Source: an uncultured Verrucomicrobia subdivision 3 bacterium (GTDB taxonomy: Bacteria > Verrucomicrobiota > Verrucomicrobiia > Limisphaerales > UBA11358). From it: DNA of 37,624 bases. The notes under the pieces are model-generated. The model saw only the letters and a program-made list of their open reading frames with translations. It was not told where the DNA came from and ran no database searches. Shown piece after piece: positions 1 to 37,624 of this stretch (within the stretch, counting starts at the first letter, position 1; each line of letters begins with the position of its first letter). A program made the position numbers and the translations under genes. Location of the stretch: the NCBI GenBank assembly GCA_903870815.1, contig CAIQEI010000127.1:1-37624 (forward strand), read 5' to 3'.

Positions 1-51
1 CTCCCGCAGGATGCGAATCTTGTCTTCCGTCGTGTATCGTTTGCCTTTCAT
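1..51 (-). CDS. IS3-family transposase OrfA, 5' end only (runs off the window)
   Basis: The minus strand from 51 reads MKGKRYTTEDKIRILRE and then leaves the window. This matches the N-terminus typical of IS3-family OrfA proteins (helix-turn-helix subunit of the OrfAB transposase), where a short basic start precedes a T-x-E-x-K-I-x-I-L-R-E segment. Only 17 codons are visible, so length, frameshift site and OrfB cannot be judged. The start codon at 51 is the only in-frame ATG seen. It could also be a lone relic rather than a complete IS. Family assignment is recognition of the N-terminal motif, not a search. Confidence 0.6.
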   Translation of the reverse strand, partial: MKGKRYTTEDKIRILRE

Positions 52-117
52 GCGTCTGGTCCTTTCTTGCGTCTCAGACTAACACATCAGGTGGCCCGAA
101 AAAGTGAAGTCACGTCA
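52..117 (-). mobile_element. Putative left end of the IS3-type element
   Basis: Upstream of the transposase start, the minus strand read outward reaches a sequence beginning TGACGTGACTTCACTTTTTC at 117. IS3-family elements usually end in 5'-TG...CA-3' and carry a short leader before OrfA, so 117 is a reasonable guess for the element boundary. The other end lies outside the window and the target-site duplication cannot be checked, so the exact boundary is inference. Confidence 0.35.
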
Positions 118-281
118 CTGTATAGATTAACCGTAACACAAGCATGTGATACCCCATGCGATACCTTTGGTCTTTTTTAGGGGTTTATCGGCGCTTATTG
201 GCGATGATTGACGAAGACTAAACCGAAGGAATCGCATTGAAAACAAACGTGGCGATGATTGGCGAGAATTGTTGCTTTCGA
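118..281. repeat. Intergenic DNA with paired short direct repeats between the IS end and the tRNA fragment
   Basis: No credible gene is seen. Two pairs of direct repeats are visible. CATGTGATACC (143-153) and CATGCGATACC (155-165) lie back to back with 12-nt spacing. The 11-mer GGCGATGATTG occurs at 200-210 and 251-261, and the match continues imperfectly beyond it. Such pairs near a tRNA remnant resemble arm-type integrase sites of integrative elements, but this is only a structural resemblance. Confidence 0.4.
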
Positions 282-320
282 TTAGCAAACCAGCGCCTTC
301 AGCCACTCGGCCATCTCTCC
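282..320 (-). pseudogene. 5' half of a tRNA-Ser(GCU) gene, cut at the end of the anticodon loop
   Basis: Read on the minus strand from 320, the sequence gives a 7-nt acceptor strand GGAGAGA, TG, a serine-type D arm (GCC GAGTGGCTGAA GGC), one base, a 5-nt anticodon stem CTGGT and the loop TTGCTAA with anticodon GCT. This is 39 nt in perfect tRNA register. A matching 3' stem (ACCAG), variable arm, T arm and acceptor strand do not follow; the next bases are TCGAAAGCAAC. The gene is therefore a half-tRNA broken exactly at the loop/stem boundary. A site of this kind is a classic tyrosine-recombinase attachment site. A group I intron is the alternative, but no 3' exon is found down to position 1. 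Confidence 0.6.
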
Positions 321-641
321 AAAAATTATCAGCAAAAACTCACCCACCTTTAACCATTTGCATTGCGGCCGATTGCCGGGGTTGCCGCTGGCCGGGATTC
401 AAACCAGCCCAGTCAATGTGTGCTGAATCGCCAAAAAATCACAAAAAGCCGCTATTACCAACCGCCATCAGCCATTCTATCGAGGGCCTATTTTGCAAGA
501 CTTCGTGTTTGAGGCAAGCTGATTCGTAAACCACCAGATCGCTCATCTCCCCGCGCCGAAACGCAGAACCGTCTCATCGGAAAAAATGACCTCGAAGCTA
601 GGGCGTCGGAATTAAATTCACCGCGCTCCCCGCAGACTTGA
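321..641. other. Intergenic stretch without recognisable gene
   Basis: An 86-codon open frame crosses part of this stretch, but its composition (Ser/Pro/Lys rich, no domain, no ribosome site) looks non-coding. Base composition is more AT-rich than the flanking genes. I see no tRNA, promoter or terminator that I could support here. Confidence 0.4.
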
Positions 642-1031
642 TCAGCCCGAAATCAAGATGGTGTTTGCGTATTGGGTTGTGTCGCCCGTACGGATCAAAC
701 CAATGGCCAGCGGCACGCGCTTTTTGAATTCGACGTGCGGCTCATACACGGTGGGCACGCCTTTGAGCGCGGCGGCAAACTTCTGACGAACCGCCGAGGA
801 GTTGCTTTTCAAAAATTCTTCGGCCTGATAAGCCTGGGTGAAGTTGTGGTTCGCCCGCACGGCGGCGATGAGTTGCAGCACCGTCGGCAGGTCGTCCACC
901 ACCGAGATGTCCACCGTCTCGATCATCGGCCAGAACGGAAAGCCGCGGTCAGAAATGACGAGCGCATTGGTATGGCGCACGCGCGCGAGCAGGGAGAGAA
1001 TATGCGGGTTGAGGATGCCGTTGTTGATCAT
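642..1031 (-). CDS. RbsD/FucU-family sugar pyranase/mutarotase
   Basis: The 129-residue protein has the usual length for D-ribose pyranase (RbsD) and L-fucose mutarotase (FucU), cytoplasmic enzymes that interconvert anomeric or ring forms of sugars for catabolism. It opens with NGILNPHILSLLARVRHTN, where the His in RHTN aligns with the catalytic His of RbsD, followed by ISDRGFPFWP (family SDAGLP-type loop). It closes with IRTGDTTQYANTILISG, matching the conserved RTGE-x-x-PYANxxL tail. It lies 91 nt downstream of rpe on the same strand, giving a small sugar-phosphate pair. Substrate (ribose, fucose or other) cannot be decided from sequence, so no symbol is given. Confidence 0.85.
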   Translation of the reverse strand: MINNGILNPHILSLLARVRHTNALVISDRGFPFWPMIETVDISVVDDLPTVLQLIAAVRANHNFTQAYQAEEFLKSNSSAVRQKFAAALKGVPTVYEPHVEFKKRVPLAIGLIRTGDTTQYANTILISG

Positions 1032-1088
1032 GGTTCGAAAAAACTAATCGAAACAAAGCGATTCGCCAAGCTTCAAAAGAATTTAGAC

Positions 1089-1110
1089 CCGCCCGCGCCC
1101 GTCCGGGCGG
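1089..1110 (-). terminator. Possible hairpin between rpe and the rbsD-like gene
   Basis: A GC-only 7-bp stem (CCGCCCG / CGGGCGG, loop of 8) starts 13 nt beyond the rpe stop. On the minus strand it is followed by TCTAAATTCTTTTG, which is T-rich but not an uninterrupted run. It could be a weak or attenuating terminator. Confidence 0.35.
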
Positions 1111-1122
1111 ATCAAAACCATT

Positions 1123-1809
1123 TTACACCTTCAAATCCGCGAAAGCGGGATCGTTGTCGTGGGCGATCTTCCGCATTTTTCTGACGGCGGCACCCATGTT
1201 GCGCGGGCGGAACAAAGCGGTTCCCGCCACAAACGTGTCCGCTCCGGCGCGGGCGCATTCAGCGACGGTGGCGAGGTTGATACCGCCATCCACTTCAAGC
1301 CGGTAATTCAGATTTTTCTCCCGGCGCCAGGCGGCGGCCTGCTGAATTTTCGGCAGGCACTCATGAATAAACTCCTGCCCGCCGAAGCCGGGATTGACGG
1401 TCATCACCAGCAGCAGGTCAATTTTTTCGAGGAACGGCTGGACGAGCGCGATCGGAGTGGGCGGATTGACGGCAAGGCCGACTTTTTTGCCGAGATTTTT
1501 AATTTTCCAGATCAGCGGCAGAACGGATTCGCCAAGTTCCACATGAATGATGATCTGGTCGGCCCCGGCTCGGGCGAACGGTTCGAGCAGAATCTCAGGC
1601 TTGCCGCACATGAGGTGGGTGTCAAAGAATAGCTTAGGGGCGTGGGGACGAACGGCGGCAACCACGGCCGGCCCGAAGGAAATATTGGGCACAAACTGGC
1701 CGTCCATGATGTCGAGATGGAGCCAGTCGGCCCCGGCGCGCTCGGCGCGCTCGGCCTCTCGGCCCAGTCGGGTGAAATCGGCGGCAAGCAGCGAGGGCGC
1801 AATAATCAT
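1123..1809 (-). CDS. rpe: Ribulose-phosphate 3-epimerase
   Basis: A 228-residue TIM-barrel enzyme that interconverts D-ribulose 5-phosphate and D-xylulose 5-phosphate in the pentose phosphate pathway. It starts IIAPSLLAADF with the conserved Ser near the active site. HLDIMDGQFVPNISFGP contains metal ligands His31 and Asp33 and the conserved Asp36. THLM supplies the second His, TVNPGFGGQEF the flexible glycine loop and LEVDGGIN the metal/acid Asp, followed by the phosphate-binding VAGTALF. Length is normal for the family. The ATG at 1809 is preferred over an upstream in-frame TTG at 1815 because it gives the usual MIIAPS start. Neighbour of the RbsD-like gene on the same strand; together they point to pentose handling. 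Confidence 0.97.
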   Translation of the reverse strand: MIIAPSLLAADFTRLGREAERAERAGADWLHLDIMDGQFVPNISFGPAVVAAVRPHAPKLFFDTHLMCGKPEILLEPFARAGADQIIIHVELGESVLPLIWKIKNLGKKVGLAVNPPTPIALVQPFLEKIDLLLVMTVNPGFGGQEFIHECLPKIQQAAAWRREKNLNYRLEVDGGINLATVAECARAGADTFVAGTALFRPRNMGAAVRKMRKIAHDNDPAFADLKV

Positions 1810-1839
1810 GGGCAAAGTTTATGCGGGAAGCGGCCCGGC

Positions 1840-4974
<3,135 letters not shown>

Positions 4975-5080
4975 GAGCCGTTCACCCGGTCGGCCACCGG
5001 ATAAATTTCGTACAAACAACCACCCCGCTGCCCAAATGTAAAGCGGGATGAAGACGGTTGATTGGAATTCTTTTTCGCCG

Positions 5081-5108
5081 TTGACATTTCGACGCGTATC
5101 TTTAACCT
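5081..5108 (+). promoter_or_regulatory. Candidate sigma-70 promoter of rpsT
   Basis: A perfect -35 hexamer TTGACA at 5081-5086 is followed after 16 nt by TAACCT at 5103-5108, a moderate -10. The distance to the rpsT ATG leaves a leader of roughly 35 nt. The -10 assignment is uncertain. Confidence 0.45.
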
Positions 5109-5148
5109 TTCTGGCTCTTTAGCAAACTTAGACCATAGATTATACATT

Positions 5149-5427
5149 ATGCCGAATACGAAGTCAGCCGAACGCCGGATGCGTAACAGCCAGCGCAAAA
5201 ACCTCCAGAATAGCCGCGTCAAATCCAAGCTGCGCCGGGTGGAGAAGGAATTTCGCGCCACCGTGGTGGCCGGCAAAACGGAGGAAGCCATCAAGCTGCT
5301 GCCCGGCGTTCACTCCGCGTTCGACAAGGCCGTCAAATTGGGCGCCATCACCCGCCCCACCGCCAACCGCAAAAAATCCCGCCTCGCCGTTTCGATCAAG
5401 GCCGTCAGGCCCGCCGCCAAGAAGTGA
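5149..5427 (+). CDS. rpsT: 30S ribosomal protein S20
   Basis: The 92-residue basic protein MPNTKSAERRMRNSQRKN... has the hallmark S20 N-terminus (P-N-x-K-S-A-x-K/R-R). Its family features include the helix with SKLRRVEKEF, the KAVKLGAITRPTANRKKSRL segment and the Ala/Lys tail. S20 binds 16S rRNA at the bottom of the 30S body. The frame is open further upstream (to 5062), but that extension has no family similarity and would overlap the -35 region, so the ATG at 5149 is chosen. It is monocistronic here, facing away from the kinase gene. Confidence 0.97.
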   Translation: MPNTKSAERRMRNSQRKNLQNSRVKSKLRRVEKEFRATVVAGKTEEAIKLLPGVHSAFDKAVKLGAITRPTANRKKSRLAVSIKAVRPAAKK

Positions 5428-5524
5428 GCGGACGACGGTTCCCCCTTCAGGCCAACCGCTAGCCAGGCTTGAGCGGGGGATGGGATGTCGTGTGCGACTT
5501 CATTCCCAACGCGGAAAAATCATT

Positions 5525-6244
5525 TCATTGCGGGCCGCCGGGATGCTTGTCCACGAGGTTTTTCAGGCAGGGATAAAGAGCCTCCGCCAGGACCCGCTGG
5601 CCTTCAAGCGACAGATGCAACCCATCCACCAGCAGCATCCGGCGGCGCGGGTGACGGTCAAGCGCACCAAATGCATCCACATAGACCGCCCCCGGCAAGC
5701 CGGATAATGATTCCCTCAGCCGATTCGCGCAATCCCGCGCAATCCGGTCGGAGCGCCCCCCGCCAAATACGAACGGCGACATAACCACGGGAATCACCTG
5801 ATGTTCCAGCAACGTCCGGGCAATCTGCGTCATCGTTTCCAGGTAGATTTCCGGCGCCGTGACCGGCGCCAGCCTTAACCCATCGCCGACGAGACTGCGA
5901 AACGCCCAACGCCACCGGTCCACCAAGCTTGGCGACTGGATGATCACTTCACGGTGAACCGGCCGGGTGCTGCCATGATGCAGACGGCGCCGGGTGGGTA
6001 CAATCAGATCGCTCGAACCGAATTGCAGCACCACGATGTCCGGCTTGGCCGCCAGGCAGCGGGCCGGCAGATGTTTGGGCACGCGGGTGACGGGAAAGGC
6101 GTCCATGGTGAACAGCGACGGGACGATGTGATGGGCGGATTCTTTTTGCAGCCGCTGGATCGCGTGATGAAAAAACGAATCCTCCTTACGATGAGGAAAT
6201 CCACCGACCATGCACGCGCCAAAGCCTTGGATGTGAAAATTCAT
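5525..6244 (-). CDS. SGNH/GDSL-like hydrolase with non-canonical active-site blocks
   Basis: A 239-residue protein with the layout of SGNH esterases/acetylhydrolases. Block I is GFGACMVGGFPH (residues 7-18), where the usual GDS nucleophile motif reads G-A-C, leaving Cys11 at the expected Ser position. Block III, normally GxND, reads GSSD (76-79) after a hydrophobic strand DIVVLQF. Block V is intact: VDGLHLSLEGQ with Asp207 and His210 of the DxxH motif. No signal peptide is seen, so the product appears cytoplasmic. It stands alone between rpsT (opposite strand) and the phosphofructokinase gene. It could be a thiol variant, or a degenerated or binding-only member. The family call is fairly safe; activity is not. 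Confidence 0.7.
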   Translation of the reverse strand: MNFHIQGFGACMVGGFPHRKEDSFFHHAIQRLQKESAHHIVPSLFTMDAFPVTRVPKHLPARCLAAKPDIVVLQFGSSDLIVPTRRRLHHGSTRPVHREVIIQSPSLVDRWRWAFRSLVGDGLRLAPVTAPEIYLETMTQIARTLLEHQVIPVVMSPFVFGGGRSDRIARDCANRLRESLSGLPGAVYVDAFGALDRHPRRRMLLVDGLHLSLEGQRVLAEALYPCLKNLVDKHPGGPQ

Positions 6245-6347
6245 GAATGAGATGACGGGGCAAAAACGAATTGGTTACGAAAAAACGGATTACTTCCAAA
6301 AATAAAACCAGGCCGTCGTTCGCTGGGTCAGGGCGGGGTTGACCCCC

Positions 6348-7475
6348 TCAATCACCCAGGCACGTGCCGACCCGGCGCGCTGCCTGCACCCACGAATGGT
6401 CGGGCGGGACGCATTTGCGTTTGCCGGCGACCCTTTCCAGCGGCACCGCTTCCGTGCCATCACCCCGGGCCGCGACCATCACGCCGTAATGCCCCTCGTT
6501 GATAAGATCGGCGGCGGCACTGCCGAGGCGTGTGGCCAATACCCGATCCGCCGCGCTGGGCGTGCCGCCGCGTTGCACGTAGCCGAGAATGGTCACGCGG
6601 GATTCGAGCTGGGTGAGTTCCTCTAGATGTTTTGCCAGCCGCATGGTGTTGCCGGCGTGCCGAACCTCCAGGGTGGCCAGTTCCACCTTGGCCTCTTTTT
6701 TGTCGTGCAGCGTCTTGGCGCGCTCAAGTTTCTTTTCGGCGGCAAGGAGCGCGCGCGCGTCGTCGCGGCTCATCGCGCCCTCGGCCACGGCGACGATGCT
6801 GAAATTGGTTCCGTTCCGGCTGCGCCGTTTGATGGCCTCCGCGATCTTCTCCACATCATAGGGAATTTCAGGAATCAGAATCACGTCTGCCCCGCCCGCG
6901 ATGCCCGCGCCCAGGGCGAGCCAGCCGGAGCGGTGGCCCATGATTTCGGCGACAATGATGCGATGATGGCTATGGGCCGTGCTGTGCAGGCGGTCAATCG
7001 TCTCCGTCGCGATGTCCAGCGCGGTGGCGAAACCGAACGTGGCGTCCGTCATCGCCACGTCATTGTCAATCGTCTTGGGCAGGGTGATCACATTTAGGCC
7101 GGCCTCATGCAGACGCAGGGCGTTTTTCTGCGTGCCGCCGCCGCCGAGGCAGACGAGGCAATCTAAACCCCATTCGTGATAGTGGTCGATGATCACCTTG
7201 GTCATGTCGCGCGTGCGGCCGTCAATGACCATGCGGTGCGGCTTGTCGCGGCTGGTGCCGAGGATGGTGCCGCCGACGGTGAGGATGCCGGCGAGGGTGG
7301 ATTTGTCGAGCTTGAGCCGCCGGTTTTCCACGAGGCCGCGAAAGCCGTCGCGTATGCCGATTATCTCCATGCCATAGCCGAGGGCTGTCTTGCCGACGCC
7401 GCGAATGGCGGCGTTGAGGCCGGGGCTGTCGCCGCCGGCGGTGAGGATGCCGATGCGTTTGGGTTTTTTGGCCAT
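6348..7475 (-). CDS. 6-phosphofructokinase (ATP- or PPi-dependent type unclear)
   Basis: A 375-residue cytoplasmic glycolytic enzyme phosphorylating fructose 6-phosphate. Visible motifs: [18 protein letters not shown] (phosphoryl-donor loop), [20 protein letters not shown] (111-115 region), LPKTIDNDV (catalytic Asp137, with Asp139), [21 protein letters not shown] and [15 protein letters not shown] (substrate loop). Residues aligning with E. coli Asp103/Gly104 are Gly113/Gly114, and Gly124 is replaced by Lys134. Gly at 104 suggests ATP use, while Lys at 124 is typical of PPi-type and some ATP-type eukaryotic enzymes. It is about 55 residues longer than the E. coli protein, with an inserted helical segment rich in Lys/Glu/Ala near 230-280. 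It is transcribed alone. Confidence 0.93.
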
Positions 7476-7668
7476 GCCGCGAGTTATTTGAAACTGCCGG
7501 CGGAAATTGTCGAGCAGAACTTTAAGAAATTTTCTACGGCCGAAAGAACCGCGACCGGGTCGACGGGTGGAAATAGTCCCCTGGGCAAGCTTGCTCGCGA
7601 GGGTTTCACGGCTGCGTACCGCGCCTCGGCGCCGGATTCAAATATCCGGGCCAGCCCCGATTCCAGTC

Positions 7669-8712
7669 TTATTTTTTCCGGGCAAATGCCGCGTCAAAGG
7701 CGGCGGCGTTCGGGGTGAAATCCAGCTTGCGAACGAAGGCGCAGCTTTCCGTCGCGCCGTGGAGGCGATCCATCCGGCCATCCTCCCATTCCACCGAGAG
7801 CGGCCCGCGATAGCCGGTGTCGTTCAGCGCGACGATGATGTCCTCGAAGCGGATGTCGCCATGGCCGATTGATCGGAAATCCCAGAATCGGCGCGCATCG
7901 GTGAAATCCGTATGCCCGCCAAACACGCCAACGGTGCCGTCGCCGTGGCCCCACCAGACATCCTTCATATGCACGTGGAAGATGCGATCAGGAAATTCAC
8001 GGATGAATTTCACATAGTCCACGCCCTGGTAGCCGAGGTGCGAGGGGTCGTAATTGAACCCGAAGCGCGGATGATTTTTCACGGCGGCGAGCGCGCGCCT
8101 GGCCGAGGCGATATCAAAGGCGATTTCCGTGGGATGCACTTCAAGCGCAAAATTGACGTTCTCTTTTTCGAACACGTCGAGAATCGGCAGCCAGCGTTTC
8201 GCGAAGTCGGCGTAACCGCGGTTTAAGAACTCCTGGCTCGTCGGCGGGAACGCATACAGCGCGTGCCAGATGGAGGAGCCGGTGAAGCCATTGACCACGG
8301 GTCCTTGCGAACGGCCACCACTGGATTTTGGGGTTTGCGCATCGAAGAACTTTCGGGCCGCCTTCGCGGTGGCCTTCATTTTTTCGGCGGCGCGCTGGCG
8401 GACGCCTTCGGGTTGGCCGTCGCCCCAGACATCGGCGGGCAGAATGGCCCGGTGCCGCTCATCGATCAAATCGCACACCGCCTGCCCGACGAGGTGCGTG
8501 GAAATGGCGTAGCAGCTCAAGCCATGCTGCTTAAGCAGCGCCCACTTCTTTTTGCAATAGCCGGGTTCGGCGAGCGCGCGATCCACCTCAAAGTGGTCGC
8601 CCCAGCAGGCGAGTTCCACGCCGTCGTAGCCCATGGCTTTGATCTTGGGGGCGAGTTCCGCGAGGGAAAGATCGGCCCATTGGCCGGTGAAAAGGGTGAC
8701 GGGACGTGGCAT
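7669..8712 (-). CDS. Xylose isomerase-like TIM-barrel sugar phosphate isomerase/epimerase
   Basis: A 347-residue AP-endonuclease-2-type barrel. It begins [40 protein letters not shown], the usual first strands of the family. The metal-binding set is visible: Glu in FALEVHPTE, Asp/His in [12 protein letters not shown], His in FHVHMKDV and Glu in LSVEWEDG near the C-terminus. No signal peptide. Such proteins are abundant in Verrucomicrobia next to Gfo/Idh/MocA oxidoreductases in sugar or polyol catabolism, and one lies just beyond the divergent start here. A short linker near residues 120-135 ([10 protein letters not shown]) looks added compared with the family pattern [15 protein letters not shown]. 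The exact substrate is unknown. Confidence 0.9.
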
Positions 8713-8814
8713 AACGTGGTGGATTTGTGTGTGGGCATCTTGCCAAGTTGCGGGGACAGGTCAAGCGCGGCGCAGAAAATTGTTGAAACCGATTCCCATT
8801 CCGGTTTGAAAAAA

Positions 8815-8842
8815 TTAGGTGCCGATCAAACCGCAATATTAT
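8815..8842 (+). promoter_or_regulatory. Weak candidate promoter of the DoxX-to-ApbE operon
   Basis: TATTAT at 8837-8842 is a good -10; TTAGGT at 8815-8820, 16 nt upstream, is a poor -35. It lies about 40 nt before the first start codon of the operon at 8884. A small dyad AAACCG...CGGTTT precedes it at about 8786-8806. Confidence 0.3.
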
Positions 8843-8883
8843 GCAGGCTTGAATTCAACCGCTCACGATTTAATCTGGCTGCC

Positions 8884-9420
8884 ATGACCGCCTCGAACAA
8901 TCCGTTCCGGCCCGGCCACGATGACGGCGGGAAAACGCTCGCCTTCCTCGTATTGCGCGGCTGGCTGGCCGTGCGCGCCATTCTGACTGGCATCGAAAAA
9001 TTCAGCGCCTTCCAGACCGTCCAGAAGCCGTTGATCGACCCGGTGACCGGCATGGAAGATCCCAGCGGCGCGCTGATTGACGTGAAACTGAAATATTATT
9101 CGCTCACCAACAACGCCGGTATCCCCGCCGCGCTCAAGGACAAGTTTGCGAACGAGCCGTTGCTGCCCAAATTCGCGCTGTCGACCTTCGATCATCTGCT
9201 TGGACCGGCGCTCATTCTTACCGGCGTGATGCTGCTGATCGGCCTCGGTACGCGGTTCTCGCTGCTCGCACAGGGTTTGATTTACATCGCGCTGACGGCT
9301 GGCCTGATTTTGATCAAGCAGGACGACGGCATCGCCTGGCTCGGCATCCACGTCGCGCTGGTTACGTTCGCCCTGTTACTGGCCCGATACAACCGTTTTG
9401 CCCTGCTCAAAAAATGGTGA
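8884..9420 (+). CDS. DoxX-like integral membrane protein
   Basis: 178 residues with about four membrane segments: one in the N-terminal region (TLAFLVLRGWLAVRAILTGIEKF, the typical DoxX opening), one around LGPALILTGVMLLIGLGTRFSLL, and two near the C-terminus (LIYIALTAGLILIK; GIHVALVTFALLLARY). A polar segment between the first two (residues about 35-95) would be periplasmic and contains a Tyr/Asn-rich stretch. The ATG at 8884 is chosen because the longer open frame upstream shadows the divergent isomerase gene. Its stop overlaps the next gene by 7 nt (ATGGTGA), indicating translational coupling to the Tat oxidoreductase. DoxX-family proteins are linked to membrane redox chemistry, but this member's role is unknown. 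Confidence 0.85.
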   Translation: MTASNNPFRPGHDDGGKTLAFLVLRGWLAVRAILTGIEKFSAFQTVQKPLIDPVTGMEDPSGALIDVKLKYYSLTNNAGIPAALKDKFANEPLLPKFALSTFDHLLGPALILTGVMLLIGLGTRFSLLAQGLIYIALTAGLILIKQDDGIAWLGIHVALVTFALLLARYNRFALLKKW

Positions 9421-10745
9421 ATCAACCCGTCAGCCGCCGGGAGTTCCTCGGCACGACCGCCGCGGCTGGCGCGGGCTTGATGCTGGCCACCGGAGCAAAA
9501 GTCTTTGGCCAGCCTGCGACCGCCAACGGCAGGATCAATGTCGCGCTCGTCGGCTTCGGCGCGCAGGGCCGGGTGCTGTTGGAATCACTGCTGAAGATCG
9601 ATGGCATCCGTCTGGTGGCGATCTGCGATATCTGGGAATACGCGCGCACCTACGGGGAACGTTACCTGAAAAAGCTGGGCGTCGAAGTCCGCGCCTACGA
9701 AAATTATGAGGCGTTGCTGGCCGGCGAAAAAGATTTGCAGGCGGTCATCGTGGCCTGTCCGGATTTCTGGCACGCGCCCGTCACCAACGCCTGCTTGAAG
9801 GCCGGGCTGCACGTCTATTGCGAAAAGATGATGAGCAATACCATCGAAGACGCGCGTTCGATGGTGCAGACAATGCGGGAAACGGGCCGGCTGCTGCAGA
9901 TCGGCCATCAACGCCGGAGCAACCCGCGTTACGTCTTCGCCCTCAACCGGCTTATCCGCGAGGCGAAGCTTTGCGGCCGCCTCACCGCCGCCCAGGCCCA
10001 GTGGAACCGCGCCGTGACCGAGGATTTCGGCTGGCCTAAGAAGTCCGCCATGCCGCCGGCGCAGCTCGCCCAATACGGCTACACGGACATGCACCAGTTC
10101 CGTAACTGGCGCTGGTTCAAAAATCTCGGCGGCGGCCCGCTCTCCGACCTCGGCGCGCATCAGATTGATATCTTCAACTGGTGGTTCGGCACGACGCCTC
10201 GCGCGGTGCTCGCCAGCGGCGGCATTGACTACTACCAAAACCACGAGTGGTACGACAACGCGATGGTGATTTACGAATACCCGCTGCCGGACGGCGTGGC
10301 GCGCGCGTTTTATCAGGTGCAGACCACGACCAGCGCCGGCGGCGGTTACTTCGAATATTTCATGGGCGACGAAGGCTCGATCCGGATGTCGGAAAATCCC
10401 GCGCTATCAGCGATCTACTGCGAAGCCCGGGCGCCGTCATGGGACGACCTGGTTCAGAAAAATTATCTCCGCGCCAAAACCGGCGGCCCTACGCCGACGC
10501 CGGAGGCCACGAAGGTTGACGTCCGGGAAACCGCCCAGCTGGCGGAATATGAAATGTCCGTGTCGTTCAACAAGGCGCTGCACCAGCCGCATCTGGAGAA
10601 TTTTTTCAATGCCATCCGCGGCTCGGCGAAGTTGAACTGCCCGGCGGACGAGGCGTTCGCCAGCGAATACGTGATCCACAAGGCGAACGCAGCCATCGCC
10701 GCCCAAAAAACCATTTTCATCACTACGCAAGAAACCCAGGCTTGA
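9414..10745 (+). CDS. Tat-exported Gfo/Idh/MocA-family oxidoreductase
   Basis: 443 residues. The N-terminus carries a twin-arginine signal, SRREFLGTTAAAGAGLMLA (from residue 7), followed by a likely cleavage region near residue 33. The NAD(P)-binding fold starts INVALVGFGAQGR (glycine motif 47-52), with AICDIW at the end of the second strand and the family HVYCEKMMS motif (normally EKP; here Pro is Met). The C-terminal domain contains GGPLSDLGAHQIDIFNWWFG with the conserved DxGxHxxD pattern holding the catalytic His. Periplasmic members with tightly bound cofactor are characteristic of Planctomycetes/Verrucomicrobia and act on sugars or glycosides. It is co-transcribed with the DoxX-like gene and the secreted discoidin-like gene 12 nt downstream. 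Confidence 0.95.
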   Translation: MVNQPVSRREFLGTTAAAGAGLMLATGAKVFGQPATANGRINVALVGFGAQGRVLLESLLKIDGIRLVAICDIWEYARTYGERYLKKLGVEVRAYENYEALLAGEKDLQAVIVACPDFWHAPVTNACLKAGLHVYCEKMMSNTIEDARSMVQTMRETGRLLQIGHQRRSNPRYVFALNRLIREAKLCGRLTAAQAQWNRAVTEDFGWPKKSAMPPAQLAQYGYTDMHQFRNWRWFKNLGGGPLSDLGAHQIDIFNWWFGTTPRAVLASGGIDYYQNHEWYDNAMVIYEYPLPDGVARAFYQVQTTTSAGGGYFEYFMGDEGSIRMSENPALSAIYCEARAPSWDDLVQKNYLRAKTGGPTPTPEATKVDVRETAQLAEYEMSVSFNKALHQPHLENFFNAIRGSAKLNCPADEAFASEYVIHKANAAIAAQKTIFITTQETQA

Positions 10746-10757
10746 AGCCACTTTCCC

Positions 10758-11408
10758 ATGAATAAATCTTTTTTGAATATTTCCGTAATAGCCGGATTGC
10801 TCATCGCCATAACCACGTTCGCGGACGACCCGGTGCCTCTCAAAACTGAGCTGCCTAAGCCGCTCTTCGTCGGCACGCCGGTGCCCATTGAAAATGTGCC
10901 GAACCTGGAAACTCCGCGGAAAGGCAAGCGCCCGGATTTTCTCGTTCCCGCCGGCACCATCAACCTGGCGAAGGGCAAAAAAGTCACCGCCAGCGATAGC
11001 GAACCGGTCATCGGCACCCTCGACCTGATCACCGACGGCGACAAGGGCGGTGACGAAGGTTCGTGGGTTGAACTCGGACCGGGCCGGCAATGGGTGCAGA
11101 TTGACCTGGAGAGGAACGCCAATATTTATGCCGTTATGGTCTGGCATTATCACGCCCAGGCCCGCGTTTATTTCGATGTTGTCGTCCAGGTTTCCAATGA
11201 CCCGAAGTTTGAAAAGGGGGTCACCACGATTTTCGACGACACGAATGGCAGCGGCAAAGACCGGGCCTACCTCGAAACCTACCAAGGCAAGCTTATGGAT
11301 GCGAAAGGCGTCCAGGGCCGGTACATCCGGCTCTTTAGCAACGGCAACACGACCAGCAAGCTAAACCACTACATTGAGGTTGAAGTCTTTGGCAAGTCCG
11401 CCGCGTGA
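10758..11408 (+). CDS. Secreted discoidin (F5/8 type C)-like protein
   Basis: 216 residues. A signal peptide spans about residues 1-22 (MNKSFLNISVIAGLLIAITTFA). After a Pro-rich linker, a jelly-roll domain begins INLAKGKKVTASDSEPVIGTLDLITDGDKG, continues WVELGPGRQWVQIDLERNANIYAVMVWHY and ends GRYIRLFSNGNTTS...YIEVEVFG. This order (NLA..G..VTASS, D-G, W-VQIDL, R-YIRLY, E-EVFG) is the discoidin/galactose-binding pattern. Such domains bind carbohydrates; no catalytic residues are expected. Its place between an exported sugar oxidoreductase and a membrane glycosyltransferase-like protein suggests envelope or periplasmic glycan handling. Confidence 0.85.
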   Translation: MNKSFLNISVIAGLLIAITTFADDPVPLKTELPKPLFVGTPVPIENVPNLETPRKGKRPDFLVPAGTINLAKGKKVTASDSEPVIGTLDLITDGDKGGDEGSWVELGPGRQWVQIDLERNANIYAVMVWHYHAQARVYFDVVVQVSNDPKFEKGVTTIFDDTNGSGKDRAYLETYQGKLMDAKGVQGRYIRLFSNGNTTSKLNHYIEVEVFGKSAA

Positions 11409-11426
11409 ACCAATGAAGCAGGCTGA

Positions 11427-12941
11427 ATGCAGAATGCAGAAACAAAAGCAAGACAGGTGACCGGCAAGCCCCTTTCTCATTCATCATTCATCATTCGTCA
11501 GTCTGCCTTCGTCTTCATCGCCTTGCTCGCGCTGGCCGTGCGTTTGCCGCAACTCGGCGAACGGCCGATGCACACGGACGAGTCCATCAACGCCTACCTG
11601 GCCGGCGAATTGCTGGCCGGTGAAAAATATCACTACGACCCAAAGGATCGCCACGGTCCGGCGCTGATGGAACTGACGCTGCCGATCGTACGAGTCGAAG
11701 GCGCGAAGGAATTCTCCGACCTCACTGAACGCCGGCTCCGGCTGGTTCCCGTCCTCGTCGGTAGCGCCACGGTTTTACTTTTCGGCGCCGCGATAGAAAT
11801 CTTCGGCTTCATCCCCAGCCTGGTCGCCGCGCTGCTGTTCGCCTTTGCCCCCCTGCCCGTTTATTACCATCGCTATTTTATCCATGAAACCATGTTCGTT
11901 GCCGCGACCTTCGGTTTGATTTTGTCCGGCTGGCGCGCGCTCCAAAAAAAATCGGCCATGATTGCCGCGTTCTCCGGAGGCTGCGCGGCGCTGATGCTTG
12001 CCTGCAAGGAGACCGCCGCACTCCATTTTGTGGCCATCGGACTGGCCATCGCCATCAGCTGGCGCCTGCGCCGGGCCGGAAAAGTTCCGACGTTTAAAAT
12101 CTGGCTGGCCGGCGGACTCGGTTTTCTCATCACGGCAATTCTGCTGTTCACTTGGGCCGGACAAAATTGGCCGGAGCCGGCCGATTGGTTCCGCGCAATT
12201 TCCAATTTCACCGCGCGCGCCGGCGGCGAAGGTCACGAAAAACCGGTTTGGTATTATCTTGTCCTGCTGGCCGGCGGCTGGTCCGGGGTGGCGATTCTCT
12301 CCCTGGCCGCACTGGGTTGCGTCCGGGCTACCCGCAATCCGGCGGCCGCGGCAAAATCGGTCATCGCCTTTTACGCGCTGCTGATCCTGGTGATTTACAG
12401 CGCGATTCCCTACAAAACGCCGTGGCTGGCTTTGAACTTCTGGCTGCCCATTTCATTGCTGGCCGGGTTCGCCATCGAATGGAGCTGGCTGACCACCGTA
12501 AAACCAGCCATTCGGGCCTTGATTATCATTTTTTGCGCCGGGCTGGGCCTGCTTATCACCCACGACACATGGCAGCGGGTATTCCTGCATTGGGCGGAAA
12601 AAAAAAATCCCTACGCCTACGCCCATACCTCGGAAGATTTGCTGAGGCTGCCGGTGCGACTGAAAGAACTGGCACGACAAAATAAAACTCCCAATCCGCG
12701 CATCGCCGTGGTCGCCGCCGATCCATGGCCATTGCCCTGGTATCTGCGGAAATTTTCGACCGTCGGATTCTGGCAGCCCGATCAGGAGACCGGCGACGCG
12801 GATTTCTTCATCACGACAACCGAAGTTTCCGGCAAGTTGGCCGAACGATTGAAAGATTTCCGCCCGGAGTTTTTTGAGATCCGGCCAAACGTGTTTATGC
12901 AATTATGGTCGCCACCGAAAATGGATATCCGCCATGAGTGA
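11427..12941 (+). CDS. Agl23-like (TIGR03663) polytopic membrane protein, GT-C type
   Basis: About 504 residues with roughly nine to ten hydrophobic helices. After a first helix (FVFIALLALAVRLPQL) comes ERPMHTDESINAYLAGELL, the first-loop Asp-Glu motif expected of GT-C glycosyltransferases and typical of TIGR03663 (flippase activity-associated Agl23-like). FVAATFGLIL, LACKETA and IYSAIPYKTPWLALNFW further match that group. The C-terminal 120 residues form a soluble part. The family is thought to act on lipid-linked sugars, but substrate is unproven. The first 28 residues (to about 11510) come from low-complexity repeat-like DNA, so the true start may be later (for example GTG at 11457). Its stop overlaps the apbE start by 8 nt. 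Confidence 0.8.
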   Translation: MQNAETKARQVTGKPLSHSSFIIRQSAFVFIALLALAVRLPQLGERPMHTDESINAYLAGELLAGEKYHYDPKDRHGPALMELTLPIVRVEGAKEFSDLTERRLRLVPVLVGSATVLLFGAAIEIFGFIPSLVAALLFAFAPLPVYYHRYFIHETMFVAATFGLILSGWRALQKKSAMIAAFSGGCAALMLACKETAALHFVAIGLAIAISWRLRRAGKVPTFKIWLAGGLGFLITAILLFTWAGQNWPEPADWFRAISNFTARAGGEGHEKPVWYYLVLLAGGWSGVAILSLAALGCVRATRNPAAAAKSVIAFYALLILVIYSAIPYKTPWLALNFWLPISLLAGFAIEWSWLTTVKPAIRALIIIFCAGLGLLITHDTWQRVFLHWAEKKNPYAYAHTSEDLLRLPVRLKELARQNKTPNPRIAVVAADPWPLPWYLRKFSTVGFWQPDQETGDADFFITTTEVSGKLAERLKDFRPEFFEIRPNVFMQLWSPPKMDIRHE

Positions 12942-13773
12942 ACCTGAGATCCATATTTTTAATCATCATGCGATGGCGACGCAGTTTCAGGTGCGCATTG
13001 CCCGCGCGGAAAAAACCTATGCCGCGCAAACGGCGCAGGCGGCGTTTGCTTTGGCTGACGAATTGGAAGCGCAGTTAAGCCGTTTTCGCGCCAACAGCGA
13101 AATCAGCCAGATCGCCCGACTTTTGCCGGGCGAAAAGTTGCGCCTGTGCGAGCCGGTCCTGGCCTGCCTCACGATTGCCCGGCGGATGGAATTTGCCACG
13201 CGCGGCGCATTTTCGGCGACGGCGGCGGCGCTGAAAAACCAGCCGGCCAAGCCGTCCTGGGTCCTGGTGCCGGCGGAATTTTCCATCCGCTGCGACAGCG
13301 GGCGGCTGGAGTTCGACCTTGGCGCGATCGGGAAAGGCTTTGCCCTCGACCGGATGGCGGAGCTCCTGCGCGAATGGGAATGCCGCTCTTTCCTGCTGGT
13401 GGCCGGCGGCAGCAGCATCCTCGCGGGCGAGGCGCCGGCGGGGACAGCCGGCTGGGATTGCGGCCTGGGCGATGATTCTTCCGCCCGGCGACACTGGCTG
13501 GCAAATGTTTCCTTGAGCGGCTCCGGTCTGGCCGTCAAAGGCGCGCATATATTCGATCCCCGTACCGGGCAATCGGCGCGCCGACAAAACCGGGTCTGGG
13601 CGCTGGCTTCAACCGCCGCCGAGTCCGACGCGCTTTCGACGGCGGCCATGGTGTTGGACGAAATCGAAATCACCGGGGTCACCGGCAAAAATCCGGATTG
13701 GCTGGTTCTTCTCAACGAGGATAAAGAATGGCGGCAACTGGGCGGCCGCGCGGTGCCGCCGACGGCCGGTTGA
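12934..13773 (+). CDS. apbE: FAD:protein FMN transferase (ApbE)
   Basis: 279 residues. ApbE moves FMN from FAD to a Thr in FMN-bind proteins using Mg2+. Family motifs: HHAMATQFQVRI (M-GT-like start), AQLSRFRANSEISQI, EFATRGAFSATAAAL, FDLGAIGKGFALDRM (flavin-binding GAIxKGxAxD), GGSSILAGE, AVKGAHIFDPRTGQ (the metal-site His-x-x-DPxTG element) and AAESDALSTAAMVL (metal-binding D-A-STA). It is slightly shorter than usual (around 300-350) and has no signal peptide or lipobox, so it would act in the cytoplasm unless a different start is used. The ATG at 12934 is chosen because it overlaps the previous stop by 8 nt. No FMN-bind substrate with a [DE]-x-x-[ST]-GA-[ST] motif is visible in the neighbours. 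Confidence 0.92.
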   Translation: MSEPEIHIFNHHAMATQFQVRIARAEKTYAAQTAQAAFALADELEAQLSRFRANSEISQIARLLPGEKLRLCEPVLACLTIARRMEFATRGAFSATAAALKNQPAKPSWVLVPAEFSIRCDSGRLEFDLGAIGKGFALDRMAELLREWECRSFLLVAGGSSILAGEAPAGTAGWDCGLGDDSSARRHWLANVSLSGSGLAVKGAHIFDPRTGQSARRQNRVWALASTAAESDALSTAAMVLDEIEITGVTGKNPDWLVLLNEDKEWRQLGGRAVPPTAG

Positions 13774-13863
13774 TTTTTTTTAGAACCAATGGCGATTTCG
13801 CGGCGAAAACACTGCCAATTCCCAACTCTAACCCAATTTAGCGCTCGCCGTGTGCCTGGCTCC

Positions 13864-13872
13864 TGCTATGAT
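13864..13872 (+). promoter_or_regulatory. Extended -10 promoter element for the DEAD-box helicase gene
   Basis: TGCTATGAT at 13864-13872 is a good extended -10 (TG-N-TATGAT). No -35 of quality is seen 17 nt upstream. Transcription would begin near 13879, about 17 nt before the helicase start codon. Confidence 0.4.
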
Positions 13873-13895
13873 TAGCGCAGTCGCAAAGACCTTTC

Positions 13896-15926
13896 ATGAC
13901 ATCAAAATTATTTTCCGAACTGGGACTTTCCCCCGAGCTGTTGAAGGCCGTAGACAAACTGGGCTACGAACAGGCGGCGCCCATCCAGGCGGCAGCCATC
14001 CCCGTGCTGATGACCGGCAAGGACATTGTCGGCCAGTCCATGACCGGCTCCGGCAAGACCGCCGCGTTCGGCATACCAGCCGTGGAAAGGGTGGATCCGA
14101 ACATCCGCGCCGTGCAGGTGTTGATCCTGTGCCCGACGCGCGAACTGGCGATCCAGGTCTCCGAGGAAATCCACAAGCTCGCGTTCTTCAAGCGCGGCAT
14201 TAACTGCCTGCCGATTTACGGCGGCCAATCCTACGAACGCCAGTTTTTCGGCCTCAAGCAGGGAGCGCAAATCGTCATCGGCACGCCGGGCCGCGTGATG
14301 GATCACATGCGGCGCGGGACGCTCCGGCTGGAGACCATCAAGATGGTCATTCTCGACGAGGCGGACGTGATGCTGAACATGGGTTTCCGCGAGGACATCG
14401 AAACCATTTTGAAGGATGCGCCGAAAGAGCGGCAGACGGTGTTCTTTTCCGCTACGATGCCGCGCCCGATCCGCGACCTGATCGAAAAATATTCGCGCGA
14501 GCCGCAGAACGTCAAGATCGAGCAGAAGGCCATGACGGTGCCGACCGTTGAACAGGTTTATTACGAAGTGGACCGACGATACAAAATGGAGTTGCTCACG
14601 CGGTTGATTGACATTTACGACCTCAAGCTCGGCATCATCTTCTGCAACACCAAGCGCATGGTGGACGACCTGGTGGAACATCTCGAAGCCGCCGGCTACC
14701 AGGCCGACCGGCTCCACGGCGACATGACGCAGGCGATGCGCGACCGGGTGATGAACAAGTTTCGCAAGTCCGGCCTGGAATTTCTCGTGGCCACCGACGT
14801 CGCCGCGCGCGGCATCGACGTGGACGACGTGGAAGTGGTGTTCAACTACGATCTGCCGTACGACCCGGAAGATTACGTCCACCGCATCGGCCGCACCGGT
14901 CGCGCGGGCAAGAGCGGCCGGGCCATTTCGCTCGTGCCGTTCCGCGAGCTGTTCCAAATCCGCAACATCGAGCGGTTTGCCAACGTGCGGATCCAGCGCG
15001 GTAAAATCCCGACGGAAAACGAAGTTGCCGAGGCGCGGGAAAATGTCTTCACCGACAAGCTGCGGGCGCTGCTCACCAGCGGCGAATTCACCAAGCACGA
15101 CCGCCTGATCGAACGCCTCATCGAGGAAAATTTCAGTTCATCCGACATCGCCTCGGCGCTGATCCATCTGCTGCAAAGCGGCGAGGCCGCCAAGCCCGCG
15201 CCGAAGCCGGACGAATATGAGCGTCCGCAACGCGAAGAACGCCCGGGGCGCTTCGATGACCGCGGCGAGCGGGGAAATTTCCGCGATGACCGCCGGCCGC
15301 GCTTTGACGACCGCCGCGAGGAACGTCCCCGCCGGTTTGATGACCGCGCTCCGCGTCCGGACCCGAAGTTCGCGGATCCGAAGAAGTCCAAGGTCGCGCC
15401 GTGGAAAGCCCCCGCAGCGACGGCAGCCCGAACACCAAAAGTCGTGACGCCACCGCCGGCGGCCAAGCCGCTGATCGATGATGGGGCGAGCGTCCCCGCG
15501 AGCCGCCCGGCCGTCAGCGTTGAACCAAAGCCGGCCAGCGAAGCAAAACCGGAAGCCGTCAAAACATATTCCGACGAGGAAATTCTAGCCTCGGTGAAAG
15601 CCCCGGAGCCGAAGCTGGAATCCAAATTATTTATCAAGCCCAAGTCCGCGCCCGCCGCGGCCCCGAAGCCTAAGGAAAGCCGCGCCACGCCGGCCGGTCA
15701 GACGCGGCTGTGGATGAGCCTCGGCGCGGAACAAGGCGTCGCGCCGATTGATTTTGTGAACTCCGTCGCCGGCGAAACCGGTTTGCCGGGCAAGGTGGTT
15801 GGCAAGGTGGACGTGCGCGATCGCCACGCCTTTGTGGACGTGGCCAGCGAGTACGCCAACAGCATCATCGCCAAACTGAACCGCTCGGAAATTAAGGGCC
15901 ACAAGGTCAAGGTCAAGCTGGCGTGA
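13896..15926 (+). CDS. DEAD-box RNA helicase with C-terminal DbpA-type RNA-binding domain
   Basis: 676 residues. Helicase motifs in order: Q motif (FSELGLSPELL...YEQAAPIQ), I SMTGSGKT (48-55), Ia PTRELAIQ, Ib TPGR, II DEAD (about 154), III SAT, IV IIFCNTKRM, V ATDVAARGIDV and VI HRIGRTGRAGKSG. After the core comes an Arg/Asp-rich low-complexity tail (about 440-500, repeated RFDDR units). A Pro/Ala/Lys linker follows, then a DbpA/CsdA-like RNA-binding domain (about 605-676, LWMSLGAEQGVAPIDFVNSVA...VDVRDRHAFVDVA). This is the CsdA/DeaD layout, implying ribosome assembly or RNA unwinding. Linker residues about 528-538 are encoded by a REP-like repeat also found at 20956. The stop overlaps the next ATG by one base. 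Confidence 0.96.
   Translation: MTSKLFSELGLSPELLKAVDKLGYEQAAPIQAAAIPVLMTGKDIVGQSMTGSGKTAAFGIPAVERVDPNIRAVQVLILCPTRELAIQVSEEIHKLAFFKRGINCLPIYGGQSYERQFFGLKQGAQIVIGTPGRVMDHMRRGTLRLETIKMVILDEADVMLNMGFREDIETILKDAPKERQTVFFSATMPRPIRDLIEKYSREPQNVKIEQKAMTVPTVEQVYYEVDRRYKMELLTRLIDIYDLKLGIIFCNTKRMVDDLVEHLEAAGYQADRLHGDMTQAMRDRVMNKFRKSGLEFLVATDVAARGIDVDDVEVVFNYDLPYDPEDYVHRIGRTGRAGKSGRAISLVPFRELFQIRNIERFANVRIQRGKIPTENEVAEARENVFTDKLRALLTSGEFTKHDRLIERLIEENFSSSDIASALIHLLQSGEAAKPAPKPDEYERPQREERPGRFDDRGERGNFRDDRRPRFDDRREERPRRFDDRAPRPDPKFADPKKSKVAPWKAPAATAARTPKVVTPPPAAKPLIDDGASVPASRPAVSVEPKPASEAKPEAVKTYSDEEILASVKAPEPKLESKLFIKPKSAPAAAPKPKESRATPAGQTRLWMSLGAEQGVAPIDFVNSVAGETGLPGKVVGKVDVRDRHAFVDVASEYANSIIAKLNRSEIKGHKVKVKLA
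15481..15504 (+). repeat. REP-like repeat copy inside the DEAD-box helicase gene
   Basis: TGGGGCGAGCGT followed by CCCCGCGAGCC (15482-15504) matches the left arm of the hairpin at 20956-20980 at 22 of 23 positions. Here it is translated in frame as DDGASVPASR in the disordered linker. Confidence 0.75.
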
Positions 15927-16336
15927 TGAGTGACGAAGCGCCAGCGGCGGTGCCGGTTCCCGAAAAAAATGTCGAGCGGCTGTTCCCGTTCGTCGTCAAG
16001 ACGCGCGGGCTGCTCATCGGCCGCGATACCCTGCGCGCCAACAAGAACAAGCTGCACTTTGTCCTCATCACCACCGACATTGCCGACTCCAGCCGCGACG
16101 AAGTGTTGAAGGATTTCTCCCACTATCCGGTCGTGCAACATTTCACGGCGGCCGATCTGGAAACGTTTTTTTTCGTCAAGGGCGCCAAGGCGGTGGGCTT
16201 TACCAAGTCGGGACTCGCCCAGTCCATTTACGCGGAATTGAAATCATTCCGCCTGAACAAACCCGAGGTGAAGCCGACACCACCCAAGTCAGTGAAAAGC
16301 CCCGGCGCTCCCGTCAGTCCTTCAGAAAATCCGTAA
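15926..16336 (+). CDS. L7Ae/YlxQ-like putative RNA-binding protein
   Basis: 136 residues starting at an ATG that shares one base with the helicase stop (TGATG), so translation is coupled. Residues about 18-108 resemble the L7Ae/L30e/YlxQ fold: RLFPFVVKTRGLLIGRDTLR, NKNKLHFVLITTDIADSSRDEVLKDF, a VVQHF strand, and AKAVGFTKSGLAQSIYAEL, which corresponds to the family 'vGi-dkg-A-al' element. The last 30 residues are Pro/Lys-rich and probably disordered. Pairing with a ribosome-assembly-type helicase fits an RNA role. Similarity is judged from pattern only and is weak in the N-terminal part. The 3' end overlaps the convergent rluA-like gene by 23 nt. Confidence 0.65.
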   Translation: MSDEAPAAVPVPEKNVERLFPFVVKTRGLLIGRDTLRANKNKLHFVLITTDIADSSRDEVLKDFSHYPVVQHFTAADLETFFFVKGAKAVGFTKSGLAQSIYAELKSFRLNKPEVKPTPPKSVKSPGAPVSPSENP

Positions 16337-17111
16337 AGGCCGTTTCCGGCGGTGTGGAGAAATCCCGGTCCCGATCGCGCCAGCAAAATTGCAATCGTCC
16401 CGCGTGCAGCGCATGGGTCGCCAGCAGCAGTCGCCCGCGCTGTTCCTCCGTCAGCCGCCGCTCGACGAGCGCCAGATACAAATCCGGATCGCCGCCATAA
16501 AGTTTGTCGCCCACGATGGGATGACCGGCGTGCTGGAGGTGGATGCGGATCTGATGTTTTCGGCCGGTGCGCGGAAACAGCCGCAACAGCGAAAATGGAA
16601 GCTGGCGAATGGACGATTGCACCACCTCACCCTGTCCCTCTCGTCCAGCGGAGCGGGAGAAGGTATTTCCGCTGCCCGGCAAGTTCGAATGACTAAATCT
16701 TCGCTCCACGAAAAATTCCGTCTGGGCCGGAGTTCCGTCCGGGCGGACACAGTCTTTGATCACAACGGCACTCGTCTCATCCTTGCCGAGCGGCGCGTCG
16801 ATCATCCCCTGCTCCGCCGCGACGTGGCCGTGAACGATGGCGAGATATTCCTTCTTGATGCCGCGGGTTTCCCAGATTTTGCCGAGTTCGCCCGCCACCC
16901 CGGCGGTTTTGGCGATCACCACCAGGCCGGACGTCTCGCGATCCAGCCGATTGACCAGCCGCGGCTCGGACTCCATCTTCAAATATATCCGCGCGCGGCT
17001 GATGAGACTGGAATATTCGTCGCCCTTCGTCGGATGACAGACGAGATCGGCTGGCTTGTGGACCACGAGCAGTTCTGCGTCCTCGTAAATGACCGCAAAG
17101 AGCGGATTCAT
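16314..17111 (-). CDS. RluA-family pseudouridine synthase
   Basis: 265 residues, isomerising uridine to pseudouridine in rRNA or tRNA. The fold begins VIYEDAELLVVHKPADLVCHP; the catalytic Asp57 lies in VNRLDRETSGLVVIAKT. Later family elements are IKKEYLAIVHG, FPRTGRKHQIRIHLQHAGHPIVGDKLYGG and LLLATHALHAGRLQF. There is no S4 domain, so it is RluA/RluC-core like without the N-terminal RNA-binding extension. Residues about 140-165 contain an extra loop (SNLPGSGNTFSRSAGREGQ...) encoded by a palindromic repeat that recurs in the UvrD-type gene and at 24461. It starts 12 nt after the uppS stop, likely in one transcript. The target nucleotide is unknown. Confidence 0.93.
   Translation of the reverse strand: MNPLFAVIYEDAELLVVHKPADLVCHPTKGDEYSSLISRARIYLKMESEPRLVNRLDRETSGLVVIAKTAGVAGELGKIWETRGIKKEYLAIVHGHVAAEQGMIDAPLGKDETSAVVIKDCVRPDGTPAQTEFFVERRFSHSNLPGSGNTFSRSAGREGQGEVVQSSIRQLPFSLLRLFPRTGRKHQIRIHLQHAGHPIVGDKLYGGDPDLYLALVERRLTEEQRGRLLLATHALHAGRLQFCWRDRDRDFSTPPETAFTDFLKD
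16622..16663 (-). repeat. Palindromic repeat family copy A, in frame inside the rluA-type gene
   Basis: On the minus strand it reads CCTTCTCCCGCTCCGCTGG and then GAGAGGGACAGGGTGAGG, an imperfect hairpin plus a GGGTGAGG tail. Copies B (23706-23760) and C (24461-24510) have the same architecture. It is translated here as the FSRSAGREGQGEV loop. Confidence 0.7.
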
Positions 17112-17123
17112 TAATCGCCGGGG

Positions 17124-17861
17124 TCAGATGCCGCCAAACCGCCGGTTGCGCTTGGCATATTCGTCCAGCGCGGCGAAGAATTGCGGCCGTTTGAAATCCG
17201 GCCAAAGCGTCGGCGTGACGACCAGTTCGGCGTAGCTGATCTGCCAGAGCAGAAAATTGCTCACGCGCATCTCGCCGCTGGTGCGGATGAGCAGGTCGGG
17301 ATCCGGCACGTTGCGCGTCCAGAGATGGTCGGAAATGACTTTTTCCGTGATGTCGCCGGGCTCGAGCTTGCGCTGCTTCACCTTCTCCGCGATCTGGCGA
17401 ACCGCATCCACGATCTCAAGGCGGCTGCCGTAGCTCAGCGCCATGATCAGCGTCAGGCCGTTGTTTTTGGAGAGCGTGGCGATGGATTTGGCCAGATGCT
17501 CCTGCACATTATCCGGCAGTCGATGGATCTGCCCGATGACCTCCAGCCGGACGTTGTTTTTATTCAGGTCCTTGGTCTCCGTCTTGAGGTAATGGACGAG
17601 ATACTTCATCAGCGCGTCCACCTCGTCCTTGGGCCGGTTCCAGTTCTCGGCGGAAAAGGCGTAGAGCGTGAGATACTTGATGCCGAGTTCGCCGGCGGTG
17701 CGGATGATCTCCCGCGCGGAGTCCGCGCCGCGCCGATGGCCCTCGATGCGCGGCAGATGCCGGGACTTCGCCCAGCGCCCATTGCCATCCATGATCACCG
17801 CGACGTGGCGCGGCAAGTTGGCCTGGGCTTCGGCAGTTAAGGTTGGATTGGTCATGCTCAT
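17124..17861 (-). CDS. uppS: Isoprenyl (undecaprenyl) diphosphate synthase
   Basis: A cis-prenyltransferase of about 245 residues making the polyprenyl diphosphate carrier for cell-wall synthesis. Motifs: [16 protein letters not shown] (catalytic Asp25, start of the diphosphate-binding region), [41 protein letters not shown], and [36 protein letters not shown] with the conserved RTSGE and C-terminal WPDF. The length is normal. Start choice: ATG at 17861 overlaps the stop of the four-helix-bundle gene as ATGA; ATG at 17855 and a TTG at 17867 are alternatives. Followed closely by the rluA-type gene. Confidence 0.95.
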
Positions 17862-18298
17862 CGGCAAATCGTTCGCACGGCTAGATGCTGGATGCTGGAT
17901 GCAGGATGCTCCAGATTTTCGGCCGGACCAACGCGATGGCCGGCTACAACGGACTGCCTGAACAAATTAATTTTGCGCCCCAATTCATCCAGCCGCTGAG
18001 ACAATTCTTTGAACAGCGGCTCATCCGCCAGCGATCCGGTTTCAAACAGCATCTCCAAATGATCAATCGTCTCATCGCACGATGCCTGAGCGTAAGTCAG
18101 AAAATGGATGAACTCCGCCTTGTAATGGCGGCGGCCATAGCCTTCAACAATATTTGACCGGATTGATTTCATCGAGCGCCGGATTTGCGTCCCTTCTTCG
18201 AACATCTCAAACTTCGGCAGCCTGGCCAGCGACATTTTATGAATGTCCACCACCAAGCTGCAGGACAACTTCCAAATCTCCAGGTTCCGATAGCTCAT
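17858..18298 (-). CDS. Four-helix-bundle protein (S23/IVP, TIGR02436-type)
   Basis: 146 residues. The sequence [22 protein letters not shown]...[24 protein letters not shown]...[29 protein letters not shown] has the signatures of proteins encoded in 23S rRNA intervening sequences: L-x-x-W opening, QIRRS-x-x-SI-x-SNI-EG-x-GR, and A-x-S-x-x-E followed by a last helix. Relatives include the Avd accessory proteins of diversity-generating retroelements. Function is unknown; RNA or DNA binding is presumed. The last 25 residues ([14 protein letters not shown]...) are encoded by the GATGCTG repeat, so the C-terminus is not part of the fold. It sits between purA and uppS in the same direction and its stop overlaps uppS. 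Confidence 0.85.
17884..17912. repeat. GATGCTG-type repeat, left side of the four-helix-bundle gene
   Basis: Three and a half near-identical heptads GATGCTG, GATGCTG, GATGCAG, GATGCTC run in tandem. The reverse complement of this type appears at 18342-18372, on the other side of the gene. Confidence 0.7.
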
Positions 18299-18341
18299 AA
18301 AGTTTACAATCTTTCAAGCCAACGTCCGCATGCAGAATTTT

Positions 18342-18370
18342 ATCCAGCATCAAGAAACAAGCATCCAGCA

Positions 18371-18372
<2 letters not shown>
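18342..18372. repeat. Inverted partner repeat, upstream side of the four-helix-bundle gene
   Basis: ATCCAGCATC (18342-18351) and GCATCCAGCATC (18361-18372) are reverse complements of the heptads at 17884-17912. The copy directly abuts the purA stop codon. Confidence 0.65.
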
Positions 18373-19753
<1,381 letters not shown>

Positions 19754-20863
19754 TCAATTCGCCTTTGCGAACATCTGCGTCGAACGCGCGAAGGTTTCCG
19801 TCGGCACGCCCAAGTCGTGCTTCATCAGCACATCACGGTCCCACGGATTTTTCGTCCGCCAGATTTGCCACTTCTCCCGCAGCGTCAAGCGGAATGAATA
19901 CCACGGCGAGATCAGCGCGGTGTTGATGAGCGGATAATCCGTGCCGTACACCAGCCGGCCGGAAAACTCCGGCTTGGTCAGCGCCTCCTTCAAATAACCC
20001 GGTTTGTTGATCTGCGTCAGGGCGGAGATGTCAGTGTAGAGATTCGGATAATCCCGCATCAAACGCGCGAGCCGGTCGGGGCCGCGCTCGCCATCGTATT
20101 TGGCCGACGACGCGATGTGCGCCGCCACCACCGTCACGCCGAGGCTCAGCGGCAGGCGCAATTTCTCCGGGTCGCCAAAATTCTCGGCGGCGCGCGAGAA
20201 TGAATGTTCCTCGCCGGTGTGCGACAGCAATGGCAGATGCAGCTCCACCATCTTTTTGTAGAAGGGAATCAGCTTCGGGTCGTCGGGATTGATCTCCATG
20301 ATGGGCGGGATCCATTTCACCAGCACCGCGCCATGCGCCTTGGCCCATTCCAACCGCGCCAGCGCGTCGGGCCGGTACGGGTTCACCGAGCAGCCGAACA
20401 GCAGGTTAGTGTGTTGCGCGCAGACGCCGGCGACAAATTCATCCGACACATAGACCTCCGTTCGGTTCGTGTCCAGGTTGCCGTGCGCATCCACCACGCC
20501 GTCGAGGGCCAGCAGGACGGCTTGGCGGACATATTTACTTTGCGCGAGCGAGGCGGAGATCCGGTCGCCCACCAAGCCATCGCCCTTCTCCAAAAGCTCC
20601 TTCCGCGAAACGCCGAAGCTGTGCAGGTAAATATTGAATCGCCAGTTGTTGCGCATCCGGGGCGACACCCAGCAGCCGCTGCCGCCCGCGCCGATGCCGG
20701 CGATGTGGCAATGCATATCCACGATGCCGGCGGGGATCGGCTCAACCGGCTGGAACGGCCGTGCGGGCAGGACAGCCCAGCCAAAGCCGACTGCCAAAAG
20801 TCCAACTAGCAGGATTTTGCGGCGACGCGCGCCGGATGTGTCTGTTGATAAATTATTGTTCAT
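19754..20863 (-). CDS. Membrane-anchored or exported amidohydrolase (metal-dependent TIM barrel)
   Basis: 369 residues. A hydrophobic segment (about 15-35, KILLVGLLAVGFGWAVLPA) preceded by RRRK could be an uncleaved anchor or a signal peptide. The catalytic barrel has IVDMHCHIAG (HxH metal motif), a His in LPLLSHTGEEHSF, AAHIASS and the terminal metal Asp in VYGTDYPLIN, matching the amidohydrolase-2 superfamily. VKWIPPIMEINPDDPKLIPFYKKMVELHLPL is the usual fourth-to-fifth strand block. The family includes decarboxylases and lactonases; the substrate is unknown. It is transcribed toward purA but separated by a terminator. Confidence 0.85.
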   Translation of the reverse strand: MNNNLSTDTSGARRRKILLVGLLAVGFGWAVLPARPFQPVEPIPAGIVDMHCHIAGIGAGGSGCWVSPRMRNNWRFNIYLHSFGVSRKELLEKGDGLVGDRISASLAQSKYVRQAVLLALDGVVDAHGNLDTNRTEVYVSDEFVAGVCAQHTNLLFGCSVNPYRPDALARLEWAKAHGAVLVKWIPPIMEINPDDPKLIPFYKKMVELHLPLLSHTGEEHSFSRAAENFGDPEKLRLPLSLGVTVVAAHIASSAKYDGERGPDRLARLMRDYPNLYTDISALTQINKPGYLKEALTKPEFSGRLVYGTDYPLINTALISPWYSFRLTLREKWQIWRTKNPWDRDVLMKHDLGVPTETFARSTQMFAKAN

Positions 20864-20955
20864 GCCGCAACCCTAGAGGAAATCCTGAGAGACCGTGAAT
20901 TGATAAATTTGCGCCCGTCATCGATGAAAGCATTGTCCATCATGCACGGCCAGCC

Positions 20956-21021
20956 GGTGGGGCGAGCGTCCTCGCGAGCCGGCGCCCACCTGAAAAGGCT
21001 CGCGGGTACGCTCGCCCCACC
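20956..21021. repeat. Large REP-like hairpin upstream of the M42 peptidase gene
   Basis: Two 25-nt arms (20956-20980 and 20997-21021) pair at 23 of 25 positions around a 16-nt loop. The left arm contains GGGGCGAGCGTCCTCGCGAG. A single-arm copy lies in the DEAD-box gene at 15482-15504. The hairpin ends 70 nt before the peptidase start. Confidence 0.85.
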
Positions 21022-21091
21022 AAATTCAAACCACCTCGAACCAGAGGCAATTTTCACTTTCAGTTTCCGCCGCCGCCGACTAGCCTGCGTC

Positions 21092-22162
21092 ATGCGCGAA
21101 GCCTCATTGAATTTTCTCCGAACCCTCGTCAACACCCCCAGCCCCACCGGCCACGAAACCCGCGGCCAGCGCGTCTGGCTCGACTACGCCAGCCAGTTTG
21201 CCGATGAAACGTTCTCCGACGCCTACGGCAACTGCGTGGCGGTGCTGAACAAAGGCGGCGGCCCGCGCATCATGCTCGCCGCGCACGCCGATGAAATCGC
21301 GATGGCGGTGAATTACATCGATGACCACGGCTTCATCTACGTCCGGCGCATGGGCGGCGTCGATGCCGCCATCACCAAGGCGCAGCGCATCTTCATCCAT
21401 ACCCGCGGCGGCGCGGTCAAAGGCGTGGTCGGCAACGTCGCGCCGCACCTGACCAAGCAGGACGGCGATCCGAAGCCGCCCAAGATTCACGACCTCTTCA
21501 TCGACATCGGCGTGGACAGCCGCAAGGCGGCGGAGAAAATTGTCCGCATTGGCGACCCCATCACGCTGGCGGATGAATTTGACATCTTGCGCGGCGACCT
21601 CGCCGTGGCGCGCGCGTTCGACAACCGCATCGGCACCTTCGCCGTCGCCGAAACGCTGCGGCTGCTCAAGGAATCCAAGGTGAAATTGAACGCCGAAATC
21701 TGCGCCGTCTCGAACGTGCAGGAGGAAGTCGGCTTGCTCGGCGCGCGGCAGATCGCCTATTCGCTCAAGCCGGACATCGCGCTGGTCGTGGATGTGACCC
21801 ACGCGACGGATTATCCGACCGTCAGCAAGACGCAGCACGGCGATACGCGCATCGGTGCAGGCCCGTCCGTCACCCACGGCGGGTGCAACCATCCGGACGT
21901 CGTCGCGCGACTGGAGGAAGTCGCGGCCAAGAATAAGATTCCGCTCCAGCACGAGGCCATGTCCGCAAGCAGCGGCACGGACACGGACGTGATTTTCTGG
22001 ACGCGCGGCGGCATCGCCAGCGCGCTCATCAGTCTGCCCAACCGCTACATGCACTCGCCGGTGGAAGTCGTGAGCCTTAAAGATCTGGAGCTGATCCCCC
22101 AATTAATGGCGGCCTTCGTGCAATCGTTGAAAAAGGGCGAGCAGTTCAAGGTGAAGATCTGA
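21092..22162 (+). CDS. M42-family metallopeptidase (cytosolic aminopeptidase type)
   Basis: 356 residues. M42 enzymes are oligomeric di-metal aminopeptidases related to M20/M28. Visible ligands and motifs: LAAHADEIAMAV (His65 and Asp67), the bridging Asp in ARAFDNRIGTFA, the Glu pair in SNVQEEVGLLGAR (catalytic Glu and ligand), Asp in VVDVTHATD, and the terminal His in NRYMHSPVE. The internal PA-like domain with GVVGNVAPHL is present. There is no signal peptide. The ATG at 21092 is preferred; the open frame extends to 20900 but crosses the repeat hairpin at 20956-21021, which is unlikely to be translated. Confidence 0.93.
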   Translation: MREASLNFLRTLVNTPSPTGHETRGQRVWLDYASQFADETFSDAYGNCVAVLNKGGGPRIMLAAHADEIAMAVNYIDDHGFIYVRRMGGVDAAITKAQRIFIHTRGGAVKGVVGNVAPHLTKQDGDPKPPKIHDLFIDIGVDSRKAAEKIVRIGDPITLADEFDILRGDLAVARAFDNRIGTFAVAETLRLLKESKVKLNAEICAVSNVQEEVGLLGARQIAYSLKPDIALVVDVTHATDYPTVSKTQHGDTRIGAGPSVTHGGCNHPDVVARLEEVAAKNKIPLQHEAMSASSGTDTDVIFWTRGGIASALISLPNRYMHSPVEVVSLKDLELIPQLMAAFVQSLKKGEQFKVKI

Positions 22163-22270
22163 GCCCAGCCGGGCGTTGGAGGTTTCAAAATCCGCATCGC
22201 CCCGGCGGTGATTCTCGATAATTTTCAGTTTGCTTGCGTTCAGTTTGCCAAAATCTAAACTCCGCGCCCG

Positions 22271-24343
22271 ATGTTGAATTTGTCCGCGCTCAACCCGCAG
22301 CAGCGCCAGGCCGCCGAAACCATTCGCGGCCCGGTGCTGATCCTCGCCGGCGCCGGCACGGGCAAGACGCGCGTCATCACCTTCCGCATCGCGCACATGG
22401 TCGCGCGCGGCATCGCGCCCGGCCACATCCTCGGCGTGACGTTCACGAACAAGGCCGCCCGCGAAATGCAGGAGCGCGTTCGCAAACTTCTGCCCCGGGT
22501 CAAGTCGGATGACAAAAGCAACCGCCCGACCATCTGCACCTTCCATTCGCTGTGCGTCCGCATTTTGCGCCAGCACATCGAGAAGCTCGGGTACAAGAAA
22601 AGTTTCGTCATCTACGACACCTCGGAGCAGCTCGCGGCGGTGAAGAAAATTCTTTCCGCCATTTCCGCCAAGGGCGAGAAGACCGATCCCGGCGCGGTGC
22701 TGGCCATGCTGAGCAAGTTCAAGAATGGCGGCGAAAACGCCAAGGGCTTCGGCGACGAAAGTGTCCGCGCCCTGGCGCAGCACATCGCCAAGCGCTACGA
22801 ATCCGCCCTGCACGCCTGCAACGCCGTTGATTTCGACGACCTGATCCTGCTCACGCTGCGGCTCTTCCGCGAGCATCCCGACGCGCTCGCCGCCTGCCGC
22901 GCCAAATACCAATACGTCATGGTGGACGAATATCAGGACACCAACGCCTCGCAGTTCGAGCTGGTCCATGCGCTCACGCTCGAGCACCGGAACTTCTGCG
23001 TCGTCGGCGATGACGACCAGAGCATCTACGGCTGGCGCGGCGCGGAGGTCGCCAACCTGCTGAACCTGGAAAAACATTTCCCCGAAGTCAAAATCGTCAA
23101 GCTGGAGCAAAACTACCGCAGCACCACGACCATTCTCAACGCCGCCAACGCCATCATCAAAAACAACGTCCGGCGGCGCGGCAAATCGCTCTGGTCGCAG
23201 AAGGGCGCGGGCGCAAAAATCCTGTTGCAGACGTACCCGAACGACGAGGACGAGGCGCGGGAGACCGTGGCGCAGATCGAGTTCAAGCGGCTCGCCTACC
23301 GCGTGCCGTGGCAGGACTGCGCCATCCTCTTCCGCACCAACCAGCAATCGCGCCCGCTGGAAACCGAGCTGCGCAAGGCCGGCGTGCGCTATCACCTCAT
23401 CGGCGGCCAAAGCTTCTTTGACCGGCGCGAGATCAAGGATTTCCTCGCCTACCTGAAAACGTTTTTAAACCCGCACGACGACATCAGCCTGCTGCGCATT
23501 GCGAATGTCCCGGCGCGCGGCCTGAGCGACGTCACCATGGAACGGCTGCTCGGCGCCAGCCACGACCGCAAATGCTCCGTCTTCACCGCCATGAAGAATC
23601 CGCTCGTGACGACGACGTTACAGAAAGGCACACGCGAAAGCATCGAGGCCTTCGTGGAATTTGTGGAGCGCGTGCAAAGCCAGTTGCAGAATAGCGCTCC
23701 CCCCACCTCGTCCCTCTCCCCATCCGATGGAGAGAGGGTGGCGCAGCCGGGTGAGGGGTATTTCACGCTCGCGCGCTGGGCCGACAATTTCCTGAACGAG
23801 ACCGGCTACTTCGCCGAGTTGCGCCGGCTGGAAAAGGATCCCGAGAACAGCGAAAGCCGCGTCCGCAACCTCAAGGAATTGATGGCCACGATGGACGGCA
23901 GCGGCAACCTGCCGGCGGAGCGGCTGGAGAACTTTCTGGAAAATATCACCCTCGACAGCGACCGCGAGGAGGAAAAGGAAAACACCAGCGACGCCGTGAC
24001 GCTCATCACCATGCATTCCTGCAAGGGGCTGGAATTCCCGCACGTCTTCGTGGTCGGGCTGGAGGACGGCCTCCTGCCGCACTCGCGCTCCAAGGTCGAG
24101 GGCACCATGGACGAGGAGCGGCGACTGTTTTACGTGGCCGTGACCCGCGCGATGCAGACGCTGACCATCAGCCATTGCGGCGGCCGCAAGAAATACGGCC
24201 AACTCCTGCCCTGCCAGCCCTCGCCGTTCCTGAAGGAACTGCCGGAGGAACTCGTTGAGACCTCCGATTCCAAATCCAAGACGCCCGTCGCGCAGGACTC
24301 TGGCAAAAACCTCTTCGCCGCCATGCGCTCGGCCATTTCGTAA
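22271..24343 (+). CDS. UvrD/PcrA/Rep-type superfamily 1 DNA helicase
   Basis: 690 residues. SF1A motifs in order: NPQQRQAAE (Q motif), LAGAGTGKTRVI (Walker A, 27-33), VTFTNKAAREM (Ia), CTFHSLCVRILR, FDDLILL, VDEYQDTNASQF (II, about 218), VVGDDDQSIYGWRGA (III), LEQNYRSTTTIL (IV), LITMHSCKGLEFPHVFVVGLEDGLLPH (V) and EERRLFYVAVTRAM (VI). It is a 3'-5' translocase acting in repair or replication restart. Length is similar to Rep/PcrA but lacks a long C-terminal tail. About 20 residues of the 2B region (about 477-497, TSSLSPSDGERVAQPGEG) are encoded by a palindromic repeat shared with the rluA-type gene. Confidence 0.96.
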   Translation: MLNLSALNPQQRQAAETIRGPVLILAGAGTGKTRVITFRIAHMVARGIAPGHILGVTFTNKAAREMQERVRKLLPRVKSDDKSNRPTICTFHSLCVRILRQHIEKLGYKKSFVIYDTSEQLAAVKKILSAISAKGEKTDPGAVLAMLSKFKNGGENAKGFGDESVRALAQHIAKRYESALHACNAVDFDDLILLTLRLFREHPDALAACRAKYQYVMVDEYQDTNASQFELVHALTLEHRNFCVVGDDDQSIYGWRGAEVANLLNLEKHFPEVKIVKLEQNYRSTTTILNAANAIIKNNVRRRGKSLWSQKGAGAKILLQTYPNDEDEARETVAQIEFKRLAYRVPWQDCAILFRTNQQSRPLETELRKAGVRYHLIGGQSFFDRREIKDFLAYLKTFLNPHDDISLLRIANVPARGLSDVTMERLLGASHDRKCSVFTAMKNPLVTTTLQKGTRESIEAFVEFVERVQSQLQNSAPPTSSLSPSDGERVAQPGEGYFTLARWADNFLNETGYFAELRRLEKDPENSESRVRNLKELMATMDGSGNLPAERLENFLENITLDSDREEEKENTSDAVTLITMHSCKGLEFPHVFVVGLEDGLLPHSRSKVEGTMDEERRLFYVAVTRAMQTLTISHCGGRKKYGQLLPCQPSPFLKELPEELVETSDSKSKTPVAQDSGKNLFAAMRSAIS
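23706..23760 (+). repeat. Palindromic repeat family copy B, in frame inside the UvrD-type helicase gene
   Basis: Contains CCCTCTCCCCATCCGATGG, then AGAGAGGGTGGCG and a GGGTGAGGGG tail. It has the same order of hairpin and tail as copies A and C and is translated as LSPSDGERVAQPGEG. Confidence 0.8.
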
Positions 24344-24366
24344 AATAATCTGCGCAGCCAAGCGAA

Positions 24367-24442
24367 AGCCCTGTAAGGGCGAAAGATAATAGCCCAGGGT
24401 AAGGTCTGATGGCAAGTCTGGCACAGACCGCCACCCTGGGTG
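24367..24442. repeat. REP-like nested hairpin element
   Basis: GCCCTGTAAGGGC forms a small hairpin, then AATAGCCCAGGGT pairs with ACCCTGGGT about 35 nt later, enclosing an inner GGTCTG/CAGACC stem. The AATAGCCCA core recurs at 25043 after the broken band 7 gene. Confidence 0.7.
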
Positions 24443-24460
24443 CACGTCCCACAAAACAAT

Positions 24461-24510
24461 CTCCTTCTCCCATCGGATGGGAGAAGGTGGCCGAAGGCCG
24501 GATGAGGGTT
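24461..24510 (+). repeat. Palindromic repeat family copy C, intergenic
   Basis: A perfect 9-bp hairpin CCTTCTCCC/GGGAGAAGG (24463-24487, loop ATCGGAT) followed by GTGGCCGAAGGCCGGATGAG. It is the intergenic member of the family found in frame in the rluA-type and UvrD-type genes. Confidence 0.8.
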
Positions 24511-24598
24511 CAATTCAAACCAACGGCGGGGTTTGTAACGGCTTTTTCCTTGTTAAATATTTCCCGCGGGAGTATTAGCAACGAAACTTAAATCATTT

Positions 24599-25324
24599 AT
24601 GGGCGCTATATTCTTCGGTATTGTGATCGGTTTCATCGGCTGGTTCCTCGTCCGCTACCTCGTCGCCGGCTTTTACACCGTCAACCAGAACGAGCGCGCC
24701 GTGAAGACCAGCTTCGGCCGCGCCGAACGCGTGGGCACCGCCACCACCTCGCAGGACCCCATCGCCGCCACGCTGAACGAGGAGGAAAAGGAGCGCTACA
24801 ATTATCCGCAGGTGCGCGTCATCCCGCCGGGCGGGCCCTACTTCAAATGGCCGTGGGAAAAGGTCTATAAAATCTCCGTCGCCACCCAGACCATCAACAT
24901 GGCGGTGGATCCGGAGAACGCCGACGCCAATGCCCAGGGCACCATGCTCGAGGCCGTCACCAAAGACCAGCTCAACACCGGCTTGAAAGGCCAGATCCGC
25001 TGGCACGTTCCCGTCGGGCGTAGCGCCGGAGGCGCGGCAGACAATAGCCCACGGTGCAACCGTGGGTTAAGCGTCCAACCAGAATTCAAGCCCCGGATGG
25101 GGCGGCAGAAAAGCCACGGACAAACCGTTCTTCCGCCGCCTCCGGGGCTGAAATCATCCCGCCACCTGAACCCACGGCTAAAGCCGTGGGCTACTCTCGC
25201 TCGCTGCTCCGCAGCTTGCCGCGCCATTCCCCGGCCCCTATCTCCGGCGATAACAACCCGCTCACACCAGCGGCTTGGGAAAAAGGCCGAAGCGAAGGGA
25301 AGTCTTCTTGCTCAAGCAGGATAA
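24599..25324 (+). pseudogene. SPFH/band 7 domain protein, truncated by a repeat cluster
   Basis: The first about 138 codons (24599 to about 25013) encode a credible N-terminus of a stomatin/HflK-like protein. There is a membrane helix (IFFGIVIGFIGWFLVRYLVAGF), then YTVNQNERAVKTSFGRAERVG, VRVIPPGGPYFKWPWEKVYKI, a strand pattern IKx-QTINM and LKGQIRWHVP. Here similarity stops abruptly at a cluster of REP hairpins starting about 25014. The frame runs on to 25324 through repeat sequence (Arg/Pro/Ser-rich, no domain). The rest of the SPFH domain and the coiled-coil tail are missing. It is either a recent disruption or a fossil. No second half is recognised downstream. Confidence 0.7.
25014..25200. 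repeat. Cluster of REP-like inverted hairpins that interrupts the band 7 gene
   Basis: Two hairpins of one type, CCCACGG-TGCAA-CCGTGGG (25048-25066) and CCCACGG-CTAAAG-CCGTGGG (25171-25190), lie in opposite orientation. Between them GCCCCGGA (25090) with GGCGGCAGAA (25101) pairs with TTCCGCCGCC and TCCGGGGC (25131-25148). The whole block can fold into a large cruciform, like a REP doublet. Confidence 0.8.
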
Positions 25325-25343
25325 ACCTGTTTAATTGCAAAAC

Positions 25344-26222
25344 ATGTCCATGGTATTACGCAAAAATATGCCGGCCCAAGGCTTCATCATCTCTCTCCTC
25401 GCTGCCCTGCTGCCGATGGCGCCGGGGCTGAAAGGTTTTGCATCCGAACCCACGGTGAACACGATTACGAACTGGCCCAACAGCACCGTGGACATTTGGA
25501 ATGGATACCAGCGTTACAATTTCACCGTGGATGGCTGCCAGGCCTGGGTGGTGGTGCCCAAAACAAATTCGCCGGGTCAACGCTGGTCCTGGTGCATGGA
25601 ATTTCCCGATGCCTTCACCCAGCGTTGCGCCACGTTGCAATTGCTGGAGGCCGGCTATTACTCCGCGCACATCGCGGTGGGCAACACTTTCGGCTGCCCC
25701 AGGGCGGTCGCTCAATTAAACGACTTTTACCAACGACTCACGGCCCAAGGCTTGAATGCCCGACCCGTGCTCATCGGCATTAGCCGCGGCGGACTCTATG
25801 CCTATCATTGGGCGGCAGCCAATCCGGACCGCGTCGGAGCCATTTATGGCGACGCTCCCGTATGCGATATCAAGAGCTGGCCCGGTGGCAAGGGCCAAGG
25901 CCAAGGGAGCCCCAGTGATTGGACACAACTTATCGCGGATTACGGCTTCCAAAATGAAGCCGCCGCTTTGGCTTATACCAATAATCCCATCGAAATCCTC
26001 GCCCCATTGGCCAAGGCCGGCATCCCCATCATCCATGTCGTGGGTGACACCGATGACGTGGTGCCCGTGGCTGAGAACACGGCTATCCTGGAAAAGCGTT
26101 ACCGCGAATTGGGCGGGCAAATCCAAGTCATCCACAAACCGGGCATTGGTCATCACCCGCATGGATTAGATGACCCCACGCCGGTGGTGCAATTCATCCT
26201 CAAAAACAATCTCGCCCGATAA
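25344..26222 (+). CDS. Secreted alpha/beta-hydrolase
   Basis: About 292 residues. A basic, hydrophobic N-terminus (VLRKNMPAQGFIISLLAALLPMAPG) looks like a signal peptide with cleavage near the ASEP stretch. The hydrolase core shows the oxyanion strand, a nucleophile elbow GISRGG (Ser about 147), the acid loop HVVGDTDDVVPVAEN with the catalytic Asp, and the His in KPGIGHHPHGLDDP. A Trp/Cys-rich segment (GQRWSWCMEFPDAF) precedes the first core helix. Relatives are secreted verrucomicrobial and planctomycetal esterases found near polysaccharide utilisation genes. A TTG at 25335 could extend it by three residues; ATG at 25350 or 25368 are other starts. No operon partner is visible. Confidence 0.8.
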   Translation: MSMVLRKNMPAQGFIISLLAALLPMAPGLKGFASEPTVNTITNWPNSTVDIWNGYQRYNFTVDGCQAWVVVPKTNSPGQRWSWCMEFPDAFTQRCATLQLLEAGYYSAHIAVGNTFGCPRAVAQLNDFYQRLTAQGLNARPVLIGISRGGLYAYHWAAANPDRVGAIYGDAPVCDIKSWPGGKGQGQGSPSDWTQLIADYGFQNEAAALAYTNNPIEILAPLAKAGIPIIHVVGDTDDVVPVAENTAILEKRYRELGGQIQVIHKPGIGHHPHGLDDPTPVVQFILKNNLAR

Positions 26223-26756
26223 TGAATGCGGATGAAATTGCAATAACCATTTTCATTTCACAACCAAACGCCACCGGGTGGGTATGATCGCAATGTATTT
26301 TTGCGCTTCACCGCCCGGCTGCTCGCGCCACTGGAAAGGCCGAAGTTGCCGACTGTGGCTGATCAGATGGATCCGGAGCGCCATCGGCGCGGCATATTTG
26401 TAGACCCCCAAACCAAATCGAATCCAGCCCCGTCGGAGCGCCATCGCCCTTGCGCCCGCTGCCCTGCCGCGCCGGAACGGAGCTTGATTCCAATGGATGT
26501 CCCCGCGGTACCCCGGCAGGAGCAAAGCTGGTTAAAAATGCGGGATTGACCCTTCACCGCCATTAAAAATTGCTTCAAACAGATCTTGCCGCCCGAGGTT
26601 TGTATATGGGGTGTTTACCCCATTTACAGACGGAAGCCGTCTGCGGATAATGGTTAGGCTTAGCGGTTCGCTGTCCAAGGATCGAGCGTTCCGACTAGCG
26701 CGTTCACGCGGTGGGGGATGTTGACGACTCACGCTTTAGGAAAACATTGAATTATT
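26223..26756. other. Intergenic region with direct repeats and a long hairpin
   Basis: No gene is supported here. The 13-mer CGGAGCGCCATCG occurs twice as a direct repeat at 26374-26386 and 26434-26446, in a REP-like context with GCATATTTGTAGACC between them. At 26598-26631 lies the first copy of the ATGGGGT/ACCCCAT hairpin, overlapped by a second hairpin at 26627-26643. The response-regulator gene begins at 26757, so part of this may be its control region. Confidence 0.5.
26598..26631. repeat. ATGGGGT/ACCCCAT hairpin, copy 1
   Basis: Core stem ATGGGGT-GTTT-ACCCCAT (26606-26623), extended by GTTTGTAT/TTACAGAC with one mismatch and one wobble to about 15 bp. It lies 125 nt upstream of the NarL-type regulator gene. 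Confidence 0.75.
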
Positions 26757-27434
26757 ATGAAACGAATCACGGTTTTGCTGGTGGAGGATCATACCATCGT
26801 GCGCGAGGGATTGCGCAAACTGATCGAACTCGAAAATGATTTTGAAGTCGTCGGCGAGACGCACACCGGTCGCGAAGCCGTCGTTCTGGTCAAAAAACTA
26901 AATCCCGACGTGGTGTTGATGGATATTGCCATGCCGTTGCTCAATGGTTTGGAAGCCACCCGCCAGATGCTCAAAGCCAACCCCGCCGCCAAAGTGCTCA
27001 TGCTCTCCGCCCACAGTGACGATGCTTATGTGGAGAGCGCGAACGAATCCGGCGCCCGGGGGTTTCTGCTCAAACAATCCACCGCCCAGGATGTGTGCCT
27101 GGCCATCCGCGAAGTCCACAAAGGGAAAAAGTTTTTCAGCCCAATCATTTCCCGGCGTCAGGCGCGCATCCAGCTGCTGGCAAACAAGCGCGCGGGCGGC
27201 TCCGCAAAAAAAGCCGCTTCGCTGACCACGCGCGAGATGGAAATACTCCAGCTCATCGCCGAAGGCAAGGCCAACAAGGAAACCGCCGCCGAACTCGGTA
27301 TCGGCCTCAAGACCGTCGAGAAGCACCGCGAACATCTCATGGAGAAGCTCGATATCCACGACACCGCCGGCCTCACCCGCTACGCCATCAGCGTCGGCAT
27401 CATCGAGAGCAGCGTGCAGTTGACGATCGTATAG
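26757..27434 (+). CDS. NarL/FixJ-family response regulator
   Basis: 225 residues. The receiver domain has acidic residues Glu10-Asp11, phosphoacceptor Asp56 in VVLMDIAMP, the Ser of MLSAHSDD and Lys in GFLLKQS. After a short basic linker, the LuxR-type helix-turn-helix spans about 155-210 (LTTREMEILQLIAEGKANKETAAELGIGLKTVEKHREHLMEKL). It would act as a phosphorylation-controlled transcription factor. No cognate kinase is adjacent; the hybrid kinase at 1840-4974 is far away, so pairing is open. The hairpin repeats at 26598 and 26627 lie upstream. Start ATG at 26757 gives the usual MKRITVLLVEDH beginning. Confidence 0.96.
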   Translation: MKRITVLLVEDHTIVREGLRKLIELENDFEVVGETHTGREAVVLVKKLNPDVVLMDIAMPLLNGLEATRQMLKANPAAKVLMLSAHSDDAYVESANESGARGFLLKQSTAQDVCLAIREVHKGKKFFSPIISRRQARIQLLANKRAGGSAKKAASLTTREMEILQLIAEGKANKETAAELGIGLKTVEKHREHLMEKLDIHDTAGLTRYAISVGIIESSVQLTIV

Positions 27435-27610
27435 CGGCCACCCCGGCGGCGGTGCTCGCGGGATGTGTTCCCGGCATAGCCGCTGCGCGTCAACGCCGGG
27501 CTGATTGATTTAAATCCCTTCGGTATTCCTCCTGCTGCGAACGCGATCCGCCGACCTCGAGCAATACCACCCCTTGCAATTTTAAGACAGGCTCTTAGCA
27601 ACTCAGGTCA

Positions 27611-27832
27611 ATGATTGGCCAATATCGGGGGAGTCATTCCGGCAAATGTTCAATCATTATTTCAATTATCGAAACCGTTTCGAGAATCCACCATCACCGG
27701 CGAAAGCAACGTCTCTCTGATCATCAGAAGCAGATCCGCTTGCTGACGGTGATCGCTCTAGTGGTTTTGCTGGGCGCGTTTACGGCGCTGATTTTTTTTA
27801 TCAACCGTCAAGAATTTCCCCACCGGGGCTGA
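27611..27832 (+). CDS. Possible small single-span membrane protein
   Basis: 73 codons starting at ATG 27611 after a weak AGG. The C-terminal half reads HRRKQRLSDHQKQIRLLTVIALVVLLGAFTALIFFINRQ, a basic helix followed by one clear transmembrane segment. The N-terminal half is unremarkable, so a later start is possible. I do not recognise a family. Coding status rests on the helix alone. Confidence 0.4.
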   Translation: MIGQYRGSHSGKCSIIISIIETVSRIHHHRRKQRLSDHQKQIRLLTVIALVVLLGAFTALIFFINRQEFPHRG

Positions 27833-28118
27833 ATTCATCCTCCCGCATGAACCCGCCGCTCCCGCCGCGGGCTGATTTCTTTCGCCCTGGCCGGGCTTCG
27901 GTTTGAAAGGCTTTCAAAGCCGGTCGTCGTTGCCCCGCCCTTCCCCCGATCCAGACGGCGTGCCGCTGCCTGCGGCGAAGCCATCATTTTCCGCCGGCCA
28001 ACGGCGGGGCGCATCACTACGTGTGCCCCGGGGATTGCGGAATATTTGTTTAATATATTTGTGTTCACCGGCAACCGGTCTCAATATCAGGTTTGAGTGA
28101 GGCAAAAAAGATCCGATC

Positions 28119-29747
28119 ATGAAAACCAAGCGTAATTTTATTCAAACCTGGCTGCTGGCAACGGGATTATGCCTGCTGGCCGCGGTGGCCGCCCCGGCCC
28201 AGCAGGTTTTCCAATACGCCACCGGCGCCGGCACTTTGTATTATACCACCAACAACGGAGCCGCGGCCATCCAGAGCTATTCCGGCAGTGACACCTCGCT
28301 GGCCATCCCCAATACCATCACCGGCCTGCCCGTCACCAGCATCGGGAGCGCGGCTTTCTACCAGAACTTCACCCTGACGAGCGTGTCCATCGGCACCAAT
28401 GTGGCCGCCCTCGCGGATAACGCGTTCTTTTATTGTCCGGCGCTGGCCGGCGTGTCCATCCCCGCCAGCGTCACCAACATCGGCCTGGCTCCGTTCGTGG
28501 ATTGCAAGAGCCTGACCGTGATCGCGTTGGCCACGAACAATCCGGATTTTGTCAGCACGAACCAGGCGTTGTATAACAAGGCTCGGACCTCGCTCATCCA
28601 ATTCCCGGGCGGCGTCACCGGCAGCTACAACCTCACCGCGGCCGTCACCAATGTCGGCGAGGCCTTCGTGGGCGCCACGTTGACCGCGATCACGGCGGAT
28701 CCGGCCAATGCCTATTATTACAGCACGAACGGCGTGTTGTTCGACAAGAGCCGGACCTACCTGGTCGCCTATCCCGGCGGGCTGGTTGGCGGTTATCTGG
28801 TGCCCACCAATGTTACGGTCATCGTGAGCGCGGCGTTCGAATACAGCGCCGGCATCACCAATGTCAGCATCGGCACCAACGTCGTCAGCATCGGGTCATT
28901 CGCGTTTTATGATTGCGCCAACCTGCTGGCGATCACGGTGAATCCGACCAACAAGTTTTACAGCAGCGTAAATAGCGTGCTGTTTGACAAGCATCAGACC
29001 AACCTCATCCAATATCCAGCCGGGCTGGCCGGCAGCTACATTGTTCCCGGCACCGTCACCAACATCCTAGACGGCGCGTTCGGCGATGCTGCCGGCCTGG
29101 TCAGCGTGGTGGTCCCGGACAGCGTCCGCACCCTGGGCGTCCAGGCTTTCTACAGTTGTCAAAGCCTGGTCAGCATCAGCCTGGGCAACGGCCTCACCAG
29201 CATCGGGCAGCAGGCCTTCAATGAATGCACGACCCTTACGGACATCGCGATCCCCAACAGCGTCACCAACATCGGTTCGTATGCCTTCTATTATTGCCCC
29301 GGCTTGCAAAGTGTGACATTCGGCGCCGGCCTCAAGAGCCTCGGGCAGGAGGCCTTCGGCGCCTGTCAGAGCCTGTCGTATGTTTGCTTTTCCGGGAACC
29401 AGCCGGCGGACGGCGGCAGCGTTTTTTACTTCGACACGGCCTTGACCCAGATTTTATACGTCAGCAGCACCGTCGGCTGGGGGGCCAGTTATGATGGCAT
29501 CCTGACGGCGCCCTGCCCGTCATGCGGCAACTTGGTGGCGTCGCCCACCTTGGGCATCCTCCGGTCCGGAACCAACGTAGTGGTGGGGTGGCCGGTCACG
29601 GCCACCGGATTCACTTTGCTCTCCACCACCAATCTCACGCCGCCCGTGGTTTGGAACACCGACGCGCCCCCCGCCATCTACAGCAGTTACTTCGTGGTTA
29701 CCAATCCGATCATCGGCACGAAAAAGTTTTACCGGCTGAAGCAGTGA
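28119..29747 (+). CDS. Secreted BspA-type leucine-rich-repeat protein with FYRL C-terminal domain
   Basis: 542 residues. A signal peptide spans residues 1-28 (KTKRNFIQTWLLATGLCLLAAVAAPAQQ). From about 60 to 430 there are repeated units of the LRR_5/BspA kind, such as GSYAFYYCPGLQSVTF and GQQAFNECTTLTDIAIPNSV, giving a surface solenoid often used for adhesion or ligand binding. Two longer modules contain the SVLFDKHQTNLIQYPAGLAGSY pattern. The last about 70 residues form a separate beta-rich domain: GTNVVVGWP, LLSTTNLTPPVVW and the end KKFYRLKQ. The same domain ends the giant protein at 34237-37281. A good ribosome site (GAGG, about 17 nt before ATG) is present. Predicted extracellular. Confidence 0.9.
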   Translation: MKTKRNFIQTWLLATGLCLLAAVAAPAQQVFQYATGAGTLYYTTNNGAAAIQSYSGSDTSLAIPNTITGLPVTSIGSAAFYQNFTLTSVSIGTNVAALADNAFFYCPALAGVSIPASVTNIGLAPFVDCKSLTVIALATNNPDFVSTNQALYNKARTSLIQFPGGVTGSYNLTAAVTNVGEAFVGATLTAITADPANAYYYSTNGVLFDKSRTYLVAYPGGLVGGYLVPTNVTVIVSAAFEYSAGITNVSIGTNVVSIGSFAFYDCANLLAITVNPTNKFYSSVNSVLFDKHQTNLIQYPAGLAGSYIVPGTVTNILDGAFGDAAGLVSVVVPDSVRTLGVQAFYSCQSLVSISLGNGLTSIGQQAFNECTTLTDIAIPNSVTNIGSYAFYYCPGLQSVTFGAGLKSLGQEAFGACQSLSYVCFSGNQPADGGSVFYFDTALTQILYVSSTVGWGASYDGILTAPCPSCGNLVASPTLGILRSGTNVVVGWPVTATGFTLLSTTNLTPPVVWNTDAPPAIYSSYFVVTNPIIGTKKFYRLKQ

Positions 29748-29951
29748 GGAAGCGCGGCACCGTGAGCGGTGTCTTCGTACGCGAGGAAAAGCCCGGGCCG
29801 TTCCTGACGACGCGCCAGCCTTTGCCGGTGACGACCATCGTCTGACTGGCAGTGATCCGACCCGTTCCGAGTAAAATACATTTTCGTTCGACCGCTTGGC
29901 GCAGGGCCGTGCCGGACCACCACCTTCCAACGTGGAGAAAATACCGGAATA
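29748..29951. other. Intergenic gap between convergent genes
   Basis: Only a small dyad GCACCG-TGAG-CGGTGT just after the LRR gene stop is seen. It lacks a T-run, so a terminator is not supported. Confidence 0.3.
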
Positions 29952-31061
29952 TCAACGTTGGGAGGCGGCCCGCAATATGGGCGCGACCCGGCTCCCCAAC
30001 AGCCCGATGGCGTGCATGAGCTTCGCGTGCGGCAAGGCCGCGACGTCCATCTGGAAGCTGATCCGTGAAATACCGCCCAAGGCTTCGCTGTGTTCGAGAA
30101 TCTTTTCCGCGACGTGTTCCGGGCTGCCCACGAGCAGAGCCCCGTGCCGGCCGAGCTGCGCATCGAAATGCGCGCGCGTCATCGGCGGCCAGTCGCGTTC
30201 CCGGCCTATTTCCGTCATCGCCCGGGCATAGCCGGGGTAAAACTCCTCGACCGCCTGTTCGGTGGTGTCGGCCACATAGCCCAGGGCGTGAACGCCGACC
30301 TTGAGTTGGGCCGCGGAAAAACCGGCGCGCCGGCCCATCTCCCGGTAACCGTTCACCAATGGCCGGAAGCGCCGGGGTTCGCCGCCGATGATGGCTACCA
30401 TCAATGGCAGACCCAAGGCACCGGCGCGGGCGAAGGATGCCGGGGTTCCGCCCACCCCGAGCCACACCGGCAGCGGATGCTGCATCGGCCGGGGATAAAC
30501 CCCTTGACCGGTCAGCGCCGCGCGATGCCGGCCCGACCATTGCACCTGTTCGTTGTCGCGGATGTTGAGCAAGAGATCCAGCTTCTCGGCAAACAGGTCG
30601 TCGTAATCTTTCAGCTCCAGCCCGAACAGCGGGAAGGATTCAATGAACGACCCGCGCCCGACCACCATTTCCGCCCGGCCCTGGGAGAGCAGGTCCAGCG
30701 TGGCGAATTCCTGGAAGACGCGAACCGGATCCGCCGCGCTCAAAACCGTGACGGCGCTGGTCAGGCGGATGCGATTGGTGCGGGTGGCTGCGGCGGCGAG
30801 AATGACCGGCGGCGCCGAATCGAGGAATTCCTTGCGATGATGTTCGCCGATGCCGAACACTTCGAGGCCGGCCTGTTCAGCCTGGACGATGCGGTCCACC
30901 AGATTACGGATGGCTTCGGAGGAATTGGCGGCGCTGCCCGCGGCGTCCGGGGTGAAGGCCGTGGCAAAACTGTCGACGCCGACCTGCATCGGCAATTTTT
31001 CCGGGCCGGGCGCCGCGGGCTTCCCGACCGTTGATCCGGCTGGAATGGTTACATTCATCAT
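29952..31061 (-). CDS. LLM-class flavin-dependent oxidoreductase
   Basis: 369 residues of the bacterial luciferase-like fold, FMN or F420 dependent monooxygenase or dehydrogenase. Motifs: QVGVDSFATAF, the helix EAIRNLVDRIVQAEQAGLEVFGIGEHHRKEF (family GEHH), RIRLTSAVTVLSAADPVRVFQEFATLDLLSQGRAEMVVGRGSF, FAEKLDLLL and PLPVWLGVGGTPASFARAGALGLPLM. GSPEHVAEKIL and ISFQMDVAALPH mark the C-terminal end. No signal peptide. The Met at 31061 is followed directly by a second Met (31058); either can be the start. It faces the LRR gene and is transcribed alone. The substrate cannot be deduced. Confidence 0.93.
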   Translation of the reverse strand: MMNVTIPAGSTVGKPAAPGPEKLPMQVGVDSFATAFTPDAAGSAANSSEAIRNLVDRIVQAEQAGLEVFGIGEHHRKEFLDSAPPVILAAAATRTNRIRLTSAVTVLSAADPVRVFQEFATLDLLSQGRAEMVVGRGSFIESFPLFGLELKDYDDLFAEKLDLLLNIRDNEQVQWSGRHRAALTGQGVYPRPMQHPLPVWLGVGGTPASFARAGALGLPLMVAIIGGEPRRFRPLVNGYREMGRRAGFSAAQLKVGVHALGYVADTTEQAVEEFYPGYARAMTEIGRERDWPPMTRAHFDAQLGRHGALLVGSPEHVAEKILEHSEALGGISRISFQMDVAALPHAKLMHAIGLLGSRVAPILRAASQR

Positions 31062-31418
31062 GCTTTCAAGATGGCACAGGTTGGGTCAGTGGAATAAATA
31101 CCAAGTTGTGCGTCTGAGCATAACCACAGGATATGCTCGATTCCAGCCCCGCGCCGGACGCCGGACCGGCAATGATGCGGCTCGGGGGCAGTCGATTAGG
31201 AGGTGGGACAGGGGATGTCCGCGGAAGGCTCGACCGCCACCGAGCTAAACTATTATTCTTTCAATCCTGCGATTTTGTCTATGGGGTGTTTACCCCATAG
31301 ACAACCAGATCAGCTAAATGACCCCGATCCGGTGCGCGGACTTCGGTATCCGTCGGTTACCTGCCCGTCCGGGGGCGCAATGCTTGCGAATGACATGGTC
31401 TGCGGCCGGGCCGCGGAT
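31062..31418. other. Intergenic region with hairpin copy 2
   Basis: No gene is supported. The only clear structure is the perfect 13-bp hairpin at 31275-31304. The rest shows no promoter or RNA gene that I can defend. Confidence 0.4.
31275..31304. repeat. ATGGGGT/ACCCCAT hairpin, copy 2
   Basis: TTGTCTATGGGGT / ACCCCATAGACAA is a perfect 13-bp stem with loop GTTT. It has the same core and loop as copy 1 at 26598. No T-run follows on either strand. Confidence 0.85.
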
Positions 31419-32267
31419 TCAATTTGACGCTCGTTCCGCATCCACTTCGGCTTGCAGCGTCAGGGGCGGAACGGGATAAAATGTGGGCGCACCGGGGACA
31501 TAAATACCGAGGGCGGCCAGACGCGTGGAAATCGCGAGGCAATTGGCCCGATAATCCGTGACCTGCTGATTGGCACTGGCGGCCCGGTCGTTGGCGACAA
31601 CGGCCCGGTCGTTGGCCCTTTCCACGCGCGCCACGTATTCCCGATAATTATCCTGGGCCTGCAGTTCCGTGAACCGGTCAGCCGTCCCCTCAGCCCGGGC
31701 CAGTTCGGCAGCTTTTACCTGCGCAGCGGCCGCAACCACGGTTGCGCCCCGGGTTGCCAACCCGTCGTTGACGACGGCGGCCTGGGCATTGTACTCGCTG
31801 GCGATAGCCATGCTTTGCGGCAGGAAACCAAGGTTGTAATTATATTCGCGCAGGTCCGCCAGAATTTCCAGGCGCGTCTGGATTTTTTCCGCCAGGGAAC
31901 GACCGTCCTGCCAGATTCGCTGAAGCTGACGCTCCATGACCGCGCCTGACACATTTGTCCCCTGCCCCGATACAAAGATGGTCAGGCCGGCATAGGCTAT
32001 CCTGGTTTCCAGGAGGGCCTGAAGTTGAGCCGGCGACAAATCGGCCAGCTGGATTCGGGGCAGATAGGTCAGATTCCTTTCCAAGACCAGTCCCTTCACA
32101 TCCAGCACGCGAACCATGCCGGCGACATTGGACAGCACCAGAAAATCGCCCGTCGGTGGTTTGAGCAAACTGCCGGCAGCATCGCGGGTGGCCACCAATT
32201 GCCCTTGGGCAACGGTCACCAAGGCCATCACGATCAGACTTGAAATCAACCAATATAGGCTTTTCAT
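31419..32267 (-). CDS. Secreted protein of unknown function with a long helical region
   Basis: 282 residues; no family recognised. A signal peptide covers about residues 1-22 (KSLYWLISSLIVMALVTVAQG). Residues 25-115 look beta-rich with a VLSNVAGMVRVLDVKGLVLER segment. From about 110 to 245 the sequence is highly charged and Ala/Arg-rich (EKIQTRLEILADLREYN; AQVKAAELARAEGTADRFTELQAQDNYREYVARVERANDRA), typical of coiled-coil helices. The last 30 residues are Pro-rich. Likely periplasmic or surface-attached. It stands alone between the LLM gene and the small membrane-protein genes. Confidence 0.7.
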   Translation of the reverse strand: MKSLYWLISSLIVMALVTVAQGQLVATRDAAGSLLKPPTGDFLVLSNVAGMVRVLDVKGLVLERNLTYLPRIQLADLSPAQLQALLETRIAYAGLTIFVSGQGTNVSGAVMERQLQRIWQDGRSLAEKIQTRLEILADLREYNYNLGFLPQSMAIASEYNAQAAVVNDGLATRGATVVAAAAQVKAAELARAEGTADRFTELQAQDNYREYVARVERANDRAVVANDRAASANQQVTDYRANCLAISTRLAALGIYVPGAPTFYPVPPLTLQAEVDAERASN

Positions 32268-32327
32268 CAGAATTAACGGGGTTAAGAACGTTGACCTTGA
32301 TTATTGAATTACCCCAAGTCTGATCCG

Positions 32328-32393
32328 TCACGGCATCTTGCCGGCAAAAACCGACACGACAATCAGTGCCAGTAATAGAATCTCCCCGTCCAT
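32328..32393 (-). CDS. Possible 21-residue hydrophobic peptide
   Basis: An ATG at 32393 opens MDGEILLLALIVVSVFAGKMP, one potential membrane helix with an acidic start and a basic end. It begins 7 nt after the stop of the DUF3309-like gene on the same strand, so it could be translated by re-initiation. There is no ribosome site and no family match I know. Coding status is uncertain. Confidence 0.25.
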   Translation of the reverse strand: MDGEILLLALIVVSVFAGKMP

Positions 32394-32399
32394 GGACGA

Positions 32400-32558
32400 T
32401 CAGCTATTCTTGGTGCGGAAACCGCCCGCGAGATAAATAACCAGGCAGATCAGCAGGACCAGGCCGAGTCCACTGCCACCGATGACCGGGCCGCCCATGT
32501 AAAATCCGCCACCACCCACTAGCAGCAGCAGCACCACCATAATTAGTAATATATTCAT
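32400..32558 (-). CDS. Small Gly/Leu-rich membrane protein (DUF3309-like)
   Basis: 52 residues: NILLIMVVLLLLVGGGGF, then a Gly-rich turn (YMGGPVIGGSGLG) and a second hydrophobic stretch LVLLICLVIYLAGGF before a basic end. The two-helix hairpin with a central glycine loop resembles DUF3309 proteins, which are short, abundant and of unknown function in many bacteria. The ATG at 32558 is chosen over an upstream open frame that has no membrane-protein character. TATAAC (minus strand, 32565-32570) may be its -10. The ATGGGGT hairpin copy 3 lies 33-54 nt upstream of the start. Confidence 0.6.
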   Translation of the reverse strand: MNILLIMVVLLLLVGGGGFYMGGPVIGGSGLGLVLLICLVIYLAGGFRTKNS

Positions 32559-32590
32559 AGCCCAGTTATAATGCCGTTGGCGCACAATTG

Positions 32591-32612
32591 CTATGGGGTC
32601 TTCACCCCATAG
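32591..32612. repeat. ATGGGGT/ACCCCAT hairpin, copy 3
   Basis: CTATGGGGT-CTTC-ACCCCATAG, a perfect 9-bp stem with a different tetraloop. It lies 33-54 nt upstream of the small membrane-protein start on the minus strand. Confidence 0.8.
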
Positions 32613-32772
32613 GATGGGCAGGTTCGCGCACCAGGGGGCTATACGTATAACACCTGATACCAACCGGCCAGACGGCGCGATAATCTCATTCTCGTGAGCC
32701 TGCTTGAGTGGCTTATCCGGTAACAACCACCAGCACAGGCAAAACGTAAAGTCACCATCCATAACATAACAA

Positions 32773-33438
32773 ATGAAACAGAATTTATTCATCGCCGCCC
32801 TCGCCGTTGGCTTGGGCGTTTCGGTCGCCGTGGGTCAGGGCACCCTTAATTTCAGGGGCCTTAATGAGGTTCAGTTCAATTCCAGCGGGGATACTTTTCA
32901 ATTAAATCCCGTCGCGGGTACCAGCGACACGCCGCAATTCGCCTTTACGGGAGCGGACAGCGCCTTGACCGGCTGGATTTCCGGCGCGCCCTGGGCGGTT
33001 GATCTGGCCAGTTTGTTTTCCACCACGGTTGGGGGACTCACTTATCAGCAGGCTCCGGTAACCGGCGGCGGAATGTTGAACATATTTGACGGGGTGACGG
33101 CCCTGACCGGCAACCTGACCTGGCTTGAGCTCCACCTGCAGTCAAATGGCCAGGGCGGTTTCGCGGATTCCTTGTCCGTCAATTTATCGGGCCTGATTTA
33201 TACCGGCGCCAATGTGGATTTGCAGGCGCTGGCTGCCGATGGGTATGGCAATCTAAATTTAACCTTTCAAGTCTCCGGCGGAGCGCCTGACCTGGCTGGT
33301 CTCTTTGCCGGCAATACGACCACTTCGTTCTCGGGGGCCCTTTCGCCGGCGCCGGAACCATCAACTACAGCGTTGCTTCTGTTGCCAACCGTTTTCATCG
33401 CGATCCGCCTTTGGCGGAAACGCCGGCTGGCGATTTAG
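32773..33438 (+). CDS. PEP-CTERM-sorted secreted protein
   Basis: 221 residues. A signal peptide (about 1-21, KQNLFIAALAVGLGVSVAVGQ) is followed by a beta-rich, Ser/Gly/Thr-rich domain of about 165 residues. The end is a classic PEP-CTERM tripartite signal: PAPEPS (about 195-200), a hydrophobic helix TTALLLLPTVFIAIRLW and a basic tail RKRRLAI. Exosortase/EpsH would cleave and anchor it, so an exosortase gene is expected elsewhere in the genome. The mature domain family is not recognised. Start ATG at 32773 gives a compact signal peptide. Confidence 0.9.
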   Translation: MKQNLFIAALAVGLGVSVAVGQGTLNFRGLNEVQFNSSGDTFQLNPVAGTSDTPQFAFTGADSALTGWISGAPWAVDLASLFSTTVGGLTYQQAPVTGGGMLNIFDGVTALTGNLTWLELHLQSNGQGGFADSLSVNLSGLIYTGANVDLQALAADGYGNLNLTFQVSGGAPDLAGLFAGNTTTSFSGALSPAPEPSTTALLLLPTVFIAIRLWRKRRLAI

Positions 33439-33551
33439 CGCCAGGGCGGTTGCGCACAGTCGCCATTGTCCGGCTATTCCCCAGTTCTATGCCACGCGTC
33501 AGTCTTTGCCGCCGGCCAGGATTTGACCGCGGCTACCACCCCCATTGGGCT

Positions 33552-34064
33552 CTAGCGGAAACTGATTGTCTGGGGATGCGCCGGCGCGAGCGCGATTGCC
33601 TTGACCTGGTCGGCAAAATGATAGTCCGGGGCGAATATCATTTTCTGGTCGCCCACCATGAACCACAGGCTGACGGTGCCGTGATTGCCGTCCTTCGGGA
33701 TCGCCGTGATTTCGACGTGCCGGACTATCCCGTTTTTGGTGGACGTAGCCGTGCCGGTAACGGCCACGGTTTTACCCTCGCTGACCGCCGCCAACACTTT
33801 ATCCGTAACGTTAATGAGCAGCCGACCGCGGTCGCTTTTGAAGAAATAAGGGAAAACCTTGACCTTGAAATCGCCAATGTAAACGCCGTTGGCGCGCGTG
33901 AGCGGGCCGATGATGAGCGTGGCCTTGGCCGCGGGCAATGGCATGGTGCTGTTCTCCATGATGAGCACCCGGCCGCCGGCCACAGAATTGGTCACCAACG
34001 GCGCCGCTTGGCTCGCACCCCCACCGACCGCCAGGAGCAACAGTAACAGAAAAGCTTTATGCAT
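33552..34064 (-). CDS. Secreted protein of unknown function
   Basis: 170 residues. The start at 34064 gives a compact signal peptide (HKAFLLLLLLAVGGGASQAAP). The mature part includes GGRVLIMENSTMPLPAAKATLIIGPLTR, a repeated beta-strand look (VYIGDFKVKVFPYFFKSDRGRLLINVTDKV) and AVTGTATSTKNGIVRHVEITAIP. The pattern is that of small beta-barrel secreted proteins, but no family is recognised. The open frame continues 42 codons upstream through non-membrane sequence, so the later ATG is favoured. It lies between the PEP-CTERM gene and the giant GloVer gene on the minus strand. Confidence 0.65.
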   Translation of the reverse strand: MHKAFLLLLLLAVGGGASQAAPLVTNSVAGGRVLIMENSTMPLPAAKATLIIGPLTRANGVYIGDFKVKVFPYFFKSDRGRLLINVTDKVLAAVSEGKTVAVTGTATSTKNGIVRHVEITAIPKDGNHGTVSLWFMVGDQKMIFAPDYHFADQVKAIALAPAHPQTISFR

Positions 34065-34236
34065 ATGCGGGCGAAAGATAGTGCCTGAGGGCATTTTCTC
34101 AAAGTGACATTTGGGTGGCATCCGCTCCTTGCGGTGTTGCCGATGCTCCAGGCACAGCGTCAGGTAACGGAAACAATTCTTTAACCACATTATCCCCCAA
34201 ACCCGTTCCGCCAGCGTTAGGGTTCGTGGCCTGACA

Positions 34237-37200
34237 TTACTGAATCAATCGATAAAACTTTGCCGTGGAGGAAATGGCATTGGTCACGGTGTTAAGCCCG
34301 CCAATAACGAATGAGCCGGCAGAATTCGTGATCCAGATGACCGTCGGGGCGAGGTTCGTGGTGGATTCCAAATTGAAAACACCGATACTCATCGGCCAGG
34401 TCAAAATCACATTCGTTCCGATGAGCTTTATGGCCAACCGGGGCTGTGGCAGGGTGAAGTTGAACAATGTGCCATTGCCCAAACTGCCGCCACTGGCACT
34501 CCCATAAAGGACATTGCCCGACAGGAACAAATCACCTGCGGGATTGGATCCGTCGCCACCGCCGGTGAAATTATACAGGTTGGTAAAACCCGAGCCGTCC
34601 GTGTTGATGGCAAAAAGGGTGCCGTAGGTTAAAGCGCCGCCGCCGGCGCTGCCATACAGGGTGTGGCCCGATAAAGTCAAACCGCCTTGCGGGTTGGCTC
34701 CGTCATTGCCACCGGTGAAACTATACAGGTTGGTGAAAATCAATCCATTGGTGCTGACGGCATACACCACGCCATTGCTCTTGGCGCCCCCATAAGGCGT
34801 CACGCCGTAAAGGAAGTTCCCGGATAAAACCAATCCCTTGAAGGGATAAGCGCCATCGCTGTTGGTTCCATTGACCGGGGACGAAAAATTATGCAGGATC
34901 TTGAAACCGGTTCCCGTATCAAAGGCGAAGGCCGTGCCGGCGGCGTTTGCACCTCCATTTTCGGCCGTCCCATAGAGGGTGGTGCCCGAAACCACCAGAT
35001 GCGATTGGGGATAAAGCCCGGCTACGTTGACGTTGTTGCCGGCCGGGGTGTCAAACGAATACAGATCACCAAAACTGCCGCCATTGGTGTTGAGGGTGAA
35101 AAGAGCGCCCCAGTTGTGGGAGCCGCCAAATTCCGTCAGGCCATACAGGGTGCTGCCGGATAGGGTCACCCCCGCCAACGGCTCGGAACCGGTGCCGGCG
35201 ATAGCGAGGTTAAAATTATTGTACAAGTTGGTAAAGCCCGAGCCATTGGTGTTGATGGCAAACACGGTGCCCCCGCCGCCCCCGCCGCCCAGCGCCGTGG
35301 TCCCATACAGGGTGGCGCCCGATAAAATCAAGGAGCTCGGATCGCCGCCGTTTACAAACGAGGAAATAAAATTATTATACAGATTGGTAAAGCCCGAACC
35401 ATCGGTACCGGTGGCAAACACGGTGCCCAGGCCGCTGATGCCGCCGTGAACCGTCGTCCCATAGATTTTATTGGCCGATACAATCACGGGATTGGGATTT
35501 GCGCCGAAATTGGTCGAGAAAGTATAAAGGGTGTGGAACGCCGGAACGGGATTGCTGTAGACATTAATTCCGACAAGGCCCGTGACGGTCAGGGGCGAGG
35601 CACCCTGGGCGCTCCGGGCGACCAGACTCGGCGAATAAGCACCGACGAGCGTGTAAACGTGCGCAGGATTTTGAATCGTGCTGGTCCCGCCATCACCAAA
35701 GCTCCAGTTCCAATTGGTCACCGGGTAGCCACCGCTGTCCACGCCCGAACTCGCGAACTGCACCGTCCAGGGCGCCAAACCGGAGGCCGGGGCGGCGCTA
35801 ACGTTTAGCGTATTATTGGTGAGGGTTATCATTCCCGGACCGGTTACGGATAGGGGCGTTGTCCCAAAGGTGCTGTAGGCATTGAGGCTGGGCGAAAATG
35901 ATCCGCCATTGGTATAAAGATGCGAGGGACTTTGCGCCGTGCTGGTGCCACCATCGCCAAAACTCCAATTCCAATTGGTGACCGTGTTGCCGAGGCTGTC
36001 CAGCGTTGGGCTGGTGAACTGAACGGTCACCGGCGCCAGGCCGGATAGCGGCGTAGCGGTGACGGTCAAAGTGGGCGAAACCGGTTTGGCAAAGCTGACC
36101 TGTTCGAGGAACGCAACTTGGGTGGGATCCGTGTCTCCATTGGCGTATGCCGTCCAACTCAAGGTGTGCTGGCCGGGCCCGATGGCGTAAGGTCCGTCCG
36201 GGGTCCAGGCGGTGTCGCCGGTGATACTGTTTGAATTGTTGCCGTCCACGTCGAATTCGCAACTAAAGCCGGCGTTATTATCGTTGGCGATGGTGGACCA
36301 GGAATACGTGAGCGTTCCGGGGCCGTTGACTACCACGGATAAGGTCGATGCCTGGCTGCCCGTCACGCTCCCGCTTTGCGCGGCCGCCGTGGCGCCATTG
36401 TAGGTGTTGGTGGTTTCAGTGAACCAGGCGGCGTCACCCATGGTGGCCCAGGGCAAATTGGTGGTGTTCAGGTCGGCATTAAAATTGGCCACCGGGCTGC
36501 CGACCGTGAATTGCACGTTGGCATAGTCCCACACGCGCCAGGTCGAAACCCAACCGGCGAGCGGACTTCCAGAACTGTTGGTAGGCACCGAACAGACCAC
36601 GCCGGTCGAGGAATAGTAGTATGTATCCAGGGTGATGTTGTTGACTCCCGCAGCCAGGGTGTCCCCGGAGAAACTTTGTTGCGTCACTGGCAATGTGTGG
36701 TCGGAACTTGGCGTATAAAGGATTTGCTCATTGTAGTTGGTCGGGCTTTCCCAGAGAAAAGTCGGCTGGCTGGTGACGTTCAACGCGTTATTGGGCGGAT
36801 AAACCACAGAAACGAGGGGAATGGCGTTACTGCCAAGGTTGGCCGTGACGGTAAAATGATAGGTATTGGTGGTGACCGTATTGGTGACGAAGATGGTCCA
36901 CTGTCCGTTCGTGATGTTTTGTATGAATGAGTCGCTGAAATTCGTCGAGTCAAACAAGCCGAAGCCGCTGCTGCCGGCGCTGCTGACCTGATTGAAGCCG
37001 CTGGTGTCGTATTGAAATAGCGAGGCGGAGGCGTTGGCGTTCGTGGGCCAGCCTGGCGAAACGACGAAGTAGTTCCCGAAGGAAACGTTGGGCAGCGTGA
37101 TGTTTGTATTCAGACCGCAATAAAAAGAGTAATATTGAGAACCTTGGTAGTTGGCACGATTCAAGTCCAACTCCACCGTCAACCCGGCGCGGGCGACGGG

Positions 37201-37281
37201 CGCGGCAAAAATGCCGAGGGCGAACAACACTGCGAATGGTCGGATCCAAGGGCAGAAGCGGGAAAGATTTGAGGGGTTCAT
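34237..37281 (-). CDS. Giant secreted protein: PKD domains, GloVer (TIGR03803) repeats, FYRL C-terminal domain
   Basis: About 1014 residues. The start ATG at 37281 is followed by a signal peptide of about 33 residues (RPFAVLFALGIFAAPVARA). Residues about 40-390 are a beta-rich N-terminal part including a MAM/jelly-roll-like stretch (GPGQHTLSWTAYANGDTD). Two PKD-like domains sit at about 400-495 and 495-580 (NWNWSFGDGGTST twice). From about 580 to 940 run at least seven tandem GloVer units of the pattern LYG-x-x-x-x-GG...GT-x-FA-N-x-x-G-x-FTNLYNF. The final about 70 residues (GTNVILTWP, ESTTNLAP, ending STAKFYRLIQ) match the end of the LRR protein. Role unknown; cell-surface display is likely. 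Confidence 0.9.
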   Translation of the reverse strand: MNPSNLSRFCPWIRPFAVLFALGIFAAPVARAGLTVELDLNRANYQGSQYYSFYCGLNTNITLPNVSFGNYFVVSPGWPTNANASASLFQYDTSGFNQVSSAGSSGFGLFDSTNFSDSFIQNITNGQWTIFVTNTVTTNTYHFTVTANLGSNAIPLVSVVYPPNNALNVTSQPTFLWESPTNYNEQILYTPSSDHTLPVTQQSFSGDTLAAGVNNITLDTYYYSSTGVVCSVPTNSSGSPLAGWVSTWRVWDYANVQFTVGSPVANFNADLNTTNLPWATMGDAAWFTETTNTYNGATAAAQSGSVTGSQASTLSVVVNGPGTLTYSWSTIANDNNAGFSCEFDVDGNNSNSITGDTAWTPDGPYAIGPGQHTLSWTAYANGDTDPTQVAFLEQVSFAKPVSPTLTVTATPLSGLAPVTVQFTSPTLDSLGNTVTNWNWSFGDGGTSTAQSPSHLYTNGGSFSPSLNAYSTFGTTPLSVTGPGMITLTNNTLNVSAAPASGLAPWTVQFASSGVDSGGYPVTNWNWSFGDGGTSTIQNPAHVYTLVGAYSPSLVARSAQGASPLTVTGLVGINVYSNPVPAFHTLYTFSTNFGANPNPVIVSANKIYGTTVHGGISGLGTVFATGTDGSGFTNLYNNFISSFVNGGDPSSLILSGATLYGTTALGGGGGGGTVFAINTNGSGFTNLYNNFNLAIAGTGSEPLAGVTLSGSTLYGLTEFGGSHNWGALFTLNTNGGSFGDLYSFDTPAGNNVNVAGLYPQSHLVVSGTTLYGTAENGGANAAGTAFAFDTGTGFKILHNFSSPVNGTNSDGAYPFKGLVLSGNFLYGVTPYGGAKSNGVVYAVSTNGLIFTNLYSFTGGNDGANPQGGLTLSGHTLYGSAGGGALTYGTLFAINTDGSGFTNLYNFTGGGDGSNPAGDLFLSGNVLYGSASGGSLGNGTLFNFTLPQPRLAIKLIGTNVILTWPMSIGVFNLESTTNLAPTVIWITNSAGSFVIGGLNTVTNAISSTAKFYRLIQ

Positions 37282-37544
37282 GGGCGGCACTTTATATTTT
37301 TCCAAGGTTTATTGCGGCTGGTCCGGCTCATGACCTCGGGGCCCGGACCAACGCCGCAGCGGCGGGCTGAACGGCTCGCCCCGAGCTTCGAAACTGATTG
37401 CATATGAACATGAGACTTTCCCGGGTTGCAAATGTTTGGGACGTGTTTCGGCACTAAAATATTGATCACTCCTTCTCCCGCCGGTAATTGACCATGTGAT
37501 TCACAAATCTTTCATCAAAACCGCGTTGCTAGTTCACTGTAACA
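37282..37544. other. Intergenic stretch upstream of the last gene start
   Basis: No gene, tRNA or repeat that I can support. It separates the divergent GloVer gene (minus) from the truncated start at 37579 (plus). Confidence 0.4.
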
Positions 37545-37572
37545 TTGACTTTGGCCACACATAGTCTAGAAT
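37545..37572 (+). promoter_or_regulatory. Candidate promoter for the truncated last gene
   Basis: TTGACT (37545-37550) and TAGAAT (37567-37572) with 16-nt spacing resemble sigma-70 hexamers. Transcription would start near 37579, close to the start codon, so the message may be nearly leaderless. Confidence 0.45.
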
Positions 37573-37578
37573 TCATGA

Positions 37579-37624
37579 ATGGCAAACAAACCATTGGTTC
37601 TCACTGATTCCGAACGCATCGAAC
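37579..37624 (+). CDS. N-terminus of a gene that leaves the window, possibly IS630-type transposase
   Basis: ATG at 37579 opens MANKPLVLTDSERIE and stays open to the end of the window. The K-P-L-x-L-T-x-x-E-R beginning resembles the first residues of IS630-family transposases, but 15 residues are too few to be sure. A good promoter sits immediately upstream. Confidence 0.4.
   Translation, partial: MANKPLVLTDSERIE

Follow-up and report, generated by a model that had tools for sequence, protein, structure and literature searches.

The window, that is, the whole 37,624-nt stretch of DNA analysed here, comes from a bacterium of the Verrucomicrobia subdivision 3 type and contains a uvrD/pcrA-type helicase gene (22271..24343, + strand) whose 690-aa product has Pfam matches to UvrD-helicase (6.5e-86) and UvrD_C (4.3e-74). 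An AlphaFold2 model of this helicase, for which the input was 26 window and relative sequences, matches UvrD/PcrA/Rep structures. Inside the reading frame lies a palindromic element of 60 nt, hereafter copy B (23699-23758, + strand), which is defined by its sequence, its fold and its absence from orthologues. Copy B reads, 5′ to 3′, CCCCCCACCTCG-TCCCTCTCCCCATCCGATGGAGAGAGGG-TGGCGCAGCC-GGGTGAGGGG and the peptide encoded there is ...NSAPPTSSLSPSDGERVAQPGEGYF.... The original prediction had placed an in-frame repeat at 23706-23760; the presence of the repeat and its frame stand, but those limits began inside the element and gave it 55 rather than 60 nt.

Folded as single-stranded DNA (-16.6 kcal/mol; z = -3.2 compared to shuffles), copy B has the architecture of a three-way junction made up of an outer stem, a main hairpin and a side hairpin. 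The 5′ outer-stem arm CCCCCCACC, together with the spacer TCG (23699-23710; family consensus CCCCTCACCC), pairs in the fold with the 3′ arm GGGTGAGGGG (23749-23758). Between the arms, sequence and fold place the main hairpin (T)CCCTCTCCCCATCCGATGGAGAGAGGG at 23711-23738 and the side hairpin TGGCGCAGCC at 23739-23748 (family consensus TGGCCGNAGGCC), all on the + strand.

We found that the UvrD orthologues of sister species that align across the site, at 83-91% protein identity, are without the insert, with a net gain in the window of 19 aa (57 nt, 19 codons) over the closest of them. As an example, a sister genome has the segment ...QLQTTANEFRLQTWA... where the window has ...QLQNSA[PPTSSLSPSDGERVAQPGEG]YFTLARWA..., and one tryptic peptide predicted to run across the insert is VAQPGEGYFTLAR. 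Copy B contains no stop codon in the frame used and, with the net gain of 57 nt, the reading frame of uvrD/pcrA therefore remains open, and a peptide that is predicted to be disordered is added to the protein.

PcrA (1pjr) aligns to the window protein in two segments with the insert between them, immediately ahead of query residue 496, from which the alignment resumes. The AlphaFold2 model gives the insert (residues 478-495) a pLDDT below 50 and places it between the helices 452-474 and 500-511. From established knowledge of PcrA, we take this stretch to be part of the 2B domain. The comparisons with orthologues, with PcrA and with the model thus bear out the proposal that the repeat occupies a loop of the 2B region, where it sits between two helices. 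Because the orthologues of sister species are without the insert, copy B is an insertion specific to this lineage, made in frame in an unstructured loop of the 2B domain.

Spread and structure of the repeat family

The window's own genome holds 11 matches to a 28-nt core pattern of the element, allowing up to 3 mismatches, so that the repeat recurs elsewhere in the genome as had been supposed. Of 40 order-level relatives, 32 also match the pattern, and one of them (G025) has as many as 64 copies. These copies are not the product of chance, because the control, the same pattern read backwards, has zero matches in any of these genomes. Identical cores were found, among the matches listed, in Geobacteraceae, Planctomycetes, Acidobacteria, alpha-, beta- and gammaproteobacteria, Chloroflexi and others. 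When 388 genomes taken evenly across the phylum were searched with up to one mismatch, the only match was the window's own genome; the family therefore has its centre in the order to which the window belongs and is patchy outside it. None of the papers that a literature search by core sequence listed deals with a bacterial repeat.

Across 26 copies, 94.9% of the cells of the three-helix structure are paired. Two-sided (compensatory) changes account for 18 cells compared to 5.1 +/- 1.8 in shuffled data, a number reached by none of 500 shuffles, and such changes were found in all three helices. The outer stem of 8-10 bp constitutes terminal inverted repeats of roughly 10 nt, and the ends of the element vary among copies, which blurs any contrast in length modulo 3 between genic and intergenic copies.

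Using a simple ORF caller on 169 copies from a non-random sample of genomes, we found 118 copies (70%) to be intergenic and 32 (about 19%) to lie wholly inside an ORF, the rest overlapping or abutting ORF ends. The coding share of a bacterial genome is far above this genic share, and most genic insertions are therefore presumably lost. The copies in ORFs have both orientations and five of the six phases, the phase with the TGA of GGTGAGG being absent. Most of the 30 ORFs that we checked have Pfam domains, among them UvrB, OGG, RtcB, RsmA, the CCA-adding enzyme, MnmE, GyrA and HsdR.

We also considered a special adaptation of the element to translation and rejected it: the consensus is open in four of the six frames while composition-matched shuffles are mostly open in five, and shuffles of equal composition are open in as many frames as the element or more.

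The large intergenic fraction, 70% of the copies, and the conservation of the three-way junction with compensation could also be expected of an element that is chiefly a functional RNA or DNA structure, such as a terminator, an mRNA stabiliser or a protein-binding site, with the genic copies as by-products. We consider this unlikely, because the element is patchily distributed, with 1 of 388 genomes matching when up to one mismatch is allowed, and occurs within genes in either orientation, both of which fit mobility better.

Other copies, host loops and transposases

Two further copies in the window had been noted in the original prediction and both are real. The intergenic copy CTCCTTCTCCCATCGGATGGGAGAAGGTGGCCGAAGGCCGGATGAGGG, earlier given as 24461-24510, spans about 24461-24508 on the + strand according to its sequence. 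Copy A (16625..16663, - strand) lies in frame in the gene called as an RluA-type pseudouridine synthase (16314..17111, - strand); it is degenerate, is without the side hairpin and is common to the sister genome G009. Judged from this sequence comparison, copy A is an older, degenerate insertion common to the window genome and one sister species. A further in-frame copy, the third of the window's own genome, is found in an 8-oxoguanine-glycosylase-type gene with OGG_N and HhH-GPD domains (L003).

The loops that host these copies hold different inserts in different genomes. The glycosylase loop contains the family element in reverse in the window's own genome (G000) and forward in G018, other palindromes in G012 and G001, and no insert in G003, G014, G016 and G017; the insert of G012 is a dispersed repeat in its own right. 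In the UvrD loop of G021 (L030), a different palindrome, of the TGACAAGTGGC family, has inserted independently and in frame, and it is a dispersed repeat of the G021 genome. Besides the copy common to G000 and G009, the RluA loop has other repeat-like inserts in G001, G006 and G015. Collectively, these alignments indicate that, in sister species, different repeat families have independently struck the same protein loops.

The raw list of hosts includes UvrD, UvrB, OGG, RluA, RtcB, RsmA, the CCA-adding enzyme, GyrA and restriction enzymes, and the same tendency towards DNA and RNA enzymes is given for REPs in PMC3733652. Both would suit a repeat-derived peptide that has been recruited and modifies the activity of UvrD, for example with a mutator effect. 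However, the UvrD insert is found in one species only and is predicted to be disordered, and in other species the same loops take unrelated sequences, a sign of tolerance; recruitment is in our judgement distinctly unlikely.

Other palindromes are present in the window. The repeated palindrome GGTGGGGCGAGCGTCC...GGCTCGCGGG forms an inverted pair (20956-21021) near the start of an M42 peptidase ORF, with one copy (15479-15504) in a DEAD-box helicase gene, and the RluA loop of G015 holds a sequence similar to it. Two 30-nt palindromes at 26599-26628 and 31274-31303, TTTGTATATGGGGTGTTTACCCCATTTACA, are 90% identical.

The window's own genome has four full and several partial matches to Y1 tyrosine transposases. 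Among 67 Y1_Tnp loci from this genome, its relatives and other phyla, none has a flanking copy of the element and, at the few loci with any copy, at least hundreds of bases separate it from the transposase match. Mobilisation by RAYT through adjacency was accordingly rejected for these loci. No target-site duplication is visible, the orthologue flanks being too diverged to define one.

A different repeat does flank such genes. The Rfam family Acido-Lenti-1 (RF01687), which is listed as an sRNA, matches the window at 25022-25066 (- strand) and 25171-25216 (+ strand); elsewhere, its matches flank Y1 tyrosine transposase genes, on both sides and inverted in L201 and on one side in L200, L202 and L209. 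Because of this position, the family may be a transposable element's terminal inverted repeat rather than an RNA gene. The inverted pair in the window lies inside an SPFH/Band 7 ORF (24599-25324), for which a Band_7 match of only 70 of the 176 profile positions suggests a broken gene. Furthermore, inverted repeats at 17884-17910 and 18346-18372 lie at or near the ends of a 23S rRNA intervening-sequence-protein gene (17858-18298, - strand), which looks as if it were part of a mobile unit.

Origin of the insertion in UvrD

The genome is a draft of 176 contigs with 3% contamination, and an assembly chimera in a metagenome genome could in principle create such an insert; this is very improbable, given that the other copies in the assembly have all diverged from the insert (the nearest match at 77%), that the insert is in frame with orthologous sequence on both sides and that independent genomes have similar inserts. 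In more distant relatives, the loop region varies in both length and sequence, which might suggest an ancestral variable loop of the protein with a chance resemblance to the repeat. This has next to no probability, since the insert has the full family fold, fits the family consensus over about 60 nt and is absent from the 83-91% identical orthologues, an absence that, together with the repeat identity, refutes this reading.

On the dispersal of the repeat, its compensatory structure, its absence from orthologues, the open frame and the predicted disorder, we conclude that copy B is very probably a copy of a dispersed, non-autonomous element, some 60 nt long and with terminal inverted repeats of roughly 10 nt, which would have entered a tolerant inter-helix 2B loop of UvrD/PcrA, in frame, after the split from the compared sister species. 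We infer that such an element would move as a folded single strand, through a hairpin intermediate, with an enzyme acting in trans; selection would purge the insertions that break the frame, and the added peptide would be roughly neutral for UvrD function. Copy B is diverged from the other copies, with a nearest own-genome match of only 77% identity and a 2-nt deletion that puts it outside the 28-nt core search pattern, and this weighs against the proposed explanation as regards very recent movement. The lack of a flanking copy at all 67 transposase loci weighs against the explanation too. Copy B is most likely a tolerated selfish insertion.

More tentatively, we hypothesize that the untagged three-way-junction family, near-identical across phyla and absent from the literature searched, is moved by an undescribed enzyme, and that, in this lineage, several unrelated families of palindromes land repeatedly in the UvrD 2B, OGG-type glycosylase and RluA loops; we give this hypothesis somewhat less than an even chance. 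If true, such repeats would be a steady source of new protein segments. The case extends in-frame palindromic invasion to a lineage that is known for the most part through draft genomes and in which the sister species act as empty-site controls. The reuse of loops by unrelated families allows targeted insertion to be tested directly against mere tolerance.

Comparison with known palindromic repeats

Palindromes are already established as in-frame invaders of genes, both in Rickettsia and in a verrucomicrobium other than this one. Di Nocera et al. (2013; PMC3733652) described the GTAG and CGTC REPs as short palindromes that are mostly intergenic, some lying wholly within ORFs. Intragenic GTAG repeats were most numerous in Opitutus terrae, a member of the Verrucomicrobia, both uvrA genes included, and the statement that no such case had been described for Verrucomicrobia is therefore wrong. 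In the same study, the REP-carrying genes of various species include the UvrD/REP helicase and tRNA pseudouridine synthases, intragenic REP dimers or groups add 20-30 aa, and different REPs are found at about the same site of recB in two Xanthomonas species. A mutator effect was speculated for REP-carrying repair genes, and RPE-1 was termed a case of longer insertions.

The element shares with the GTAG and CGTC REPs that it is short, dispersed and mostly intergenic, with compensatory changes in the stem, and that some copies lie within ORFs, many of the hosts being DNA repair genes and pseudouridine synthases. The two tags define two REP superfamilies, whereas the element (consensus CCCCTCACCC...GGGTGAGGGG) has neither and forms, over about 60 nt, a three-way junction that includes an outer stem. 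Unlike a RAYT-linked REP (REPtron), its copies are not adjacent to RAYT genes (0/67 Y1_Tnp loci). With MITEs and TIRYT-associated families, the element has in common terminal inverted repeats of roughly 10 nt and an interior that is self-complementary. Its family consensus (GGGGAGAG) also contains GGGGWSAS, a motif that some TIRs are reported to have, which may be a coincidence. In contrast to these families, no copy was found to flank a transposase gene; target-site duplications are not visible in the diverged flanks.

The resemblance to Rickettsia palindromic elements that the original prediction drew holds for behaviour only: the insert is in frame, is absent from the sister UvrD proteins and is repeated in the genome. 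Both kinds of element enter conserved genes in frame, add peptides and are absent from orthologues, here those of UvrD, the glycosylase and RluA; ours is found in a different host phylum and is shorter than RPE-1, the likeness drawn here being one of behaviour. Taken together, these comparisons show that the element differs from known REPs in being an untagged three-way-junction family with no linked transposase, with identity across phyla and with host loops that are reused by several families.
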